The notes below the pieces were generated by a model. The model had not been told where the DNA came from and did not search any database. It was given only the letters and a program-made list of their open reading frames with translations. Below are positions 1 through 64,000 of a stretch of 64,000 bases of DNA, one piece after another. The translations under genes were made by a program, and so were the position numbers. The DNA is taken from contig JAFVTQ010000001.1 in assembly GCA_017503135.1 (NCBI GenBank), positions 186,001 to 250,000 of the forward strand. The letters run 5' to 3'. This DNA comes from Clostridia bacterium. GTDB lineage: Bacteria > Bacillota > Clostridia > Oscillospirales > Acutalibacteraceae. Numbering within the stretch: the stretch's first letter is position 1; each line of letters begins with the position of its first letter.

Positions 1-633
1 TGTGAGTGGACAATGGAATGAAATAATATCACTTGTCTTTGCGAGGGTATCCATATCAACCCAGGAAAAATTCTTTCTGTGACTTTGGTCTGTTTCGTGA
101 CCTGAAACTGCAACAACATTCATTTTAAAAGCCTCTGCAATATCTGCAACGGCTTGCCCTATCTGACCGAAGCCCACAATACCAAGTGTTTTACCACAAA
201 GCTCTGTGAGTGGAGTTTTCCAATAACAGAAATCGGGGCAATTAGCCCAGTCACCATTTCTTACACTTTCGCTATGGATTCCAACAGCATTTGTGATTTC
301 AAGAATAAGTGAGAATGTGAGCTGCGCAACTGCATTTGTTGAATATGAAGGAATATTTGAAACGGGTACGCCCATTCCTTTTGCATATTCGCAGTCAACC
401 ACATTATATCCTGTTGATTCAAGGGCAATATATTTAAGGTTAGAAAGCTGTGATAAAGTCTCTTTTGTGATAGGTGTTTTATTTGTAATCACAACATCTG
501 CACCCATACATCTTTCAAGAATTTTATCGGCAGGTGTTCTGTCATAAATCTCACATTCACCTAAATTTTCAAGCCATTCCCAAGACAAATCACCGGGGTT
601 GAGAGCATAAGAATCAAGCACAACAAATTTCAA
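1..633 (-). CDS. D-2-hydroxyacid dehydrogenase, partial (3' end outside window)
   Basis: Partial gene: the first 211 codons are present and the frame is still open at base 1. It would catalyse NAD(P)H-dependent interconversion of a 2-keto acid and a D-2-hydroxy acid (glycerate or D-lactate dehydrogenase type). The minus strand reads from a TTG start (631-633) behind AAAGGTAGTGA, giving MKFVVLDSYALNPGDLSWEW. The catalytic-domain beginning includes ADVVITNKTP, and the Rossmann glycine motif GFGQIGQAVAD lies near residue 154 (GxGxxG). The catalytic Arg/Glu/His part is partly beyond the edge, so substrate cannot be named. It is divergent from the next operon across a 142-base gap. Confidence 0.85.
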   Translation of the reverse strand, partial: MKFVVLDSYALNPGDLSWEWLENLGECEIYDRTPADKILERCMGADVVITNKTPITKETLSQLSNLKYIALESTGYNVVDCEYAKGMGVPVSNIPSYSTNAVAQLTFSLILEITNAVGIHSESVRNGDWANCPDFCYWKTPLTELCGKTLGIVGFGQIGQAVADIAEAFKMNVVAVSGHETDQSHRKNFSWVDMDTLAKTSDIISFHCPLT

Positions 634-699
634 AGTAATCACTACCTTTAAGTATGTATATATTATAGTGTTATATTTAATATTATAATAACAAAAATA

Positions 700-728
700 T
701 TGACCTTTTTCAATAAATATTATAAAAT
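700..728 (+). promoter_or_regulatory. sigma-A promoter for the VTT-galK-M42 operon
   Basis: TTGACC (700-705), 17-base spacer, TAAAAT (723-728), about 48 bases ahead of the first start codon. It is the best promoter in the gap between the divergent hydroxyacid dehydrogenase and this operon. Confidence 0.6.
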
Positions 729-775
729 TAAGATGTATATGTATGTTTACAGATTAATGAAGAAAGGGGATGCAG

Positions 776-1507
776 ATGGAAAAGCGAAACCTTGACAGAA
801 AAGGCGCTATGAATCTTAGCGCAATAGGACTTTTTGCCGTAGCAATTTTGCTTGCAGTAATCACAATGATTATGAGCACACAAGTTGCCGAAGGTGGTTG
901 GGCAGAGTTTTTGTGGGCATTGGGTAAATTGCAAGATTTTATTCAGTCGCTTGAAAACAGATGGCTTATCGCTCTTGCAATACTTGTGGTTTATGCACTT
1001 AAAGCAGTTGTTCCAATTCCGTTCCCCTTTATTATGATTATGACGGGTGTTATGTTTGAACCGGAACTTGCATTGCCACTTAATATTGTTGGCTTTTCAA
1101 TAACACTTTCAATAGTCTATTGGTATGGCAGACGACTTGACGAAGGCGTTGCTGTACATAAATTAAAAAAGTATGAAAATGTTCGTGAGATGCTTAATCA
1201 TGCGGGCAAGACAAAATTAGGTGTTTTGTTTCTCATAAGACTTATTCCGTCAATCCCAATTAATATGGCGAGTCAGTTTTACGGTGGAATTAAGTTCCCG
1301 TTCGGCAAGTTTATGGTTGCATCAATTGCAGGTTATTTCATTAAGTTATGGACATATTCTGTAATGGGTGGTAACATTGCGCAACCTTTCACATGGCATT
1401 TTATGGCTCCTGTAATAATTCTTTTAGTTATTTCAGGTATAGCTGTTTTAATAACAAATATAGCGTTGGAAAAGAGAAAAGGAGAAAATAAAGATGGCAA
1501 CAATTAA
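776..1507 (+). CDS. VTT/SNARE-associated (TVP38/TMEM64, DedA-like) membrane protein
   Basis: Integral membrane protein of about 243 residues with several hydrophobic segments. The core has the usual family features: a proline-rich re-entrant region (KAVVPIPFPFIMIMTG), a glycine-bearing segment, and a later FLIRLIPSIPINMASQFYGG motif typical of TVP38/TMEM64 proteins. The family is linked to membrane homeostasis and, in some members, lipid scrambling; substrate here is unknown. An ATG at 770 sits directly on the AAAGGGG ribosome site, so the ATG at 776, six bases downstream of it, is the better start. The 3' end overlaps the next gene by 14 bases, so the two are translated from one message. Confidence 0.75.
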   Translation: MEKRNLDRKGAMNLSAIGLFAVAILLAVITMIMSTQVAEGGWAEFLWALGKLQDFIQSLENRWLIALAILVVYALKAVVPIPFPFIMIMTGVMFEPELALPLNIVGFSITLSIVYWYGRRLDEGVAVHKLKKYENVREMLNHAGKTKLGVLFLIRLIPSIPINMASQFYGGIKFPFGKFMVASIAGYFIKLWTYSVMGGNIAQPFTWHFMAPVIILLVISGIAVLITNIALEKRKGENKDGNN

Positions 1508-2774
1508 TGTTTTGAAAAATGATATTTTGAATGGCGCTTATGACGAGAGATTCAAGCGCGTTTATGTTACAGATGAAGCAGTTAAGGCTCAGCACGAAAG
1601 ATATGTGAGCCTTGCAAATGATTTTGCAGAAATTTTTAGTGAAGACAGAGATGCAAGATTGTTCTCAGCACCGGGTAGAACAGAAGTTGGTGGTAACCAC
1701 ACAGACCATAACCACGGTAGAGTTCTTGCTGCAGGTATCAACCTTGATGCTATTGCGGTTGCTTCTAAAAACGACGAAAACATCGTTCGTGTAAAATCTC
1801 GTGGATATAGCATGGATGTTTGTGATATCACAGACCTTGAAATCAAAGAAGATGAAAAAGGGCATTCTCCGGCACTTGTTCGTGGTATGTGTGCAGGTTT
1901 CCTTAAATATGGCTACAAAATCGGTGGCTTTGACGCAGTAACAATGTCAAGCGTTCTCTCAGGCTCAGGTCTTTCATCATCAGCGGCTTATGAAGTGCTT
2001 GTTGGTACAATGTTAAACTATCTCTATAATGACGGACAAGTTGATGCAATCACAATCGCAAAAATTGCACAATATGCAGAAAATGTTTATTTCGACAAGC
2101 CTTGCGGACTTATGGACCAGATGGCTTGCTCAGTTGGTGGATTTGTTACAATCGATTTTAACAACCCAGCAGAGCCAATCGTAAATGAAGTTAAATTTGA
2201 TTTTGCAGCTTCAGGTCATTCACTTTGCATCGTTGACACAAAAGGTAGCCATTCAGACTTGACAGATGACTATGCAGCAATCCGTAGCGAAATGGAAGCA
2301 GTTGCAGGTTGCTTTGGTAAGAAAGTTCTTCGTGAAGTCCCAGAAGAAGAATTCAAGAAGAATATCCCAACAATTCGCGCAAAGGTTGGGGACAGAGCAG
2401 TTATTCGTGCAATGCACTTCTTCGCAGACAACGCAAGAGTATTAAAAGAAGTTGATGCTCTTAAAAAGGGTGACTTTGAAGAATTCAAATCATACATACT
2501 TGAAAGTGGTGACTCATCATACAAGTATAATCAGAATGTATTTTCTGTTAAAAAGCCTCAGGAACAACCAGTTTCACTTGCATTGGCAGTAAGTGAAAGC
2601 ATTCTCAAGGGCAAGGGTGCTTGGCGTGTTCACGGCGGTGGATTTGCAGGTACAATTCAGGCGTTCGTTCCAAACGAAATTCTTGCAGATTACAAAAATG
2701 CAATGGAGAGTATTTTCGGCACAGATTCTTGCTATGTACTTATTATCCGTCCGGTAGGTGGCGTAGAAGTTTAA
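1494..2774 (+). CDS. galK: galactokinase-like GHMP kinase
   Basis: ATP-dependent sugar 1-kinase of the GHMP superfamily, 426 residues, probably phosphorylating galactose for the Leloir pathway. The N-terminal signature is GRTEVGGNHTDHNHG (61-75), the GHMP ATP loop is LSGSGLSSSAA (155-165), and the catalytic Asp lies in CGLMDQM (about Asp208). A third GHMP motif, RVHGGGFAGT, is near the C terminus. The canonical galactose-binding Glu-His pair (GEHxDY) reads Asn-His here. I recall the same variant in clostridial proteins annotated as galactokinase, but substrate is not proven. An AAGGAG site precedes the ATG. No galT or galE is adjacent, but an alpha-galactosidase lies at 27494-29584. Confidence 0.82.
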   Translation: MATINVLKNDILNGAYDERFKRVYVTDEAVKAQHERYVSLANDFAEIFSEDRDARLFSAPGRTEVGGNHTDHNHGRVLAAGINLDAIAVASKNDENIVRVKSRGYSMDVCDITDLEIKEDEKGHSPALVRGMCAGFLKYGYKIGGFDAVTMSSVLSGSGLSSSAAYEVLVGTMLNYLYNDGQVDAITIAKIAQYAENVYFDKPCGLMDQMACSVGGFVTIDFNNPAEPIVNEVKFDFAASGHSLCIVDTKGSHSDLTDDYAAIRSEMEAVAGCFGKKVLREVPEEEFKKNIPTIRAKVGDRAVIRAMHFFADNARVLKEVDALKKGDFEEFKSYILESGDSSYKYNQNVFSVKKPQEQPVSLALAVSESILKGKGAWRVHGGGFAGTIQAFVPNEILADYKNAMESIFGTDSCYVLIIRPVGGVEV

Positions 2775-2796
2775 TATAAAATAAAGGTTGGTTTAA

Positions 2797-3789
2797 ATGA
2801 CAACTATTGAACTTTTAGAAAAATTAACATCCCTCGCAGGTGTTGCGGGGGATGAGAAATGCTCCTTTGAAACATTCAAGGGGCTTTTTTCACCATATGG
2901 TAATGTTTCTTGCGATAAGGTAGGGAACATAATTATCGAAAAAGATGGCAAGGGCAAGCACATTTTATTAGATGCTCACCTTGATACCATCGGTTTTGTT
3001 GTAACAGGCATTACTGACGATGGTTTTCTTCGTGTAACCAAAGTTGGTGGTATTGATATGCGCACAGTTGAAGGCGCAGAATTAACCATTCACGGCAAAG
3101 AAGATATCTATGGTGTTGTTTGCACAGTACCACCACATCTCTCCGACGGTGAGAGCCGTGTTTCAAAAGATGGAACTTGTGTTGTAGATATCGGTATGAC
3201 CAAAGCACAAGCAGAAAAAATCGTTTCAATTGGTGACAGAGCAAGCTTTAGAAATTCATTTTCAGTTCTTTCTGAAAATTGTGTTTCTTCTCCTTATATT
3301 GATGACCGTGGTGGAATTGCCGTGCTACTCAAGGCTCTTGAATATACAAATACTGAAAATAAAATCACACTTGTTTGCTCTGCTCAAGAAGAAACAGGTG
3401 GCACGGGCGCTACTTGTGCATCTTTTAATAGTGATGCGGAATTGTCTTTGTCAGTTGATGTGAGTTTTGCTCATACACCTGATAGCAATGCAAAAGAATG
3501 TGGCAAAATGAATGGTGGACCAATGATAGGTTATTCACCGATTTTAAGCCGTGAATATTCAGAGCTTCTTGTGAAAATAGCAGAAGAATACAAAATTCCA
3601 TATCAAAAAGAAATTATGAATGGCAAAACAGGCACAAATGCCGACCATATCACAATCTCAAAAGGTGGAATTTCATCTGCTTTGATTTCTCTGCCACAGA
3701 AATATATGCATACACCTGTTGAAACGGTAGATATTCGTGACATTGAAAATTGTGCAATGCTTATTGCACGATTTCTTGAAAGGGTGTGA
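2797..3789 (+). CDS. M42 family metallo-aminopeptidase (first copy)
   Basis: Cytosolic dinuclear-metal aminopeptidase of the M42 (glutamyl aminopeptidase/endoglucanase-M-like) family, 330 residues. Metal and catalytic motifs are in the family order: DAHLDTIGFV (His61, Asp63), YIDDRGGIAVLL (bridging Asp), AQEETGGTGA (catalytic and metal Glu), SVDVSFAHTPD, and a C-terminal QKYMHTPVETVD metal His. Such enzymes form large oligomeric shells that trim short peptides. It sits 22 bases after galK, and its stop overlaps the possible GTG of the next M42 gene, with which it is only distantly similar. Confidence 0.88.
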   Translation: MTTIELLEKLTSLAGVAGDEKCSFETFKGLFSPYGNVSCDKVGNIIIEKDGKGKHILLDAHLDTIGFVVTGITDDGFLRVTKVGGIDMRTVEGAELTIHGKEDIYGVVCTVPPHLSDGESRVSKDGTCVVDIGMTKAQAEKIVSIGDRASFRNSFSVLSENCVSSPYIDDRGGIAVLLKALEYTNTENKITLVCSAQEETGGTGATCASFNSDAELSLSVDVSFAHTPDSNAKECGKMNGGPMIGYSPILSREYSELLVKIAEEYKIPYQKEIMNGKTGTNADHITISKGGISSALISLPQKYMHTPVETVDIRDIENCAMLIARFLERV

Positions 3790-3794
3790 GCAAT

Positions 3795-4811
3795 ATGAAT
3801 ATGAATTTACTCAATGAACTTTGTATGCTTAATGGCACATCTGGTGACGAAAAAATCGTCAGAGAATATATAATCTCAAAACTTCCAACCGATTGCACAT
3901 ATTCAGTTGACCCACTCGGTAATCTTATTGTAGAGAAAAAAGGTGAAATCACACCTAAAAATAAAGTTGCTCTCTTTGCACATATGGATGAAGTGGGCTT
4001 TATCGTAACTTATATCGGCGACGATGGATATGTTTATGTATCAAATGTGGGTGGGATTGACGATTCTGCACTCTTTGGTAAAAAACTAACTATAAATGGT
4101 TGCATTGGTGTTGCAAGTGGTAAGGCAATCCATCAATGCAGTGCTGATGAGAGCAAAAAAATACCAAGTATTACTGATGTTTCGGTTGATTTTGGTTTTG
4201 AAAACAAGCAAGAAGCAGAAAAGCATATTTCTCTCGGTGATTTTGCATATTTCAAATCAGAATTTATTCAATTTGGAGAACAAATGCTTAAATCGAAAGC
4301 ACTTGATGACCGGGTTGGTTGTGCTGTGATGTTAGAACTTTTGCAAGAAAAGTCAAAAATTGACTATACTTGTGTTTTCACAGTTCAAGAAGAAATAGGC
4401 ACTCGTGGTGCAACTGTTAGTGCATACACAGTGAGCCCTGATTATGCTGTTGTAATTGAAACAACAACTGCTTCAGATATTCCTGACACACCTGACCACA
4501 AAAAAGTCTGCAAAACAGGTGGTGGCGCAGTAGTGTCATTTATGGACAGAGCAACTCTTTATGATAGAGAGTTATATAAAAGAGCTTTTGAAATCGCAGA
4601 AAAAAATAATATCCCTTGTCAGACAAAGACAGTGGTTGCAGGTGGCAACGACGCAGGTGCAATTCACAAATCAGTGGGTGGAATTAAAACTATCGCTGTG
4701 TCTTTGCCTTGCAGATATATCCATTCTGGCTCTTCTGTATGCAATTTAAAGGATATTGAAAGCGTTGAAAGAATGGCAAAAGAACTTTTAAAGGATTTCG
4801 CAAATGGTTAA
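3795..4811 (+). CDS. M42 family metallo-aminopeptidase (second copy)
   Basis: Second M42 peptidase, about 338 residues, immediately behind the first. Motifs in order: FAHMDEVGFIV (metal His/Asp), KALDDRVGCAVML (bridging Asp), VQEEIGTRGA (Glu pair), and CRYIHSGSSVCN (C-terminal metal His). An in-frame GTG at 3786 overlaps the previous stop, but the AAAGGG ribosome site fits the ATG at 3795 better. The two paralogues differ enough to suggest different peptide preference or a mixed oligomer. Its 3' end overlaps the next gene by 8 bases. Confidence 0.87.
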   Translation: MNMNLLNELCMLNGTSGDEKIVREYIISKLPTDCTYSVDPLGNLIVEKKGEITPKNKVALFAHMDEVGFIVTYIGDDGYVYVSNVGGIDDSALFGKKLTINGCIGVASGKAIHQCSADESKKIPSITDVSVDFGFENKQEAEKHISLGDFAYFKSEFIQFGEQMLKSKALDDRVGCAVMLELLQEKSKIDYTCVFTVQEEIGTRGATVSAYTVSPDYAVVIETTTASDIPDTPDHKKVCKTGGGAVVSFMDRATLYDRELYKRAFEIAEKNNIPCQTKTVVAGGNDAGAIHKSVGGIKTIAVSLPCRYIHSGSSVCNLKDIESVERMAKELLKDFANG

Positions 4812-5499
4812 ATCAATAAATTTTATCGATAAGTTAATTTTTAACTATTTGGGCAAAGACAACACAGCACTCTTTCTCTCACAGACAGGATTTTTTATGG
4901 ATTGTGAGTTGAATGATGGTGTTTTATGGGCTCAATTTAATGATGAAAACGAAATTACTGCAATCGTTTCAGGAGAAAACGACAGATGCGTGGCATTCGC
5001 AAGTGAAAATGCAGATTTTGAAGAGCTAAATTTCGTGTTGAACGGCTCAATTTTTTCAACAGACAATTTGCCATACACCCAAATAGATAAAAAATATCTA
5101 ATGCACATTTTGTTGGACGAAGCAAAAAGTGAAAAGGGTATAAAATATATTCATTATAATAAAATAGAAAAGCTGAATGATAAACTCACACCTGACCAGA
5201 CAATGCTAAAACAGTTTTTAAACCTCAAAGGTTGTTGCGAGGGTGCAGTAATTGAGAAAACATTTCAGACAATAAGTGGTGGGTTCATCTCGTTTAACAA
5301 AGATTTGGCACTTATAACAGATGTTTTCACAAAAGAAAAATATCGTGGTCAGGGCTATGGCAGGGCGATAGTCAAAAAATTACTAAACCTTTCTCCCACA
5401 AAAGATGTCTATTTAGTTTCTCGTGATTACAATGTAAAATTTTATGAAAAAATCGGTTTTGAAGTCGTAAAAGAAATATACGAATATAAAACAAACTAA
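4804..5499 (+). CDS. GNAT family N-acetyltransferase
   Basis: 231-residue protein whose C-terminal 90 residues form a GNAT fold: LITDVFTKEKYRGQGYGRAI contains the acetyl-CoA-binding R/QxxGxG/A loop, followed by VYLVSRDYNVKFYEKIGF, the usual terminal strand. The N-terminal 130 residues are not recognised and may give substrate specificity. It is translationally coupled to the M42 peptidase upstream (8-base overlap). An aminoacyl or peptide acetyl acceptor is possible from context but is inference. Confidence 0.75.
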   Translation: MVKSINFIDKLIFNYLGKDNTALFLSQTGFFMDCELNDGVLWAQFNDENEITAIVSGENDRCVAFASENADFEELNFVLNGSIFSTDNLPYTQIDKKYLMHILLDEAKSEKGIKYIHYNKIEKLNDKLTPDQTMLKQFLNLKGCCEGAVIEKTFQTISGGFISFNKDLALITDVFTKEKYRGQGYGRAIVKKLLNLSPTKDVYLVSRDYNVKFYEKIGFEVVKEIYEYKTN

Positions 5500-5519
5500 C
5501 ATACAAAAGGAAAATAAAA

Positions 5520-6791
5520 ATGTTTTTTGAAATCAGTAACAGAATTGACGAATTATCAAAAATTGCTCTAGAAAAAGCAAAGCCAGTTTTTGAGGGGATT
5601 GACCAATTAACTGAATATAATCAGCAAAAGGTACTTTCTGCTTTTATCCGTAATCGAGTTGATGAAACCGATTTTAACAATTCAACGGGTTATGGCTATG
5701 GTGACAAGGGTAGAGAAAAACTTGACGAACTTACAGCAGATATTTTTGGTGCAGAGAGTGCAATAATCCGTGCAGGTGCATTGGCAAGTGGCACACATAC
5801 TCTTGCAGTTTGCCTTTATGGTATTCTTCGTCCAAATGATGTAATGCTTTGTGTAACAGGCACACCTTATGACACTCTTCACTCAACAATCGGTCTTGGT
5901 GGCAAGAATATGGGTGACGGCACTCTTGCAGATTTCGGTGTGCATTATCAACAAGTTGATTTGACCGAAAACGACGAAATTGATTATGACGCAATCGAAG
6001 AATGTGCAAAGGATAAAGCAGTGAGAATGGTTTATATCCAACGCTCTCGTGGTTATTCACTTCGTCACACAATTTCAATAGCAGAAATCCAAAAGGTTTG
6101 TGAAATTGTACATAGAGTTAATAAAAGAGCAATCGTAATGGTTGATAACTGCTATGGTGAATTCACAGAAAAACTTGAGCCCACACAAGTTGGTGCAGAT
6201 TTAATTGCAGGCTCACTCATTAAAAATGCAGGTGGTGGAATCGCTGCTTGTGGTGGATATATCGCAGGTCGCAAGGATTTAGTTGAGCTTTGTGGATACA
6301 GACTCACAACGCCTGGTCTTGGCACAGAGGTAGGTGCTACTCTCGGGCAAAACCGAAGTGTATTTATGGGACTTTTCAATGCTCCACATGTGGTTGGTGA
6401 AGCACTTAAAACTGCGATTTTTGCAGCATCACTTTTCACAGAGTTAGGCTTTAAGGTTACACCTGAGATTAACGAAACACGTCACGATATAATTCAGGCA
6501 ATCTGCCTTGAAAACGCAGAAAACCTTATTGCATTCTGTCAGGGACTTCAAAAGGGTGCTCCTGTTGACTCTTATGTAACACCTGAGCCTTGGGATATGC
6601 CTGGTTATGACAATCAGGTTATTATGTCAGCAGGTGCATTTACATCGGGCTCGTCAATAGAACTTTCTGCAGACGCTCCACTTCGTGAGCCATTTGCAGT
6701 TTGGATGCAGGGCGGACTTAATTTTCACAGTGGTAAATTAGGCGTAATGCTTGCAGCAGAAGAAATGCTTAAAAGGGGATTGATTAAATGA
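5520..6791 (+). CDS. methionine gamma-lyase-like PLP enzyme (aluminium-resistance family)
   Basis: 423-residue PLP-dependent protein of the Met_gamma_lyase (formerly 'aluminium resistance protein') family found across Firmicutes. Clear features are the glycine-rich phosphate-binding part near GALASGTHTLAVCL, the Asp that pairs with the PLP ring nitrogen in MVDNCYGEF, and the Schiff-base Lys in AGSLIKNAGGGIA. The family is related to cystathionine/methionine lyases, but its physiological reaction is poorly defined. Length is normal. It ends with an ATGA overlap with the phosphohexomutase, so they are co-translated. Confidence 0.85.
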   Translation: MFFEISNRIDELSKIALEKAKPVFEGIDQLTEYNQQKVLSAFIRNRVDETDFNNSTGYGYGDKGREKLDELTADIFGAESAIIRAGALASGTHTLAVCLYGILRPNDVMLCVTGTPYDTLHSTIGLGGKNMGDGTLADFGVHYQQVDLTENDEIDYDAIEECAKDKAVRMVYIQRSRGYSLRHTISIAEIQKVCEIVHRVNKRAIVMVDNCYGEFTEKLEPTQVGADLIAGSLIKNAGGGIAACGGYIAGRKDLVELCGYRLTTPGLGTEVGATLGQNRSVFMGLFNAPHVVGEALKTAIFAASLFTELGFKVTPEINETRHDIIQAICLENAENLIAFCQGLQKGAPVDSYVTPEPWDMPGYDNQVIMSAGAFTSGSSIELSADAPLREPFAVWMQGGLNFHSGKLGVMLAAEEMLKRGLIK

Positions 6792-8311
6792 AACTAATGC
6801 ATTTAAAAAGTGGTACTGATGTTCGTGGTGTTGCAGTTGCAACAGAAAAATATCCTGAAATTCAGTTGACAGATGAAGTTGTTAGAGAAATCAGCGCATC
6901 TTTCATTGATTTCCTTTGTGAAAAGAAAAATAAAAATCCTGAAGACCTTTTAGTTTCAGTTGGTCACGATTCAAGAATTTCTGCTGACAGAATCAAAACA
7001 GCAGTTATAGATATTCTTGTTAAAATGGGCGTCAATGTGCTTAATTGCTCATATTGTTCAACTCCTGCAATGTTTATGACAACTGTCACAAGAAAATGTG
7101 ACGGTGCAATTCAGATTACTGCAAGTCATCATCCTTTTGATAGAAATGGACTTAAATTCTTCACTCGAGATGGTGGACTTTCAGGTGACGAGCTTAAAAG
7201 CATTCTCAAAAATGCAGAAGATGAAAAGCCAAGAGAATTAAATAAAAACGGAAGCATTACAGAGATTGACTATATTTCGGAATATTCTGCAATGCTTCGC
7301 GATATGATAAAAGAAGAAGTTGGCGCAAAAGACTATGATTATCCTTTAAAGGAATTTAAAATTGCAGTTGATGCAGGTAATGGCGTTGGTGGATTTTATG
7401 CAACACAGGTTTTAGCGCCATTGGGTGCAGATGTGTCTGCCAGCCAGTTTTTAGAGCCTGACGGAATGTTCCCAAATCATATTCCAAACCCTGAAAACAA
7501 AGTTGCTATGGAATTTATTCGCAAAGCGACTGTTGAAAACATGTGTGATTTGGGCGTAATTTTTGATACAGATGTCGACAGAGCATCTTGTGTTGATTCT
7601 CATGGTAACGAAATCAACAGAAACTCAATTGTGGCACTTGCATCTGTTATTGCCCTTGAAAACAATAAGGGTGGCACGGTTGTAACTGACTCTGTTACAA
7701 GTGACGGGCTTCGTGAATTCATTGAAGATAATTTAGGTGGCAAGCATATACGTTTTAAGCGTGGATATAAAAATGTCATTGACGAAGCAATTCGCAGAAC
7801 AGAATTGGGCGAAAACGTGCCCCTTGCTATCGAAACATCAGGTCACGCAGCATTTAAAGAGAATTATTATCTTGATGACGGTGCATATCTTATTACAAAA
7901 ATCATAATTAAAGCAGCAAATCTTAGAAAAGAAATGAAATACATTGGGGATTGTATCGCAGACCTTAAAAAGCCAATAGAAGAAAAAGAATTGCGCTTTA
8001 ATATAACAGCAGAAGATTTCAGACCAATCGGTGAAGCACTTATTGAAAAAATTAAAGTTCTTGCCGAAAATGATAGTGATATGATTCTCGCGCCCGATAA
8101 TTATGAGGGTGTCAGAGTTTCGTTTAAAGACCAGAAGAGAAACGGATGGTTTTTGCTTCGTCTTTCTGTTCACGACCCAGTTATGCCATTCAATACAGAG
8201 AGTGATTCTGTGGGTGGTTGTGTAGAAATTTGTAAAACTTTTTATGAAATCGTCAAAGACGTAAAGGATATTGACTTTACACCGCTTAAAGATTTCATAA
8301 AATTGCAATAA
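6788..8311 (+). CDS. phosphomannomutase/phosphoglucomutase family enzyme
   Basis: 507-residue alpha-D-phosphohexomutase, interconverting sugar 1- and 6-phosphates. All four domains can be followed: the phosphoserine loop QITASHHPFDRNG, the Mg-binding loop VIFDTDVDRAS (DxDxDR), the sugar-binding AIETSGHAAFKEN, and the C-terminal phosphate-binding region VRVSFKDQKRNGW. Whether glucose or mannose is the substrate cannot be told; being last in an operon with a galactokinase, a role after galactose 1-phosphate is plausible. Start ATG overlaps the previous TGA (ATGA) and has AAAGGGG upstream. Confidence 0.88.
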   Translation: MKLMHLKSGTDVRGVAVATEKYPEIQLTDEVVREISASFIDFLCEKKNKNPEDLLVSVGHDSRISADRIKTAVIDILVKMGVNVLNCSYCSTPAMFMTTVTRKCDGAIQITASHHPFDRNGLKFFTRDGGLSGDELKSILKNAEDEKPRELNKNGSITEIDYISEYSAMLRDMIKEEVGAKDYDYPLKEFKIAVDAGNGVGGFYATQVLAPLGADVSASQFLEPDGMFPNHIPNPENKVAMEFIRKATVENMCDLGVIFDTDVDRASCVDSHGNEINRNSIVALASVIALENNKGGTVVTDSVTSDGLREFIEDNLGGKHIRFKRGYKNVIDEAIRRTELGENVPLAIETSGHAAFKENYYLDDGAYLITKIIIKAANLRKEMKYIGDCIADLKKPIEEKELRFNITAEDFRPIGEALIEKIKVLAENDSDMILAPDNYEGVRVSFKDQKRNGWFLLRLSVHDPVMPFNTESDSVGGCVEICKTFYEIVKDVKDIDFTPLKDFIKLQ

Positions 8312-8316
8312 AGGTG

Positions 8317-8345
8317 TTGACAAAAGCACTAAAAAAATTTACTAT
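8317..8345 (+). promoter_or_regulatory. strong sigma-A promoter for acpP
   Basis: TTGACA (8317-8322), 17-base spacer, TACTAT (8340-8345). The perfect -35 lies just after the phosphohexomutase stop, giving acpP its own transcript. Confidence 0.8.
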
Positions 8346-8374
8346 TATTGGTATAAAACAAATGGAGGTGTTAT

Positions 8375-8599
8375 ATGATGTTTGAAAAAATTCGCGAAAT
8401 TATTTGTGAACAGCTTGAATTAGAAGAAGACCAAGTTACAATGGATTCTATTCTTCTTGAAGACCTTGGTGCAGATAGCATTGATTTAGCTGACCTTGTT
8501 ATGACTTTCGAAGATGAATTCAATATGGAAATTTCAGACGAGGCTCTTGAAAATATTAAAACAGTTTCTGACATTGTTAAATATGTTGAAGAAAACTAA
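8375..8599 (+). CDS. acpP: acyl carrier protein
   Basis: 74-residue acidic four-helix carrier that holds growing acyl chains on a 4'-phosphopantetheine arm. The attachment serine is in EDLGADSIDLADL (Ser35), with Ile in place of the commoner Leu after DS. Two adjacent ATG codons (8375, 8378) follow a GGAGGTG ribosome site. No fatty-acid synthesis genes are adjacent; it stands alone between the sugar mutase and proS under its own strong promoter. A partial Sfp-type phosphopantetheinyl transferase lies at the right end of the window, too far away to imply linkage. It may be the housekeeping ACP or a dedicated one. Confidence 0.9.
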   Translation: MMFEKIREIICEQLELEEDQVTMDSILLEDLGADSIDLADLVMTFEDEFNMEISDEALENIKTVSDIVKYVEEN

Positions 8600-8627
8600 T
8601 TGATTTTTTATTTTTGATTATATAGTG

Positions 8628-8658
8628 CAGGGGCGTTAAGTTCGTCCCTGTAATTTTT
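8628..8658 (+). terminator. hairpin with T-run between acpP and proS
   Basis: CAGGGGCG (8628-8635) pairs with CGTCCCTG (8643-8650), allowing one G-T pair, and is followed by TAATTTTT. It can end the acpP transcript. The GGGGCG...CCC stem also resembles the dispersed GGGCG palindromes at 22514, 63229 and 63667. Confidence 0.5.
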
Positions 8659-8676
8659 AGATAAGGAAGAAGAAAA

Positions 8677-10113
8677 ATGGCTGAACAAAAAAAGATGGTT
8701 GAAGAAATTACTTCAATGGACGTGGATTTTGCCAAATGGTATACTGACGTTGTTAAAAAGGCAGAATTGGTTGAATACACAAGCGTAAAAGGTTGTATGG
8801 TTATTCGACCTTATGGTTATGCGATTTGGGAGAATATTCAAAAAACTCTTGATGGAATGTTCAAAGAAACAGGGCACGAAAATGTTTGTATGCCTATGTT
8901 TATTCCTGAAAGCCTTCTCAATAAAGAAAAGGACCACGTTGAAGGATTTGCACCTGAAGTTGCTTGGGTAACTCACGGTGGTAGTGAAAAACTTGAAGAG
9001 CGTCTTTGTGTTCGACCTACTTCTGAAACACTTTTCTGTGAACACTATGCAAATATAATCCAGTCATACCGTGACTTGCCAAAACTCTATAATCAATGGG
9101 TTTCAGTTGTTCGTTGGGAAAAGACTACAAGACCTTTCCTTCGCACACGTGAATTCTTATGGCAAGAAGGTCACACAATCCACGCAACAGCAGAAGAGGC
9201 ACAAGAAGAAACAATCAGAATGCTTAATGTTTATGCAGACTTCTGTGAAAACTATCTTGCAATGCCTGTTGTTAAGGGTGTTAAAACTGCAAAAGAAAGA
9301 TTTGCAGGTGCAGAAGATACATACACAATCGAAGCTCTTATGCATGACGGTAAAGCATTGCAGTCTGCAACAAGCCATTATTTTGGTGATGGATTTGCAA
9401 AAGCTTTCGAAATTCAGTACCAAGATAAAGACAACAAATTAAAGCACCCATTCCAGACATCTTGGGGATGCACAACTCGTCTTATTGGTGCTCTCATTAT
9501 GACTCACGGTGACGACAACGGTCTTGTTTTACCACCAAAAATCGCACCAATTCAGGTTGTTGTTATTCCTGTTGCATCTCATAAACCAGGTGTTAAAGAA
9601 AAGGCAACTGAAGTTTATGAAAACCTTAAGAAGATTTGCCGTGCAAAAATTGATTTGAGCGACAATTCACCAGGTTGGAAATATGCAGAATATGAAATGA
9701 AGGGTGTTCCGCTTCGTCTTGAATTAGGCCCACGCGACATTGAAAACAATCAATGTGTTATCGTTCGTCGTGATACAAGAGAAAAATATTTTGTATCACT
9801 TGATGAGCTTGAAACAAAGATTCCTGAATTTATTCAGTTAGTTCACGATGGTCTTTATAATGCAGCACTTGAGCGCAGAAACAATATGACTTATGTTGCA
9901 AATAATATGGATGAAATGATTGACATCGCTGAAAACAAACCTGGCTTTATTAAAGCTATGTGGTGTGGCGACAGAGAGTGTGAAGACGCTCTCAAAGAGC
10001 AAGCAGGTGTTTCATCACGCTGTATTCCTTTTGTTCAAGAGAAAATCGGTGGAACTTGTGTTTGCTGCGGCAAACCAGCTGACAAGATGCTCTATTGGGG
10101 CAAAGCGTATTAA
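8677..10113 (+). CDS. proS: prolyl-tRNA synthetase (short, archaeal/eukaryote-like type)
   Basis: 478-residue class II synthetase charging tRNA-Pro. It lacks the large editing insertion of the 570-residue bacterial form. Motif 2 is seen around [20 protein letters not shown], with motif 3 near [16 protein letters not shown]; the C-terminal zinc-type domain has [10 protein letters not shown] and [13 protein letters not shown] and ends in the typical Tyr (WGKAY). AAGGAAG precedes the ATG. A strong terminator follows, so it is the last gene of its unit. Confidence 0.93.
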
Positions 10114-10121
10114 TAATGAAG

Positions 10122-10152
10122 AAAAATCCGACCAAAAGTGGTCGGATTTTTT
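10122..10152 (+). terminator. rho-independent terminator after proS
   Basis: AAAATCCGACC (10123-10133) and GGTCGGATTTT (10140-10150) form an 11-base perfect stem with a six-base loop and T-tail. Confidence 0.88.
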
Positions 10153-10221
10153 GATTCCACGAAACATAGATTTACAAAAATAGAAATTTGATATATGATT
10201 TTAGTGAAAGGAGTGGTGAAA

Positions 10222-11319
10222 ATGGACAACATTAAAACTGGACAGTTTATTAAAGATTTAAGAGTTGAAAAAGGACTTACTCAACAAGAACTTGCCAATA
10301 AATTAAACTGTACCAATAAAGCAATTTCTCGTTGGGAAACAGGTAGTGGCTCACCTGACATTGATTTTCTTGTTCCTTTGGCTGATATTCTTGGAGTATC
10401 GGTCAATGAACTTCTTGCGGGTGAGAGAATAAGTAAAGAAAATATTCTTCAAAAAAGTGATGAAGTAATAATTGACACAATGAAGAAGTCAAAGAAACAA
10501 AAAGATAAACTTCAATGGATTGTTTTTACAATTAGTTGTCTTTCTCAAATACTTATAACATTATGGCTCGCATTTGAGCGCGGTAGTTACGATTGGATTG
10601 GTATTACAGTTGTTTCACTTTTCATCACTACAATTTTAACACTTATTTCAAGTAGAAAACTTCGTTTTGTAACTCCGATTACAAGTGCATTAATTTATTC
10701 TGTATTTTCCTTTCTTAATGGAGAAACAGCGCTGTACGTATTCTTCTATTTTGTAATGACTGCAATTTTAAGTCAAATCGTGTTCTTTATTAAAAAGCTT
10801 ATTCTCCAAAAAGCAGTAAAAAAATATAAAGAAAAAGACAAGAAAAAGCGAAAAGGCATTTTAACAATTTTAATATTGCTTTTAGTTGTACTCATAGGTA
10901 TTTCTACTGCAGTAATTCTTGAATATACTCACGCTTTTTGGATTTGGAAAGATGTTAACTTTGCAGCACCGCCAACAAAACAAATGCTAGAAGAACAACC
11001 TGATAGAGGTTCTGAAGATAATCCAATTCAGGTTTATGGTAATCCCAAAATTCATTATTTCAAAGCAACTGTGTTCCCTTGGGATAGTGAGTTTATGACC
11101 AATGAGAAAATGATATTGACAAGACAAAACAATGATATTTCAGCAGAATATCTTATAGAATACGGATACTTGTATGGTTACTTTGAAGTTGAGCATGAAG
11201 TTGTTGAAACAAACTTTGATGTTTATAAATATTGGTTAAAAGGAAGCCCGAATGGTGCGAAATGGCTTGTTACTGTCGATTGTTCTGAAAATGGTTACAA
11301 TATAACATATGAAAAATAG
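10222..11319 (+). CDS. membrane-bound XRE-family regulator
   Basis: 365-residue protein joining a DNA-binding head to a membrane tail. Residues 1-60 are a classic XRE helix-turn-helix (LTQQELANKLNCTNKAIS, then RWETGSGSPDIDFLVPLAD). About five hydrophobic segments follow between residues 80 and 230, and a roughly 125-residue C-terminal part begins after the last one (TAVILEYTHAFW) and is probably outside the cell. The longest ORF starts at 10195, but AAAGGAG eight bases before the ATG at 10222 fixes the start. The layout suggests a one-component sensor; ligand and targets are unknown. Convergent with the SCP2 operon across a shared terminator. Confidence 0.75.
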   Translation: MDNIKTGQFIKDLRVEKGLTQQELANKLNCTNKAISRWETGSGSPDIDFLVPLADILGVSVNELLAGERISKENILQKSDEVIIDTMKKSKKQKDKLQWIVFTISCLSQILITLWLAFERGSYDWIGITVVSLFITTILTLISSRKLRFVTPITSALIYSVFSFLNGETALYVFFYFVMTAILSQIVFFIKKLILQKAVKKYKEKDKKKRKGILTILILLLVVLIGISTAVILEYTHAFWIWKDVNFAAPPTKQMLEEQPDRGSEDNPIQVYGNPKIHYFKATVFPWDSEFMTNEKMILTRQNNDISAEYLIEYGYLYGYFEVEHEVVETNFDVYKYWLKGSPNGAKWLVTVDCSENGYNITYEK

Positions 11320-11357
11320 CATCCCTTTTTATTTTGATAGATTTGATTTTGTTTAAC

Positions 11358-11389
11358 AAAAAAGCACGGTGAAAACACCGTGCTTTTTT
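11358..11389. terminator. bidirectional terminator
   Basis: A 14-base perfect stem (11358-11371 with 11376-11389) around an AAAA loop, with A-run on the left and T-run on the right, so it can stop transcription from both the XRE gene and the convergent SCP2/transketolase operon. Confidence 0.9.
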
Positions 11390-11401
11390 ATGTACTAAAT
11401 C

Positions 11402-12208
11402 TTATTTTGCCAATGCGCCAACCTCAAGCATAAATCCGCCGAGCTGTGCACCGAATTCAGGGCCGCCCTCCATAATAAGCTTACCTGATTTTGTTGATTC
11501 AAGCATATCGTCTGTGCTTAAAAGAATTCCAAGTGCTGATTCAAGGCAGTTGAAACGAAGTGTGAAGAAAGGCATTGCTCTCTTGTATTCGCCACGACCT
11601 GCTCTTGACTTACCTGCTTTGATACGGATGAAAGCAGAAACCTCAGGATGACCGTCGACTGCAAAAGCATAAACACGGTCAGGACTCTTTGTAGTCCAAT
11701 CCTTAATTTCAGGATGACCTAATTTGTTAAGCTGACTGATACCGCTTGAAAGGAGATAGAAGAAGCATTTAACCATAAGTACCTGTGTTTCTTCGTCCTT
11801 TGGTGCAGCAGTAGCGCCTGTAAGTGCTGAAAGTTTAAGAAGTGTCATAAGCATTGCCTTGAATGCACCAAAGCTCTTGAAAACACCCTTCATTTTAGGA
11901 AGTGTGGATGGTCCCATCTTGCCCTTGAAGAAGCCGTTCATTGCTTCAATAGTTTTGAATTCAAGCTCAACATCAGGTGTTTCGTGTGCAGAGTCAAGCT
12001 TTGTTTCCCATTCGCCATCAGTAATGATGAAATGAGTAGCATATTTTCCGCCTGGAGCATCAGCATCAAGTGCACTTACTTGAAGCACTGCATTCATACC
12101 ATCAAACTGTTTTTTAAGTGATGGTACATCATTAGCGATAACTTTCAAAAGTGGCAATGCAGCATTGAAAAATATTTTTGATGCATAAAGTTCATTTTGT
12201 TCGTGCAT
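11402..12208 (-). CDS. double SCP2-type (sterol-carrier-like) lipid-binding protein
   Basis: 268-residue soluble protein, last gene of the five-gene operon. It has two copies of an SCP2-like pattern. The first (about 68-120) reads HFIITDGEW, PDVELEFKTIEAMNGFFKGK, then LPKMKG. The second (about 180-265) reads FAVDGH, FFTLRFNCLESALGILLS, then SGKLIMEGGPEFGAQLG. In SCP2 proteins this arrangement builds a hydrophobic tunnel for sterols, fatty acyl chains or other lipids. No signal peptide is seen. AAAGAGAG precedes the ATG. It resembles the first gene of the operon in architecture but not closely in sequence. Ligand unknown; the SCP2 call is by pattern and should be tested by profile search. Confidence 0.7.
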   Translation of the reverse strand: MHEQNELYASKIFFNAALPLLKVIANDVPSLKKQFDGMNAVLQVSALDADAPGGKYATHFIITDGEWETKLDSAHETPDVELEFKTIEAMNGFFKGKMGPSTLPKMKGVFKSFGAFKAMLMTLLKLSALTGATAAPKDEETQVLMVKCFFYLLSSGISQLNKLGHPEIKDWTTKSPDRVYAFAVDGHPEVSAFIRIKAGKSRAGRGEYKRAMPFFTLRFNCLESALGILLSTDDMLESTKSGKLIMEGGPEFGAQLGGFMLEVGALAK

Positions 12209-12245
12209 ATTATCAACTCTCTTTCTGAATGATTTGGTTTAAAGA

Positions 12246-13253
12246 TTAAACTTCATCATCCCAGTTGTCGTCTTCTTCAAAGTCTGCATTCATCATTTCA
12301 CGAACGGATGCGACAATGCCGTTAGCGTCAATACCTGCATCAGCCATAATGTCTTCTTGAAGACCAATCATAGCAAAGCTCTTATGACCGAGCATCTTGA
12401 ATGCACAGCCCTTACCATACTGAGCCATAACTTCAGCAACTGCTGAGCCAAGACCGCCAGTTACAAGATGGTCTTCAACTGTTACGATTCTTCTTGTATC
12501 AGAAATTGCTTTCTGGATTGCCTCAACGTCGATTGGGCTGATTGTGTGCATATTAAGAACGCGAACTGAAAGTCCGTCATTTTTCTTAAGGAAGTCAGCA
12601 GCTTGTTTTGCCTGGAATACGCAAGAACCACAAGCGATAACTGTAATATCAGTACCTTCACAGATTTCTACTGCCTTACCAACTTCAAAGCCGTAATCCT
12701 GATTTTCATAAAGAACACGGTCAAAACCACGGTTGATACGGATATAGTAAGGACCAAAGTTTTCATAAGCAGCGTTAACTGCGTTTGCAGTTTCAAAACC
12801 GTCTGCAGGAACGATAACTGTAAGGTTAGGCATTGCTCTTGTGATAGCAAGGTCAGTAATAGCGTGGTGTGTTGAACCTGCCTGACCGAATGATGTACCT
12901 GAGTGAGTAGCAATAATCTTTGCGTTAACATTCTGGTAGCAAATGTCTGTGTGAAGCTGGTCACAAGCACGCATTGATGTGAATGCAGAGAAACCTGAAA
13001 GGAAAGGAATCATACCTGCTCTTGCCATACCTGCTGCAACACCGAACATATCCTGTTCTGCGATACCAACGTTAACAACTCTTTCAGGGCAAACTTTCAA
13101 AACGTCACCGAGTTTTGTTGATTTTGCAAGGTCAGCTGTGATAGCTACAACCTTTGTGTCTTTCATAATGATATCAGCGAGTGCTTTACCATAAATTTCA
13201 GCTGTTGAAAGCGCAGTTTGGTCAACTGCTGTATAAACAAATCCGCCTGCCAT
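12246..13253 (-). CDS. transketolase, C-terminal subunit
   Basis: 335-residue subunit carrying the pyrimidine-binding and C-terminal domains of a split, thiamine-diphosphate-dependent transketolase. The catalytic Glu that activates the cofactor is in VNVGIAEQDMFGVAAGMA; the substrate/cofactor loop is GQAGSTHHAITDLAI, and the C-terminal domain runs from about residue 195 (ITVIACGSCVFQA). It lies 2 bases after the N-terminal subunit with AAGGAGGG before its ATG. Split transketolases are common in Clostridia, but here both halves sit in an operon with two SCP2-like proteins and an aminotransferase rather than with pentose phosphate genes. This makes a specialised two-carbon transfer or cleavage reaction possible. 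Confidence 0.88.
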   Translation of the reverse strand: MAGGFVYTAVDQTALSTAEIYGKALADIIMKDTKVVAITADLAKSTKLGDVLKVCPERVVNVGIAEQDMFGVAAGMARAGMIPFLSGFSAFTSMRACDQLHTDICYQNVNAKIIATHSGTSFGQAGSTHHAITDLAITRAMPNLTVIVPADGFETANAVNAAYENFGPYYIRINRGFDRVLYENQDYGFEVGKAVEICEGTDITVIACGSCVFQAKQAADFLKKNDGLSVRVLNMHTISPIDVEAIQKAISDTRRIVTVEDHLVTGGLGSAVAEVMAQYGKGCAFKMLGHKSFAMIGLQEDIMADAGIDANGIVASVREMMNADFEEDDNWDDEV

Positions 13254-13255
13254 AA

Positions 13256-14137
13256 TTATTTGCCCTCCTTCTCTGCTCTTGCAACACGAGCTGCATAGTC
13301 TTCATCAAGTTCTTTGTTGAACTTTTCAAAGAGTGCATCGTCGATTGCGCCATAGTGCCATGTGTAGTCGCCTTCGATTGACTTGATACCAGCGCCTTTC
13401 TTTGTATCCATAAGAATACAAGTTGGAGCCTGTGGTGTTTTTGCTCTTTCAATAGCAACATCAATAGCATCGCAAAGTTCACCGATATTGTTACCGTCAA
13501 CAACGATTGTGTTGAAACCGAATGCTGTCATTTTGTCAGCAAGTGGTTCAAGCTTCTTAACATCTTCTGTGTTACCGTCAATCATATTGTGGTTACGATC
13601 GATAAATACGATACAGTTAGAAAGCTGATAGTGGTTGATTGTCATAAAACCTTCCCAGCATGAGCCTTCGTCAAGTTCACCGTCACCAGTAACAACGTAT
13701 GTAAGGAAATCCTTATTCATAAGTTTTGCTGCAAGTGCTGTACCTGCTGCGATTGATGGGCCGTGACCAAGAGAGCCTGTTGAAGCGTCAACGCCTACAA
13801 CTTTGTTTGAGTCAAGGTGCATACCCATTTTTGAACCTGAAAGGTTGAATGATTTGAGCATTTCAACATCGTTGAAACCTTTGTCACAAAGAACAGGAGC
13901 ATAAGCGATTGCTGCGTGACCCTTTGAAAGAATAAATCTGTCACGGTCGTCCCATTTTGGTTCGTCAACTTTAATGTTGAGATATTTGTGATAAAGAACT
14001 GTGAGAAGGTCCATAACACTCATACCGCCGCCGAAGTGTCCGCTACCTGCCCAAACTGTTGTTTGAACGCAGAGTTTACGAAGGTCGAGGGCTTTCTTTT
14101 CGAGTGCAAGCCATTCTGCTTTTGATAAATTAGCCAT
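13256..14137 (-). CDS. transketolase, N-terminal (diphosphate-binding) subunit
   Basis: 293-residue subunit. The N terminus has GSGHFGGGMSVMDLL and the phosphate-binding region DRFILSKGHAAIAYAP. The thiamine-diphosphate/Mg motif runs from GDGELDEGSCWEG to DRNHNMIDG, with the usual spacing. It must pair with the C-terminal subunit encoded directly downstream. CTTGGAGGG precedes the ATG. A strong GC-rich hairpin lies in the gap between it and the upstream aminotransferase. The steroid-17,20-desmolase DesAB of Clostridium scindens is also a two-subunit transketolase-family enzyme, so family membership alone does not show a sugar substrate. Confidence 0.88.
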   Translation of the reverse strand: MANLSKAEWLALEKKALDLRKLCVQTTVWAGSGHFGGGMSVMDLLTVLYHKYLNIKVDEPKWDDRDRFILSKGHAAIAYAPVLCDKGFNDVEMLKSFNLSGSKMGMHLDSNKVVGVDASTGSLGHGPSIAAGTALAAKLMNKDFLTYVVTGDGELDEGSCWEGFMTINHYQLSNCIVFIDRNHNMIDGNTEDVKKLEPLADKMTAFGFNTIVVDGNNIGELCDAIDVAIERAKTPQAPTCILMDTKKGAGIKSIEGDYTWHYGAIDDALFEKFNKELDEDYAARVARAEKEGK

Positions 14138-14166
14138 AATTTTCCCTCCAAGAAAATTTTATTAGA

Positions 14167-14186
14167 AGCGGGGTCCCCACCCCGCT
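14167..14186 (-). other. intercistronic GC-rich hairpin
   Basis: AGCGGGGT (14167-14174) and ACCCCGCT (14179-14186) form a perfect 8-base stem with a CCCC loop, between the aminotransferase and transketolase genes. It has no U-run on the transcribed strand, so it is more likely an mRNA-stability or processing element than a terminator. Confidence 0.6.
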
Positions 14187-14199
14187 ATAATTTATTTAA

Positions 14200-15468
14200 T
14201 TAGCCTCTAAGCTCTGGGTGATTTTTTGCAACTACTGAGAATGCATCTTCTGCAATTTCAATAGACTTCTTAATGTCTTCTTCTGTAAGAGATGCGTTTA
14301 TGAAGTGGTTGTGGTGAGATGTGATAAACAAACCGCGGTTAACACATTCTGCAACCCATTCTTGATGAAGCATAAGGTTGTCATCGTTAGCAATTCTTAA
14401 ATAGAAGAGTGCAGGTTCACCTGAAACTTTAAGGTCAAAGCCGTGTTCTGCACCAGCTGCAACGAAACCGTCAGTAACCATCTTACCAAGACGACGGAAC
14501 ATTGTTGGTGTGTCAAGAGCTTTCATCTTGTTGATACAAGCGATACAAGCTGCGAAAGGAACAGAGCTGAGCCAATATGAACCTGTGTATGTAATACCTG
14601 AAACAGTTGCTTTCATATGCTCGCCACCGCAAAGTGCTGACATATTGTAACCGTTAGCGAGTGCTTTACAGAAGCAGATAAGGTCTGCTTTGAAACCATA
14701 ATAGTGGTCAGAACCTGCAAGGTCAAGACGGAAACCTGCGCGAACGTCGTCAATGATAAGAACAACACCGTGGTCGTCACACCATTTACGAACTGCTTGC
14801 CAGTATTCTTTTGAAGCAACTTCGTTGTCTTTGAAGTTACCGTGGTCATAAGGCTGAGCGATAAGACCAGCAATATCACCGTTGTTGTCGTCATATGCTT
14901 TCTGAAGAGCATCAAGGTCAAACCAAGGACAGATAATGTTGTTTGCTACGTCTTCAGGAGTGATACCTGGGTAGTCAATTTTCTGTGCCCATGGGAAATC
15001 TCCGTGGTAGTAGTATTTTAAGAAGATAATCTTCTTTTTATGTGTATGTGCTCTTGCTGCCATTGTTGCAAGTGTTGTTGTGTCTGAACCATTCTTGCAG
15101 AAGAAAGCCCAGTCAGCAGAAGCAACTGTATCAACAAGTGTTTCTGCACATTCAACCATAACCTTTCCAGGTGCAGTTGTGCAGTTACCGAGTTTTAATT
15201 GTGCAAGTGCAGCAGCGTCAACGTCAGGGTCATTATAACCTAAAACGTTAGGACCATAAGCACACATATAGTCAATGTATTTGTTGCCGTCAACGTCCCA
15301 GAAATATGAGCCCTGTGCTTTTTCTGCGAAAGATGGCCATCTGTTAACAGGAATCCACTGACCTTCAGCAGGACCTAAGTGACCATAAATACCTGATGGA
15401 ATAACCTTTGTTGCACGGTTAAACATCTCACGGCTTTTTGTGGTATCGTATAATGGGAATTTACTCAT
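14200..15468 (-). CDS. class III aminotransferase (glutamate-1-semialdehyde aminomutase-like)
   Basis: 422-residue PLP enzyme of fold type I. Recognisable parts are the entry region YFWDVDGNKYIDYMCAYGPN, the phosphate-binding FCKNGSDTTTLATMAARAHT, the PLP-nitrogen Asp in LIIDDVRAGFRLD, and the Schiff-base Lys in DLICFCKALANGYNMSALCG. It most resembles glutamate-1-semialdehyde aminomutases and sugar-type class III transaminases. No haem biosynthesis gene is near, and the motif carries DDVRAG where HemL has DEVMTG, so a HemL role is unlikely. AAGGAGG precedes the ATG. In context it may aminate a product or substrate of the transketolase; this is inference. Confidence 0.8.
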   Translation of the reverse strand: MSKFPLYDTTKSREMFNRATKVIPSGIYGHLGPAEGQWIPVNRWPSFAEKAQGSYFWDVDGNKYIDYMCAYGPNVLGYNDPDVDAAALAQLKLGNCTTAPGKVMVECAETLVDTVASADWAFFCKNGSDTTTLATMAARAHTHKKKIIFLKYYYHGDFPWAQKIDYPGITPEDVANNIICPWFDLDALQKAYDDNNGDIAGLIAQPYDHGNFKDNEVASKEYWQAVRKWCDDHGVVLIIDDVRAGFRLDLAGSDHYYGFKADLICFCKALANGYNMSALCGGEHMKATVSGITYTGSYWLSSVPFAACIACINKMKALDTPTMFRRLGKMVTDGFVAAGAEHGFDLKVSGEPALFYLRIANDDNLMLHQEWVAECVNRGLFITSHHNHFINASLTEEDIKKSIEIAEDAFSVVAKNHPELRG

Positions 15469-15482
15469 TGTTAGTGTCCTCC

Positions 15483-16247
15483 TTATGCTAAATACAATGC
15501 AACTCTGTCAAGAATACGGTTTACATTGTCAACCATTGAGATAAGGCCACGGATTGTGATATTACCATTACCTACATGGTCGATTGAGTTAACTGTACCT
15601 GCGAAAAGTGCATTTGCAAGTTCGATGTCGCAGAATTCCATAATTGCACGAGGTTTGTCAGAAGCTTGCTTGATTGTAATAAGATGATTATCTTTAACAC
15701 GGATAGTAGCATAAACTGTGTCTGTGATACCAATCTGAATATCACCGTCAACGATGTTTGATGCACTGAATTTACCGATTGCATCTTGATTACCAATCTG
15801 TGAAATAGCAACTGAAACTGTATAGAATGTGCAGAGAGTGTTAAGACGGAAGAAATCAGCATCTTTAAGTGCTTCTTCTGATGGTCTCATAACTTCTGTG
15901 AGTCTGTCAGTAAGTGCTGTGAATGTCTTTAAAAGGAAGTTAACCTTTGTAAGACCCTTTGTTGGAATTGGTGTAACTTTGCCGTCAATAATTCCGTTGA
16001 ACTTATCACAGTTAGCAACAGGGATTTTGATGTCGCAATCAGCTTTAACGCCATCGTCCATACGGCAACCGTTTTTAGAGAATGTGAGTGTAGCGCTTGG
16101 GCCACCTTTAACATCGAAAGCCACTGAAATTGGTTTTTCAATAGTAGAAATAATTTCTTTAGCTTTTTCGTCGAGTTCACAAAGGTTTTCCAATGTGCCG
16201 AGAACAGCATACATATTTATGTAAGCCAATGTTCTTGAATCAGTCAT
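15483..16247 (-). CDS. double SCP2-type (sterol-carrier-like) lipid-binding protein, operon leader
   Basis: 254-residue soluble protein, first gene of the operon, with GAAGGAGG before its ATG. Two SCP2-like units are visible: VAFDVKGGPSATLTF with CDIKIPVANCDKFNGIIDGK (about 40-100), and ATIRVKDNHLITIK with AIMEFCDIELANALFAGT followed by GNGNITIRGLISMVDNVNRI (about 180-250). A helical stretch (FLLKTFTALTDRLTEVM) separates them. The same double architecture recurs in the last gene of the operon, so the two may form a heterodimer or shuttle different ligands. No signal peptide or membrane anchor is visible. No function is assigned beyond likely binding of a hydrophobic ligand. Confidence 0.68.
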   Translation of the reverse strand: MTDSRTLAYINMYAVLGTLENLCELDEKAKEIISTIEKPISVAFDVKGGPSATLTFSKNGCRMDDGVKADCDIKIPVANCDKFNGIIDGKVTPIPTKGLTKVNFLLKTFTALTDRLTEVMRPSEEALKDADFFRLNTLCTFYTVSVAISQIGNQDAIGKFSASNIVDGDIQIGITDTVYATIRVKDNHLITIKQASDKPRAIMEFCDIELANALFAGTVNSIDHVGNGNITIRGLISMVDNVNRILDRVALYLA

Positions 16248-16317
16248 TTCTGATTCCTCCTTCGAAAAAAATTACGCTTTTAACGTAGGTTTTCGCAAAA
16301 ACTATAAACCTAATATA

Positions 16318-16346
16318 AGAATACCAAATTTTCTGTATAAAATCAA
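16318..16346 (-). promoter_or_regulatory. promoter of the SCP2/aminotransferase/transketolase operon
   Basis: On the minus strand TTGATT (16341-16346), 17-base spacer, TATTCT (16318-16323), with an extended TGG before the -10. A 70-base leader with a small TACG/CGTA palindrome follows. Confidence 0.75.
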
Positions 16347-16398
16347 GAAAAAAACTTGCAAAAATTAACAATTTGTTAGTGATTTTTTATAAATTGTA

Positions 16399-16407
16399 TG
16401 ATATAAT
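16399..16407 (+). promoter_or_regulatory. extended -10 promoter for secA
   Basis: TGATATAAT (16399-16407) is an extended -10 element with consensus TATAAT. No good -35 is spaced 17 bases upstream. It gives a leader of about 90 bases. Confidence 0.6.
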
Positions 16408-16503
16408 ATGCTGGTAATAATGGGTGATTATAGATAATTTTTTCTAAATCACATTAAAAATGTAGAAAATGTTGTTTTTTATGCAACTGAAAGGATAGAA
16501 TTT

Positions 16504-19233
16504 ATGTCTTTATTGAAAAAAATCTTTGGTGATTATTCAAGCAGAGAAGTTAAGAGAATAATCCCGATTCAGAAAAAAGTTTTGGCTCTTGAAGAAGAAT
16601 ACAAAGGGTTAACTGATGCCCAGCTTCAAGCAAAAACTGTTGAGTTTAAAGAAAGATTACAAAAAGGCGAAACTCTTGATGATATTTTGCCTGAAGCATT
16701 TGCAACTTGTCGTGAAGCATCTGCTCGTGTTCTTAATATGCGTCATTTCCCAGTTCAGATTATTGGTGGTATAGTTCTTCACCAAGGCCGAATTGCAGAA
16801 ATGAGAACAGGTGAAGGTAAAACACTTGTTGCAACTCTTCCTGCATATCTTAATGCACTTTCAGGCAAGGGCGTGCATATTGTTACTGTCAATGACTATC
16901 TTGCTCGCCGTGACTCTGAATGGATGGGTAAACTTTACCGTTTCTTAGGTCTTACAGTTGGTCTTATCGTTCACGATTTAGATGGTGAACAAAGAAGAGC
17001 AGCTTATGACTGTGATATTACTTATGGTACAAACAACGAAATGGGATTTGACTATCTTCGTGATAATATGGTTATCTATGCAGAGCAAAGAGTTCAGCGT
17101 GGACATAACTTTGCAGTTGTTGACGAAGTTGACTCAATTCTTATTGATGAAGCAAGAACACCTCTTATCATTTCCGGTATGGGTGACAAGTCAACCGAAC
17201 TTTATAAAATCGCAAACGAATTTGCAAAACGCCTTAAAATGTGTAAAGTTAAAGAAGTTGACGCGAAACAGGGCGTTGAAAGTTTTGCAAGTGATGATGA
17301 CGATTTCGTTGTTGATGAAAAAGCAAAAACTGCGTCACTTACACAGAACGGTATTAAGAAAGCTGAAAAATTCTTCGGCGTTGAAAACCTTGCTGATGTT
17401 GAAAACCTTACAATTCAGCACCATATTGACCTTGCAATTAAGGCAATCGGTGTTATGAAACGCGATGTTGACTATGTTGTTAAAGATGGCGAAGTGCTTA
17501 TCGTTGACGAGTTCACAGGCCGTATTATGATTGGTCGTCGTTATTCTGATGGTCTTCATCAGGCTATTGAAGCAAAAGAAAACGTTAAGGTTGAGAGAGA
17601 GTCAAAAACTCTTGCAACTATTACATTCCAGAACTATTTCAGACTTTATAATAAGCTTTCCGGTATGACAGGTACTGCAATGACAGAAGAACACGAGTTC
17701 CAAGAAATCTATGAACTTGACGTTATTGAAATTCCAACAAACAAGCCTGTTATCCGTAATGACGAAGATGATGTTCTTTATAAAACAGAACTCGCAAAAT
17801 ACAATGCGATTATTGAACAGATTCTTGAATGCAATGTAAAAGGTCAACCTGTTCTCGTTGGTACAACAAACATTGAAAAGAGTGAACTTTTAAGTAAGGT
17901 TCTTAAAAAACGTGGTATTAAACACGAAGTGCTCAATGCTAAATATCACGACAAAGAAGCTGAAATTATTGCACAGGCAGGTAAATTCGGAGCAGTTACA
18001 ATCGCAACAAATATGGCGGGTCGTGGTACTGACATTATCTTGGGTGGTAACCCAGAATATATGGCAAGAAATGAAATGAGAAGAATGGATTATTCTGATG
18101 AGCTTATTGCAGAGGCAACAGGCTTTGCAGAAACAGATAATACAGATATTCTCGAAGCAAGAAAAACATATCAAGAACTTGAAAAGAAATATAAAGAGCA
18201 ACTTCGTGACGAGGCAGATAAAGTGCGCGAAGCAGGTGGTCTCTTTATTATCGGTACAGAGCGTCACGAATCACGAAGAATTGATAATCAGCTCCGTGGT
18301 CGTGCAGGACGTCAGGGTGACCCTGGTAGAAGTAAGTTCTATCTTTCAGCAGAAGACGAGTTGCTTCGTTTGTTCGCAGGTGACCGTTTCTATAATATTC
18401 TTGATACATTCAAGAGTATGGGCGATATTCCTGTTGAAGCAAAAATGTTCACAAGCACAATCGAAGGTGCACAGAAGAAAGTTGAAGGCAATAACTTTGC
18501 AATGCGTCGTAATGTTCTTCGTTTTGACGACGTTATGAATAAGCAGAGAGAAGTTATTTATGGTCAACGTAATAAGGTGCTTGACGGTGCAGACATTCAC
18601 GCAACAATCCTTAAAATGATTGATGATTATGTGAATGAAACTGTTGATTTTTATTGTCCTGCTTCAAATGAACCAAAAGACTGGAATATCAACGGACTTA
18701 TCAATAAATTCAAATATCTTGCAGGTCCTGACATTGAAAATAGCTATAATAGTCCAGAGCAGTTCAAGGAATATTTCTACAACAAAGCGATGGATATTTA
18801 TAATGCAAAGAGTGCTGAATATGGCGAACAAATTATGTCAGAATTAGAGCGCAAGGTTCTTCTTCATAATGTTGATATGCGTTGGATGGACCACCTTGAT
18901 GCTATGGAAGAATTAAAACGTGGTATTTATCTTCGTTCTTATGCACAGCAAGACCCTGTTGTTGCATTCCGTATGGAAAGCTTTGATATGTTCGACGAAA
19001 TGACAGCGCTTATCCGTGAAGGAACAGTCACAACACTTCTTCTTTTCAAATTGAAGAGTGAAGAAGATGTTAAACGCGAACAGGCGGCAAAAATTACTGC
19101 AACAAGTGGTGGCACAGACGGTAGCGAGAAAAAGCAACCTGTTAAAAAAGGACAAAAAGTAGGTAGAAATGACCCTTGTCCATGTGGTAGCGGTAAGAAA
19201 TATAAAAAGTGCTGTGGTGCAAACGAACAGTAA
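16504..19233 (+). CDS. secA: preprotein translocase ATPase SecA
   Basis: 909-residue motor that drives unfolded preproteins through SecYEG at the inner membrane. Walker A is [17 protein letters not shown], Walker B/DEAD-type is [16 protein letters not shown], and the second nucleotide-binding fold has NMAGRGTDI and [15 protein letters not shown]. The C terminus ends in a zinc-binding SEC-C motif ([16 protein letters not shown]) used for SecB or membrane contact. Length is slightly above the usual 840-900. GAAAGGA precedes the ATG. It is followed after 12 bases by an unrelated membrane protein, so it probably heads a three-gene unit. Confidence 0.96.
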
Positions 19234-19245
19234 GGAGGAATAAAG

Positions 19246-20757
19246 TTGAGCGATAAGAAGAAACTTGATGGCAATACACCTGAAAATGAAAACTATCGTG
19301 ACGAAATGGACGAACTTGTTCGTATTTTCAAAGAAGAACTCAGCAAAGCGCAAGAAGAAGCAGAAGAATCAGATGATTTTGATGTTGATAACATTGAGGT
19401 TGAGGGCTATGACCCTAAAACAGTTTCTCTTGATGAAAAACGCAGAGCAATAGTTGACTTTGACAACAACTGTGAATGCTGTGGTGAAAGACCACGGGGA
19501 ACGAAGAAAAATCCTGACAGTATTTTCTGTGAAGAATGTGAAGCAATTCTTGAAAAATATCCTTATGACTGGAAAGGCCTTGTTTCAGTTGTAGTTATAT
19601 TAGCTGTTTTAATTTTTGGCGTAATCAAATTTGCCATTGATACACCTGTGTTTTCTTATATGAAAAGTGGTGACAAAAACTTAAAAGAAAATAAACTTTA
19701 TTCAGCGGTCAGCAATTATGATATGGCAGAGGATTGCATTGAAGAAGAATTAAGAGAAAATTATAAGAAACTTTATGCAAAACAAATTGTTGCTGGTTAT
19801 AAAGCAAACAATATGGATATGGTTACAAATGCGTTTTCATATTTTGGCAATTCTGACTTTCTTTTATTTATGTTAAAAGATGTTTCAGAAATTGATGAAG
19901 AAATGAGTTTGATGCAAGCAACAACGACTATGATTCAGCAACATCTTGAAGAATACGATGTAACTGAATATGATAAAATTATTGCTGAGCTTGATTCACT
20001 TTCAGGAAAAAGAATTTACGAAAGCAACGGCTATTATCTTGATGAAACTAATGTCGAATTTACACCTAGTGGAGCAGAAAAAGGTTATATTTATGACGAA
20101 AGCTGGCTCAATATCTATAAATATGCAGCAGCTCAGTCTAATGGCAAAGACGAATCAGTAACGATTGAATATCTTGAAAAGGCTTTGGGTTACACAGAAT
20201 ATGTTGACCGTGTCTGGACAACTGTTTTGGCGAGTGCTTATATAGGCACAGAACAATATGATAAGGCTGAAGCTTTACTTAAAAATATTAAGAACAGTAA
20301 TGATGAAGGTATAGATGATAACCTTATTCTATCAATGATTTATCGTTATCGTGACAAGAACTATCAAAGAGCAGTTGACATTTGTGTTAATGGTCTTAAT
20401 GGCCTTTCAAGACTTGAAGACGGTTATGACCTTGTTGCGCAAATTGGTTACACTCTTTCAATGCAAAAGACACTCAATCTGATTATGCTCGGTAAATACA
20501 CAGATGCTTATGAGTCGGCAGAAGAATGTTGCACATATCAGATGGATTCGCTGGAAACAGTAAATAGCCAATCAAGGGATATGCTAGCAATTTTAGCACT
20601 TGCAACAAAGAATACAGAAGCATATGATGAGCTTAAAAAAGAAATTGAAGATTCAGGTGAATATGGAATTCCATTCTCACAAGATGTAACAGACTATAAA
20701 GCTGGCAAAATCACACTTGAAGAAATTGTAATGAGCGGGAGATATGATTTATTATGA
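19246..20757 (+). CDS. zinc-ribbon membrane protein with TPR-like repeats, unknown function
   Basis: 503 residues, starting at a TTG seven bases after a perfect AAGGAGG. Residues 1-70 are acidic and probably disordered. A Cys cluster (CECCG at 76-80 and FCEEC at 94-98) looks like a zinc ribbon, one transmembrane helix spans about 111-130, and the remaining 370 residues are helical with TPR-like spacing (EKALGYTEYVDRVWTTVLAS, YIGTEQYDKAEALLKNI). This predicts a cytoplasmic zinc head and an extracytoplasmic repeat domain, or the reverse. It lies 12 bases after secA and overlaps the next gene by 4 bases. No function recognised. Confidence 0.7.
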   Translation: MSDKKKLDGNTPENENYRDEMDELVRIFKEELSKAQEEAEESDDFDVDNIEVEGYDPKTVSLDEKRRAIVDFDNNCECCGERPRGTKKNPDSIFCEECEAILEKYPYDWKGLVSVVVILAVLIFGVIKFAIDTPVFSYMKSGDKNLKENKLYSAVSNYDMAEDCIEEELRENYKKLYAKQIVAGYKANNMDMVTNAFSYFGNSDFLLFMLKDVSEIDEEMSLMQATTTMIQQHLEEYDVTEYDKIIAELDSLSGKRIYESNGYYLDETNVEFTPSGAEKGYIYDESWLNIYKYAAAQSNGKDESVTIEYLEKALGYTEYVDRVWTTVLASAYIGTEQYDKAEALLKNIKNSNDEGIDDNLILSMIYRYRDKNYQRAVDICVNGLNGLSRLEDGYDLVAQIGYTLSMQKTLNLIMLGKYTDAYESAEECCTYQMDSLETVNSQSRDMLAILALATKNTEAYDELKKEIEDSGEYGIPFSQDVTDYKAGKITLEEIVMSGRYDLL

Positions 20758-21311
20758 TGAGAACAGTTTATATAATCGTAAAATTTCTTACATTACCTGG
20801 CGCAATTCTTCATGCTTTCTTTGAACATATGAGTTGCCGCTGGACAAAGGTAATTGTTGATGACGCACGAGTGGTTCAGGCAAACGAAATGTTAAGCCAC
20901 GTTGACCATGAATTGATTAAGAGAAAGAGCGCAAGCTTTGATGTTTGCTTTATTCCGTTCTTTTTCAATTTGGCACTTGGTTTCTTATTGCTTATGAATG
21001 GTGCAACAACAGTCTATTATTTTGGCAAATATAACGATGGTCTTGCTTGGATTTGCTTGTATCTTGGAATTTCACTTTGCACAAACCTCTTTCCACAGAT
21101 TGAAGATGTTATGATGCTTAAAGAGAATTTCTTTGCAAACAACGATAAAAAAATCAGCAAAATTCTTGTAGCACCTTTTTATGCAATCTTCTTTGTCGGT
21201 GCAAAAATTGAAAGTTTGGGTATCACACTTTTAACATCAATTATATTTTCATTTGCAGTACCAACAATTCTTGGTCTGTTTATCCCAACACTATATAACT
21301 TAATGAAGTAA
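20754..21311 (+). CDS. small membrane protein of unknown function
   Basis: 185-residue membrane protein with about three to four hydrophobic segments (VYIIVKFLTLPGAIL, FFFNLALGFLLLMNG, WICLYLGISLCTNLF, and ITLLTSIIFSFAVPTILGLF). The N-terminal segment continues into LHAFFEHMSC, a His/Glu-containing helix that recalls, but does not match, membrane metalloprotease HExxH motifs. ATGATG at the start overlaps the TGA of the zinc-ribbon protein, so the pair is co-translated and probably works together. A strong terminator follows. Confidence 0.65.
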   Translation: MMRTVYIIVKFLTLPGAILHAFFEHMSCRWTKVIVDDARVVQANEMLSHVDHELIKRKSASFDVCFIPFFFNLALGFLLLMNGATTVYYFGKYNDGLAWICLYLGISLCTNLFPQIEDVMMLKENFFANNDKKISKILVAPFYAIFFVGAKIESLGITLLTSIIFSFAVPTILGLFIPTLYNLMK

Positions 21312-21321
21312 ACAAAAGCAT

Positions 21322-21355
21322 AAAAAAGCCTCAACCGCAAGGTTGAGGCTTTTTT
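21322..21355. terminator. bidirectional terminator with GCAA tetraloop
   Basis: A 15-base perfect stem (21322-21336 with 21341-21355) closed by a GCAA loop, with A-run on the left and T-run on the right, between convergent transcription of the secA unit and trpS. Confidence 0.92.
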
Positions 21356-21431
21356 ATTGTAATCTGATTAGGGAAAAAATTCAATTTGTTGTAAAAAATG
21401 GTGGGAGTTTATCCCCACCACAAAAAATATA

Positions 21432-22439
21432 TTATAACTGATATAAGCCTGATTTTTTCATAGCCTTATTCAAAGTTCTTTGTGCAAGGCGACTTGCTTT
21501 TTCTGCACCATTTTTTGCGCACTCGTTAAGATATGCTTTGTCGTTAATAAGACGATTAAACTCTGTCTTGAATGGACGAAGTTCTTCAACAACTGCTTCT
21601 GCAACTGCACTCTTAAAATCACCATAACCTTTGCCGTCAAAATCTTTTTCAATTTGTTCATAAGAAAGACCTGTGCAACAAGAATAGATACCCATAAGAT
21701 TGTTGATTCCATCTTTGCCGTCTGCAAATCTTACTTTTGCTTCACTGTCTGTAACTGCGCTCTTAATCTTTTTCACAATTACATTATCGTCATCAAGCAT
21801 TGAGATATAACCCTTTGGATTTATGTCAGACTTGCTCATTTTTGAAGTTGGGTCCTGAAGTGACATGACTCTTGCACCAACCTTGCCGATAAATGGCTCT
21901 GGGAGTGTGAATGTGTTGCCATAAACTGTATTAAAACGTTCTGCAATATCACGAGCAATTTCAAGGTGTTGTTTCTGGTCAGCACCAATTGGCACATAAT
22001 CTGCCTGATATAAAAGAATGTCAGCAGCCATCAAAATTGGATATGTAAACAAACCTACATTGACATTTTCAGGGTGCTTTTCGCTCTTATCCTTAAACTG
22101 TGTCATTCTTGCTGCTTCACCGAACTGTGTGCAACAATTCAAAAGCCATGCAAGTTGTGCGTGCTGTGGCACATGGCTTTGAATAAACACAATGCTTTCT
22201 TCAGGGTCAAGACCGAGTGCCAAAAGAATTGCATAAAGCTCCATTGTGTTTTTGCGAAGAGTTGCAGGTTCAGGACGAACTGTAAGAGAGTGCAAGTCTG
22301 CAACAGCATAAAGACAATTATAATCGTCCTTCATATTTTTCCAGTTTTTAAGTGCGCCAAGATAGTTGCCCAAGGTTGGAGTGCCTGTTGGTTGAATTGC
22401 ACTTAAAACTATTTTTTTCTTTTCTACGGTGTTTTCCAT
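21432..22439 (-). CDS. trpS: tryptophanyl-tRNA synthetase
   Basis: 335-residue class I synthetase charging tRNA-Trp. The HIGH-type motif is in TGTPTLGNYLGAL, and the KMSKS loop is SKMSKSD. Length is normal (about 330). AAAGGTGA precedes the ATG, and a consensus promoter lies 38 bases further upstream. The leader is only about 35 bases, too short for a T-box, so tRNA-sensing attenuation is unlikely here. Confidence 0.94.
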   Translation of the reverse strand: MENTVEKKKIVLSAIQPTGTPTLGNYLGALKNWKNMKDDYNCLYAVADLHSLTVRPEPATLRKNTMELYAILLALGLDPEESIVFIQSHVPQHAQLAWLLNCCTQFGEAARMTQFKDKSEKHPENVNVGLFTYPILMAADILLYQADYVPIGADQKQHLEIARDIAERFNTVYGNTFTLPEPFIGKVGARVMSLQDPTSKMSKSDINPKGYISMLDDDNVIVKKIKSAVTDSEAKVRFADGKDGINNLMGIYSCCTGLSYEQIEKDFDGKGYGDFKSAVAEAVVEELRPFKTEFNRLINDKAYLNECAKNGAEKASRLAQRTLNKAMKKSGLYQL

Positions 22440-22477
22440 TTGTGTATCACCTTTGCTAAAAATTTTGTATCCTATAT

Positions 22478-22506
22478 ATTAAACTATTTTTTCAATGTTT
22501 TGTCAA
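22478..22506 (-). promoter_or_regulatory. sigma-A promoter for trpS
   Basis: Minus-strand TTGACA (22501-22506), 17-base spacer, TTTAAT (22478-22483). Confidence 0.8.
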
Positions 22507-22513
22507 CAAAAAA

Positions 22514-22540
22514 TACGGGCGATTTGTGAATCGCCCCTAC
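22514..22540. repeat. dispersed GGGCG palindrome
   Basis: GGGCGATT and AATCGCCC (22517-22536) around TGTG, flanked by CTAC on the right. A near-identical copy is at 63667-63690 and a variant is at 63229-63254, so this is a dispersed palindromic element between genes. The copy lies just upstream of the trpS promoter and downstream of a small ORF. Confidence 0.75.
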
Positions 22541-22549
22541 AAAACATTT

Positions 22550-22690
22550 TTATTTTTCCATAAATGCTTTTGCCACAATTTTGAGTTGCTCAACTGTTTT
22601 GAATGTTGCGCCTGACTCAATAATTGCACTTTGAACGGAAATTGGCAACGTGTCAAAATATGCTTTGACTTCTTCGCTCATATTTTTCAT
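22550..22690 (-). CDS. small conserved-looking protein, 46 residues
   Basis: Reads MKNMSEEVKAYFDTLPISVQ at its N terminus and ends FMEK. An internal ATG at codon 4 gives a 43-residue alternative. The composition (acidic helix, YFDTLP, then SAIIESGATFKTVEQLKIVA) looks like a real small helical protein rather than chance. GAGGTG lies seven bases ahead of the first ATG. It follows the glnQ transport operon on the same strand, and the terminator hairpin of that operon contains its ribosome site. No family assigned. Confidence 0.6.
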   Translation of the reverse strand: MKNMSEEVKAYFDTLPISVQSAIIESGATFKTVEQLKIVAKAFMEK

Positions 22691-22724
22691 AAAAAATCAC
22701 CTCGGTAATATTTTACCAAGGTGA
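22691..22724 (-). terminator. terminator-like hairpin containing the next gene's ribosome site
   Basis: On the minus strand a 12-base stem (22713-22724 with 22697-22708, one mismatch) is followed by six T residues (22691-22696). The right arm contains GAGGTGA, the only ribosome site for the 46-residue ORF, so terminator and translational lock coincide. Confidence 0.7.
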
Positions 22725-22736
22725 CATTTGTTTATT

Positions 22737-23480
22737 CTATAAAACTTTTGATAAGAAATCTTTAAGTCTTGGGTTTTGTGGATTTTCGAAGAAATCCTGT
22801 GGATTATTCTCTTCAATAATCTTACCCTCATCCATAAAGATTACGCGAGTTGCCACTTCTTTTGCGAAGCCCATTTCGTGAGTAACAACAACCATTGTCA
22901 TACCCTCACGAGCAAGGTTTTTCATAACATCAAGAACTTCGCCGACCATTTCAGGGTCGAGAGCACTAGTAGGCTCGTCAAAAAGCATTACTTCAGGCTC
23001 CATACAGAGTGCACGAACAATAGCAACACGCTGTTTCTGACCACCTGAAAGCTGACTAGGATATGCATCTGCTCTGTCTTTAAGGCCAACACGGTCTAAA
23101 AGCTCAAGAGCTTTGCTTTCAGCTTCTTCTTTGCTCTTTTTAAGAAGTGTCATAGGTGCTTTTGTCATATTTTTAAGCACATTCATATTTGGGAAAAGGT
23201 TAAAATGTTGGAATACCATTCCCATTCTCTGACGATGCATATTGATGTTTGTCTTTTTGTCTGTAATATCAACACCATCAAAGAAAATTTTACCCGATGT
23301 AGGAATTTCAAGAAGGTTGAGTGAACGAAGAAAAGTTGATTTACCACTTCCTGATGGTCCGACAATAACAACAACTTCACCTTTTTTGATTTCGCAGTTG
23401 ATGCCGTCAAGTGCTTTAACAACACCGCCTGTATAATGTTTTTTAAGGTTTTCTACTTTAATAAGTACATTATCTGTCAC
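22737..23480 (-). CDS. glnQ: polar amino-acid ABC transporter, ATP-binding subunit
   Basis: About 247 residues. Walker [11 protein letters not shown], signature [15 protein letters not shown], Walker [16 protein letters not shown], and switch His in [10 protein letters not shown] are typical of the GlnQ/HisP group (polar amino-acid uptake). The longest ORF starts inside the permease gene; a GTG at 23478-23480 ten bases behind AAAGGAGG is the better start and gives [19 protein letters not shown]. It overlaps the permease stop by 11 bases. Binding protein and permease are upstream on the same strand, making a complete importer. Confidence 0.93.
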
Positions 23481-24216
23481 TCTTACGCAACCTCCTTTCG
23501 AGAATGCCAACAAGCCATGATAAAATCATAACGAGAACAAGATAAATTACTGCTACTGAGAGAAGCGGAATGAAATATTCAAAAGTTCTTCCCGCGATTG
23601 TGTTGCCTGCTTTTGTTAAGTCGATAACACCAACATAACCTGCTACTGATGTTTCTTTTAAGAGTGCAATGAACTCATTACAAAGAGTTGGAAGCACAGC
23701 CTTGAACATCTGTGGAATAACGATAAAACGCATTGTCTGGAAATAGTTAAAGCCAAGGCTTCGACCTGCCTCAAACTGACCGTGGTCAATAGACATAATG
23801 CCTGCACGGAAGATTTCAGCAACATAAGCACCCGAATTTATACCGAATGCGAAAATTGCAACTGGAATTCCGTCATCAGCAAGAGCAAAGATAACGAAAT
23901 ATGAAATCATCAACTGAACAACAACAGGTGTGCCACGTGTAACTGTAAGATAGAATTTACAAATTCCGTTAAGCACTGCAAGAACATAATATCCTGCACC
24001 GCCACGAAGTTTCATTGCTTCTCTATTCTTGTCAAAAGATGTACGAATTGCCGCAACAAGAATACCAAGAATAATACCGATTGCCAAAGCGCCAAATGTG
24101 ATGGTGAACGTGTTTTTCAGACCATCTATAAGGAACTTATAACGGTCGCCATCAATCATAACTTCTTTAAATCTCTCAAAGAAAGCCATTAACGCACCAA
24201 TAATATGGTCAAGCAT
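23470..24216 (-). CDS. polar amino-acid ABC transporter, permease
   Basis: 248-residue membrane permease of the His/Glu/Gln/Arg type with about five membrane helices. The coupling helix (EAA) motif is seen in [20 protein letters not shown], preceded by [17 protein letters not shown], and the N-terminal [20 protein letters not shown] begins the transport core. It probably acts as a homodimer because only one permease gene is present. AAGGAGA precedes the start. Between it and the binding-protein gene lies a strong hairpin. Confidence 0.92.
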
Positions 24217-24238
24217 AAGATTCTCCTTTCATAAACTC

Positions 24239-24269
24239 AAAAATTCAGGGCGGTATTATCCGCCCTGAA
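24239..24269 (-). terminator. hairpin between binding protein and permease genes
   Basis: TTCAGGGCGG (24244-24253) pairs with CCGCCCTGAA (24260-24269), and the minus strand continues with five T residues. Such partial terminators after a binding-protein gene commonly let it be made in excess of permease and ATPase. Confidence 0.8.
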
Positions 24270-24292
24270 CGAAAATTAATAAAAACTATTTA

Positions 24293-25114
24293 TTATTCTG
24301 CTGGAAGGAAGTATGGGTCAAGGTCTTCGAATGTAGCTATTTTGCCACCATCTTTAACGATAACAACCTGAACACCTGTTGCGTATGATGATGAGAAATC
24401 AACGCTCTCAAGTCTTTCGTCAGTAACTGTCATACCAGCCATACCCATATCATATTTACCTGACTGAACACCAGGAATAATTGAGTCAAATGCAACGTTT
24501 TCGATAACAAGGTCATAACCAAGCTTGTCAGCGATAATCTTTGCAACTTCAACGTCGATACCATAATACATATCACCATCAATGTATTCATATGGTGGGA
24601 ATTCAGCATTTGTTGCCATAACAAGATTTGGTTTATCTGTATCAACTGCTGTTACAGGAACACCAACAAGAGCTTCATCTGTACCGTTTATGTATTTATC
24701 AACAATTTTCTTAACTGAGCCATCAGCGATAAGGTCTTTGAGAGCATTATCAACTGCTGTTTTAAGGTCTGTGTTACCTTTCTGGAAGCAGATAGCATAA
24801 TCTTCAACTGCATATTCTGTTTCAAGAATTTTAAGACCTGTGTTAGCTGCTACATAAGCTTTAGCTGGTTCGTTATCGATAATAACGCAATCAACTTTTG
24901 CATTTTTAAGAGCTTCAACTGCTAATGCACCATTGTCATAACGAACAACTGCATCTTCACCGAAGTCGCCTGATGAATAAATATCACCTGTTGTGTTTGT
25001 CTGAACACCGATTTTAATTGCGTCTGCATCTTCTTTACCGCCACAAGCTGCGAAGCAACCAACGATAAGAACAAGAGCAAGAGCTACTGCAAGAATCTTT
25101 GTTGTCTTTTTCAT
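24293..25114 (-). CDS. polar amino-acid ABC transporter, substrate-binding lipoprotein
   Basis: About 273 residues, exported and anchored by lipid. The start at MKKTTKILAVALALVL is chosen because AAAAGGAG lies upstream and it begins a lipoprotein signal with VGCFAACGG as the lipobox region. The mature part is SBP family 3: PPYEYIDGDMYYGIDVEVAK, GKYDMGMAGMTVTDERLESV and VDFSSSYATGVQVVIV are the family's ligand-lobe signatures. An unusual feature is that the N-terminal part (IKIGVQTNTTGD to KKIVDKYINGTDE) resembles a second lobe-2 half placed before the lobe-1 signature, so lobe order looks permuted. Substrate probably a polar or basic amino acid. Confidence 0.85.
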   Translation of the reverse strand: MKKTTKILAVALALVLIVGCFAACGGKEDADAIKIGVQTNTTGDIYSSGDFGEDAVVRYDNGALAVEALKNAKVDCVIIDNEPAKAYVAANTGLKILETEYAVEDYAICFQKGNTDLKTAVDNALKDLIADGSVKKIVDKYINGTDEALVGVPVTAVDTDKPNLVMATNAEFPPYEYIDGDMYYGIDVEVAKIIADKLGYDLVIENVAFDSIIPGVQSGKYDMGMAGMTVTDERLESVDFSSSYATGVQVVIVKDGGKIATFEDLDPYFLPAE

Positions 25115-25159
25115 AATTAAATCTACTCCTTTTAAGTTGATTTGAATTTTTATGAAGTG

Positions 25160-25187
25160 ATTATACATCAATATTCATAAAAGTCAA
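25160..25187 (-). promoter_or_regulatory. promoter of the amino-acid ABC transporter operon
   Basis: Minus-strand TTGACT (25182-25187), 16-base spacer, TATAAT (25160-25165). TATGAATAAAT lies directly upstream of the -35 and TATGAATATTGA within the spacer. These look like half-sites of an arginine-type repressor box, but this is tentative. Confidence 0.7.
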
Positions 25188-25201
25188 GTATTTATTCATA
25201 A

Positions 25202-25257
25202 AAATAAAAAATATTCACTGTTTTTATGTATTTTTATACATTATACAGTGAATATTT
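25202..25257 (-). terminator. long hairpin downstream of the GtrA gene
   Basis: A 13-base perfect outer stem (25209-25221 with 25245-25257) and a nested ATGTAT/ATACAT stem, followed on the minus strand by TTTTTATTTT. It ends the surface protein/GtrA transcript ahead of the transporter promoter. Confidence 0.7.
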
Positions 25258-25262
25258 GAAAT

Positions 25263-25712
25263 TTATGCATCTTTTTTGAATATTACCAATTTGCTGAAAA
25301 CATAGTTTGAAATAACTATAATCACCTGAGCTACAGTTTTAACGACCAACTCGCCTATTGGAATTATATTTTCAGTAAATTCTGGTTGCCACACAAAGCG
25401 GTCGGCTTTTGCACAGTCGATAAAAATAAATGAAATGAGCATTTCAAGTCCATAAGAAAAAACTCTTGCTCCAAAAAAGAGTGTGATTTCTTTGAATTGC
25501 TCTTTACCTTTGGTTTTACTTTCAAAAACAAGAATTCTGTTAGCAACATAAGCAAACACCACTGCGCCAAACCAAGCCACAGTCAGTGCTATATAGTAAT
25601 TGACATTAAATGCTCTTAATCCGAAATGAATTATATAATTGACAACAGTTGTTAGTCCACCGACTATTACATATATAATCAATTCGCGATATTTCTGAAT
25701 TAGTTTTTTCAT
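25263..25712 (-). CDS. GtrA-like membrane protein
   Basis: 149 residues, four membrane helices, with the GtrA family opening YVIVGGLTTVVNYIIHFGLR and the later VANRILVFESK segment. GtrA proteins are thought to help flip or present undecaprenyl-phosphate-linked sugars for cell-surface glycosylation. Its start codon shares bases with the stop of the surface protein upstream, so they are co-translated; glycosylation of that surface protein is a possible role (inference). Confidence 0.85.
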   Translation of the reverse strand: MKKLIQKYRELIIYVIVGGLTTVVNYIIHFGLRAFNVNYYIALTVAWFGAVVFAYVANRILVFESKTKGKEQFKEITLFFGARVFSYGLEMLISFIFIDCAKADRFVWQPEFTENIIPIGELVVKTVAQVIIVISNYVFSKLVIFKKDA

Positions 25713-26602
25713 TATTCTTCCTTTGCCTTACGCTTGATAATAAACAAAGTTGCGCCTATTCCCACTGCAATACCCACAACAAAGAAGATTGCTCCAACAA
25801 CAACTGGCTTTGCATCAGTTTTATTTGTATCCTGATTTTGTGGAATTGTTGTAGTTTCTGTTTCGCTTTGTGTTTGTGTTTCTGATTGAGTTTCAGTTTC
25901 GGTTTCAGTTGTAGTTTGGGGCGGCGCTATTTTTGCAATATCTGCAGTCTCTTTTTTAGCACAAACTTTGCAAATTCTCTCTTTTGCGCCTTTTTCAGTT
26001 TCGGTTGCTTCTTTGGTTATCACCCAAGCACCAAAAATGTGATTTACGAGTTTAATATCACGAGTTGAAACATCACCACAACTGCATTCTCTGGTTTCGC
26101 TACCTTTTTCTGTGCAAGTAGCATTTTTAGTAACAACCCATTTTGCATTTGCGTGTGAACATTTTATGGTTGCATTTGATGTAGCAACCGTAACATTTTT
26201 GTTGTTGCCATCGATAGCTTCATTGATAGCAACTGTAACCCTGCCACCGGTTTTGAGAACTTTCAATTTAAAAGTTAAAACTGTACCGCTTGAGGTAATT
26301 GGATTAACTGATACACCTGTATGTTTAACAAAGCTTGTTCCCTCTACAACCTCAGCCATAAAAAGTGAGCCTGCTTTTGCAGAGCCTGAAACAAGCTGAA
26401 ATTCAGAAGCATTAAAATTAACTGAAATCTTTAATCCTGCCAAATTTGAGTTAGCAGAAAGATTAACTGATACAGTTATTGTTTCACCAACAGTTGCAGA
26501 ATTAACAGTATTAATTGAAACAGTTGGGTTCGCTGCAAAGCAAGGCACAGCCATAGTGCAAAGAATTGCAATTATTAACAAGAAACTAAAAACTCTTTTC
26601 AT
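25712..26602 (-). CDS. surface-anchored protein with cohesin-like domain
   Basis: About 296 residues: signal peptide (VFSFLLIIAILCTMAVPCFA), a cohesin-type beta domain at about 27-145 (GETITVSVNLSANSNLAGLK, ISVNFNASEFQLVSG), and two Cys-containing repeats with TCTEKGSETRECSCG and ATETEKGAKERICKVC. A Thr/Glu/Gln-rich linker and a C-terminal membrane helix with basic tail (IIKRKAKEE) follow. This is a wall-spanning or membrane-anchored surface protein. A GTG at 26608 is possible, but AAAGAGGTG fits the ATG at 26602. Cohesins bind dockerins in cellulosomes; no dockerin protein is seen in the window, so scaffold function is unproven. Confidence 0.75.
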   Translation of the reverse strand: MKRVFSFLLIIAILCTMAVPCFAANPTVSINTVNSATVGETITVSVNLSANSNLAGLKISVNFNASEFQLVSGSAKAGSLFMAEVVEGTSFVKHTGVSVNPITSSGTVLTFKLKVLKTGGRVTVAINEAIDGNNKNVTVATSNATIKCSHANAKWVVTKNATCTEKGSETRECSCGDVSTRDIKLVNHIFGAWVITKEATETEKGAKERICKVCAKKETADIAKIAPPQTTTETETETQSETQTQSETETTTIPQNQDTNKTDAKPVVVGAIFFVVGIAVGIGATLFIIKRKAKEE

Positions 26603-26620
26603 ATTCACACCTCTTTAATA

Positions 26621-26648
26621 ATTATACAATTATAAAAATAAAAGTCAA
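26621..26648 (-). promoter_or_regulatory. promoter of the cohesin-like protein/GtrA pair
   Basis: Minus-strand TTGACT (26643-26648), 16-base spacer, TATAAT (26621-26626). It overlaps the stop codon of the upstream small gene. Confidence 0.7.
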
Positions 26649-26884
26649 TTAATTCTGTGTGAATGATACACTTTTCTACTTGTTTGTTGAGAATAATAAT
26701 CGGTTAATTGTTTGCCGATTATTCTTGTGTCTCTCTCCATTTCTCGCAGTGTCAATATCTTAGAATTCATTTCATAAAGTCTTATTCCGTCCAATTTGTT
26801 AAGTTGGGCAGAATAATCCACAACGAGTGAGTGGAGCTCGTCGGCTTGTTTAAGATATTGTTCACCTAATTGTTCCAATGTCAT
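26645..26884 (-). CDS. small helical protein with LexA-type operator, unknown function
   Basis: 79 residues, MTLEQLGEQYLKQADELHSL to the C terminus YHSHRIN, almost entirely amphipathic helix with a coiled-coil look and no membrane segment. The ATG at 26884 has a perfect AAAGGAGG nine bases upstream; the longer frame crosses the operator and is rejected. Its promoter (TTGAAA-N17-TATGAT) and a perfect GAACnnnnGTTC palindrome just downstream of the -10 suggest repression by LexA and induction by DNA damage. Function not recognised. Confidence 0.68.
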   Translation of the reverse strand: MTLEQLGEQYLKQADELHSLVVDYSAQLNKLDGIRLYEMNSKILTLREMERDTRIIGKQLTDYYSQQTSRKVYHSHRIN

Positions 26885-26903
26885 TTCTGCCTCCTTTCTG
26901 CAC

Positions 26904-26917
26904 CGAACATTTGTTCT
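26904..26917 (-). promoter_or_regulatory. LexA (SOS) box-like operator
   Basis: CGAACATTTGTTCT (26904-26917) holds the Gram-positive LexA core GAAC-N4-GTTC exactly, placed between the -10 and the ribosome site of the 79-residue gene. Confidence 0.7.
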
Positions 26918-26927
26918 GCACAAAAGT

Positions 26928-26956
26928 ATCATATCACGCTAAAAGACAGATTTCAA
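26928..26956 (-). promoter_or_regulatory. sigma-A promoter for the LexA-boxed gene
   Basis: Minus-strand TTGAAA (26951-26956), 17-base spacer ending TGA, TATGAT (26928-26933). Confidence 0.75.
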
Positions 26957-26967
26957 CAAAGGCAAAA

Positions 26968-26999
26968 GAAAAACAGTCCAGTAAAATGGACTGTTTTCA
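26968..26999 (-). terminator. terminator after the ribbon-helix-helix gene
   Basis: AAAACAGTCCA (26970-26980) pairs with TGGACTGTTTT (26987-26997), with T-rich sequence on both exits. It separates the small regulator from the LexA-boxed promoter. Confidence 0.8.
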
Positions 27000-27022
27000 A
27001 AACATTATCGTAACATTTTGTT

Positions 27023-27181
27023 TTAATTTTGTTTTTCAATTTTCTTCACATAATCTTTGAGAGCGATGTTTATGAATTGAGAAAGCGAGCGGTCATCCTG
27101 CTCCGCTAATTTCCTTGCTTTTTCAAGAATATCGCCATCGACTGTAATACTGATTTTTTCTTTTAACGGCTTCATATTCAT
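27023..27181 (-). CDS. small ribbon-helix-helix DNA-binding protein
   Basis: 52 residues, MNMKPLKEKISITVDGDILE then KARKLAEQDDRSLSQFINIA, ending EKQN. This is the Arc/CopG pattern: a short beta strand (KISITVDGD) followed by two helices, and SLSQFINIALKDYV is typical of antitoxin-type or autoregulatory repressors. AAGGAG lies eight bases before the ATG and inside a palindrome that may be its own operator. No toxin-like gene is adjacent on the same strand; the divergent 63-residue gene at 27283 is the only candidate partner. Confidence 0.75.
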   Translation of the reverse strand: MNMKPLKEKISITVDGDILEKARKLAEQDDRSLSQFINIALKDYVKKIEKQN

Positions 27182-27187
27182 AATATC

Positions 27188-27204
27188 ATCTCCTTATAGG
27201 AGAT
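27188..27204. promoter_or_regulatory. palindrome over the ribosome site of the RHH gene
   Basis: ATCTCCT (27188-27194) and AGGAGAT (27198-27204) are a perfect inverted repeat around TAT. It lies between the two divergent small genes, contains the Shine-Dalgarno of the RHH gene, and could be its autoregulatory operator. Confidence 0.5.
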
Positions 27205-27220
27205 ATTATAAGCAAAAATA

Positions 27221-27249
27221 TTGACAAATACTTAAAAGAAAGATAAAAT
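27221..27249 (+). promoter_or_regulatory. sigma-A promoter for the 63-residue gene
   Basis: TTGACA (27221-27226), 17-base spacer, TAAAAT (27244-27249). Confidence 0.8.
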
Positions 27250-27282
27250 CTTACCAAGTAGGAATACAAAAGGGATGATAAA

Positions 27283-27474
27283 ATGCGAGAAATTACAGAA
27301 GAAAGAATAATAGAACTAATCAAGAAATATAAAGATTTCATTTTTGCCGATTATGAAAAAAATCTCTGTATCGAACACTATAACGACCTTCATAAAACAA
27401 ATTTTACTGAAAAAGATATCGCGTTAAATCAAACAAAATGTTGGCTTTGCGCACAAATAAAGGACAGACCATGA
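27283..27474 (+). CDS. small protein of unknown function, 63 residues
   Basis: Starts MREITEERIIELIKKYKDFI and ends CWLCAQIKDRP. It has a good promoter, an AAAAGGGATG ribosome region and a terminator overlapping its stop, so it is very probably expressed. It is charged and helical with three Cys residues (NLC and CWLC) and no membrane segment. It is divergent from a ribbon-helix-helix regulator 101 bases away, which may control it. No family recognised. Confidence 0.65.
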   Translation: MREITEERIIELIKKYKDFIFADYEKNLCIEHYNDLHKTNFTEKDIALNQTKCWLCAQIKDRP

Positions 27475-27496
27475 AAGTCTGTCCTTTGCTTTTTTA
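27460..27496. terminator. bidirectional terminator between the 63-residue gene and GH36
   Basis: AAGGACAGAC (27460-27469) and GTCTGTCCTT (27477-27486), loop CATGAAA, then TGCTTTTTT. The stem overlaps the 3' end of the small gene. Confidence 0.85.
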
Positions 27497-29584
27497 TTTT
27501 GCCTTAATCTTAATAATCTCGTTATATCCCATTCCGCGAACGGTTACTGGAATACCGACATTTTTAAGATATGCGCCACTCTTTTCATATTTTTCTTTGC
27601 CGATTTTGAGCTTATAGATTTTTTCATCATCAAGTCCCATAAATCTTAATGGGATTTCTTTTTGCATAAATCTTGTAACTACTGATGACAAGAAAGCAAC
27701 TGCTTCTGTCTTGTCTTCTGTTACATAGAGATTGAAAAGAATTTCGTCTTTATCTGGGTCAAGAATTCTATAAAGGTCACCAAGTTGCACAATGTGGCGG
27801 ATTTCTTTATAAAGGCTAACATTCTTTCGAGCAATAGCCAAATCAGTAAGGCTATATTTTGTCAACTTGCCACCAACACCGAGTGAGCCCTGCATAGCAA
27901 CGTGGAATCTGAAATCAAGACTCATTGGTGGGTTATACCAGTTAACATCTGTCACCCAAGCACGCATAACCTTTGTTGGACGAAGATATGTAAACCACTT
28001 TTGCATCATCATTCTGTCAACAGCACTTGTGTTGTCAGAAGTCCATACCTGGTCATAGTGAAGTAATGCACCATAGTCACTGCGTCCGCCACCCGATGAG
28101 CAACTTTCAAAAGCAACATCAGGGTGTTTTTCTTTAAGACGGTCAACAATTTGGTAAACCGCTTGTGTATGTCTATACCACAATTCTTGTGGGCACTCTA
28201 AATTCTCGGCGCCAGTTTCAGAAAGTGGACGGTTCATATCCCACTTAATATATTTAATATTGTGTTCAGTAAGCATTGTGTCCATACGGTCAAAAATGTA
28301 TTCCTGAACATCAGGTCTAGTCATATTAAGAACTAACTGGTGACGAAGAGTATGAGCAGTTCTTGTGTCATAATGATAAGCCCAGTCTGGATGCGCACGG
28401 AATAAATCTGAATCAGGATTCACCATTTCAGGCTCAAACCAAAGACCGAAATCCATACCGAATTTATTGACATTCTTAATAAGCTCGTCAAGACCTTTAG
28501 GGAATTTCTTTTTATTGACAAACCAGTCACCGAGACCTGCACGGTCGTGATTTCTTGCACCAAACCAACCGTCGTCCATAACGAAAAGCTCAACGCCCAT
28601 CGCTGCAGCAAGTTTTGCAAGTTTAGTCTGGTCCTTTGTGTTAACGTCAAATTCTGTTGCTTCCCAAGAGTTATAAAGAACAGGCAAAACCTTGTCGTTA
28701 AACTGCTTTGGTAACACGTGATTAATTGCAAATCTGTTCATCTGACGGCTCATTTCACCAAAGCCCTGTGAAGAATATCCACAGAATACTGCAGGTGTTT
28801 CGAGAGTTTCGTTCGCCTTTAATTCGTATTTGAAATCGTGGTCGTTAAGTCCCAATGAAATTCTTGTGGTATAGAAAAGGTCGCGTGTACAAAGCACTTT
28901 GAAGTTACCACTATATGCAAGTGAGCCAAAATAAACATCACCCTGATTTTCGTCAGCATTCTGATATGCTATGAAATATGGTGACTGGTTGTGACCAGAA
29001 GTACCACGTTTACTATCGAATACTAACGCACCACCTTCAAGTGTTGACTCGGTTTCAACATATTCGCCACCCCAAGAGCCGTTTGTGTTTTTAAATGTGT
29101 ATGGATATTGTGATGGAAGTGTGAGCTCAGCAGAGAAAACTCTGTCAAGCACGATTTTATCACTGCCTGTATTTTTGATTTCTGCCCAACGGGTGATAAT
29201 ATCGTCATTATCTTGAACTCTATATTTAAGTGCGATTTCTAAAGGATAAACCTTGTCTTTGAGTGTGACTGTGAGTGTATTTTCTTCTGCCTTTGCACCA
29301 ACAAATTCTAACTCAATCTCACGGCATTTGTCAGGGTATTGCACTTTCAAGTTGCTTTCGCGATACATAATGCCACCAAAAACTGTAAATTCCTGACGAG
29401 CCATATCAAGACTTGTGTGATTTGAGTTTTCGTCCCAGATATTTTTCACTTCATAGTCAAAAACAAGGCATTTTTTGCCCCAATGTATATGACGGTTGTT
29501 TCCGTTTTTGTCAATGCCCAAAACATAATGGGTATTTTTTGTTTCAAGCACAAAAATGTTGTTTTCAAGAATTTGAATTGCCAT
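27494..29584 (-). CDS. alpha-galactosidase, glycoside hydrolase family 36
   Basis: 696-residue cytosolic retaining enzyme releasing terminal alpha-galactose from raffinose-type oligosaccharides. The catalytic nucleophile Asp is in YIKWDMNRPLSE and the acid/base Asp in HYDQVWTSDNTSAVDR. The barrel also shows ELFVMDDGWFGARNHD and SCSSGGGRSDYGAL, all GH36 signatures, and the N-terminal beta-sandwich precedes them. There is no signal peptide. Length is normal for clostridial members. GGGGGA precedes the ATG. With three GPH sugar symporters and a galactokinase in the window, it fits uptake and internal hydrolysis of plant galactosides. Confidence 0.93.
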   Translation of the reverse strand: MAIQILENNIFVLETKNTHYVLGIDKNGNNRHIHWGKKCLVFDYEVKNIWDENSNHTSLDMARQEFTVFGGIMYRESNLKVQYPDKCREIELEFVGAKAEENTLTVTLKDKVYPLEIALKYRVQDNDDIITRWAEIKNTGSDKIVLDRVFSAELTLPSQYPYTFKNTNGSWGGEYVETESTLEGGALVFDSKRGTSGHNQSPYFIAYQNADENQGDVYFGSLAYSGNFKVLCTRDLFYTTRISLGLNDHDFKYELKANETLETPAVFCGYSSQGFGEMSRQMNRFAINHVLPKQFNDKVLPVLYNSWEATEFDVNTKDQTKLAKLAAAMGVELFVMDDGWFGARNHDRAGLGDWFVNKKKFPKGLDELIKNVNKFGMDFGLWFEPEMVNPDSDLFRAHPDWAYHYDTRTAHTLRHQLVLNMTRPDVQEYIFDRMDTMLTEHNIKYIKWDMNRPLSETGAENLECPQELWYRHTQAVYQIVDRLKEKHPDVAFESCSSGGGRSDYGALLHYDQVWTSDNTSAVDRMMMQKWFTYLRPTKVMRAWVTDVNWYNPPMSLDFRFHVAMQGSLGVGGKLTKYSLTDLAIARKNVSLYKEIRHIVQLGDLYRILDPDKDEILFNLYVTEDKTEAVAFLSSVVTRFMQKEIPLRFMGLDDEKIYKLKIGKEKYEKSGAYLKNVGIPVTVRGMGYNEIIKIKAK

Positions 29585-29624
29585 AATTTAATCCCCCAAA
29601 GGTCAAATTTTTCCTATGAGTAAA

Positions 29625-29633
29625 GTATAGCAA
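29625..29633 (-). promoter_or_regulatory. extended -10 promoter for the alpha-galactosidase
   Basis: Minus-strand TGCTATACT (29625-29633) with no clear -35, 41 bases before the start codon. Confidence 0.5.
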
Positions 29634-29653
29634 TAAAAGAATATAAAAGCAAT

Positions 29654-29688
29654 AAAAAAGCAGAATTCAAAATGTAGAATTCTGCTTT
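29654..29688 (-). terminator. terminator after spoIVA
   Basis: AAAGCAGAATTC (29657-29668) and GAATTCTGCTTT (29677-29688), followed on the minus strand by a T-run, just after the spoIVA stop. Confidence 0.88.
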
Positions 29689-29693
29689 GTATT

Positions 29694-31172
29694 TTATAGG
29701 ATTATGCACAAAAGACCATTGCAGCCTTCGTTGATAACTCGTTCAAGAGTTTCTTGGAATTTCATACGAGCATCAGTTGGCATATGATAAAGTTTGTTGC
29801 GAAGTCCTTCATTAACAAGCTCGTTAAGAGATTTGCCAAAAATATTTGACTCCCAGATTTTATTAGGGTCTTCTTCAAAGCCTTCAAGCAAATATTTCAC
29901 AAGTTCTTCTGACTGACTTTCACTGCCAACTATTGGGGCAACTTCGGTCTGGATATTAGCTTTGAGCAGGTGAATTGACGGTGCGGAAGCAGAAAGCCTT
30001 ACGCCATAACGACCGCCTTGTTTCACTATTTCAGGTTCTTCAAGGCTTAACTCTGAAAGTGTCGGCATAACAATACCATAGCCCGTTGTTTCAACCTCAT
30101 CAAGAGCAGATTTTATTCGTGCATATTCTTTTTTAATGCCCGATAATTCTTTAAGACAAGATAACAAACTTTGTTCGCTGTCGATTGAAAGTCCTGTTTC
30201 TTCTTCAAGAATTTTATAGAATAAACCGTTGTTCATCTGAACTGAAAGCCACGCACTACCGATACTCAAATCCATATTTTTGATTTTTGCACCTGCAATA
30301 TGCTCACATTCGCAAAGACTTTCGGTCATAATGCTGATGTCACGGACAAACTCGATATTTTCTATGGACTCTAATACATACTTATATGTTTCTGCTTTTA
30401 ACCAGTGGTCCTGTGGCAAAGACACCAACCATAAGGGCAAGTCAACACCAATTTCTTTGACGGGAAATTCAAAAAGAATCTGAGTGATGATTTCTTTGAT
30501 TTCTTGCTCACGAAGTTCAAGACAATTAACAGCCATAACGGGCACGCGATATTTTGCCGACAACTCGTTGCAAAGAGATTGTGCACTTTCACCGTTAGGG
30601 TACATACAGTTGAGCAATACCACAAAAGGCTTGTTAAGCTCTTTTAACTCATTGATAACCCGCTCTTCAGCTTCTTCGTATTCGTCACGGGGGATATCGC
30701 TGATGCTTCCGTCAGTTGTAACAACTAACCCGATTGTTGAATGCTCGGTAATAACCTTTTTTGTGCCGATTTCGGCCGCCATATTAAATGGAATTTCGTT
30801 TTCATACCAAGGTGTGCGCACCATTCGAGGCTGGTCACCCTCGATATATCCCAACGAGCTTGGAACAATATAACCAACACAGTCAATCATTCTCACATTG
30901 AAACTTGCGTTGTCGGGCAATGTGATTTTAACTGCGTTTTCAGGAATAAATTTTGGCTCGGTTGTCATAATAGTGCGCCCCGCAGAAGATTGGGGCAACT
31001 CGTCATTTGCTCTTTCTCGCATAGCGTCGTTTTCCATATTCGGAAGCACAACGCAGTCCATAAACTTTTTGATAAATGTGGATTTTCCTGTTCTCACAGG
31101 GCCAACCACACCAATATAAATATCTCCACCCGTACGCACGGCAATATCGTTATAAATGCTTGTGTTACTCAT
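29694..31172 (-). CDS. spoIVA: stage IV sporulation protein A (spore coat/cortex ATPase)
   Basis: 492-residue ATPase that polymerises on the forespore outer surface as the base of the spore coat and is needed for cortex. The P-loop is GVVGPVRTGKSTFIKKF near residue 25, followed by the TRAFAC-like switch region MIDCVGYIVPSSLGYIEGD and LLNCMYPNGESA. The long middle and C-terminal domains end in INEGCNGLLCIIL. An upstream GTG (31181) is possible, but AAGGGGTG six bases before the ATG at 31172 fixes the start, giving 492 residues, the length I recall for the Bacillus subtilis protein. It lies 12 bases after the SPOCS-LysM gene and is transcribed with it. Confidence 0.96.
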   Translation of the reverse strand: MSNTSIYNDIAVRTGGDIYIGVVGPVRTGKSTFIKKFMDCVVLPNMENDAMRERANDELPQSSAGRTIMTTEPKFIPENAVKITLPDNASFNVRMIDCVGYIVPSSLGYIEGDQPRMVRTPWYENEIPFNMAAEIGTKKVITEHSTIGLVVTTDGSISDIPRDEYEEAEERVINELKELNKPFVVLLNCMYPNGESAQSLCNELSAKYRVPVMAVNCLELREQEIKEIITQILFEFPVKEIGVDLPLWLVSLPQDHWLKAETYKYVLESIENIEFVRDISIMTESLCECEHIAGAKIKNMDLSIGSAWLSVQMNNGLFYKILEEETGLSIDSEQSLLSCLKELSGIKKEYARIKSALDEVETTGYGIVMPTLSELSLEEPEIVKQGGRYGVRLSASAPSIHLLKANIQTEVAPIVGSESQSEELVKYLLEGFEEDPNKIWESNIFGKSLNELVNEGLRNKLYHMPTDARMKFQETLERVINEGCNGLLCIIL

Positions 31173-31184
31173 TTTCTTCACCCC

Positions 31185-32714
31185 TTACATTCTTGGTATC
31201 AACAGTTTGCATTTTTTATCAATAATTCCGTCAGAAATGTTGTTTTCACGGATAATTGCATCAACTGTTGTGTTATATTTTTCTGCAATATTCCAAAGGC
31301 TCTCGTTTGCATCAGCAAAATAGATGGTCAAAGATGCAGTTTTCACTTTTTTGCATTTTGTTTTATCAACTGTGATTTCAGTTGCAATACTTTTTTCAGT
31401 TTCACCGAATACAAATCCGTGAACATTTATTTCAACTCGGGCATCAAGTTTGTTGCTGTCACTAATCATAAAGCTTGAAGCAGATACAGAGCAGATGGGG
31501 TTACAAGAAATCACATCTTTGTCACATTGCAAAGGCTTTGAATATTCAAATGGGATTTGTCTTTGAGCAAAAAGCGTGTCTCCGTTAGCGTCATCATAAA
31601 TTATGTCAGCGGTAATCTCACCATTGATATTCACAACACCGTCACCAATAATAAATTTTGATGATATATCGTTGCAGATAAAACTGTGCACCTTTGCAAC
31701 TCCAGATGTGCCAAGGTCACAAACTCCACGACAAAGAAATGTGTCGTCAATTTTTTCTTCGAGAGTGGGCACATAAACGATTGCTTTTTTGATGTCACAT
31801 TCATATTTGGTTGAATAAGCATCTTTAATAGCAGAGATACTTCTGGTTTTGTAGCCACATACAGATAAATCTAAAACAGCAGAAGCATCTAAAAGATTTT
31901 TGTTTCCTGCAGAGTCAAAACGGTTGCGAATATCTAAATTCACAAGTGAGAGTGTAGCATCGAGCATACAATCATCCGTAATTTCAGGTGCTTCGATAAT
32001 CTGATTTATTGCAATTATGCTCTCAAAGATTTCAATATCGCAACTTTCTTGCAATGTGAGCACGGTTTTGACATTAAGGTCGGCTTTTAAGAAAATTTTA
32101 TTTGAAATAACCTTGATTTCATTGATGATTGGTGTGGCACAAGATGAAATAATTGCACCGATTGGTTCTGAAATCCCTGATGGGTCAAGTGTTTCTGAAA
32201 CCGAAAACGCTTTTTCACAAACACAGACAAGATTGCAAATTTCATTCTTTTCTTGACGGATAGTTATACCGTCACCTTCGGCAGAAGCAATAAATTCGCA
32301 GGGCTTTTTGCAATTAGCTTTTGCAAAAACTGTAATAGCACCGTGCACTTCAAAACGGCGTTGACCTGATACCCTGTAATTCACATAATCTGTTTTAGCA
32401 CCAACATAAATGCAGGTTGCATCGCTGTTTTTGAGTTCAAGTTGCTTTGAAAAATTGAGTGTCTGCTCAAAGCATCTCACTTTGCTCTGCTCACAAATAT
32501 AAAGCACACGCACAAGGCAAGTGCACTCGGCAGAAATTCTATCACCATTGATTTGGTGAGATGTTACCCCCGGTGTGCAAGTGCATCTGAGAATTCTCAC
32601 AATATCGGGTAAATATTCGGGCAAGGTGATGTCACAGTCGACTGAATATTCTGCATTGCCCTGAAGATTGGTTTCACAGACTGAAATCTGGTCTTTATGC
32701 ACATTGAAATCCAT
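31185..32714 (-). CDS. SPOCS (DUF3794) and LysM domain protein, sporulation-associated
   Basis: 509 residues with repeated DUF3794/SPOCS domains (for example AEYSVDCDITLPEYLPDIVR, PFEYSKPLQC, with strands such as VKTVLTLQESCDIEIFESII between) and a C-terminal LysM module (YFADANESLWNIAEKYN to KKCKLLIPRM), the usual peptidoglycan-binding fold. SPOCS proteins occur in spore formers and are linked to the coat or cortex. Directly upstream of spoIVA in one transcript, behind a sigma-E-like promoter. AAAGGAGAG precedes the ATG. A role bridging coat base and cortex is a reasonable inference. Confidence 0.85.
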   Translation of the reverse strand: MDFNVHKDQISVCETNLQGNAEYSVDCDITLPEYLPDIVRILRCTCTPGVTSHQINGDRISAECTCLVRVLYICEQSKVRCFEQTLNFSKQLELKNSDATCIYVGAKTDYVNYRVSGQRRFEVHGAITVFAKANCKKPCEFIASAEGDGITIRQEKNEICNLVCVCEKAFSVSETLDPSGISEPIGAIISSCATPIINEIKVISNKIFLKADLNVKTVLTLQESCDIEIFESIIAINQIIEAPEITDDCMLDATLSLVNLDIRNRFDSAGNKNLLDASAVLDLSVCGYKTRSISAIKDAYSTKYECDIKKAIVYVPTLEEKIDDTFLCRGVCDLGTSGVAKVHSFICNDISSKFIIGDGVVNINGEITADIIYDDANGDTLFAQRQIPFEYSKPLQCDKDVISCNPICSVSASSFMISDSNKLDARVEINVHGFVFGETEKSIATEITVDKTKCKKVKTASLTIYFADANESLWNIAEKYNTTVDAIIRENNISDGIIDKKCKLLIPRM

Positions 32715-32749
32715 ATAATCTCTCCTTTATCGTCTTTGCATTTCAATTA

Positions 32750-32778
32750 TATTTATGAGAGAGTATATTGCATTATGA
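32750..32778 (-). promoter_or_regulatory. putative sigma-E (mother-cell) promoter for the SPOCS-spoIVA unit
   Basis: Minus strand has GTCATAAT (core TCATAAT, 32772-32778), 14-base spacer, CATAAATA (32750-32757), close to the sigma-E pattern TCATATT-N14-CATACAnT. It lies 36 bases before the start codon, and no comparable sigma-A element is seen there. Confidence 0.55.
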
Positions 32779-32795
32779 CAAGCAAAGTTTATGTA

Positions 32796-32824
32796 TCGAC
32801 AATTAAGAAACATTGTGTTAAAAT
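32796..32824 (+). promoter_or_regulatory. sigma-A promoter for dusB
   Basis: TCGACA (32796-32801), 17-base spacer ending TGT, TAAAAT (32819-32824). Confidence 0.65.
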
Positions 32825-32852
32825 AAATACATAAATTCATTCGAGGTAAATT

Positions 32853-33818
32853 ATGAAAATCGGTAATGTTGAAATTCAAGGCAAAGCTGTATTAGCACCA
32901 ATGGCAGGAGTTGCAGACCGTGCATTCCGTGAACTCTGCGTTGACTATGGCGCAAGCTATGTAGTCAGCGAAATGATAAGTTCAAAAGGTGTGTCTATGG
33001 GTGACAGAAAATCAAAAGATTTAGCATTTCTTTCAGAAAAAGAGCGTCCTGCGGCTATTCAGATTTTTGGCTCTGACCCTGTGATTATGGCGCAGAGTGT
33101 TGAACAGGTTATGCAGTTTAGCCCAGAAATCATTGATATAAATATGGGATGCCCTGCACCTAAAATTGCTGGTAACGGTGGGGGTGCATCGCTTTCTAAA
33201 AATCCACAACTTGCAGAAGAAATCGTGAAAGCTGTTGTGAATGCTTCACCTGTACCTGTAACTGTGAAAATACGTATGGGTTGGGACGAAAACTCTATAA
33301 ACGCAGTTGAAATGGCACAAAGAGCCGAAAATGCAGGGGCAAGCGCCATAACAATTCATGGTAGAACAAGACAGCAGATGTATTCTCCACCTGTTGATAG
33401 AAATATTATTGCAGAAGTTAAAAAGAGCGTTTCAATTCCCGTAATCGGTAATGGGGATATAATTGACGAGCAATCAGCAGCAATTATGTTTGAAGAAACA
33501 AATTGTGATTTGATTATGATTGGCCGTGGTGCTCTTGGAAGACCTTGGGTGTTCTCTCAAATCAATGCATATTTAGAACACGGCAGAGTAATCCCTGAAC
33601 CACCAGTAACTGAAAGAATGAGAGTTATGCTTAAACACATTGAAACTCTTTGCCAATATAAAGGTGACTATGTTGGAATGCGAGAAGCAAGAAAACACGC
33701 AGGGTGGTACACAAAAGGACTTCGTGGCGCTGCTAAATACCGTCAGGAATTAGGCATTATTGAAACGCTCGAACAATTACAAGAAATCGCATATAAAATC
33801 TGTGTTGAAAATCAATAA
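32853..33818 (+). CDS. dusB: tRNA-dihydrouridine synthase (DusB type)
   Basis: 321-residue flavoenzyme reducing uridines of tRNA to dihydrouridine. TIM-barrel FMN-binding motifs are LAPMAGVADRAFREL and GRGALGRPWVF, and the catalytic Cys is in IDINMGCPAPKI. TIHGRTRQQMY is a further family signature. The C-terminal helical tRNA-binding domain is present. TCGAGGTAA precedes the ATG. Monocistronic under its own promoter. Confidence 0.94.
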   Translation: MKIGNVEIQGKAVLAPMAGVADRAFRELCVDYGASYVVSEMISSKGVSMGDRKSKDLAFLSEKERPAAIQIFGSDPVIMAQSVEQVMQFSPEIIDINMGCPAPKIAGNGGGASLSKNPQLAEEIVKAVVNASPVPVTVKIRMGWDENSINAVEMAQRAENAGASAITIHGRTRQQMYSPPVDRNIIAEVKKSVSIPVIGNGDIIDEQSAAIMFEETNCDLIMIGRGALGRPWVFSQINAYLEHGRVIPEPPVTERMRVMLKHIETLCQYKGDYVGMREARKHAGWYTKGLRGAAKYRQELGIIETLEQLQEIAYKICVENQ

Positions 33819-33845
33819 TTTTCAATTTGAAACAAATTATGGTTG

Positions 33846-33874
33846 TTGAAAATATTATATTTGTTTGATATAAT
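33846..33874 (+). promoter_or_regulatory. strong sigma-A promoter for the GPH symporter
   Basis: TTGAAA (33846-33851), 17-base spacer ending TGA, TATAAT (33869-33874). Confidence 0.8.
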
Positions 33875-33911
33875 GTTTTTGTTAAATAATAATGAAAAAG
33901 GAGATTTCAAA

Positions 33912-35333
33912 ATGGGAAAAACTGAAATCAGACCATTTGGTTGGCGTGACAAATTAGGTTATGCTATGGGTGATATGGGTTGCGGATTTTCATTTCAGCT
34001 CGTTTCAACCTTTATGCAGCTTTTTTATCTTCAATACATAGGTATCAAAGCGACAGACTATGCAGCAATTATTCTTATCTCAAAAGCATTTGACGCAGTT
34101 AACGACGTTGTTATCGGCAACCTTGTTGACACTAAGAGATTGGGCAAAAAGAGTAAATATATGCCTTGGATTATTGCTGGCGCATTAATCCTTGTTGTAT
34201 TCAATGTAATGCTCTTTGCACCAATCACATCATTCCCTTATGCAGCTAAATATGCTTGGTGTCTTATTGCATATTGCTTGTGGTCAATCGCTTATACAAT
34301 GGTTAATGTGCCTTATGGCTCACTTCATAGTGTTATTACAAGTGACCCTCAAGAAAGAGTTTCTCTTTCAACATTCAGAAGTATAGGTGCTGCATTGCCG
34401 GCAATCGTAATTATGGTTATTCTTCCTCCGATTGTTTACAATAAGGTTAAAAACCCTGTAACAGGCATCGAAGAAGAATTTCTTAAAGGCGAAACACTTC
34501 TTCCTGTCGCTCTTGTAATGTCAATTGTTGCTTTTGCAACTCTTTGGGGCACAACAAAGCTTGTTAAAGAAAGAGTGCAACGTGAAGAAGCAGGAGAAAA
34601 CAAAACTGGTCTTAACGCATTCTTCTCAGCATTCAAATCATTCTTCACAAATAGAGCCATGATGGGCGCAACAATCGCATCGGTTGCATCAGTTGCTCTC
34701 TTTAACTCAACAATGGCTCTCAATAATATGGTTTTCCAGTATTTCTTTGTTGACACATCAAAGGTCGGCATTGCAATGGTTGGTTCATATGCACCAATGA
34801 TTGTGTTTATGGCTCTTTTAGGTAAACTCACATCAAAATTCGGTAAGAAAAAGGTTATTGTTACTTGTATGCTTATCGGTGCAATTTCAGGTGTAATTTC
34901 ATTGTTTGTTCCAATGACAGCTGATATGTCTGGTATGCTTCTCTATATTGTATGCCTTATGGGCCTTAATGTTGGTAATGCCGTATTCCAGATTTCTGTT
35001 TGGGCTATCGTTGCAGACTGCATCGAAGTTAGCTACAGAAAAACAGGTAAGAGTGAAGAAGGTTCACTTTATGCTCTTTATTCATTCTTCCGTAAGCTTG
35101 CACAGGGTATCGGTCAGGCTGTAGTTTCAATAGGACTTGTTGCAATCGGCTTTGTTGAAGGTGAAAACGCGGTTCAGGCAGCAGACTTTGGCGATAAGGT
35201 AAAAAACCTTTATTTCATCGTTCTTGCAGCAGGCTCACTTATCGCATTCCTTTCAATGGCATTTATTTATAACATTGGCAAGAAAGAAGAAGATGAGCTT
35301 GCAAAAAAACCAGTTACAAATGTAGCAGAATAA
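33912..35333 (+). CDS. GPH-family glycoside:cation symporter (MFS superfamily)
   Basis: 473-residue, 12-helix membrane transporter of the glycoside-pentoside-hexuronide:cation symporter family (MelB/XynP/UidB type). Typical features are RDKLGYAMGDMGCGFSFQL at the N terminus, the loop FDAVNDVVIGNLVDTKR with the family's cation-site Asp residues, YTMVNVPYGSLHSVITSDP, and EVSYRKTGKSEEGSLYALYS. The ATG at 33912 is chosen because AAAAAGGAG precedes it; the longer frame runs through the promoter. It stands alone between promoter and terminator. Substrate probably an oligosaccharide or glycoside. Confidence 0.88.
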   Translation: MGKTEIRPFGWRDKLGYAMGDMGCGFSFQLVSTFMQLFYLQYIGIKATDYAAIILISKAFDAVNDVVIGNLVDTKRLGKKSKYMPWIIAGALILVVFNVMLFAPITSFPYAAKYAWCLIAYCLWSIAYTMVNVPYGSLHSVITSDPQERVSLSTFRSIGAALPAIVIMVILPPIVYNKVKNPVTGIEEEFLKGETLLPVALVMSIVAFATLWGTTKLVKERVQREEAGENKTGLNAFFSAFKSFFTNRAMMGATIASVASVALFNSTMALNNMVFQYFFVDTSKVGIAMVGSYAPMIVFMALLGKLTSKFGKKKVIVTCMLIGAISGVISLFVPMTADMSGMLLYIVCLMGLNVGNAVFQISVWAIVADCIEVSYRKTGKSEEGSLYALYSFFRKLAQGIGQAVVSIGLVAIGFVEGENAVQAADFGDKVKNLYFIVLAAGSLIAFLSMAFIYNIGKKEEDELAKKPVTNVAE

Positions 35334-35347
35334 AAAACATAAAACAT

Positions 35348-35377
35348 AAGTCCCCGGGATTATCTCGGGGACTTTTT
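35348..35377 (+). terminator. terminator after the GPH symporter
   Basis: AAGTCCCCG (35348-35356) pairs with CGGGGACTT (35366-35374), with further pairing in between, followed by TTTTT. Confidence 0.85.
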
Positions 35378-35417
35378 ACATTTTGTTAAAATTAAGGTAA
35401 TCATTTCCAAATATTTG

Positions 35418-35426
35418 TGGTATAAT
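35418..35426 (+). promoter_or_regulatory. extended -10 promoter upstream of the aro region
   Basis: TGGTATAAT (35418-35426), 31 bases before the ATG of the zinc-ribbon membrane protein. It may also serve the following aro genes. Confidence 0.6.
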
Positions 35427-35457
35427 ATAATCGCAATAAAATTTAAGGAAGATTAAA

Positions 35458-35892
35458 ATGAATTTTTCACAGCGTTTGCGGATGGTAATGCAACAAATTG
35501 CAACTAAATTACAACAGTTTATGGTTGGACGCTATGGCTCTGACCAATTTACTCTGTTTTTGTCAATAACAGGTATTATATTCTCGTTTTTAGGCAATTT
35601 CAGACATTTAAGGGCTTTCTATTTTATAGGAACAATTATGATTTTTTATGGCCTTTTTCGTTCGCTTTCAAAAAACTATGAAGCAAGACGAAAAGAGCTT
35701 AATTGGTATCTCGTATGGTCAGAAAAACCAAAAGCATATATTAAACTTATTATGAATCAAATCCGTGACAGAAAAACTCACAGATATTTTAAATGCAAAA
35801 GTTGTAAAACTGTTATGAGAGTACCAAAAGGCAGGGGCAAAATTGAAATCACCTGCCCCAAATGCAGAATGAAAGTTATCAAAAAGACATAA
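35458..35892 (+). CDS. membrane protein with C-terminal zinc ribbon
   Basis: 144 residues: two membrane helices (FTLFLSITGIIFSFLGNFRH and YFIGTIMIFYGLFRSL) followed by a basic cytoplasmic tail ending in a zinc ribbon, CKSCKTVMRVPKGRGK then CPKCRMKV, with two CxxC pairs. Such small proteins are common in Clostridia and have no known function. TTAAGGAAG precedes the ATG. It is followed only 4 bases later by the remnant of tyrA. Confidence 0.72.
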   Translation: MNFSQRLRMVMQQIATKLQQFMVGRYGSDQFTLFLSITGIIFSFLGNFRHLRAFYFIGTIMIFYGLFRSLSKNYEARRKELNWYLVWSEKPKAYIKLIMNQIRDRKTHRYFKCKSCKTVMRVPKGRGKIEITCPKCRMKVIKKT

Positions 35893-35896
35893 ATAA

Positions 35897-36136
35897 AAGT
35901 TTATACACAAAGGGCTTTTGGTAGGTAGTTATAAGGATTTTACTTGTGTTGCCTATCTTAATAAGGATATGTGGTTGGAATCAATTTTAGAAAACCGTGA
36001 TAATCTTATAAATGAAATTGACTCTATAGTAGAAAGTTTGGTACAATATAAAAAATCAATGGGAAATAATGAACGTGAAACTCTCACAAAGCTTCTTCGT
36101 GAAGATGAACTTTTAAAAGGACAGATTGATGGGTGA
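35897..36136 (+). pseudogene. tyrA: C-terminal remnant of prephenate dehydrogenase
   Basis: The frame is open from 35897 to the TGA at 36136 but has no good start or ribosome site (a TTG at 35918 is the only early candidate). The translation GSYKDFTCVAYLNKDMWLES, then ILENRDNLINEIDSIVESL, matches the C-terminal dimerisation helices of clostridial TyrA, where G-x-[FY]-[KR]-D-[FI]-T-R-[VI]-A...MW...N...L is conserved. About 200 N-terminal residues, including the NAD fold, are missing, and the conserved Arg of the TRVA motif is Cys. Its place directly before aroB is where tyrA stands in related aro operons. It overlaps the aroB leader by sharing GTGA. It could instead be a retained regulatory peptide. 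Confidence 0.7.
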
Positions 36137-36141
36137 CAAAT

Positions 36142-37197
36142 ATGGAAAAAGTTCGAGTAACTGCATCAAAAGAATATAATGTGCACATTGGTTCAGACTT
36201 TTTAGACTCTGTTGGTGAAATGGTGGCAAATCTCAAAAGACCTTGCAGAGCAGTCATTGTGTCCGACGATAATGTGTATTCACTCTATGGTGAAAAAGTA
36301 AAATCAAGTCTTGAAAAAAGTGGTTTTACCGTTTTTGAATACATAGTGCTACATGGTGAAAATTCAAAAAGTGTTGAGAACTTTATAAAAATTCAAGAAT
36401 TCTGTGCAGAGAACAATATAACAAGGACTGACCTTTTTGTAGCTCTTGGCGGTGGAGTTGTGGGCGACCTTACAGGCTTTGTGGCAAGCACATATCTTCG
36501 TGGTGTTGATTTTGTACAGATTCCAACAACGGTACTCGCTATGGTGGATTCATCAGTTGGTGGCAAAACTGCAATCAATTTGAACGCGGGCAAAAATCTC
36601 TGTGGCGCATTCCATCAACCTGTTGCAGTTTTTGCAGATTGCATAACACTCGACACCTTGCCAGAAGAAACCTTTAATGAGGGTTGCGCAGAGATTATAA
36701 AATACGGAATGATTTTAGATGGAGAGTTTTTATCATTCTTAAAAGATAACGAAATAAGAGAAAATATTGAATATGTAATCAAGCGCTGTGTTGAGATTAA
36801 AAGAGACATTGTTGACCACGACGAATTTGAAAAAGGCGAGAGAAAGCTTCTGAATTTTGGTCACACAATCGGCCATGCCATTGAAAAATGTAGTGGTTAT
36901 AAAATCTCACACGGTAACGCAGTTGCAATTGGAATGGTAATCGCAACAAAGGGTGCTTTTGAATTGGGTCTTTCTTATGACGATTATTCAGATGAGCTTT
37001 TGCCTATTCTTAAAAAGAATAATTTGCCAACTGCTTGTGACTTTTCGGCAGATGAGCTTTATAAAGTGACTTTGACCGACAAAAAGAGAAGTCGTGATGT
37101 GATTTCACTCATTGTCCCTGAAGAATACGGGCTTTGCAAAATTCACAAGATAAATATTGACCAGCTTAAAGATTTTATTGAATCAGGATTGAATTAA
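36142..37197 (+). CDS. aroB: 3-dehydroquinate synthase
   Basis: About 351 residues; NAD- and metal-dependent cyclisation of DAHP to 3-dehydroquinate, second step of the shikimate pathway. The nucleotide motif ALGGGVVGDLTGFVASTYLR, the conserved TTVLAMVDSSVGGKTAIN, and metal ligands Glu (EGCAEIIKYG), His (LNFGHTIGHAIE) and His (ISHGNAVAIGM) are present. A GTG at 36133 overlaps the tyrA stop, but GGGTGA fits the ATG at 36142. It heads the intact aro gene series and is 2 bases from aroA. Confidence 0.95.
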   Translation: MEKVRVTASKEYNVHIGSDFLDSVGEMVANLKRPCRAVIVSDDNVYSLYGEKVKSSLEKSGFTVFEYIVLHGENSKSVENFIKIQEFCAENNITRTDLFVALGGGVVGDLTGFVASTYLRGVDFVQIPTTVLAMVDSSVGGKTAINLNAGKNLCGAFHQPVAVFADCITLDTLPEETFNEGCAEIIKYGMILDGEFLSFLKDNEIRENIEYVIKRCVEIKRDIVDHDEFEKGERKLLNFGHTIGHAIEKCSGYKISHGNAVAIGMVIATKGAFELGLSYDDYSDELLPILKKNNLPTACDFSADELYKVTLTDKKRSRDVISLIVPEEYGLCKIHKINIDQLKDFIESGLN

Positions 37198-37199
37198 AA

Positions 37200-38474
37200 A
37201 TGGAAATGAGATGCACCCCTGCAATTTTGTCAGGAAAAATCAAGGCAATTTCATCAAAATCACATGCCCATCGAGTGCTTATATGCTCAGCACTTGCAAA
37301 TGAGCCAACAAAAATAAACTGTAATGTCTTGTCAAAAGATATTACGGCAACTTTGGAATGTCTTAAAATGCTTGGTGCAGATATAAAAACAGAAGAAAAC
37401 ACCATTTTTGTAAATCCACAAAAATTCAACGAAAAAGCAGAAATCGACTGTGGTGAAAGTGGCTCAACCTTGAGATTTTTGTTGCCATTAGTTTCTGCAT
37501 TAAGAATCGACACAACAATAAATGCTCACGGCAGACTGCCCGAAAGACCATTATCACCATTAAAAGAAGAGTTAGAGAAAAAGGGCGTAGTCTTTCATAA
37601 GAATAATGAGTATCCATTACACATCACAGGCAATTTACAGAGTGGGGACTTTGAGTTAGCTGGAAATATCAGCTCACAGTTTATAAGTGGATTGCTTTTT
37701 GCTTTGCCTTTGTTAAAAGGGGATAGCAAAATAAGGCTTATTCCACCTGTTGAATCAAAACCGTATATTGATATGACGGTTGCAACTCTTCGTGATTTCG
37801 GGATTCTTATAGAAGAAACAGAAAACACATATATAATTAAAGGTAATCAGAAATATATTTCGCCAAAAGAAATAACCATTGAGGGTGACTGGTCAAACTC
37901 TGCATTCTTTCTTTGTGCAGGAGCTTTGTCAAAAGATGGTGTAACTGTTTCGGGGCTTGACATAAATTCAACACAGGGGGACAAAAAAATTCTCGATATT
38001 CTCAAAAGAATGGGTGCAAGTGTTGAAATAAATGGCGACGAAATAACAGTTAAAAAGAATAAGCTTATGGGCACAATGGTAAATGGCGGGGATATTCCCG
38101 ATTTAGTGCCCGTTGTGTCCGTTATGGGTGCAATGTGTGATAAGGGTGTTACACATATTGTCAATGCAAGCCGTTTGCGACTTAAAGAAAGTGACAGAAT
38201 TGCAACAACAGAAAGCTTGCTTTCAAAGGTTGGCGCTGCAGTCAGCGAAACAGATGACGGACTTGTTATCTGGGGCGAAAATGATTTAATCGGTGGAAGA
38301 GTTGACGGTGCTAATGACCATAGAATTGTAATGTCAGCGGCAGTATTCAGCAGCCTTTGCGCACTGCCCGTGGATATAGTAGGTGCAGAAGCCGTTAGCA
38401 AATCATACCCACATTTCTTTGAAGATTTTAACAGTTTAGGGGGAAAAGCAAATGTCATCAATGATGGGAAATAA
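37200..38474 (+). CDS. aroA: 3-phosphoshikimate 1-carboxyvinyltransferase (EPSP synthase)
   Basis: 424 residues; joins shikimate 3-phosphate and phosphoenolpyruvate, the glyphosate target. Signatures: the N-terminal SSKSHAHRVLICSALANEPT-type region (Ser-Lys-Ser), DCGESGSTLRFLLPL (PEP/glyphosate loop), and SRLRLKESDRIATTESLLSK near the C-terminal third, with the Arg/Lys/Asp/Arg set. The loop residues GESGSTLR differ from the plant GNAGTAMR, as in class II enzymes. It overlaps aroC by 23 bases, indicating tight translational coupling. Confidence 0.95.
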   Translation: MEMRCTPAILSGKIKAISSKSHAHRVLICSALANEPTKINCNVLSKDITATLECLKMLGADIKTEENTIFVNPQKFNEKAEIDCGESGSTLRFLLPLVSALRIDTTINAHGRLPERPLSPLKEELEKKGVVFHKNNEYPLHITGNLQSGDFELAGNISSQFISGLLFALPLLKGDSKIRLIPPVESKPYIDMTVATLRDFGILIEETENTYIIKGNQKYISPKEITIEGDWSNSAFFLCAGALSKDGVTVSGLDINSTQGDKKILDILKRMGASVEINGDEITVKKNKLMGTMVNGGDIPDLVPVVSVMGAMCDKGVTHIVNASRLRLKESDRIATTESLLSKVGAAVSETDDGLVIWGENDLIGGRVDGANDHRIVMSAAVFSSLCALPVDIVGAEAVSKSYPHFFEDFNSLGGKANVINDGK

Positions 38475-39516
38475 AATCAAAATATCTGTTTTTGGTCAAT
38501 CACATTCAAAGGCTATCGGTGTTGTGATTGACGGACTTCCTGCAGGCAAAAAAATAGATATGGAAAAAGTTATGGCGTTTATGTCTCGTCGTGCGCCGGG
38601 CAGAAATGCTTATTCAACTAAACGCTTTGAAGCAGACAAGCCTGAAATTTTGTCAGGGCTTGTGAATGATATAACCTGTGGTGCGCCACTCTGTATGGTT
38701 ATTTATAATGAAAATCAGAAATCAGCAGATTACAACAATATAATGGATACCCCAAGACCATCACACGCTGACTATTCAGCATATATAAAGCATAACGGAT
38801 TTAATGACGTGTCGGGTGGTGGGCATTTTTCAGGCAGACTTACAGCACCACTTTGTTTTGCAGGTGCAGTTTGTATGCAGATTTTAGAAGATATGGGCGT
38901 TAGTGTTCAGGCTCATATTCTGTCAATTAAAAATATAAAGGATGATAAATTCAATCCAATAAATGTTGAAAACTATAATATAGAAAAAAAAGAAATCCCA
39001 GTTATCAACGATAACAAAGGTGAACAGATGAAAGCCGAAATCGAAAAAGCAAAACTTATGGGCGACTCTGTTGGTGGTGTTATCGAATGTGCAGTAACGG
39101 GCATTAAAGCAGGGTTTGGTGAGCCAATGTTTGACGGCATTGAAAACCAACTTGCAAGAAACATTTTTGGAATTCCTGCAGTTAAGGGTATTGAATTCGG
39201 TAACGGATTTGAAGCAACAACTCTTTATGGTAGTGAGAATAACGACGAATTCTGCATTGAGAATGGTGAAATAAAAACAAAGACTAACAATGCGGGTGGA
39301 ATAAATGGTGGAATAACTAATGGTATGCCAATTCTTTTCAATGTAGCTATTAAACCGACTCCATCAATCGCAAAAATTCAGGACAGCATAAGTCTCAAAT
39401 ACAAAACAGAAAAAGAATTGGAAATCACAGGTAGACACGACCCTTGTATTGTGCCCCGTGCAGTGCCTGTAGTCGAAGCAGTTGCTGCAATTACAATTCT
39501 TGATATTATTTTATAA
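38452..39516 (+). CDS. aroC: chorismate synthase
   Basis: 354 residues; FMNH2-dependent elimination that turns EPSP into chorismate. The N-terminal signature KISVFGQSHSKAIGVVIDGL holds the catalytic His, RRAPGRNAYSTKR the FMN/phosphate Arg residues, and ADYSAYIKHNGFNDVSGGGH and GRHDPCIVPRAVPVVEAVAA are further family blocks. AGGGGG before the ATG at 38452 fixes the start inside the end of aroA. Alternative ATGs at 38461 and 38464 lack such a site. Confidence 0.95.
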   Translation: MSSMMGNKIKISVFGQSHSKAIGVVIDGLPAGKKIDMEKVMAFMSRRAPGRNAYSTKRFEADKPEILSGLVNDITCGAPLCMVIYNENQKSADYNNIMDTPRPSHADYSAYIKHNGFNDVSGGGHFSGRLTAPLCFAGAVCMQILEDMGVSVQAHILSIKNIKDDKFNPINVENYNIEKKEIPVINDNKGEQMKAEIEKAKLMGDSVGGVIECAVTGIKAGFGEPMFDGIENQLARNIFGIPAVKGIEFGNGFEATTLYGSENNDEFCIENGEIKTKTNNAGGINGGITNGMPILFNVAIKPTPSIAKIQDSISLKYKTEKELEITGRHDPCIVPRAVPVVEAVAAITILDIIL

Positions 39517-39525
39517 GGTGATTTT

Positions 39526-39795
39526 ATGAAAGACCTTTTTGAAATTAGAGAACAAATAAACAATATAGATGACCAGATAATTGCCCTTTGGAAAGAACGA
39601 ATGGCATTGTCTTTGCAAGTTGCAGAATATAAAAAAGAACACAAGCTTCCAATCCTTGACGAGCAACGAGAAAAAGAACTTCTTGACCGCATAAGCAATC
39701 TTGCAGGTGAAGAATTAGGAGATTATTCTCGTGACCTTTACGAAAAAATTATGAGTATTTCTCGTTCATATCAAGAAGAAAAGGATAACAAATAA
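39526..39795 (+). CDS. chorismate mutase (AroQ class)
   Basis: 89-residue all-helical monofunctional chorismate mutase making prephenate. The active-site pattern is seen: Arg in FEIREQINNIDDQI, then KERMALSLQVAEYKKEHK with Arg and Lys, and RSYQEEKDNK at the end. Residues LDEQREKELLDRI form the third-helix approach. It is unfused to prephenate dehydratase or dehydrogenase, and no intact tyrA or pheA is in the window, so prephenate must be used by enzymes encoded elsewhere. Confidence 0.9.
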   Translation: MKDLFEIREQINNIDDQIIALWKERMALSLQVAEYKKEHKLPILDEQREKELLDRISNLAGEELGDYSRDLYEKIMSISRSYQEEKDNK

Positions 39796-39796
39796 G

Positions 39797-41020
39797 ATGT
39801 ACGGACTTTTAGGCGAGCATTTACCCCACAGTTTTTCACCACAGATTCATAAGGCTTTGGGTAACGAAAACTATAATTTGTTTGAAGTTGCGCCCGAAAG
39901 CCTTGAGAAATTTATGCGCGACAAAAACTTCAAGGGCATAAATGTAACAATTCCATATAAAAAAGCAGTTATGCCATATCTCGACGAGATTTCACCTGAA
40001 GCCGAGAAAATTGGCGCAGTGAATACTATTGTTGTTCGTGACGGTAAACTTTGTGGATATAATACTGATTATTTCGGATTTGAATATATGCTTGAAAAAT
40101 CAAAAATAGATATACATAATAAAAAGGTTCTTGTTTTTGGTTCGGGTGGGGCATCTGCAACAGTGCAGGCGTTGCTTAGTGATATGGGAGCAAGTGAGAT
40201 TGTAGTTATGTCACGAAATGGTGACGATAACTATGTTAATATGTATATAAAGCATACTGATGCGTATGTTATTGTCAATACAACTCCTGTGGGGATGTAC
40301 CCTGATAATCTTAATACACTTGTTGACCTTGACCGATTCCCAAATCTTTCAGGTGTGCTTGATGTTGTGTATAATCCACTTAAAACAAGGTTGATTTTAG
40401 ATGCAGAAGAAAGAGATATTCCATCTTCAGCGGGACTTTCAATGCTTGTTGCTCAGGCGAAAAAAGCACACGAAATCTTTTTTGATACAACAATAGATAA
40501 CCTAATTTGCCAACAGATTGAACACTCACTCACATTGCAAATGTGCAATATTGTTCTTATTGGTATGGCTGGTTGTGGCAAATCTACAATCGGAAAAGTA
40601 CTTGCAGATAAACTTCATAAACAACTTGTTGATACTGATGAAATGATTGTGAATACAGAAAACAAATCAATCCCCGAAATCTTTGCAGAAAAGGGTGAAG
40701 ATTATTTTCGTTGGTGTGAAAATGTTTCGGTTAATATTGCGGGCAAGCAAACTAATTCAATAATCGCAACGGGTGGGGGAGTTGTAATTCGCCCTGAAAA
40801 TTATAACTCATTAAAACAAAACGGAATCATTGTTTTTATTAACCGTGATGCTGATTTATTAGCAACAAAAGATAGACCACTTTCACAAAAGTATGGTGCA
40901 AAAGAGTTATATGAAAAAAGATTGCCACTTTACCGACAATTTGCAGATATTGATATTGATGGTAACGGCGCAATAGAAGAAGTGGCCAACAGAATTGTAA
41001 AGGAGATAGTGTCTTTATGA
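39797..41020 (+). CDS. bifunctional shikimate dehydrogenase-shikimate kinase
   Basis: 407-residue fusion of two consecutive pathway steps. Residues 1-250 are AroE: LGEHLPHSFSPQIHKAL, the catalytic Lys in VTIPYKKAVMPYL, KIGAVNTIV, the NADP fold VLVFGSGGASATVQALL, and the C-terminal LSMLVAQAKKAHEIFF. Residues 253-407 are AroK: P-loop IGMAGCGKSTIGK, the shikimate-binding DTDEMI and TGGGVVIRP, and the lid DRPLSQKYG. The frame is continuous with no start codon or ribosome site at the junction, so this is a true fusion. Its last codons overlap aroQ by ATGA. Confidence 0.93.
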   Translation: MYGLLGEHLPHSFSPQIHKALGNENYNLFEVAPESLEKFMRDKNFKGINVTIPYKKAVMPYLDEISPEAEKIGAVNTIVVRDGKLCGYNTDYFGFEYMLEKSKIDIHNKKVLVFGSGGASATVQALLSDMGASEIVVMSRNGDDNYVNMYIKHTDAYVIVNTTPVGMYPDNLNTLVDLDRFPNLSGVLDVVYNPLKTRLILDAEERDIPSSAGLSMLVAQAKKAHEIFFDTTIDNLICQQIEHSLTLQMCNIVLIGMAGCGKSTIGKVLADKLHKQLVDTDEMIVNTENKSIPEIFAEKGEDYFRWCENVSVNIAGKQTNSIIATGGGVVIRPENYNSLKQNGIIVFINRDADLLATKDRPLSQKYGAKELYEKRLPLYRQFADIDIDGNGAIEEVANRIVKEIVSL

Positions 41021-41448
41021 AAATTCTTGTAATTAATGGACCAAATATAAATATGTTAGGCGTTCGTGAGCCTGAAATATATGGCAATCAGAATTATGAA
41101 ACCTTGCTTTGCGATATAGAACAATGGGCATATGAACTGAACTGCGAAGTGGAATGTTTTCAGTCTAATCACGAAGGTGTAATAGTTGATAAAATTCAAC
41201 AAGCTTATAGCGAAATTGACGGCATTGTTATAAATCCCGCTGCATATACCCATACAAGTATTGCGATTTTAGATGCTCTCAAAGCTGTGGGACTCCCCAC
41301 CGTTGAAGTTCATATTTCAGATGTAACCAAACGCGAAGATTTTCGCCAAATCTCTTATACAGGTATGGCTTGTGAAGAACATATCATCGGCAAAGGACTT
41401 GAAGGTTACCATTTAGCAATGCAATACTTATGTGAAAAGTACAAATAA
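41017..41448 (+). CDS. aroQ: 3-dehydroquinate dehydratase, type II
   Basis: 143-residue enzyme dehydrating 3-dehydroquinate to 3-dehydroshikimate, acting as a dodecamer. Signatures: VINGPNINMLGVREPEIYGN with the catalytic Tyr, CFQSNHEGVIVDKIQ, VINPAAYTHTSIAILDAL and VEVHISDVTKREDFRQ. It starts in ATGA overlap with the aroE-aroK fusion and has AAAGGAG upstream. It is the last gene of the aro series before a strong terminator. DAHP synthase is not in the window. Confidence 0.95.
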   Translation: MKILVINGPNINMLGVREPEIYGNQNYETLLCDIEQWAYELNCEVECFQSNHEGVIVDKIQQAYSEIDGIVINPAAYTHTSIAILDALKAVGLPTVEVHISDVTKREDFRQISYTGMACEEHIIGKGLEGYHLAMQYLCEKYK

Positions 41449-41462
41449 TTTTTGAGTTTATT

Positions 41463-41516
41463 AAGACGAATTCGTCTTATATAAAAAGGTCGTTCTGAAT
41501 GTTCAGAACGACCTTT
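41463..41516. terminator. palindrome plus terminator after aroQ
   Basis: AAGACGAATTCGTCTT (41463-41478) is a perfect palindrome. It is followed by a 15-base stem (41485-41499 with 41502-41516) with A- and T-runs on its two sides, serving the convergent aro and GH28 units. Confidence 0.88.
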
Positions 41517-41523
41517 AGTTTTT

Positions 41524-42855
41524 CTATTGTGCATCTGTGCCCGTGAATCTAATGAGTTCAAGGTTTGGTGCGTTTTCGGCATCAACAGCTTTGTTGTAAT
41601 CATCACAGATATTTCCCCACTGTACAGAAGACTTTTCAATAAGCACATTTTTTGCATTTCTTATGAAGAACCCACTATTTTTGTATTTTTCAACACCATA
41701 TTGAAGGCAAGGTCTTAAATCATAAAGACCACAATCCCATTTTGAAGTTTTTGTCATTGTAACACTCACATTTTCAAAGGTTACATCTTCAATCATATTT
41801 TCTTCTGTGCCGTGAATAAGCACACCGTTTTCACCCTTGCAGGTAATATTACGAAAACGGATATTTTTAATCTTACCTGACTTTGTGTTTTCGTCACGGT
41901 TAAATGTTGTAATCACGATAGGCTCAGCTGTGCCCCACCAGTCAGGACAGAAACGACGAGTTTCAACAATGCAGTTTGAATATGTAACATTTTCCACATT
42001 ACCACCGTCGCGAATTTGAATTGAAAGACCGCGATTGCTTCGTGAAATAATGCAGTTATCAACGATAACGTTACGGAAATCACCAACACCCTCTGTGCCG
42101 ATTTTAATAGCGGCAGATGTTGAAATGAGAGTGCAATTTGCAATAATAATGTTCTCGCAAGGACCATATTCTGCATTGCCCTTTGATGTTTTAAGACAAA
42201 TGCAGTCATCAGCACATTCAATATGACAACCTAAAATTCTTACATTTGTGCAGTGGTCAGGGTCAATGCCGTCAGAGTTTGCAACATCAAGGTCATTAAG
42301 AATGCGGATTTGAGAAATAAGCACATCGTCGCAACCTGCAGGGTGAAGTGTCCAGAATGGAGCATCGACAATAGTCACATCCTTGAATGTAATATTGTTA
42401 CTCTTTTCAATATAAATAACTGTTGGACGTGGATAGAAATTACCTGTCACATAATACTGGTCTTTTCTCTCAACGAATGCGTGACCGTTAGCGTCAATAG
42501 TGCCTTCGCCTGAAATTGTGCAACCATCAGCCTCATAACCATAAATGAACACAAATGAAGGCTTACCTGTTACGGGGTTACCGATAAGTGCTGTTTTAGG
42601 GTCATTAATCATATTGCAGGGACGGATATAGCCATCAATGTTATCAGTCGCCTTAAGACGAGAGCCCTTCTGCAAGTGAAGTTCAACATTTTTCTTCATA
42701 CGGATTGAATCGGAATAATATGTCTTTCCACTTGTGAGCACAACTGTACCGCCACCGTTTTTCTCTGCCTTGTCAATAGCAGACTGAATAGCAACACAGT
42801 CATTATTCATACCATTACCAAGGGCACCAAAATCTTCAGGATAAAAATACAACAT
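41524..42855 (-). CDS. glycoside hydrolase family 28 (polygalacturonase-like)
   Basis: 443 residues, right-handed beta-helix. GH28 active-site motifs are recognisable: NSDGIDPDHC (usual NTDGID), the Asp pair in ECADDCICLKT, and RGLSIQIRDGG (usual RIK region). The GHG motif is replaced by IGTEGVGDF, so the bond cleaved may differ from polygalacturonate; many gut GH28s act on rhamnogalacturonan side structures. The N terminus is the pectate-lyase superfamily cap (YPEDFGALGNGMNNDCVAIQ). No signal peptide, so substrate is imported. GGGAGG before the ATG at 42855 fixes the start; the longer frame runs through the promoter. Confidence 0.87.
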   Translation of the reverse strand: MLYFYPEDFGALGNGMNNDCVAIQSAIDKAEKNGGGTVVLTSGKTYYSDSIRMKKNVELHLQKGSRLKATDNIDGYIRPCNMINDPKTALIGNPVTGKPSFVFIYGYEADGCTISGEGTIDANGHAFVERKDQYYVTGNFYPRPTVIYIEKSNNITFKDVTIVDAPFWTLHPAGCDDVLISQIRILNDLDVANSDGIDPDHCTNVRILGCHIECADDCICLKTSKGNAEYGPCENIIIANCTLISTSAAIKIGTEGVGDFRNVIVDNCIISRSNRGLSIQIRDGGNVENVTYSNCIVETRRFCPDWWGTAEPIVITTFNRDENTKSGKIKNIRFRNITCKGENGVLIHGTEENMIEDVTFENVSVTMTKTSKWDCGLYDLRPCLQYGVEKYKNSGFFIRNAKNVLIEKSSVQWGNICDDYNKAVDAENAPNLELIRFTGTDAQ

Positions 42856-42887
42856 AATGTGGACCTCCCACTTCGAAATCTGCAAAA

Positions 42888-42915
42888 AGTATATCATATA
42901 AAAAAACAAAGAGCA
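42888..42915 (-). promoter_or_regulatory. promoter for the GH28 gene
   Basis: Minus-strand TTGCTC (42910-42915), 16-base spacer ending TGA, TATACT (42888-42893). Confidence 0.6.
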
Positions 42916-42948
42916 ATAATAATGTTAACAAATTAAAATTTGTCTATA

Positions 42949-45258
42949 TCATTCATTTATATTTATTTTTATTATTGCAATGGTTATATCGTCACATTTG
43001 TCTATTGCTCTTGTTTTTGCAATGGCGCAAAGTTTTTCAGGCAAGTCATAAGAAAATCCGTTATCTTTGATATATGCTTTAATCTCTTGGATATTGTTAT
43101 CTGCTGCGCCGTCGGACATCATTACTATCATATCTCCATTTTTAAGCCCACCGTGTACTGTGCCGAATTCTGCTTGTCTTAAAATACCGATTGGCATTGC
43201 AGACTTTTTAATCTCGGTGACTTTACCCTGACGCACCAACAGAGAAACCGTTGCACCTGCTTTATAAATCACAGCTTGTCCTGTATATAAATTGAGTTTT
43301 AAAATATCGAGAGTGGCAAGTGACTCATCACGGCTTTTAACAAGCATTGCAGAATTCACAAGTCTTAATGCACATGGAAATGAAAAGCCTGAAACGATGA
43401 GTCTTGAAAACATTGACGATGCCATTATCCCATCAATAGCAGCGCGGCTACCGGTGCCCATTCCGTCACTTAACACCGCGATAAAATTACCTTTACCATC
43501 ATAAAAAGAGTCAAAACAATCGCCACAGACTTCGCCATCTTCACCCGACGATTGATAATAAATACATTCTGCTGAAAGGTCTGTTTTCTCCCAGAAAAAC
43601 AAGATTTTTTCTTCGTTGTTTTTGATACTTGAAGGAATTGCAAACTGTGTTTCTGTTACATTTTCTATACAACTTTTTATTGCATTTTCAGAGACCTTGC
43701 TGTCAGATGAGAAAGATACATTTACAAAGATATTTCCCCACTCATCTTCATAGCAATTCACAGAAGAATCAAGCCCTAAATTGCCAATACTGCTCTTTAT
43801 TGCATCCGACTTGTTTGCGAGAAGAGTTGTTTCACTTTGCACATCACAAAGCATATCATCAAGCATATCACAGACATTTTCAAATTGGTCAGCAGTTATT
43901 TTTCGCATTTCATTTATTCTCCTCTCTGCACCAAGTCTTGCAGAATATGATGAATAGTTTTTATTAAAGCTATCGCAAAGCGACATTATTCTTATGCACC
44001 TGTTTTGTAATGATGTGGGCGATGATGACGGTGTAACATTACCAGTTTTTCTGATTTCTTCAATCATCACATCAAATTCACCGGCTGTCCCTGAAAATCC
44101 ACTTCTCCAGCATTTTTCAAAGCTTGCGCAATCGGTGCACACATTGTCACGGACACGAAGATAAACCCCCGTTGTATCAGGTGCAGCTTTTTCTTTTAGG
44201 ATTTCGGCTACTTTTGCCACCATTCCTGACATATCACCAACTGCATTTTTTGCAAGTTTAAGTCTTGAAATCAACATATTTTTAACTGCTGAGCTCTCTC
44301 CTGACAGAGCCGAAATTGAAATTTGTGCTTTTATTTCTGTAAACCATTTCTGTGGGGTTAAGATAAACAGAATTGATGCTAATGCTGTTTCGATAAGCAT
44401 TGAAAAATCTGCTTTTGTGCCGTCAAAATACAAAAACAATGCACCAAATGAGAAAATATATGCAAACGCACAAAGCACTCGTCCCGAATATGAAAAAACA
44501 CCCGAAAAAAGTCCTGCTACACAATAGCAAAACGACAATGGTGTCACCGTGCCTGTCAAGGCAAATCCCAGCGAAGCACCTGTGCCGATTATTGCCCCGC
44601 CACTTTCTCTGAAAAGAAACGACGAGCAAATAATAATATACGAACAAATTGCACCTGAAATGGAAATTCCCAACAGACTAACACTTTTCAAAGATAAAAT
44701 TAGAATGAGTATTGATATAACTGTTCCTGTTAATTCTCTTGCGGAAATATATCCCCTGTTTTTAAATTTTTTTATTACTAAAAAACTCACTGCAAAGAAA
44801 TAAGCCGAACCAAATGCCGAAACAGTTTCTGCAATAAATAAAAATAACTTTCGTGCATCAAAAGATGATGTAATTGTCACAACAAATCCCGTTGAAACCG
44901 TCGCAAAAAATGAAATCAAAGCAGGGACAAAAAGTTTGTCTCGCAAAGAGTCAAAAGTATTGGTATAAACCTTTAAAATATAAACAATAATCAGTGCCAT
45001 TACATATCTAAAAGCCATTAAATATTCACTTGAGATTATGTAACCAAGCATTGCACCAAAACACGAAAACAATGTGTTTTCACGGTTTGTACCACTGCAA
45101 AAAGCAATACCCAAAGGTGAAAAATATGTTTCTTTTGATGCAGATGCCGTAAGTATTCCTAATCCAAAATGAGCACATTGAATAATCACCGATTTGGCCA
45201 AATCAGAAAGCTGTATTCTATCACTGTTTTCGAGAACACCGAACTCGTTATTCTTCAT
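42949..45258 (-). CDS. spoIIE: stage II sporulation protein E (SpoIIE phosphatase)
   Basis: About 769 residues. The N-terminal 300 residues contain about ten membrane helices, a linker region follows, and the C-terminal PP2C domain has FIAVLSDGMGTGSRAAIDG and GDMIVMMSDGAADNNIQEIK with the metal Asp residues. SpoIIE sits at the polar septum and dephosphorylates SpoIIAA to free sigma-F in the forespore. A TTG at 45273 is possible, but GGAAGGTGA fits the ATG at 45258. A possible Spo0A box (TTGTCGTT, 45354-45361, 6 of 8 matches to TTGTCGAA) lies upstream, but is weak. Confidence 0.95.
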   Translation of the reverse strand: MKNNEFGVLENSDRIQLSDLAKSVIIQCAHFGLGILTASASKETYFSPLGIAFCSGTNRENTLFSCFGAMLGYIISSEYLMAFRYVMALIIVYILKVYTNTFDSLRDKLFVPALISFFATVSTGFVVTITSSFDARKLFLFIAETVSAFGSAYFFAVSFLVIKKFKNRGYISARELTGTVISILILILSLKSVSLLGISISGAICSYIIICSSFLFRESGGAIIGTGASLGFALTGTVTPLSFCYCVAGLFSGVFSYSGRVLCAFAYIFSFGALFLYFDGTKADFSMLIETALASILFILTPQKWFTEIKAQISISALSGESSAVKNMLISRLKLAKNAVGDMSGMVAKVAEILKEKAAPDTTGVYLRVRDNVCTDCASFEKCWRSGFSGTAGEFDVMIEEIRKTGNVTPSSSPTSLQNRCIRIMSLCDSFNKNYSSYSARLGAERRINEMRKITADQFENVCDMLDDMLCDVQSETTLLANKSDAIKSSIGNLGLDSSVNCYEDEWGNIFVNVSFSSDSKVSENAIKSCIENVTETQFAIPSSIKNNEEKILFFWEKTDLSAECIYYQSSGEDGEVCGDCFDSFYDGKGNFIAVLSDGMGTGSRAAIDGIMASSMFSRLIVSGFSFPCALRLVNSAMLVKSRDESLATLDILKLNLYTGQAVIYKAGATVSLLVRQGKVTEIKKSAMPIGILRQAEFGTVHGGLKNGDMIVMMSDGAADNNIQEIKAYIKDNGFSYDLPEKLCAIAKTRAIDKCDDITIAIIKININE

Positions 45259-45405
45259 TTTTTCACCTTCCAAGCATTTTTATCGTACTCATTATTATAT
45301 GCTTGTCCAAACGGTGATTTTTGGTGCATTCAGTCGGGGATTTTTGTTTTGTTTTGTCGTTTTGAGCAAATAGAAATCGCAATACACAGAATAATTATTT
45401 TTATC

Positions 45406-45434
45406 TTTTCAAACCTGTTTTTTTGTGCTAAAAT
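45406..45434 (+). promoter_or_regulatory. promoter for the minD-like gene
   Basis: TTTTCA (45406-45411), 17-base spacer ending TGC, TAAAAT (45429-45434), 28 bases before the ATG. Confidence 0.55.
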
Positions 45435-45462
45435 AAAGTGTTCACAAAAAAGGAGTGAGTTT

Positions 45463-46194
45463 ATGTCAAAAGTTTTTACTGTTGTTTCAGGTAAGGGTGG
45501 CGTTGGAAAGTCCACATTTTGCACTAATGTTGCAATTTCTCTTGCCGAGCAGAATAAAAAAGTTTTACTCATGGACGGCGACGCAGGTCTTCGCAGTCTT
45601 GATTTGCTTCTTTCTGTTGATTCTATGGTGGTTTATGACTGGCTCGATATTATCGAAAACCGTTGCGACTACAACAAAGCCCGTTTATTTTTCAACGATA
45701 ATCTTCAACTTTTGCCTGCACCCATTACATACCCTGACTCACTTACAAAAGAGATTTTTATGGATATGGTTGGAAAATTCAGGGAAGAATATGACTATAT
45801 TATCATTGACTCCCCTGCTGGCACAGGTGAATTGCCTTTGCTATATGCTAATTGCAGTGATATGAATATTGTTATTGCTACACCTGACGAAGTGAGCGCA
45901 CGAAGTGCTTGTGCAGTGGGCAACGCACTTATCAAACAAGGAATTGGTGAAGATAAGCTTCGTCTTATTATCAACCGATTTGATGAAAAAGCAGTAAAAA
46001 GGGGCAAACTTTTAAACATTGACGATATGATTGACAGAACATATATCCGTCTTTTAGGTGTTGTGCCTGAAGACCGAAATTTAATGTATTTTTCTGTAAC
46101 CGAAAACTTGCTTTCTGACCATTCTAATACTAAATTTGCTTTCGGGAATATCGCTAAACGAATTTTGGGTAAAGAAGTTCCAATTTTATTGTAA
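45463..46194 (+). CDS. minD: MinD/ParA-type septum-site ATPase
   Basis: 243-residue deviant-Walker ATPase: VVSGKGGVGKSTFCTNVAIS (Lys-Gly-Gly signature), KVLLMDGDAGLRSLDLLL (switch I), and YDYIIIDSPAGTGELPLLY (switch II). This is MinD rather than Soj. The usual membrane-targeting amphipathic helix at the C terminus is short (FGNIAKRILGKEVPILL). The ATG at 45463 follows AAAAAAGGAGTG; the 98-codon upstream extension in the longest frame overlaps spoIIE and is rejected. minC and minE are not adjacent, but mgsA follows, as it does in many firmicute min clusters. Confidence 0.8.
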   Translation: MSKVFTVVSGKGGVGKSTFCTNVAISLAEQNKKVLLMDGDAGLRSLDLLLSVDSMVVYDWLDIIENRCDYNKARLFFNDNLQLLPAPITYPDSLTKEIFMDMVGKFREEYDYIIIDSPAGTGELPLLYANCSDMNIVIATPDEVSARSACAVGNALIKQGIGEDKLRLIINRFDEKAVKRGKLLNIDDMIDRTYIRLLGVVPEDRNLMYFSVTENLLSDHSNTKFAFGNIAKRILGKEVPILL

Positions 46195-46220
46195 AAAAAT
46201 GTTGAAAACTTGATATTTTT

Positions 46221-46250
46221 TTGTTATTATAATATTTGATTTGTTATACT
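46221..46250 (+). promoter_or_regulatory. promoter for mgsA
   Basis: TTGTTA (46221-46226), 18-base spacer ending TGT, TATACT (46245-46250). Confidence 0.6.
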
Positions 46251-46296
46251 AATTATTTATGCGCATGTTTTTTATAAAAACGAAAGGGGTTAAATT

Positions 46297-46701
46297 ATGA
46301 ACATAGCACTTATGGCACACGACTCAAAAAAAGAACTTATGACACAGTTCTGCATTGCTTATTGTGGAATTCTCTCACGTCATTCTCTTTGTGCTACCGG
46401 AACAACGGGCAAAATGGTATCAGAAGCTACCGGACTTAAAATTCAACAATTTTTAAGTGGTTCTCAAGGTGGCGACCAGCAAATAAGTTCAAGAATTGCT
46501 TGCAACGAAATTGACTTGTTACTTATGTTCCGTGACCCACTTAACCCTAAACCACACGAACCAAAAGACAACACTTTGCTTCGTCTTTGTGATGTTCACA
46601 ATGTTCCTGTTGCTACAAACATTGCAACAGCAGAAGCGCTCATTCACTCACTTGAACGTGGCGACCTTGACTGGCGTGACATTATTAATCCAAAGAGATA
46701 A
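46297..46701 (+). CDS. mgsA: methylglyoxal synthase
   Basis: 134-residue enzyme converting dihydroxyacetone phosphate to methylglyoxal and phosphate, a glycolysis bypass used under phosphate limitation. Motifs: NIALMAHDSKKELMTQFC, CATGTTGKMV (phosphate loop), SGSQGGDQQISSRIA with the catalytic Asp, and MFRDPLNPKPHEPKDNTLLR. Length is typical. GAAAGGGG precedes the ATG. Confidence 0.95.
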   Translation: MNIALMAHDSKKELMTQFCIAYCGILSRHSLCATGTTGKMVSEATGLKIQQFLSGSQGGDQQISSRIACNEIDLLLMFRDPLNPKPHEPKDNTLLRLCDVHNVPVATNIATAEALIHSLERGDLDWRDIINPKR

Positions 46702-46721
46702 AAATAAAAGAGTTTTTAAGA

Positions 46722-46746
46722 TGCCTCACTTTTTCAAGGTGAGGCA
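46722..46746 (+). other. hairpin between mgsA and hisS
   Basis: TGCCTCAC (46722-46729) and GTGAGGCA (46739-46746) form a perfect 8-base stem, but no U-run follows. It may be a weak terminator of mgsA or part of the hisS leader. Confidence 0.45.
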
Positions 46747-46784
46747 CACCTAATATATAAGGATAATTTTTAAGGAAGATATTT

Positions 46785-48128
46785 ATGGCTTTAATTACAA
46801 ATGCTATTAAGGGTACACAAGATACTCTGCCTAACGAAAGTTACAAAATTCAATATATTGAATCATCTGCTCGTGAAACTGCTGAAAACTTTGGCTTTCG
46901 CGAAATGAGAACACCTGTTTTTGAACATACAGAGCTTTTTCAGCGTGGTGTTGGTGAAACAACTGACGTTGTTCAAAAAGAGATGTACACATTTGAAGAC
47001 AAGGGTGGTCGCAGCATTACTCTTCGTCCTGAAGGTACTGCAGGTGCTGTAAGAGCTTTTCTTGAGCACGGGCTTTTCAATGAAGCGTTACCACAGAAAA
47101 TTTTCTATCTCACATCTTGTTACAGATATGAAAAACCACAAGCTGGTCGTCTTCGTGAATTCCATCAATTCGGCGTTGAATGTTTTGGTGCAGGGGCACC
47201 AAGTGCTGATGCAGAAGTTATTTCACTTGCTCACGAATTCTTCAATTATTTAGGAATCAACAATTTGAGTCTTGAAATCAACTCAATTGGTTGTCCTGAA
47301 TGCAGACAGAATTATCACAAAGCACTCAAAGAATACTTTGAACAATATAAAGGTGACCTTTGTGAAACTTGTCTCGGTCGTCTTGACAGAAACCCAATGA
47401 GAATTCTTGACTGCAAGAGCCCTGTTTGTTCAGGTATTGCTGATAAAGCACCAACAGTTATTGAATTCCTTTGTGACGATTGTAGAGAACATTTTGAAAG
47501 TGTTAAGAAATATCTTGATGCTATGGAAATTGAATATACAATTAATCCACAAATCGTTCGTGGACTTGATTATTACACAAGAACTGTTTTCGAGTTTGTT
47601 TCAAAAGAAATCGGCGCTCAAGGCACAGTTTGCGGTGGCGGTCGTTATGACGGACTCATTAAAGAAATGGGAGGTCAGCCACTTCCCGCTTGTGGTTTCG
47701 GTTTAGGTCTTGAAAGACTTCTTCTTTTAATGGAAGCTCAGGGCACAAAATTCCCAGAGCCAAAAAAATGTGATTTGTATATTGCAAGTATGGGCGAAAA
47801 TGCAAATATCAAAGCAGCTGCCATTGCAAAAGAACTCAGAAGCGAAGGAATGTGTGTTCAGTTTGACACAGTTGGTCGTGGACTTAAAGCTCAAATGAAA
47901 TATGCAAACAAAATCGGCGCACTTTATACTCTTGTTCTCGGTGATAATGAAATCGAAACAGGCAATATTAAGATAAAAAATATGGAAACAGGCAACGAAT
48001 CAGAAATGGAACTTGCTGATTTTGCCGAGAATTTTCAAGCTAAAGTGATTGCAGACGCTATGTCAGAATTTGAATCACTTGGTATTGAGGGATTTGATTT
48101 ATCAGACCTTTTAGGAGGTAATAATTAA
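46785..48128 (+). CDS. hisS: histidyl-tRNA synthetase
   Basis: 447-residue class II synthetase for tRNA-His. Motif 1 region GFREMRTPVFEHTELFQRG, motif 2 FYLTSCYRYEKPQAGRLREF, the histidine-binding RGLDYYTRTVFEF, and motif 3 ACGFGLGLERLLLLM are all present, with the C-terminal anticodon domain from about residue 325. AAGGAAG precedes the ATG. Its TAA shares a base with the aspS ATG (TAATG), the classic hisS-aspS pair of Firmicutes. Confidence 0.96.
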   Translation: MALITNAIKGTQDTLPNESYKIQYIESSARETAENFGFREMRTPVFEHTELFQRGVGETTDVVQKEMYTFEDKGGRSITLRPEGTAGAVRAFLEHGLFNEALPQKIFYLTSCYRYEKPQAGRLREFHQFGVECFGAGAPSADAEVISLAHEFFNYLGINNLSLEINSIGCPECRQNYHKALKEYFEQYKGDLCETCLGRLDRNPMRILDCKSPVCSGIADKAPTVIEFLCDDCREHFESVKKYLDAMEIEYTINPQIVRGLDYYTRTVFEFVSKEIGAQGTVCGGGRYDGLIKEMGGQPLPACGFGLGLERLLLLMEAQGTKFPEPKKCDLYIASMGENANIKAAAIAKELRSEGMCVQFDTVGRGLKAQMKYANKIGALYTLVLGDNEIETGNIKIKNMETGNESEMELADFAENFQAKVIADAMSEFESLGIEGFDLSDLLGGNN

Positions 48129-49912
48129 TGGATACAATGAACGGATTAAAAAGAACTGACTACTGTGGCACTCTCAATGCTGACTTCGTTGGCAAAGAAG
48201 TAACTGTTGCAGGTTGGGTGCAACGTCGTCGTGACCTTGGTGCTCTTATTTTCATTGATTTAAGAGACAGAACAGGTGTTGTGCAATTAGCTTTTGACGA
48301 TAATACAGACCGCGAAGTTTTTGATAAAGCATTCACAGTTCGTAGCGAATATGTGCTTATGGCAAAGGGCGTTGTTCGTGAGCGTTCTTCAAAGAACAAG
48401 GATATTCCAACAGGTGATATTGAAATTGAAGTTAAAGATTTAAGAATTGTTGGTGTCAGTGAAACACCACCTTTTGAAATCGTTGAAAATTGTCAGACAT
48501 CTGAAGTGACTCGTCTTAAATACCGTTATCTTGACCTTCGCCGTCCTGACTTGCAGAAGAACATTCTTCTCCGTCACAAGATTACAAAAATTACTCGTGA
48601 CTATTTTGACGAAAACGGATTTATTGAGATTGAAACTCCAATGCTTATTCGTTCAACTCCTGAAGGTGCTCGTGATTTCCTTGTTCCATCAAGAATTCAC
48701 AACGGTAGTTTCTATGCTCTTCCACAGTCACCACAGCTTTACAAACAGCTTTCAATGGTAGCAGGATTTGACAGATATATGCAGATTGCCCGTTGCTTCC
48801 GTGACGAAGATTTACGTGCTGACCGTCAGCCTGAATTCACACAGATTGACCTTGAAATGTCATTCGTTGATGTTGATGACGTTATGAATATGGGCGAAGG
48901 TTATATTCAGAGAGTATTTAAAGAAGCTATGGGTGTTGACATTCAGTTGCCACTTCCAAGACTTACTTACAAAGATGCTATGGAGCGTTATGGCTCTGAC
49001 AAGCCTGATACTCGTTACGAAATGGAACTTTGCGATTTAGGTGATGTTGTTAAGGGTTGTGGTTTTGGCGTATTCACATCTGCACTTGAAGCAGGTGGCG
49101 CAGTTTACTGTATTACAGCTAAAAATGCGGTTAATACTCTTACAAGAAAAGAAATTGATAAATTAACTGAATTTGTTCGTGGTATTGGTGCTAAAGGACT
49201 TGCGTTTGCTCGTCTTATGCCTGACGGTCTTGCGTCTTCATTTGCAAAATTCCTTACAGAAGACGAAATGACAGCACTTCTTAATAAAGCAGGAGCAGAA
49301 ACAGGTGACGTTGTACTTATCGTTGCTGACACAAAGAAAAACAGCGTTCTTTCAGTTCTCGGCGCTCTCCGTCAAGAAGTTGCAAAGAAACTCCAGATTA
49401 TCCCAACAGATAAATTTAATCTTCTCTGGATTACAGAGTTCCCATTCTTCGAGTGGGACGAAGACTCACAGACCTTTGTTGCTATGCATCACCCATTCAC
49501 TTCACCTATGGATGAATGTTTAGAATATCTCGAAACAGACAAAGCACAGGTTCGTGCAAAAGCTTATGACCTTGTTCTCAATGGTGTGGAACTTTCAAGT
49601 GGTTCAATTCGTATTACTGACCCTGCACTCCAAAAGAGAATGTTCTCACTCCTTGGTCTTTCAGATGAAGAAGCTTATGAGAAATTTGGTTTCTTGACAG
49701 ATGCATTTAAGTTTGGCCCACCACCACACGGCGGTATGGGTATCGGTCTTGACAGACTTGTTATGCAGATGATTGGCGCAGAGTCACTTCGTGATGTTAT
49801 CGCATTCCCTAAACTCCAGAATGCAAGCGAGCCAATGACAGAATGTCCATCACCTGTTGATACACTTCAACTCGATGAACTTGGAATCGCAGTTAAAGAA
49901 ACAGAGGAATAA
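48128..49912 (+). CDS. aspS: aspartyl-tRNA synthetase
   Basis: 594-residue bacterial-type class II synthetase. N-terminal OB fold for the anticodon (VTVAGWVQRRRDLGALIFID), the catalytic motifs QSPQLYKQLSMVAGFDRYMQ and RCFRDEDLRADRQPEFTQID, an inserted GAD domain in the middle, and motif 3 GGMGIGLDRLVMQMIGAESL. Coupled to hisS by overlapping stop and start; AGGAGG lies upstream in the end of hisS. Discriminating versus non-discriminating type cannot be told by eye. Confidence 0.96.
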   Translation: MDTMNGLKRTDYCGTLNADFVGKEVTVAGWVQRRRDLGALIFIDLRDRTGVVQLAFDDNTDREVFDKAFTVRSEYVLMAKGVVRERSSKNKDIPTGDIEIEVKDLRIVGVSETPPFEIVENCQTSEVTRLKYRYLDLRRPDLQKNILLRHKITKITRDYFDENGFIEIETPMLIRSTPEGARDFLVPSRIHNGSFYALPQSPQLYKQLSMVAGFDRYMQIARCFRDEDLRADRQPEFTQIDLEMSFVDVDDVMNMGEGYIQRVFKEAMGVDIQLPLPRLTYKDAMERYGSDKPDTRYEMELCDLGDVVKGCGFGVFTSALEAGGAVYCITAKNAVNTLTRKEIDKLTEFVRGIGAKGLAFARLMPDGLASSFAKFLTEDEMTALLNKAGAETGDVVLIVADTKKNSVLSVLGALRQEVAKKLQIIPTDKFNLLWITEFPFFEWDEDSQTFVAMHHPFTSPMDECLEYLETDKAQVRAKAYDLVLNGVELSSGSIRITDPALQKRMFSLLGLSDEEAYEKFGFLTDAFKFGPPPHGGMGIGLDRLVMQMIGAESLRDVIAFPKLQNASEPMTECPSPVDTLQLDELGIAVKETEE

Positions 49913-49915
49913 TTT

Positions 49916-50146
49916 ATGAATAAAGCAAAAAGACAATTTAATATAGTTTTAATGTCTTTGGTGCTTCTTTTCTCTTTTGGTATTACAGCATTTGCAGAGA
50001 GTACTGTTAAAGTTCCAAATGATTTAACGGTAACGCCAATCCGCATTTTCTTTGCTTGTGTTGTTATTGTTGGTTTTGTTGTTATGGAAATTCTTTTCAA
50101 CAGAATCCGCACCCAGCGAATCGAAAAGAGAAATAATAAAAAGTAA
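49916..50146 (+). CDS. small membrane protein, 76 residues
   Basis: N-terminal signal-like helix (FNIVLMSLVLLFSFGITAFA), a short extracytoplasmic loop, a second membrane helix (IRIFFACVVIVGFVVMEILF), and a very basic C-terminal tail. It follows aspS after 3 bases, without a strong ribosome site of its own apart from GAGGAA in the aspS end, so it is probably translated by coupling. Unknown function. Confidence 0.65.
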   Translation: MNKAKRQFNIVLMSLVLLFSFGITAFAESTVKVPNDLTVTPIRIFFACVVIVGFVVMEILFNRIRTQRIEKRNNKK

Positions 50147-50156
50147 AAAATAATAT

Positions 50157-50184
50157 AAAAAGCTCGGTTTAAACCGAGCTTTTT
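50157..50184 (+). terminator. terminator after the hisS-aspS unit
   Basis: AAAAAGCTCGGTTTAAACCG with its continuing arm is one perfect palindrome (50157-50184) ending in TTTTT. Confidence 0.88.
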
Positions 50185-50221
50185 GCTTTCAATTCGACAA
50201 ATCAGAGGTTTTGTAACAAAA

Positions 50222-50246
50222 AAAGGTGGAGACAATCTCCACCTTT
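50222..50246 (-). terminator. terminator of the HEYGH protein unit
   Basis: AAAGGTGGAGA (50222-50232) and TCTCCACCTTT (50236-50246), with a T-run on the minus-strand exit. Confidence 0.8.
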
Positions 50247-50250
50247 GCAA

Positions 50251-50736
50251 TTATTTTATTTCTACTCTTTTCATTTGTGCAAATTTTTCGCCCCAAGCGT
50301 TTGCCCAATTCTCACAATAGAGTTTATAATATGAAACATTATTCTTTTCTCTATATTTTGCGAAGCAATTACACCAGATTGACGATGGAATTGCAACTAC
50401 AGGGTAGTAAAGCGGTCCTAACAAAAGGCATTGCCAAGTGTGACCATATTCGTGGATACGGCAGTTATAAAGCCACTCTTTTCTTTCTTTTTCGTCACGA
50501 ATAAAGATAAATGTGCCCATTGAGAGTCCACCTTGATTCCAAGGTATATAAACAATATTTGCATAACCGAATTTTTGATACTTATAGCCTAAAATCTTTG
50601 TGCAGATAAGATAAGCAATTCCACCAACAATGTTTACTGAAAATCCCCAAGTCCACTGCACTACATAGAAGAATATATCAAACAATTTACTTCTTTTAAC
50701 TTTTGGTTCAGTTTGGTTAATATCAATTTTATCCAT
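50251..50736 (-). CDS. membrane protein with HExxH zinc-protease-like motif
   Basis: 161 residues. After a short charged N terminus there is a hydrophobic stretch (FYVVQWTWGFSVNIVGGIAY), then CRIHEYGHTWQCLLLGPLYY with a full HExxH motif on a membrane-border helix, and CENWANAWGEKFA about 45 residues later, whose Glu could be the third zinc ligand (gluzincin-like). A small membrane-associated metalloprotease is likely but untested. It lies 13 bases downstream of the GPH symporter gene and is probably co-transcribed. Confidence 0.65.
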   Translation of the reverse strand: MDKIDINQTEPKVKRSKLFDIFFYVVQWTWGFSVNIVGGIAYLICTKILGYKYQKFGYANIVYIPWNQGGLSMGTFIFIRDEKERKEWLYNCRIHEYGHTWQCLLLGPLYYPVVAIPSSIWCNCFAKYREKNNVSYYKLYCENWANAWGEKFAQMKRVEIK

Positions 50737-50749
50737 TATTAATCCCCCA

Positions 50750-52408
50750 TTATGCGTTAGCCATTAAAGCTTTTTTCTCAGCTTCTTTTTCTATGAGAAT
50801 AATATAGTTGCCGCTTTCGTCTTTGTCGAGTGTATGACCTTGTGACTCGTCATTATCTTTGCCCAACCAAGTATTTTCAAGTCTGTGTCCTGTGAGAACA
50901 TAGCAACGGTCTTTTTCTTCGTCGGTTAAAGTTACGCTGCCATATTTATGCTTTGTTGCAATAGCAGCACGAATCATTGTATGGTCATCTTTTGTCATCT
51001 GGAAGTTTCTCAAAAGAATATATGAAATAAGTGCAGCAACTATTGGTATAATTGCAACGCAAAGTCGGATACCAAAAATTGCAGAATCAGGTTGCTCTAT
51101 AAACTCTGTTGTTTCTGCTTTTGTGTCAAGACCGAATCCGCCGAGAATAAGAGTAACAATAAATGTGTTGATACCACCCGTAACCTGTTTTACCATTGTG
51201 TTACAAGTTGCCACAACGCCTTCACGGCGACGTCCTGTAATCATCTCGTCAACGTCGGTAAGGTCTGGGAAAACATTGTTACAAACGAAACCGATACCAC
51301 TCATACCAAATGGATAGAGAATTGTACCCGCAAGCATAAGCAACAACATAAATGTAGCTTTTGATGTGCCAGGTTGACTTGCTGTGACAATAAGACCAAT
51401 TGCAAGACCTAAAATCATAAATGGTGTTACGATTGTGCCACATTTTTTCTTGCCGTGTTTCATTGTGAGTGCATAGTTAAGTGGGAATGCTGCTGACTCA
51501 AAAATGCCTGCAAAGGTATTGAAAAGCGGATAGAATTTATATTGATTTGCAAGGAATGTTACATAGTAAATATATGTTGTTGAATAGAAGCTTCTTGCCA
51601 TTTCCCAGAAGAAGCTGATGCCGAAATATTGTCTGAATGAACGGCTTTTGAAAACATCAACATATTCTTTGATAGCATATTTAATATCAAGTGGCTCATT
51701 TTTCATATCAAGTGAACTCGGTTCTTTAACGAGCTTAAATGTGCCATAAATTGCAATGCTATACATAGTTGCAAGAATAATACCTGCAACAAAGAAAGGT
51801 GCTTTTGCATCTCTTGTGAGCCCACCTGAGAAGCCAAAAACTGCAAGCAAGATAAGAAGAATGATATATGATGGAATCATTCCCACAGAGTTGAAAATAT
51901 AGCTTACTGATGTATATTGTGTTCTCTTGTTATATTCAGGTGCAAGTTCAGGCAACATTGCTGTGTGTGGAACTGCAATAATTGTATAAGCAGTTTTATA
52001 AAGCACATAAGCAAAAAGAAAATATGCAACAGTCATGTATGGGTGATTTTCACCATCAAGACCGAATGAGTTCCAGAGCATTATGTATGACACAAACACA
52101 AGTGGAATACCCCATTTTAGATATGCTCTGTGTCTGCCAAATTTTGAACGGGTACGGTCAGTAATAATGCCCATAATTGGGTCATTGATGCCATCCCAGA
52201 TAACTGCAACCATTGTAATAAATCCAGCAAATTCAATATCAAGACCAACAACACGGGTCAGGAATATGCTGAAATACATACTGATAATATAGCCTGCGCC
52301 ACCTAAGAAAATGTTTGTGTAACAGTAATTTATCATCGGCATAACAGTGTCTTTGAATGTGCCTTCAACACCGATTGCTTTTTTAAATCTTTCACCCAAG
52401 ATTATCAC
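50750..52408 (-). CDS. GPH/MFS-family sugar symporter
   Basis: 552-residue, 12-helix transporter. GPH-type features are VAVIWDGINDPIMGIITDRTR (helix 2 loop with Asp residues), RAYLKWGIPLVFVSYIMLW, VPHTAMLPELAPEYNKRTQY, and DEMITGRRREGVVATCNTMV. A C-terminal cytoplasmic tail of about 60 charged residues follows helix 12, longer than usual. The start is a GTG with only a weak ribosome site (AAAGAG), so it is less certain. It is divergent from another GPH gene 211 bases away. Substrate not identified. Confidence 0.83.
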   Translation of the reverse strand: MIILGERFKKAIGVEGTFKDTVMPMINYCYTNIFLGGAGYIISMYFSIFLTRVVGLDIEFAGFITMVAVIWDGINDPIMGIITDRTRSKFGRHRAYLKWGIPLVFVSYIMLWNSFGLDGENHPYMTVAYFLFAYVLYKTAYTIIAVPHTAMLPELAPEYNKRTQYTSVSYIFNSVGMIPSYIILLILLAVFGFSGGLTRDAKAPFFVAGIILATMYSIAIYGTFKLVKEPSSLDMKNEPLDIKYAIKEYVDVFKSRSFRQYFGISFFWEMARSFYSTTYIYYVTFLANQYKFYPLFNTFAGIFESAAFPLNYALTMKHGKKKCGTIVTPFMILGLAIGLIVTASQPGTSKATFMLLLMLAGTILYPFGMSGIGFVCNNVFPDLTDVDEMITGRRREGVVATCNTMVKQVTGGINTFIVTLILGGFGLDTKAETTEFIEQPDSAIFGIRLCVAIIPIVAALISYILLRNFQMTKDDHTMIRAAIATKHKYGSVTLTDEEKDRCYVLTGHRLENTWLGKDNDESQGHTLDKDESGNYIILIEKEAEKKALMANA

Positions 52409-52434
52409 ACTCTTTTATAAAAAATACTTCTATA

Positions 52435-52463
52435 AATATATCATTTTATGAAATGTTTGTCAA
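52435..52463 (-). promoter_or_regulatory. promoter for the minus-strand GPH symporter
   Basis: Minus-strand TTGACA (52458-52463), 17-base spacer ending TGA, TATATT (52435-52440). Confidence 0.75.
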
Positions 52464-52553
52464 TTTAGAGTTGCTTTGACAAAAGAGATAGACGAATTTG
52501 AATTTACTTATATTGTGATATTGCTTTTTTCATTTTTGCTTTTGTTCTGCCTA

Positions 52554-52582
52554 TTGTAATTTTTGTTAAAAAGTGTTATCAT
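52554..52582 (+). promoter_or_regulatory. promoter for the plus-strand GPH symporter
   Basis: TTGTAA (52554-52559), 17-base spacer ending TGT, TATCAT (52577-52582). Confidence 0.55.
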
Positions 52583-52619
52583 ACTTTTTAATAATAGAAG
52601 AAGGGGGAGAAATATTTCT

Positions 52620-54149
52620 ATGGCAAAAGAAAAGAAAGTCAAAGAAATAAATAATCATCCTAACAGAATAGGCTTTAAAGATATTGCAGGTTATACTATT
52701 GCTGAATCAGGTAATATGTTTAACCTTACATACATCACAAGCTATCTTAAAATTTTTATGACTGACGTTATTGGAATTGCACCAAAGCTTGTTGGTTATA
52801 TGTTTATCATCACTCGTCTTTGGGACGTTGTCAACGACCCATTATGGGGCGCGGTTGTTTCAAAGCGAAAAGCAGGCAAAGACGGTAAATATCGTCAGTA
52901 TTTGCGCCTTGTTGCAGTCCCACTTGGTATTTCAACAGTAATTTGCTTTATTCCATTCAACGACCCGAATTCAATTTTCTATAATCAGACATTAGCAGAA
53001 AAGCCAATGCTTTTGTTTGTTCTTGCTATTGTGTTATATTTGATTTATTGCACAATGTACACAGCAATGAATATTCCATTCGGCTCATTAGCATCTGTTA
53101 TTACTGATGACCCTAAGGGTAGAACAATTCTTTCAACTGCTCGTTCAGTAGGTTCAGGCATCGGTGGCGCAGTTGTTCTTCTTATTGCGCCAATGGTTAT
53201 TTATGTTGGTACTGGCAGATTTGATGAGCAAACAGGTCAAGAAATTGAAGTTGCAGACGGCACTAGAATGTTCATGTATGCTCTTTTGATGGGTATTTTC
53301 TCAATCATCACTTACCTTGTTGGTCACAGAATGGTTAAAGAGCGTGTGCCTGCAGTTGATGATGAAAATGTAGATTTGAAGGGTGTATATAAAGGTCTTT
53401 TCAAATCAAGACCGTTCGTATTGCTCACTTTGTCAGGCGTGCTTATCAGCGGACAGCTTCAATTCGGCTCTTTTAACACATATCTTTATAAGAACTATTT
53501 TACGAATACAGGTCTTAGCATTATAGGAACAATCTGTAACTATCTTCCAATGGTAATATTGATTTTGTTCACACCAAAACTTTCTGCAAAATATGGTAAG
53601 AAAGAACTTTGCGGAAGAATGTCTATTGTTTCTGCAATAACATCTGTATTCCTTTTTGTTACTGCAAATAACCAAGACTTCATTATGTGGATAAATCCAA
53701 CACAGGGCATTTATCCAGCATGGCTTTATATGACTTGCCTTCTTCTTATCGGCTTTGGCTATACATTTGTCAGCCTTACTTGCTGGGCAGTTGTTATGGA
53801 CGTTATTGACTATCAAGAATACAAAACAGGTATCCGTAATGAGAGTGCAGTTTATTCTGCTTATACATTTGGTCGTCAGTTTGGTCAGGCGATTGCTGAC
53901 GCAGGCGGACTCTTCCTTCTTCAATGGGCAAAATATGATAGCCTTACAGCAGGTAACGGCTTTATCGCTGAAAACAACACAAGTAATAAGATTATGTTTA
54001 TCTGCACAATTATTCCTGCAATCGTTTACACAAGTGTGTGGCTTATTTTCAGATTTGGTTATCCACTCACAAAAGAAAAGATGGAACCAATTTATGCAGC
54101 ACTTCGTGAGAAACACGAAAAAGAAGCACAAGAAAAAGCAGACGCTTAA
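52620..54149 (+). CDS. GPH-family glycoside:cation symporter
   Basis: 509-residue, 12-helix transporter. NRIGFKDIAGYTIAESGNMF opens the first helix, TRLWDVVNDPLWGAVVSKRK carries the helix-2 Asp motif, MNIPFGSLASVITDDPKGRT and DVIDYQEYKTGIRNESAVYS are family blocks. An AAGGGGGAG site ten bases upstream supports the ATG at 52620 over a longer frame. Divergent from the symporter at 50750-52408, so the intergenic region probably carries shared sugar-responsive control, though no regulator gene is adjacent. Confidence 0.87.
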   Translation: MAKEKKVKEINNHPNRIGFKDIAGYTIAESGNMFNLTYITSYLKIFMTDVIGIAPKLVGYMFIITRLWDVVNDPLWGAVVSKRKAGKDGKYRQYLRLVAVPLGISTVICFIPFNDPNSIFYNQTLAEKPMLLFVLAIVLYLIYCTMYTAMNIPFGSLASVITDDPKGRTILSTARSVGSGIGGAVVLLIAPMVIYVGTGRFDEQTGQEIEVADGTRMFMYALLMGIFSIITYLVGHRMVKERVPAVDDENVDLKGVYKGLFKSRPFVLLTLSGVLISGQLQFGSFNTYLYKNYFTNTGLSIIGTICNYLPMVILILFTPKLSAKYGKKELCGRMSIVSAITSVFLFVTANNQDFIMWINPTQGIYPAWLYMTCLLLIGFGYTFVSLTCWAVVMDVIDYQEYKTGIRNESAVYSAYTFGRQFGQAIADAGGLFLLQWAKYDSLTAGNGFIAENNTSNKIMFICTIIPAIVYTSVWLIFRFGYPLTKEKMEPIYAALREKHEKEAQEKADA

Positions 54150-54163
54150 ATTAAACAAAAAAG

Positions 54164-54196
54164 AAACGGTAGAGATTTTTTCTCTGCCGTTTTTTG
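54164..54196 (+). terminator. terminator after the GPH symporter
   Basis: AAACGGTAGAGA (54164-54175) and TCTCTGCCGTTT (54181-54192), one G-T pair, then TTT. Confidence 0.82.
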
Positions 54197-54240
54197 TATG
54201 TAAAAAAGAAAAAAGCCCATAATAATTATGGGTGATAAGA

Positions 54241-54474
54241 ATGAAAAACGAAAAAGAAAAGTTTCCACATTATGAAGAACTTGAAGAAAACGTGACGTAT
54301 TTTCCAGATAGTCCTGAGTCCCCATATGAAATGGTGAATAAATATGGAACTTATGAAATTCAACCAACAGCAGAAACCGAAAATAGTTTTCCAACCATTG
54401 CACAAGGCTTACCAAAGCACCGAAAAAAGCCGTCAACCAAACAAGGTGCACAACGCAAAAAAGATTCAATTTAA
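54241..54474 (+). CDS. small charged protein, unknown function
   Basis: 77 residues from MKNEKEKFPHYEELEENVTY to QGAQRKKDSI. It is hydrophilic with an acidic first half and a basic, Lys/Arg-rich end, and no membrane helix. A GTG at 54232 is an alternative start. CCCATAAT and ATTATGGG (54216-54232) form a palindrome whose right arm supplies the GGG of the ribosome site, so translation may be controlled by folding. It lies just upstream of the tRNA-Leu promoter. No family recognised. Confidence 0.55.
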   Translation: MKNEKEKFPHYEELEENVTYFPDSPESPYEMVNKYGTYEIQPTAETENSFPTIAQGLPKHRKKPSTKQGAQRKKDSI

Positions 54475-54502
54475 AAATATTAAAAATTTTTTCAAAAAGT
54501 GC

Positions 54503-54531
54503 TTGACAGTGTCGATTTCCTTTGATATAAT
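54503..54531 (+). promoter_or_regulatory. consensus promoter for tRNA-Leu
   Basis: TTGACA (54503-54508), 17-base spacer ending TGA, TATAAT (54526-54531). A full consensus, as expected for a stable RNA. Confidence 0.92.
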
Positions 54532-54561
54532 GTCTCTTGCGTTCGAGAGAACGACCGATAT

Positions 54562-54645
54562 GCGAGAGTGGCGGAATCGGCAGACGCGCACGTTTGAGGG
54601 GCGTGTGGTAATCCCGTACGGGTTCAAGTCCCGTCTCTCGCACCA
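54562..54645 (+). tRNA. tRNA-Leu (GAG)
   Basis: Class II tRNA of 84 bases. Acceptor arm GCGAGAG (54562-54568) pairs with CTCTCGC (54635-54641) and ends in encoded ACCA. D-arm GGCGGAATCGGCAGACGC is typical of tRNA-Leu. Anticodon stem CACGT/GCGTG encloses the loop TTGAGGG with anticodon GAG, reading CUC/CUU. The T-arm is CGGGTTCAAGTCCCG. A consensus promoter and a terminator frame it. Its 3' end is copied twice downstream. Confidence 0.95.
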
Positions 54646-54647
54646 AG

Positions 54648-54685
54648 AAAAGAGATAACACATCTGTGTTATCTCTTTTCTTTTT
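54648..54685 (+). terminator. terminator after tRNA-Leu
   Basis: AAAAGAGATAACACA (54648-54662) and TGTGTTATCTCTTTT (54665-54679), a 15-base perfect stem, then CTTTTT. Confidence 0.9.
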
Positions 54686-54696
54686 GTAAAAATGAA

Positions 54697-54858
54697 GGGG
54701 CTTGAACCCGAGAGGGTTCGAGCGTAAAAAACGATATAGTATATCGTTTTTAGCGAGAAGCGGTTGGCGGGTACCGAATTTCGTAAGAAATTGGGTCGCC
54801 AAGCGGTCAGTATGCGAGCAATCGCGAGCAGACTATCAAGTCCCGTCTCTCGCACCAA
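54697..54858 (+). repeat. tRNA-derived palindromic repeat, unit 1
   Basis: Begins with GGGGCTTGAACCCG, the reverse complement (one mismatch) of the tRNA T-arm, and ends with a 23-base exact copy of the tRNA-Leu 3' end including CCA (54836-54858 equals 54624-54646). Inside is AAAAACGATA...TATCGTTTTT, then CAGTATGC and GCAGACT blocks shared with unit 2. The two ends pair with each other (GGGGCTTGA with TCAAGTCCC). No coding frame is supported. Confidence 0.8.
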
Positions 54859-54893
54859 AAAATGAGTTTACGCATTTGCGTGAACTCATTTTT
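54858..54893 (+). terminator. terminator-like hairpin after repeat unit 1
   Basis: A 17-base stem (54858-54874 with 54877-54893, one T-G pair) following the copied CCA end, in the same layout as the terminator behind the real tRNA but unrelated in sequence. Confidence 0.75.
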
Positions 54894-54909
54894 TATTGTC
54901 TGAAAATAA

Positions 54910-55045
54910 GGGACTTGAACCCGAGAGGGTTTTGGCGTCAAAAAAACAATCCAGTGGATTGTTTTTAGCCAAAAGGCGTGAGACATTTATGTCGAGCGCG
55001 CAGTATGCAAGGCGAAGCCGCAGCAGACTGTCAAGTCCCGTCTCT
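54910..55045 (+). repeat. tRNA-derived palindromic repeat, unit 2
   Basis: Begins GGGACTTGAACCCGAGAGGG, whose first 14 bases are the exact reverse complement of the tRNA T-arm (54619-54632), and ends with 15 bases of the tRNA 3' region (55031-55045) before diverging. Internal stems TTTTGGC/GCCAAAA and AACAATCC/GGATTGTT occupy the same places as in unit 1 with different bases. With unit 1 and two terminators this fills the 454-base stretch 54646-55099, which holds no supported gene. Confidence 0.8.
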
Positions 55046-55099
55046 ATATTGAACTTTCTCTATTTATATGATATATTATTTTTAAAGGAGTGAGCACAA

Positions 55100-55501
55100 A
55101 TGAATATGGATAACAAAAACTCAAAAATGAAAAAGATTATACTTGCCAACAATATATTTGTTGTTGTGCAGATGTTTTTACTTGTTTTAAGTGTTGTGCT
55201 CAACTTTATCTGTGACGATACAAAAGTGTTTTTAACTGTGTTTATTCATATTGGTTTATTTGTGCTTTTTAATATTATTATTGAAAATATGGTTAATTAT
55301 GGTTACATAATGAAAAAATACGATAAAATATATCAAAGCACTAATCCAATTAAATATTTACAACTGAAAAAACGTATATATCAATCTGCAAAAAACAATC
55401 AAGATAAAATCACAACAACTTTGATTTTGCAAGTTTTTGTGAAATTTGTTCTCATTATCATAAATTTAATTTTAATGTTGTTTATGGTTAATTTTGAATA
55501 G
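55100..55501 (+). CDS. membrane protein of unknown function
   Basis: 133 residues with about four membrane helices in two pairs (IFVVVQMFLLVLSVVLNFIC and VFLTVFIHIGLFVLFNIIIE, then TTLILQVFVKFVLIIINLIL). A basic cytoplasmic loop with KYDKIYQSTNPIKYLQLKKR lies between the pairs. AAAGGAGTGAGC precedes the ATG. It is followed 8 bases later by a small Cys-containing protein in the same unit. No family recognised. Confidence 0.65.
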   Translation: MNMDNKNSKMKKIILANNIFVVVQMFLLVLSVVLNFICDDTKVFLTVFIHIGLFVLFNIIIENMVNYGYIMKKYDKIYQSTNPIKYLQLKKRIYQSAKNNQDKITTTLILQVFVKFVLIIINLILMLFMVNFE

Positions 55502-55509
55502 GTTAGAAT

Positions 55510-55683
55510 ATGGATAATATTTATTGTAGTTATTTAAATGAGAATATAGAAGAAGGTATGTGCTACGACTTACAGATGATTGGTAACAGTTATATAAAAG
55601 AGTCGGCATTACCTGAATTGAAAATTGATAAAGAAAAATTAAACGAACAATGTTCAAAGTGCAAATATTGTCTTGATAAATAA
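55510..55683 (+). CDS. small cysteine-containing protein, 57 residues
   Basis: Reads MDNIYCSYLNENIEEGMCYD, then LQMIGNSYIKESALPELKID, ending CSKCKYCLDK. Six Cys residues, with the C-terminal CxxCxxC looking like a metal site. An AGGTT site lies before the ATG, and the gene runs directly into a terminator, so it is likely real although short. It shares a transcript with the membrane protein upstream. Function unknown. Confidence 0.65.
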   Translation: MDNIYCSYLNENIEEGMCYDLQMIGNSYIKESALPELKIDKEKLNEQCSKCKYCLDK

Positions 55684-55714
55684 AAACGAGATAGGCTCAA
55701 ACCTATCTCGTTTT
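55683..55714. terminator. bidirectional terminator
   Basis: AAAACGAGATAGG (55683-55695) and CCTATCTCGTTTT (55702-55714), a 13-base perfect stem between convergent genes; its left edge overlaps the stop of the small Cys protein. Confidence 0.9.
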
Positions 55715-55720
55715 CTTGTT

Positions 55721-56995
55721 TTAACCAATAATTGTATTGATGTTTTTCTCCATAAGTGAGAAGAAATCATTAACGATTTTTTTATCTTCTTCGTTACCAC
55801 GAACGCACATTGAAAGTGTAATCACATTTCGATATGTTGTTGCTGTGAGAAGTACGAATGGTTTGTATTTAACAGCACCCGACATAAATGCATCTGTTGG
55901 CTCGTGACCAGCAAGAGCAAAATCTGAACCTTTAAGCAAACCAATATTGCTCATAGCCATAAGTGGGTTTGAATAACCGATTTTGATGATTTCTTCACTT
56001 GCTGCGTGTGGAAGAATGTTATAACCAAAGTTGAGAAGTGGTAATCCATAAAGTCCCATAAACTTATCTTTTTTGAATTTATTAGAGCTACGGACTACAT
56101 ATTGAATTGTTTCAAAAATATCTCTGCCACGCTCAGGAATTGCACATTGCATCCATGAAGTATGGTTAGTGAAACCTTTATCTTCAACATTATCCATATG
56201 ACGACGAAGGTCGATTGCGTTTGAAATCATAACCTTATCGGTTTTTGGATATCCTGCAAGCTCATATACACTATAAAAATAACTTGCAAGAAGCAACTCG
56301 TTGATTGTTGCACCTAACTCTTTACCCTTGGCTTTGAGCTTTGCGAATGTTTCTTCGCTGAATTTCTTTCTTGCGATAAAGCTCTTGTCACGGATGTTGT
56401 TTGGCGTGAGTGGGAATTTGTGATTATCTTTTGCGTTGATGTTTTTGAAAAGACGCTGAGCAACACCTGCTTCTGTTTTTGAGAAACCTGAATAAACATC
56501 GTCATAAGAACGAGAGCCTGTTCTGAATTCAACAGGGCTTATTCCATCTGCTACATATTTGCTGTAATTTTCACAGAATGCCTGTAAGAAATATTTAAGG
56601 TCGCCACCGTCCATACACATATGGTTTTCAACCATACAAAGAGTGCTTTTGCCGTCTTTGATGAAAAGTGCAATTTTCATTTGAATATCTGCATTCGGTG
56701 CAATATATTGAGTCAAGAATTCATCAACTGCATCCTGCACATTTTCAGGATATGCCACAGAGAAAACATCATCAATGTCATAAGGTTTAACTTCCCAATG
56801 AGTTGAGAGTTTTGTATCAACAAATTTTGAGTGAAGCACAGGTGCTTTTTCAAAAGCACAGATAATAACAGTTTTAAGTGCTTCAATGTCAGGAATAAAA
56901 TCATAGTTGAGTTCAACATGGACCATACGGTCGTTGAAATCACGAAACAAATAATGCATTTTGTCCCAAAGTTCAGCGGTTAATCTGCGTTCCAT
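55721..56995 (-). CDS. condensation/acyltransferase-fold protein
   Basis: 424 residues of the chloramphenicol-acetyltransferase-like superfamily (NRPS condensation, alcohol acyltransferase and wax-synthase relatives). The active-site motif is MVENHMCMDGGDLKYFL, i.e. HxxxDG with Asn in place of the first His of HHxxxDG. The second half has ISNAIDLRRHMDNVEDKGFT, matching the conserved DLR-type strand before the floor loop. No carrier or adenylation domain is attached, so a free-standing acyl or acetyl transfer is likely; donor and acceptor are unknown. Its start shares bases with the stop of the membrane protein upstream. Confidence 0.7.
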   Translation of the reverse strand: MERRLTAELWDKMHYLFRDFNDRMVHVELNYDFIPDIEALKTVIICAFEKAPVLHSKFVDTKLSTHWEVKPYDIDDVFSVAYPENVQDAVDEFLTQYIAPNADIQMKIALFIKDGKSTLCMVENHMCMDGGDLKYFLQAFCENYSKYVADGISPVEFRTGSRSYDDVYSGFSKTEAGVAQRLFKNINAKDNHKFPLTPNNIRDKSFIARKKFSEETFAKLKAKGKELGATINELLLASYFYSVYELAGYPKTDKVMISNAIDLRRHMDNVEDKGFTNHTSWMQCAIPERGRDIFETIQYVVRSSNKFKKDKFMGLYGLPLLNFGYNILPHAASEEIIKIGYSNPLMAMSNIGLLKGSDFALAGHEPTDAFMSGAVKYKPFVLLTATTYRNVITLSMCVRGNEEDKKIVNDFFSLMEKNINTIIG

Positions 56996-57795
56996 TAGTC
57001 CTCAACCTCCTGTTTATACATAAAGTATTTCATATTACCAACAACGATTGACAAAATGAAAATCAAATCAGCAACAAGGCCCAAAAGGATAATTGGCCAA
57101 CCTGTGAGCCAACTGATTACATTATATGCTGCGAGAATAATATAAAGCATTGTTGCCATAATTGGCATATAAACAAAAAGTGAAATTGTTCTGAATTTCT
57201 GTCTTGTTGCAAAGGCAAAAACAAGGTCACAAACAAGCGCTAAAATGATACCTCCTGGAAGAATTGGCCAGAACACCAATTCGGGAATCATTATAAGCCA
57301 GAAAAGGAAAACAAATACTGTGAAAATCATAACACAACCTGCAATAAGCACACGTGCGATTGGGTGGAAGATTCTTCTCATATGACAAAGCTTCTTGATG
57401 CCGAAGCTAGTATAGAAAATTATCATTGCAAAAATTCCACCAACGATAATAAGCCATGTTTTGTCCCATGCTTTTGTTGCGTTGCTTATTGAGAAATATG
57501 CAACAAACATTAAAACAAAGAAAATGAGACCGCCGATTGGTAAAACAACTTTAAGAAGTTTTGAGAGTCTTCTTTTTCTTTCTTCTTTTTCAAATTTTGC
57601 AAAGTTGCCTTTAAGGTCAGGGTATTCACTTGCAATTAAATCTGCAAGAACTTTTTCATCTTTAAGACCTGCGTGAGTCATTTCATTAGCTCTGTCTGTC
57701 ATCTCATCAAGAATTTTTTTCTTATAGAGATAAGCCATGTGATTATCTTTTAACCCAGCACAGGAGGTTTCGATATATTCGATAAAATTTTTCAT
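56995..57795 (-). CDS. membrane protein with N-terminal cytoplasmic helical domain
   Basis: 266 residues. The first 90 are soluble and helical (YKKKILDEMTDRANEMTHAG, LADLIASEYPD), a layout seen in DUF1700-type clostridial membrane proteins; about six membrane helices follow. GGAGGCG precedes the ATG. It is co-translated with the condensation-fold protein (TAATG overlap), so the pair may modify or export a lipid or peptide. No function recognised. Confidence 0.65.
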   Translation of the reverse strand: MKNFIEYIETSCAGLKDNHMAYLYKKKILDEMTDRANEMTHAGLKDEKVLADLIASEYPDLKGNFAKFEKEERKRRLSKLLKVVLPIGGLIFFVLMFVAYFSISNATKAWDKTWLIIVGGIFAMIIFYTSFGIKKLCHMRRIFHPIARVLIAGCVMIFTVFVFLFWLIMIPELVFWPILPGGIILALVCDLVFAFATRQKFRTISLFVYMPIMATMLYIILAAYNVISWLTGWPIILLGLVADLIFILSIVVGNMKYFMYKQEVED

Positions 57796-57833
57796 AAACT
57801 CGCCTCCAATGTAATCATATTAATTATGGTTTT

Positions 57834-57862
57834 AGTATAGCAGAAAAGTTTTTTTCTCGCAA
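57834..57862 (-). promoter_or_regulatory. promoter of the membrane/condensation pair
   Basis: Minus-strand TTGCGA (57857-57862), 17-base spacer ending TGC, TATACT (57834-57839). Confidence 0.65.
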
Positions 57863-57966
57863 TAAAAAACTTTTGCTAACAGCATAAATTTTATTGCGAA
57901 ATTGTAAATTTTTCTACATATTCTGGTTTACATGGATGCAAACTTTGGTTTACAAAGCATATTTTC

Positions 57967-57995
57967 TTTACTTATTTATAAAAAAATGGTAATAT
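57967..57995 (+). promoter_or_regulatory. promoter for the HTH membrane protein
   Basis: TTTACT (57967-57972), 17-base spacer ending TGG, TAATAT (57990-57995). Confidence 0.5.
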
Positions 57996-58023
57996 ATTAT
58001 AAAGGAAAGGGAGGTAACGACCA

Positions 58024-58962
58024 ATGGCTAAAAAAACCTTATATGTTTTTCGTGCAGAGAATGGAATCTGGCGAAACGAGTTAAGCAAAAAAATAGGAAT
58101 TGATGAACAGACACTTAAACAAATTGAAGACGAGCCTGAAGTACCACAGGAAATTGCAGAAAAAGTTGTAGTGGCTTATGGATTGCCAGAAGATTATTTT
58201 ACAGTTGACCCTAATGCAAAGGATAAGAGATATAAACCTAAAAATCCTTTTAAATATTTCTTGAAGGTTTCACTTGTTTGGGAATTTTTAATTGCACTCA
58301 TATTTGCAGTTGTAATGTTCCCCACAACAATGGCAGGGGCTTTTGGTGCAGGGGATAACCCACTCTTTAATCTTCTTGAAACATTGTGCAAGGCATTGAT
58401 AATTGCATTCTCGGGTATTTATCTTACATCACATATTGTTAAGAAAACAGTCTATGGCAAACAGGTTACACAGTATGATTATATATACCCCTATTTACCA
58501 GCACAAATTGCACTTTCTTTAAAGATTGTTGTGCAGTTAGTACCAACTCTTTTGTCACAAAAAACTGACAACCCAATTATTCTTATTGCAGTCAGCGGTG
58601 TATATGGATTTGTTGCTCTTGTTGTTCAAGGCATATTTACAGCAGTATTGCTCAAATCCCGAGTTGAAGAAGACGAGAAAAAGAGAACAAAAACAGTTAA
58701 GAAGTTATCCGTATTGGCGATTATATCAACAACAGTTTATACATTGTTCGTTATTTCAGCTTCGATGGTTTCAAGTGGTGCAGTGGCTCCATTACAACTT
58801 GCAACACTCTTACTTGAACTCATTCTTTTAATTGCTGTAGCTTTCGGAATTATAATCGGCGAAAAGAGATTCTCAAATCTCAATAAGTTGTGGTTTGTGG
58901 TGTTACCACTTACAGCAATGCTTTTGCCAACATTCATAAATGTTATTGGTAAGTTGTTCTAA
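58024..58962 (+). CDS. membrane protein with N-terminal degenerate HTH
   Basis: 312 residues. Residues 1-60 (NELSKKIGIDEQTLKQIEDE, then VVVAYGLPEDYFTVDP) look like a degenerate XRE-type helix-turn-helix, followed by six or seven membrane helices to the C terminus. It thus resembles the regulator at 10222-11319 in plan but lacks the large outer domain. GGGAGGTAACGACC precedes the ATG. Whether the head still binds DNA is unclear. Divergent from the condensation-fold pair, and perhaps its regulator. Confidence 0.6.
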   Translation: MAKKTLYVFRAENGIWRNELSKKIGIDEQTLKQIEDEPEVPQEIAEKVVVAYGLPEDYFTVDPNAKDKRYKPKNPFKYFLKVSLVWEFLIALIFAVVMFPTTMAGAFGAGDNPLFNLLETLCKALIIAFSGIYLTSHIVKKTVYGKQVTQYDYIYPYLPAQIALSLKIVVQLVPTLLSQKTDNPIILIAVSGVYGFVALVVQGIFTAVLLKSRVEEDEKKRTKTVKKLSVLAIISTTVYTLFVISASMVSSGAVAPLQLATLLLELILLIAVAFGIIIGEKRFSNLNKLWFVVLPLTAMLLPTFINVIGKLF

Positions 58963-59036
58963 AAAGAAAAACAAATTCATTGAAAAAATAATATGCAAGT
59001 GATATAATCATCACAGTCTTTTATGGATGTGATGAA

Positions 59037-59777
59037 ATGTTTGGCTTAGGAACAATTATAAACACAGTTCTTGTTATTCTCGGCGGTCTTGTTGGGTTGC
59101 TTTTCAAAAAGGGAATTAAAGAAAGATATGAAAAAACTTTAATGGCTGCTTGCGGGGTATCAACAATTTTTATTGGTGTTACAGGCACATTACAAGGAAT
59201 GTTGACTGTAGTTGATGGCAAAATTCAGACTCAGGGCACGATGCTTCTTATTTTTTCATTTGTTTTTGGTGGCCTGATGGGTGAGTTTATCAATATTGAA
59301 AAGAGAATGGACGACCTTGGTGAAAAACTCAAGAAAATGTTTCGTGCAGAAAAGGATAACAAGTTTGTTGACGGCTTTGTGAACACTTCACTCATTATCT
59401 GTGTTGGTGCAATGGCAATTGTAGGCTCAATTCAGGATGGGCTTACAGGAGATTACTCAATGCTTACTGCAAAGGCTGTTCTTGACCTTGTTATTGTCGT
59501 GATTATGACTTCTACATACGGTTTAGGTGCAATTTGTTCTGCTATTCCGATTTTTGTTTATCAAGGTGGAATAACTTTGTTTGGTCATTTTGCAGGAAAT
59601 GTCATAAGTGATGAGTTAATTGGCTATCTTTCCTATGTTGGTTCTGCGCTTATATTTTGTGTGGGCATAAACATTACTTTTGGTAAAAAAATCAGAGTTG
59701 GCAATCTTTTACCTGCATTGCTTGTTCCGGTGTTTTATGTAGTAGGAAAACACCTCTTTGAAATGGTAGGTATTTAA
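59037..59777 (+). CDS. DUF554 family membrane protein
   Basis: 246 residues with about seven membrane helices. The opening MFGLGTIINTVLVILGGLVG and the block INIEKRMDDLGEKLKKMF are characteristic of DUF554 (YqgA/YdfK-like). Later LSYVGSALIFCVGINITFGK is another family block. The transported substrate, if any, is unknown. It is monocistronic, with a terminator 32 bases after its stop. Confidence 0.85.
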   Translation: MFGLGTIINTVLVILGGLVGLLFKKGIKERYEKTLMAACGVSTIFIGVTGTLQGMLTVVDGKIQTQGTMLLIFSFVFGGLMGEFINIEKRMDDLGEKLKKMFRAEKDNKFVDGFVNTSLIICVGAMAIVGSIQDGLTGDYSMLTAKAVLDLVIVVIMTSTYGLGAICSAIPIFVYQGGITLFGHFAGNVISDELIGYLSYVGSALIFCVGINITFGKKIRVGNLLPALLVPVFYVVGKHLFEMVGI

Positions 59778-59808
59778 GAGTTGCGTTGCAGAACTCTATT
59801 ATCGAAAC

Positions 59809-59844
59809 AAATCCCTTTGATTGATAACAGTCAAGGGGATTTTT
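59809..59844 (+). terminator. terminator after the DUF554 gene
   Basis: AAATCCCTTTGA (59809-59820) and TCAAGGGGATTT (59831-59842), one T-G pair, then TT. Confidence 0.82.
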
Positions 59845-59892
59845 CTGTCCTTTTTCACAAATTGAGTGAATATAATTCGGTAAACTGTTGCA

Positions 59893-59921
59893 TTGTCAAA
59901 GTTTTGTCATAGGTGTATAAT
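59893..59921 (+). promoter_or_regulatory. promoter of the DRTGG/hydrogenase-like cluster
   Basis: TTGTCA (59893-59898), 17-base spacer, TATAAT (59916-59921). The ribosome site AGGAG then sits in the 5-base loop of a TTTTGAC/GTCAAAA hairpin (59936-59954) just before the first ATG. Confidence 0.8.
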
Positions 59922-59956
59922 ATTTTTATATATGCTTTTGACAGGAGGTCAAAAAT

Positions 59957-60307
59957 ATGAAAGTTTTTGAAATTAAAGAAATTCTCGATGCAGAAATAAT
60001 TTGTGGTGAAGAATTTTTAGACCGTGAGGTTTTCGCAGCTTGTGGTAGTGATATGATGAGTGACGTGTTAGCTTATGTAAAAGAACAAGCCGTGCTTCTT
60101 TCAGGTCTTGTTAACCCACAGGTTGTCAGAACTGCTGAAATGATGGATATGCAATGCATTGTGTTTGTTCGTGGCAAGCAACCTGACCAAGGAATTATCG
60201 ACCTTGCTCGTGACCGTGACATTGTGCTTTTATCAACAAAACAGACAATGTTTGCGTCTTGCGGAATGCTCTATGAAAAGGGACTTAGGGGAGGAGCAAT
60301 GAAATGA
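59957..60307 (+). CDS. DRTGG-domain protein (first)
   Basis: 116 residues, one DRTGG-type domain: FEIKEILDAEIICGEEFLDR, ACGSDMMSDVLAYVKEQAVL, and a C-terminal VLLSTKQTMFASCGMLYEKG. DRTGG domains also occur next to CBS pairs and in phosphotransacetylases, and likely bind a nucleotide-type ligand. In many Clostridia this gene opens a regulatory set beside [FeFe] hydrogenase genes. It ends in an ATGA overlap with the HATPase gene. Confidence 0.8.
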   Translation: MKVFEIKEILDAEIICGEEFLDREVFAACGSDMMSDVLAYVKEQAVLLSGLVNPQVVRTAEMMDMQCIVFVRGKQPDQGIIDLARDRDIVLLSTKQTMFASCGMLYEKGLRGGAMK

Positions 60308-60726
60308 GTAATCTCACTTTGCATTACAATGTTCCAGGCGATGATTTTACCCGAGCAGGTGAAGCATCTGGCTCAGTTAAAAGAACCCTTAAAGATTTAG
60401 GGTTTAGTCCCGAAATGGTGAGAAAGGTTGTTATCGCTCTTTATGAAGCCGAAATCAACCTTGTTATTCACGCAGGTGGTGGCGAGATTGATGTTGAAAT
60501 TTCACCTGAGAGTGTGGATATGGTGCTCACAGATAAAGGTCCCGGAATTCCCGATGTTGAAATGGCTATGAAAGAAGGCTATTCAACAGCGCCCGATAAT
60601 GTGCGTTCTTTGGGATTTGGCGCAGGTATGGGACTCCCTAATATTAAAAAATATACCGACGAAATGAAAATTGACTCTGTTGTCGGTGAGGGTACAACAA
60701 TGTACCTTAAAGTATATAATAATTGA
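60304..60726 (+). CDS. HATPase-fold serine kinase/anti-sigma-like protein
   Basis: 140 residues with the GHKL ATP-binding fold of RsbW/SpoIIAB relatives: N box in ALYEAEINLVIHAGGGEIDV, G1 box VLTDKGPGIPDVEMAM, and G2 box SLGFGAGMGLPNIKKYTDEM. It probably phosphorylates or sequesters a partner protein. Context between a DRTGG protein and an iron-sulfur hydrogenase-like protein is a conserved clostridial arrangement. Overlaps both neighbours by a few bases. Confidence 0.85.
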   Translation: MSNLTLHYNVPGDDFTRAGEASGSVKRTLKDLGFSPEMVRKVVIALYEAEINLVIHAGGGEIDVEISPESVDMVLTDKGPGIPDVEMAMKEGYSTAPDNVRSLGFGAGMGLPNIKKYTDEMKIDSVVGEGTTMYLKVYNN

Positions 60727-60740
60727 TAAGAGTGATAAGA

Positions 60741-62015
60741 ATGAACGAAACTTATTTCCATTCTGTTAGACTTGATGAAGAAAAATGTAAGGGTTGCGTG
60801 AGTTGTCTTAAAAGATGCCCTACAAAAGCCATCAGAGTTAGAAACGGAAAGGCTTACATAATTTCAGAAAGATGTGTTGACTGTGGTGAATGCATTAGAA
60901 TTTGTCCGCATCACGCAAAATATGCTGAAAAATATTCATTGAACGAAATCCTTGAATACAAATATAGAATTGCTGTGCCGGCACCGTCACTTTATGGTCA
61001 GTTCAATAACCTTGAAGATACTGACTATGTATTGACAGGCCTTAAAAGAATGGGCTTTGACGATGTTTTTGAAGTTTCAAAGGGTGCAGAGCTGGTCAGT
61101 GAAGCAACAAGAATTCTGCTTTCAATGAACAAATCAAATAAACCAATGATTTCTTCAGCTTGCCCTGCTGTTGTGCGACTTATCAGAGTGCGTTTTCCTA
61201 ACCTTATTGAAAACGTTGTTGATTTAAATGCACCAATGGAAGAAGCAGCTCGTCTTGCAAGAATTAAGGCAAAACAAGAGACAGGGCTTGAAGATAGTGA
61301 TATCGGTGTTTTCTTTATTACACCTTGTACTGCAAAGATTACATCAATCAAACAACCAATCTGTAACGGCAAGTCAAATATCAATGGTGTTTTAGCAATT
61401 AAAGACATTTATCCTGTTTTGGTTAGTCAGATGGATAAAATCATCGAGCTTGAAGACTTGAAGGATTCGGGCATTATCGGTGTCAGTTGGGCATCATCAG
61501 GTGGCGAATCTGCAGCAATTTTAAGAGAAAGACATTTGGCTGCTGATGGCATTGAAAATGTTATCAAGGTGCTTAAAGAGTTAGAAGACGAAAAACTCAA
61601 CGACCTTGAATTCATCGAGCTTAATGCTTGTTCAGGCGGTTGTGTGGGTGGACCGCTCACCGTTGAAAATCCATTTGTGGCAAAGGCAAGACTTCAAAGA
61701 CTTCGCAAATATATGCCTATTTCTTGTAATCACCTTGAATATGACACAATTCCAAAAGAAATGTATTGGGAAAAACCACTTGAAGCAACCCCTTGGAAAT
61801 TGGCTGACAATGTGTTTGAAGCAATGCAGAAAATGAGTGATATCAACGAGCTTGAAAAGACCTTGCCTGGTCTTGATTGCGGAATGTGTGGCTCACCGTC
61901 TTGCAGAACATTTGCAGAAGATGTTGTAATCGGCAAAGCAGACAAAAATGACTGTATTTTTGCAATGAAAGATAAAGAAGGCGTAGTTATCCCAAAACCT
62001 TTCCGAACTGAGTAA
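60741..62015 (+). CDS. [FeFe]-hydrogenase-like iron-sulfur protein (sensory type)
   Basis: About 424 residues. Two N-terminal [4Fe-4S] motifs (CKGCVSCLKRCPTKAI and CVDCGECIRICPHHA) precede a hydrogenase large-subunit-like core with SSACPAVVRLIRVRFPNL, FITPCTAKITSI and ACSGGCVGGPLTVENP, which correspond to the TSCCPxW, PCxxKK and C-GGC regions; one Cys of the first motif is Ala. A C-terminal cluster LDCGMCGSPSCRTFAEDV is a third iron-sulfur module. This matches the non-catalytic or sensory group rather than HydA. The longest frame starts at a TTG (60723), but the ATG at 60741 behind GAGTGAT is preferred. Confidence 0.82.
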   Translation: MNETYFHSVRLDEEKCKGCVSCLKRCPTKAIRVRNGKAYIISERCVDCGECIRICPHHAKYAEKYSLNEILEYKYRIAVPAPSLYGQFNNLEDTDYVLTGLKRMGFDDVFEVSKGAELVSEATRILLSMNKSNKPMISSACPAVVRLIRVRFPNLIENVVDLNAPMEEAARLARIKAKQETGLEDSDIGVFFITPCTAKITSIKQPICNGKSNINGVLAIKDIYPVLVSQMDKIIELEDLKDSGIIGVSWASSGGESAAILRERHLAADGIENVIKVLKELEDEKLNDLEFIELNACSGGCVGGPLTVENPFVAKARLQRLRKYMPISCNHLEYDTIPKEMYWEKPLEATPWKLADNVFEAMQKMSDINELEKTLPGLDCGMCGSPSCRTFAEDVVIGKADKNDCIFAMKDKEGVVIPKPFRTE

Positions 62016-62026
62016 CTACTGATTGC

Positions 62027-62160
62027 AATCTTATGCATAATTCTTAACGGCTATTTTCTCGTCATAGCTCGTCCAAAATACTCGCCAATACACAAAGTAT
62101 TGCCTCCGTTTTTTGACGGCTCTGACAAAAAACTATCTCGTTAATATTTACGCATCGATT
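62027..62160. repeat. 134-nt imperfect palindrome inside the cluster
   Basis: The whole gap between the hydrogenase-like gene and the second DRTGG gene is one long inverted repeat centred at about 62094. Centre: CAATAC (62086-62091) and GTATTG (62097-62102) around ACAAA. Outer arms: AATCTTATGCATAATTCTTA with the following ACG pair with CGTTAATATTTACGCATCGA and TT (12 of 15 matches in the inner part). The intermediate arms also pair with gaps. It carries no supported ORF and looks like a MITE-type or structured RNA element. Confidence 0.7.
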
Positions 62161-62190
62161 TTATCAGCAGTTACTATTAGGAGAAATACA

Positions 62191-62517
62191 ATGAATACAA
62201 AACAATTAGTTGAAAAATTAAATCTTAAAGTGCTGGTCAGTGGCGAGATGGAACGTGAAATCACAGGTGGATATTGCGGTGACTTGCTCAGCTGGGTAAT
62301 GGGCAGAGCACAGAGCGGTGACTGTTGGTTTACTGTTATGGGTAACATCAACGCTATTGGTGTTTGTGTTCTTGCCGACTGTGCTTGCATTGTCCTTTGT
62401 GAAAATGCAACCCTTGACGACAATGCAAAAGACCGTGCAGAAATGCAGGGCGTGTGCATTCTTTCGTCAGAAGAAAACGCTTATACTCTCGCTACAAAAC
62501 TCGGTGAAATATTATGA
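62191..62517 (+). CDS. DRTGG-domain protein (second)
   Basis: 108 residues: KQLVEKLNLKVLVSGEMERE, GYCGDLLSWVMGRAQSGDCW, then IVLCENATLDDNAKDRAEMQ and GVCILSSEENAYTLATKLGE. This is the second DRTGG-type protein of the set and is a different subtype from the first. The ATG at 62191 has TAGGAGA upstream; the longer frame runs through the palindrome and is rejected. It overlaps the PHP gene by ATGA. Confidence 0.8.
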   Translation: MNTKQLVEKLNLKVLVSGEMEREITGGYCGDLLSWVMGRAQSGDCWFTVMGNINAIGVCVLADCACIVLCENATLDDNAKDRAEMQGVCILSSEENAYTLATKLGEIL

Positions 62518-63227
62518 AATTAAAGTATGATTTTCACCTGCATTCGTGCTTATCCCCTTGTGGCGATAACGATATGACACCATATAACCTTGTCAATATG
62601 GCAAAGTTAATGGGTTATGATATTATCGCTCTCACAGACCACAATTCCTGTCTTAATTGCCCTGCCGCTATCAAAGCAGGGGAACAGGCGGGTATTACGG
62701 TTGTGCCCGGAATGGAACTTTGCACAGCAGAAGAAATTCATACCGTTTGCCTTTTTCCAACTCTTGAAAAGGCGTTGGAGTTTTCAGAATATGTAAAAAC
62801 CACAATGCCACTCATTAAAAATGATGAGAGTATTTTCGGTAATCAATACATAATGGACGAAACCGACCAGATTTTAGGCAAAGAAGAAATACTTTTAACA
62901 ACAGCATCGGGAATAAGCATTGATGATGTTGTCAGCGAAGTTGCAAAATATGACGGTGCAGTTTTCCCTGCACACCTTGACAGAGCATCTTATTCTGTGT
63001 TGTCAGTATTGGGCTTTATGTACCCTGAAATGAATTTCACTTGCGCTGAATTTACACACAAAGCGTATATCCCACAGTATGAAGAAATGCACGAGTTGTT
63101 AAAAGGAATGAAGCATCTTCGCAATTCTGATGCCCACTATCTTGAAAATATGGTAGAAGCAACAGAAAGTATAGACATTCCCGAATGCACAGCACAAGCA
63201 GTTGTGAATTATATTTTAGGTAAATAA
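62514..63227 (+). CDS. PHP-domain metal-dependent phosphoesterase
   Basis: 237 residues. The PHP motifs are in order: YDFHLHSCLSPCGDNDMTPY (HxH), IIALTDHNSCLN (DH), VVPGMELCTAEEIHTVCLF (E and H), GAVFPAHLDRAS, and LRNSDAHYLENM (DxH). It probably hydrolyses a phosphoester of a small molecule or nucleic acid with a trinuclear metal centre. It closes the DRTGG/HATPase/iron-sulfur set; in related genomes NuoE/NuoF/HydA-type hydrogenase genes usually follow, but here they do not. Confidence 0.88.
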   Translation: MKLKYDFHLHSCLSPCGDNDMTPYNLVNMAKLMGYDIIALTDHNSCLNCPAAIKAGEQAGITVVPGMELCTAEEIHTVCLFPTLEKALEFSEYVKTTMPLIKNDESIFGNQYIMDETDQILGKEEILLTTASGISIDDVVSEVAKYDGAVFPAHLDRASYSVLSVLGFMYPEMNFTCAEFTHKAYIPQYEEMHELLKGMKHLRNSDAHYLENMVEATESIDIPECTAQAVVNYILGK

Positions 63228-63228
63228 T

Positions 63229-63254
63229 GTAGGGGCGGGTCTCTGTGCCCGCCC
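63229..63254. repeat. GGGCGGG palindrome (variant of the dispersed repeat)
   Basis: GTAGGGGCGGG and CCCGCCC around TCTCTGTG (63229-63254). Same GTAGGGGCG edge as the other dispersed copies, but a different inner stem. It lies directly after the PHP gene. Confidence 0.65.
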
Positions 63255-63281
63255 GAGAGTATTTAATAAGGAAGAGTGGCT

Positions 63282-63665
63282 ATGAAAGAAAAGGATTATT
63301 ATACTTTGTTTGTTGATTTATGCTTAAAGCGATGCTTAACAGATGATTATGGAGATAAATCAAAAGTTCGGCAACATAATCGTTCTATGAACAAATTATT
63401 GAAACTCCAGAAAGAAATGGAAGAAAAAGATTGCTCTGAGATTTTAGATAAACTCTTAATACACGATGATGATAGAGTAAAACTATCTGCAGGAACTTTT
63501 GCTGTGGATTTTCCTTCTCACAGAGAAAAATCAATTATTGCAATAAATGATGTTGCAAAGAAATCCAAAGATAAAATGTTATCATTTGATGCTTATATGG
63601 TGTTAGGCGTTAAAGGTTTAAGAGAAGAAGCTCAAAAGTTAGATTCTTTAGAGAAAGATAATTAA
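63282..63665 (+). CDS. HEAT-like helical protein (DUF2019-like)
   Basis: About 127 residues, all helical: YYTLFVDLCLKRCLTDDYGD, QHNRSMNKLLKLQKEMEEKD, DDDRVKLSAGTFAVDFPSHR. The pattern of short helices with D..VKLSAG resembles HEAT/DUF2019 proteins, which are small soluble immunity- or scaffold-like proteins. A GTG at 63276 is possible, but AAGGAAGAG fits the ATG at 63282. It is bracketed on both sides by the dispersed GGGCG palindromes. Function unknown. Confidence 0.65.
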   Translation: MKEKDYYTLFVDLCLKRCLTDDYGDKSKVRQHNRSMNKLLKLQKEMEEKDCSEILDKLLIHDDDRVKLSAGTFAVDFPSHREKSIIAINDVAKKSKDKMLSFDAYMVLGVKGLREEAQKLDSLEKDN

Positions 63666-63666
63666 C

Positions 63667-63690
63667 GGGCGATTCGTGAATCGCCCCTAC
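63667..63690. repeat. dispersed GGGCG palindrome
   Basis: GGGCGATTCGTGAATCGCCC followed by CTAC (63667-63690). It differs from the copy at 22517-22540 at only one loop base. Confidence 0.78.
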
Positions 63691-63707
63691 AAAGTTTTAT
63701 AACAGCA

Positions 63708-63733
63708 AAAAAGGGACACGATGTGTCCCTTTA
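63708..63733. terminator. bidirectional terminator
   Basis: AAAGGGACAC (63710-63719) and GTGTCCCTTT (63723-63732) with a GAT loop, A-rich on the left and T-rich on the right, between convergent genes. Confidence 0.85.
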
Positions 63734-63741
63734 GTTTTTAA

Positions 63742-64000
63742 TTATTTTATTCTCTCACAAATTGTGAGCATATATTCATTAATCTTTTCGGTCTGGAATT
63801 GGTGGTTTTCAATACTTAAAACATCAATTCCTTTTTGAATTTCAATAACCCCGTTGCCGTCAATTTTGGTGTATGCTTCTTTTTTAGTCCATATTTCATA
63901 AAAAGCGTCAGCGGTTGGGTTTTCTTCAAAAAACTCTTTTTCTTTTCCGTGGAAATATCGGTTTGCAATTTTTTCAAAGTTTCTGGTGTCATCAATTTTT
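63742..64000 (-). CDS. 4'-phosphopantetheinyl transferase superfamily protein, partial (5' end outside window)
   Basis: Only the last 86 codons are visible. The minus strand reads DDTRNFEKIANRYFHGKEKE, then FYEIWTKKEAYTKIDGNGV, ending TICERIK. WTKKEAYTK is the conserved W-x-x-KEAxxK motif of Sfp-type transferases, which attach the phosphopantetheine arm to carrier proteins, and FHGKEKEFF matches the preceding family block. Its likely client could be the acyl carrier protein at 8375, although it lies far away. Confidence 0.82.
   Translation of the reverse strand, partial: KIDDTRNFEKIANRYFHGKEKEFFEENPTADAFYEIWTKKEAYTKIDGNGVIEIQKGIDVLSIENHQFQTEKINEYMLTICERIK

Follow-up and report, generated by a model that had tools for sequence, protein, structure and literature searches.

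The window, by which we mean the whole 64,000 nucleotide stretch of DNA analyzed, encodes a five-gene operon that we predict to be a two-module lipid pathway making a sphinganine-type sphingoid base. We put the probability of this reading, including its substrates, product, carrier roles and direction, at about 0.42. The genes encode two double SCP2-fold proteins (S1 and S2), a class III aminotransferase (AT), and the N- and C-terminal halves of a split transketolase (TKN and TKC). The prediction draws on the genes and their folds, their conservation, the residue changes in the transketolase, and the mutual exclusivity of S2 and serine palmitoyltransferase (SPT) in our sample.

In module B (TKN-TKC-S2), the transketolase would have an acceptor site changed for a non-hydroxylated aldehyde. 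It would transfer a two-carbon ketol unit onto a fatty aldehyde that S2 presents, and so form a long-chain 1,3-dihydroxy-2-ketone. In module A (S1-AT), this ketone would be presented by S1 and aminated at C2 by AT, and the product would be a long-chain 2-amino-1,3-diol, a sphingoid base of the sphinganine type. Module B would thereby take the place of SPT and 3-ketosphinganine reductase. With less confidence, we tentatively propose that Clostridia lineages in which no SPT was detected have a natural route to sphingoid bases that does not depend on SPT, with a transketolase step followed by transamination and a double-SCP2 carrier for each enzyme.

Operon layout, distribution and codon usage

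The five minus-strand genes (11402..16247) are in the order S1, AT, TKN, TKC, S2 and are separated by gaps of 14, 62, 2 and 37 nt (Table 1). Their tight spacing and coordinates are exactly as given in a sequence-only reading of this DNA made before our analysis. That reading also placed a strong promoter in front of the genes, a claim that a consensus promoter scan, which performed no better than chance, does not support. The putative terminator after S2 was read by eye and is absent from the scan listing that gave the hairpin in the AT-TKN gap. The source assembly is 1.2 Mb and 75% complete.

Table 1. Genes and sequence elements of the operon, with positions in the window.
Feature	Position	Strand	Basis
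S1 (SCP2-1), double SCP2-fold protein, 254 aa, first gene of operon	15483..16247	-	predicted model and SCP2 matches
AT, class III PLP aminotransferase, FumI-like	14200..15468	-	PF00202 1.4e-36; 6hbs
GC-rich perfect hairpin within AT-TKN gap	14167..14186	.	motif scan, listed for + strand
TKN, split transketolase N-terminal half (ThDP-binding)	13256..14137	-	PF00456 8e-40; 6yak 1.7e-58
TKC, split transketolase C-terminal half	12246..13253	-	PF02779/PF02780; 6yaj 4e-68
S2 (SCP2-2), double SCP2-fold protein, 268 aa, last gene	11402..12208	-	predicted model and SCP2 matches
Putative intrinsic terminator downstream of S2, hairpin of 14 pairs including the A/T tract, T-run	11358..11389	-	by eye

The five-gene order is conserved. 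An S1 alignment scan of one genome per species (84,980 species) confirmed 445 relatives, and 67 of the best 80 of these have S1-AT-TKN-TKC-S2 in the same order and on the same strand. Twelve of the 13 remaining loci are cut by a contig or locus end; locus L080 has S1-AT and no transketolase in the 7.7 kb downstream. Uncultured Clostridia, some of them under the label Oscillospiraceae or Ruminococcaceae, make up the nearest named relatives, and many of those among the best 80 of the 445 were sampled from animal gut or rumen. S1 was found in 7/147 and 23/394 genomes in two samples of the order and in 3/391 genomes of the class (own genome counted each time), so the system is not general. In the first of the order-level samples, S1 is followed by AT in all seven genomes that carry it, again with the own genome counted. 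The viral contigs searched contained no S1 relatives. The genes downstream of the operon vary between lineages; a 430-aa gene after S2 in one locus (L045) was considered as an acyltransferase and rejected, as it has no Pfam or PDB support for that function.

Codon usage suggests that the operon is strongly expressed. We calculated the C-ending share of Phe/Tyr/His/Asn/Asp codons for 46 mechanically picked window ORFs of at least 150 aa, and the operon genes occupy ranks 1-5 (0.51-0.73; the next ORF has 0.50). The same bias is seen in the 58 of the 67 five-gene loci that have at least four flanking ORFs: the operon mean is above the flank mean in 57 of the 58 and above every flanking ORF in 32.

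The aminotransferase and the SCP2 proteins

The best solved relative of AT is FumI, an aminopentol aminotransferase (6hbs, E 2.2e-91), followed by GSAM (2.3e-41). AT is 38% identical to FumI over 409 aa, with the catalytic Lys of the FumI GKxFANGY motif aligned, and seven S1-linked ATs share 36-43% identity with FumI. FumI (6hbs/6hbv) is also a class III enzyme. As part of a catabolic pathway it passes the amine at C2 of aminopentol, which is hydrolysed fumonisin B1, on to pyruvate (excerpt of PMC2933618), and fumonisins resemble sphinganine (excerpt of PMC9858248), which makes its known substrate a sphinganine analogue. The known setting of FumI is the breakdown of fumonisin in Sphingopyxis, whereas the substrate of the operon AT is only predicted.

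The predicted structure of S1 (pLDDT 93.3) contains the SCP2 fold twice, based on structural matches, and that of S2 (pLDDT 92.4) has SCP2 matches across both halves. These models bear out the SCP2 identity proposed earlier for both flanking proteins. At the level of sequence profiles, PF02036 matched 40 of 51 members of the S1 family with E values no higher than 1 (5.7e-6 for the best) and 0 of 45 members of the S2 family, and it did not match the window's own S1 and S2 proteins. Profiles of S1 and S2 gave nothing useful against PDB sequences. UbiJ (6h6o/6h6p) is one of the best structural matches to S1. We take it to be an SCP2 protein of ubiquinone synthesis whose role resembles that of a lipid presenter serving soluble enzymes; UbiJ differs in having a single SCP2 domain and in belonging to an unrelated pathway. 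SCP2 folds bind many lipids, and sterols can be bound by SCP2 domains. S1 is a probable lipid presenter for AT and S2 a probable one for the transketolase. Among the 23 S1-positive genomes (window's excluded), S2 adjoins an operon-type transketolase in 13 of the 13 that have S2.

Acceptor site and copy number of the transketolase

For both transketolase halves the best solved relative is the Carboxydothermus hydrogenoformans enzyme (6yak for TKN, 6yaj for TKC), which has the same split (excerpt of PMC7661550). Arg and Asp are present in that enzyme at the positions of E. coli R358 and D469, whereas the operon enzyme does not have them. Residue labels were mapped by motif, and the sites G467, D469, G470 and T472 of PMC3657141 (excerpt) fit the GEDG-T motif.

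We compared 74 distinct operon-type TKC sequences (at least 55% identity to the window's TKC) and 82 operon-type TKN sequences with 14 other split transketolases found in family- and order-level genomes. The ThDP-site Glu and catalytic His positions are kept in 74/74 TKC and 82/82 TKN. The operon transketolase lacks the pentose-phosphate-type acceptor residues Arg358, Asp469 and Arg91, where we assume the placement of the R358 and R91 positions in this enzyme. The D469 position is Ala in all 74 operon-type TKC, and in the 14 other split TKC it is Asp (10), Asn (2) or Leu (2). At the R358 position the operon type has Ala (59), Ser (14) or Thr (1) and never Arg, and the others have Arg (13) or a gap (1). 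The R91 position is Asn in 82/82 operon-type TKN; among 14 other TKN it is Arg in eight, Asn in two, and K, E, G and a gap in one each. The lack of uniformity among the other split transketolases at D469 and R91 counts against the proposed pathway. So does the retention, in 74/74 operon-type TKC, of three positions that we take to be on the phosphate side, labelled S386, H469 and R528 as in yeast: one half-reaction probably still involves binding of a sugar phosphate.

Changes at D469 in the E. coli transketolase increase activity on propionaldehyde, with 1,3-dihydroxypentan-2-one as the product, and allow linear aliphatic aldehydes to be accepted, and D469Y reverses the stereochemistry (excerpt of PMC3657141). 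R91 and D469 form a salt bridge in that enzyme (excerpt of PMC5073344). By our motif mapping, the operon transketolase is naturally changed at the D469 position together with this salt-bridge partner.

The operon encodes a dedicated second transketolase. An operon-type TKN (at least 70% identity) is present in 36 of the 39 genomes of the genus (own counted), and 34 of these 36 carry another TKN, 39-45% identical, which we infer to be the housekeeping copy. In 11 of the 34 copies of this second transketolase the acceptor residues were examined, and all 11 have Arg (R358), Asp (D469) and Arg (R91); of the comparisons made, this within-genus control is the cleanest. The two carriers without a second TKN are the own genome and G158, which are 74-75% complete; the single transketolase copy seen in the own genome is explicable by its 75% complete assembly. 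The operon transketolase is thus not the sole copy, and on the strength of the second split N half in 34/36 genus carriers we reject the reading of it as the housekeeping enzyme. A dedicated transketolase that probably acts on a hydrophobic molecule, as proposed earlier for its substrate, is supported. We also made a quick TKC tree from 22 representatives of the 74 operon-type sequences, the 14 other split TKC, two references and four DXS sequences. The operon TKCs lie to one side of a weakly supported branch (58); 13 of the 14 other split TKC group with the Carboxydothermus and human enzymes of solved structure and one with DXS.

Serine palmitoyltransferase and the direction of the pathway

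SPT is treated as the entry point to sphingoid bases and as a genomic marker of sphingolipid producers, and the chemistry of its route joins acyl-CoA and serine. The SPT and 3-ketosphinganine reductase route leads to the product class proposed here, and S1-AT has genes of this kind next to it in four genomes from two families (G112, G126, G705, G679). G112 and G126, which belong to another family than the window, have S1-AT followed by an SPT-like gene and an SDR. The SPT-like protein of G112 scores 536 bits with NF047600 (cut-off 640) and 1.2e-129 with PDB 3a2b, and the G126 copy is 90% identical to it. The best profile of the two SDRs is 3-ketodihydrosphingosine reductase (KDSR), at 229 and 221 bits (cut-off 400). 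G705 and G679 have the order SPT-KDSR-S1-AT. SPT and KDSR are adjacent to each other and apart from S1-AT in G036, G041, G714 and G771, and G727 has SPT and no KDSR match in the stretch examined.

S2 and SPT do not occur together in any of the 23 S1-positive genomes to which this count applies (window's excluded). S2 is found in 13 and SPT in nine, both in none, and neither in one (G496, 94% complete); SPT was counted at 71% or higher identity to the copy in G112, which is included in the nine. No operon-type transketolase was found in the four SPT genomes searched for transketolase domains (G036, G041, G112, G126). The SPT genomes G679, G705, G714, G727 and G771 were checked for S2 and in the flanks only. 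A search for SPT in the 39 genomes of the window's genus (own genome 75% complete) detected no real SPT, giving 15 weak matches with a best score of 24 bits. The 13 S2-positive genomes gave two weak matches (18-19 bits) and 11 none; one of the 13, G052, is 60% complete, and the absence of an SPT match there therefore carries little weight. The S2 and SPT genomes divide into four versus six genera, with no overlap, and into two versus four families. The exclusion rests on few independent events in few lineages because only these two and four families are involved.

AT is nearest to FumI, and SPT and KdsR-like SDR genes adjoin it in other families. For these reasons a sphingoid-base-type lipid appears a better inference than the sterol, bile or desmolase-like chemistry raised in the sequence-only reading. 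That reading is therefore supported in part: amination to an amino-lipid holds up as the likeliest outcome, and its steroid direction is not supported. None of the three outcomes that it named as refuting it was observed, since SCP2 is found, the transketolase is not the sole copy and the gene order is conserved.

The same chemistry may run in reverse, which we consider somewhat unlikely. Sphingoid bases from the diet, the host or other bacteria would then be broken down: AT would remove the C2 amine, and the transketolase would cleave the 1,3-dihydroxy-2-ketone, releasing a fatty aldehyde and passing the two-carbon unit to a sugar phosphate. Breakdown is favored by the known direction of FumI, which works as a deaminase in a catabolic pathway (excerpt of PMC2933618), and by the locus of G052. 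There TKN-TKC-S2 stands apart and is followed by a class-3 aldehyde dehydrogenase (5e-122 to human fatty aldehyde dehydrogenase), with S1-AT on another contig. The gut or rumen origin of many of the best 80 of the 445 relatives also fits breakdown. However, the five genes include no transporter, ceramidase or regulator, the operon-type TKN is nearly constant in the genus (36/39), and the operon genes have the codon bias described above. The SPT exclusion and the location of S1-AT beside SPT in four genomes fit synthesis better. On these grounds we modestly prefer synthesis over breakdown. The main weakness of the synthesis reading is that genomes with SPT retain AT, although sphinganine can be made there without it.

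It is decidedly unlikely that the transketolase and AT act on some other hydrophobic aldehyde or ketone to make a different amino-lipid. The wide lipid range of SCP2 folds, the lineage-dependent downstream genes and a substrate that is only predicted are compatible with this, but the nearest characterized relative of AT and its SPT and KdsR-like neighbors point to long-chain bases. Ordinary sugar chemistry, with a housekeeping or aminosugar transketolase and aminotransferase beside unrelated lipid proteins, is very improbable. In its favor, the residues for ThDP and catalysis match those of transketolases, and GntE is the best NCBIfam profile of AT, though at 199 bits it is far under the cut-off of 525. 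Against this, the second split TKN in 34/36 genus carriers has the ordinary acceptor residues in 11/11 examined, these residues are invariantly changed in the operon copy, and the linkage to two SCP2 proteins is conserved.

A steroid side-chain lyase like DesAB, the steroid-17,20-desmolase, is extremely improbable: a split transketolase in Clostridia and possible sterol binding by SCP2 domains would suit it, but the five genes include no (hydroxysteroid) dehydrogenase, the DesAB operon presumably has neither SCP2 nor aminotransferase genes, and we set this reading aside for lack of support rather than as disproved. DesAB resembles the operon enzyme as a split transketolase repurposed for a lipid, and it differs in acting on cortisol and in its cortisol-inducible C. 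scindens operon, which has desC besides desAB (excerpt of PMC12876203).

The predicted synthesis of a sphingoid base has a close parallel in engineered systems. E. coli D469 variants and transketolase/transaminase cascades share with it the same residue and the same two reaction types (excerpts of PMC3657141 and PMC5073344; PMC5813273), and transketolase with transaminase is a laboratory route to amino-diols (PMC5813273; title cited in PMC5073344). Those systems are man-made and convert short or aromatic aldehydes to short amino-diols, whereas the operon is natural, probably long-chain, and includes SCP2 proteins. The excerpt of PMC11765627, which concerns sphingoid bases, does not mention transamination. 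We found no report of an operon with SCP2, transketolase and aminotransferase genes in the open literature searched. Among the matches listed for transketolase with sphinganine and for SPT in gut Clostridia the operon is likewise undescribed, in agreement with the earlier claim of an undescribed gene set; subscription papers were mostly outside these searches. As far as the open literature searched shows, the gene set and the proposed pathway are categorically new.

If the prediction is correct, gut and rumen bacteria would have a second entry to sphingoid bases (or an exit without S1P lyase), and sphingolipid producers or degraders would have been missed. This could bear on host ceramide levels, and the operon would be a natural counterpart of the transketolase-transaminase cascades built by chemists. 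Four of the five genes are in known Pfam families or have relatives there; for the fifth, S2, the fold is a known one.

Apparent exchange and variation of the split transketolase

At two related loci (L065 and L067), the N- and C-terminal transketolase halves (TKN and TKC) are 94-95% identical to those of the window, whereas the two double-SCP2-fold proteins (S1 and S2) and the FumI-like class III aminotransferase (AT) share just 61-72% identity with their counterparts there. These sequence identities suggest a swap of the two transketolase halves between operons. The genome G036 encodes an additional split transketolase, apparently another acceptor-site variant, based on an arginine at the position of E. 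coli R358 and a leucine at that of D469.

Partial operons and neighboring genes

The 94% complete genome G496 contains S1-AT (locus L175), and neither serine palmitoyltransferase nor S2 was detected in it. At L080, S1-AT occurs with no transketolase in its vicinity; the rest of this lineage has the five-gene arrangement. A perfect, GC-rich hairpin lies between AT and TKN in the window and may tune the ratio of S1-AT to TKN-TKC-S2, or may be an RNA-processing site.

Genes following S2 include a class-3 aldehyde dehydrogenase immediately 3′ of TKN-TKC-S2 in the genome G052, a conserved gene of the NAD-dependent epimerase/dehydratase family (L047, L055, L069-L071, L226, and L227), and, about 50 nt beyond S2, a gene of ~430 amino acids (L045, L048, L053, L075, and L084), whose L045 member had no match in Pfam or PDB.

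Coordinates of the features discussed
Feature	Locus	Position
TKN-TKC pair	L065	9102-10978
TKN-TKC pair	L067	11110-12986
Additional split transketolase	L230	1234-2169
S1-AT, no transketolase in the vicinity	L080	9001-11026
Class-3 aldehyde dehydrogenase	L172	5364-6734
AT-TKN gap hairpin	window	14167-14186
SpoIVA-like ORF	window	29694-31181

Predicted S1 fold and a possible sporulation gene

Among the top structural matches of the predicted S1 model is the C-terminal SCP2-like domain of the alkylsulfatases SdsA1 and Pisa1. Elsewhere in the window, an ORF that by eye resembles the spore-coat ATPase SpoIVA suggests that the organism is a spore-former.
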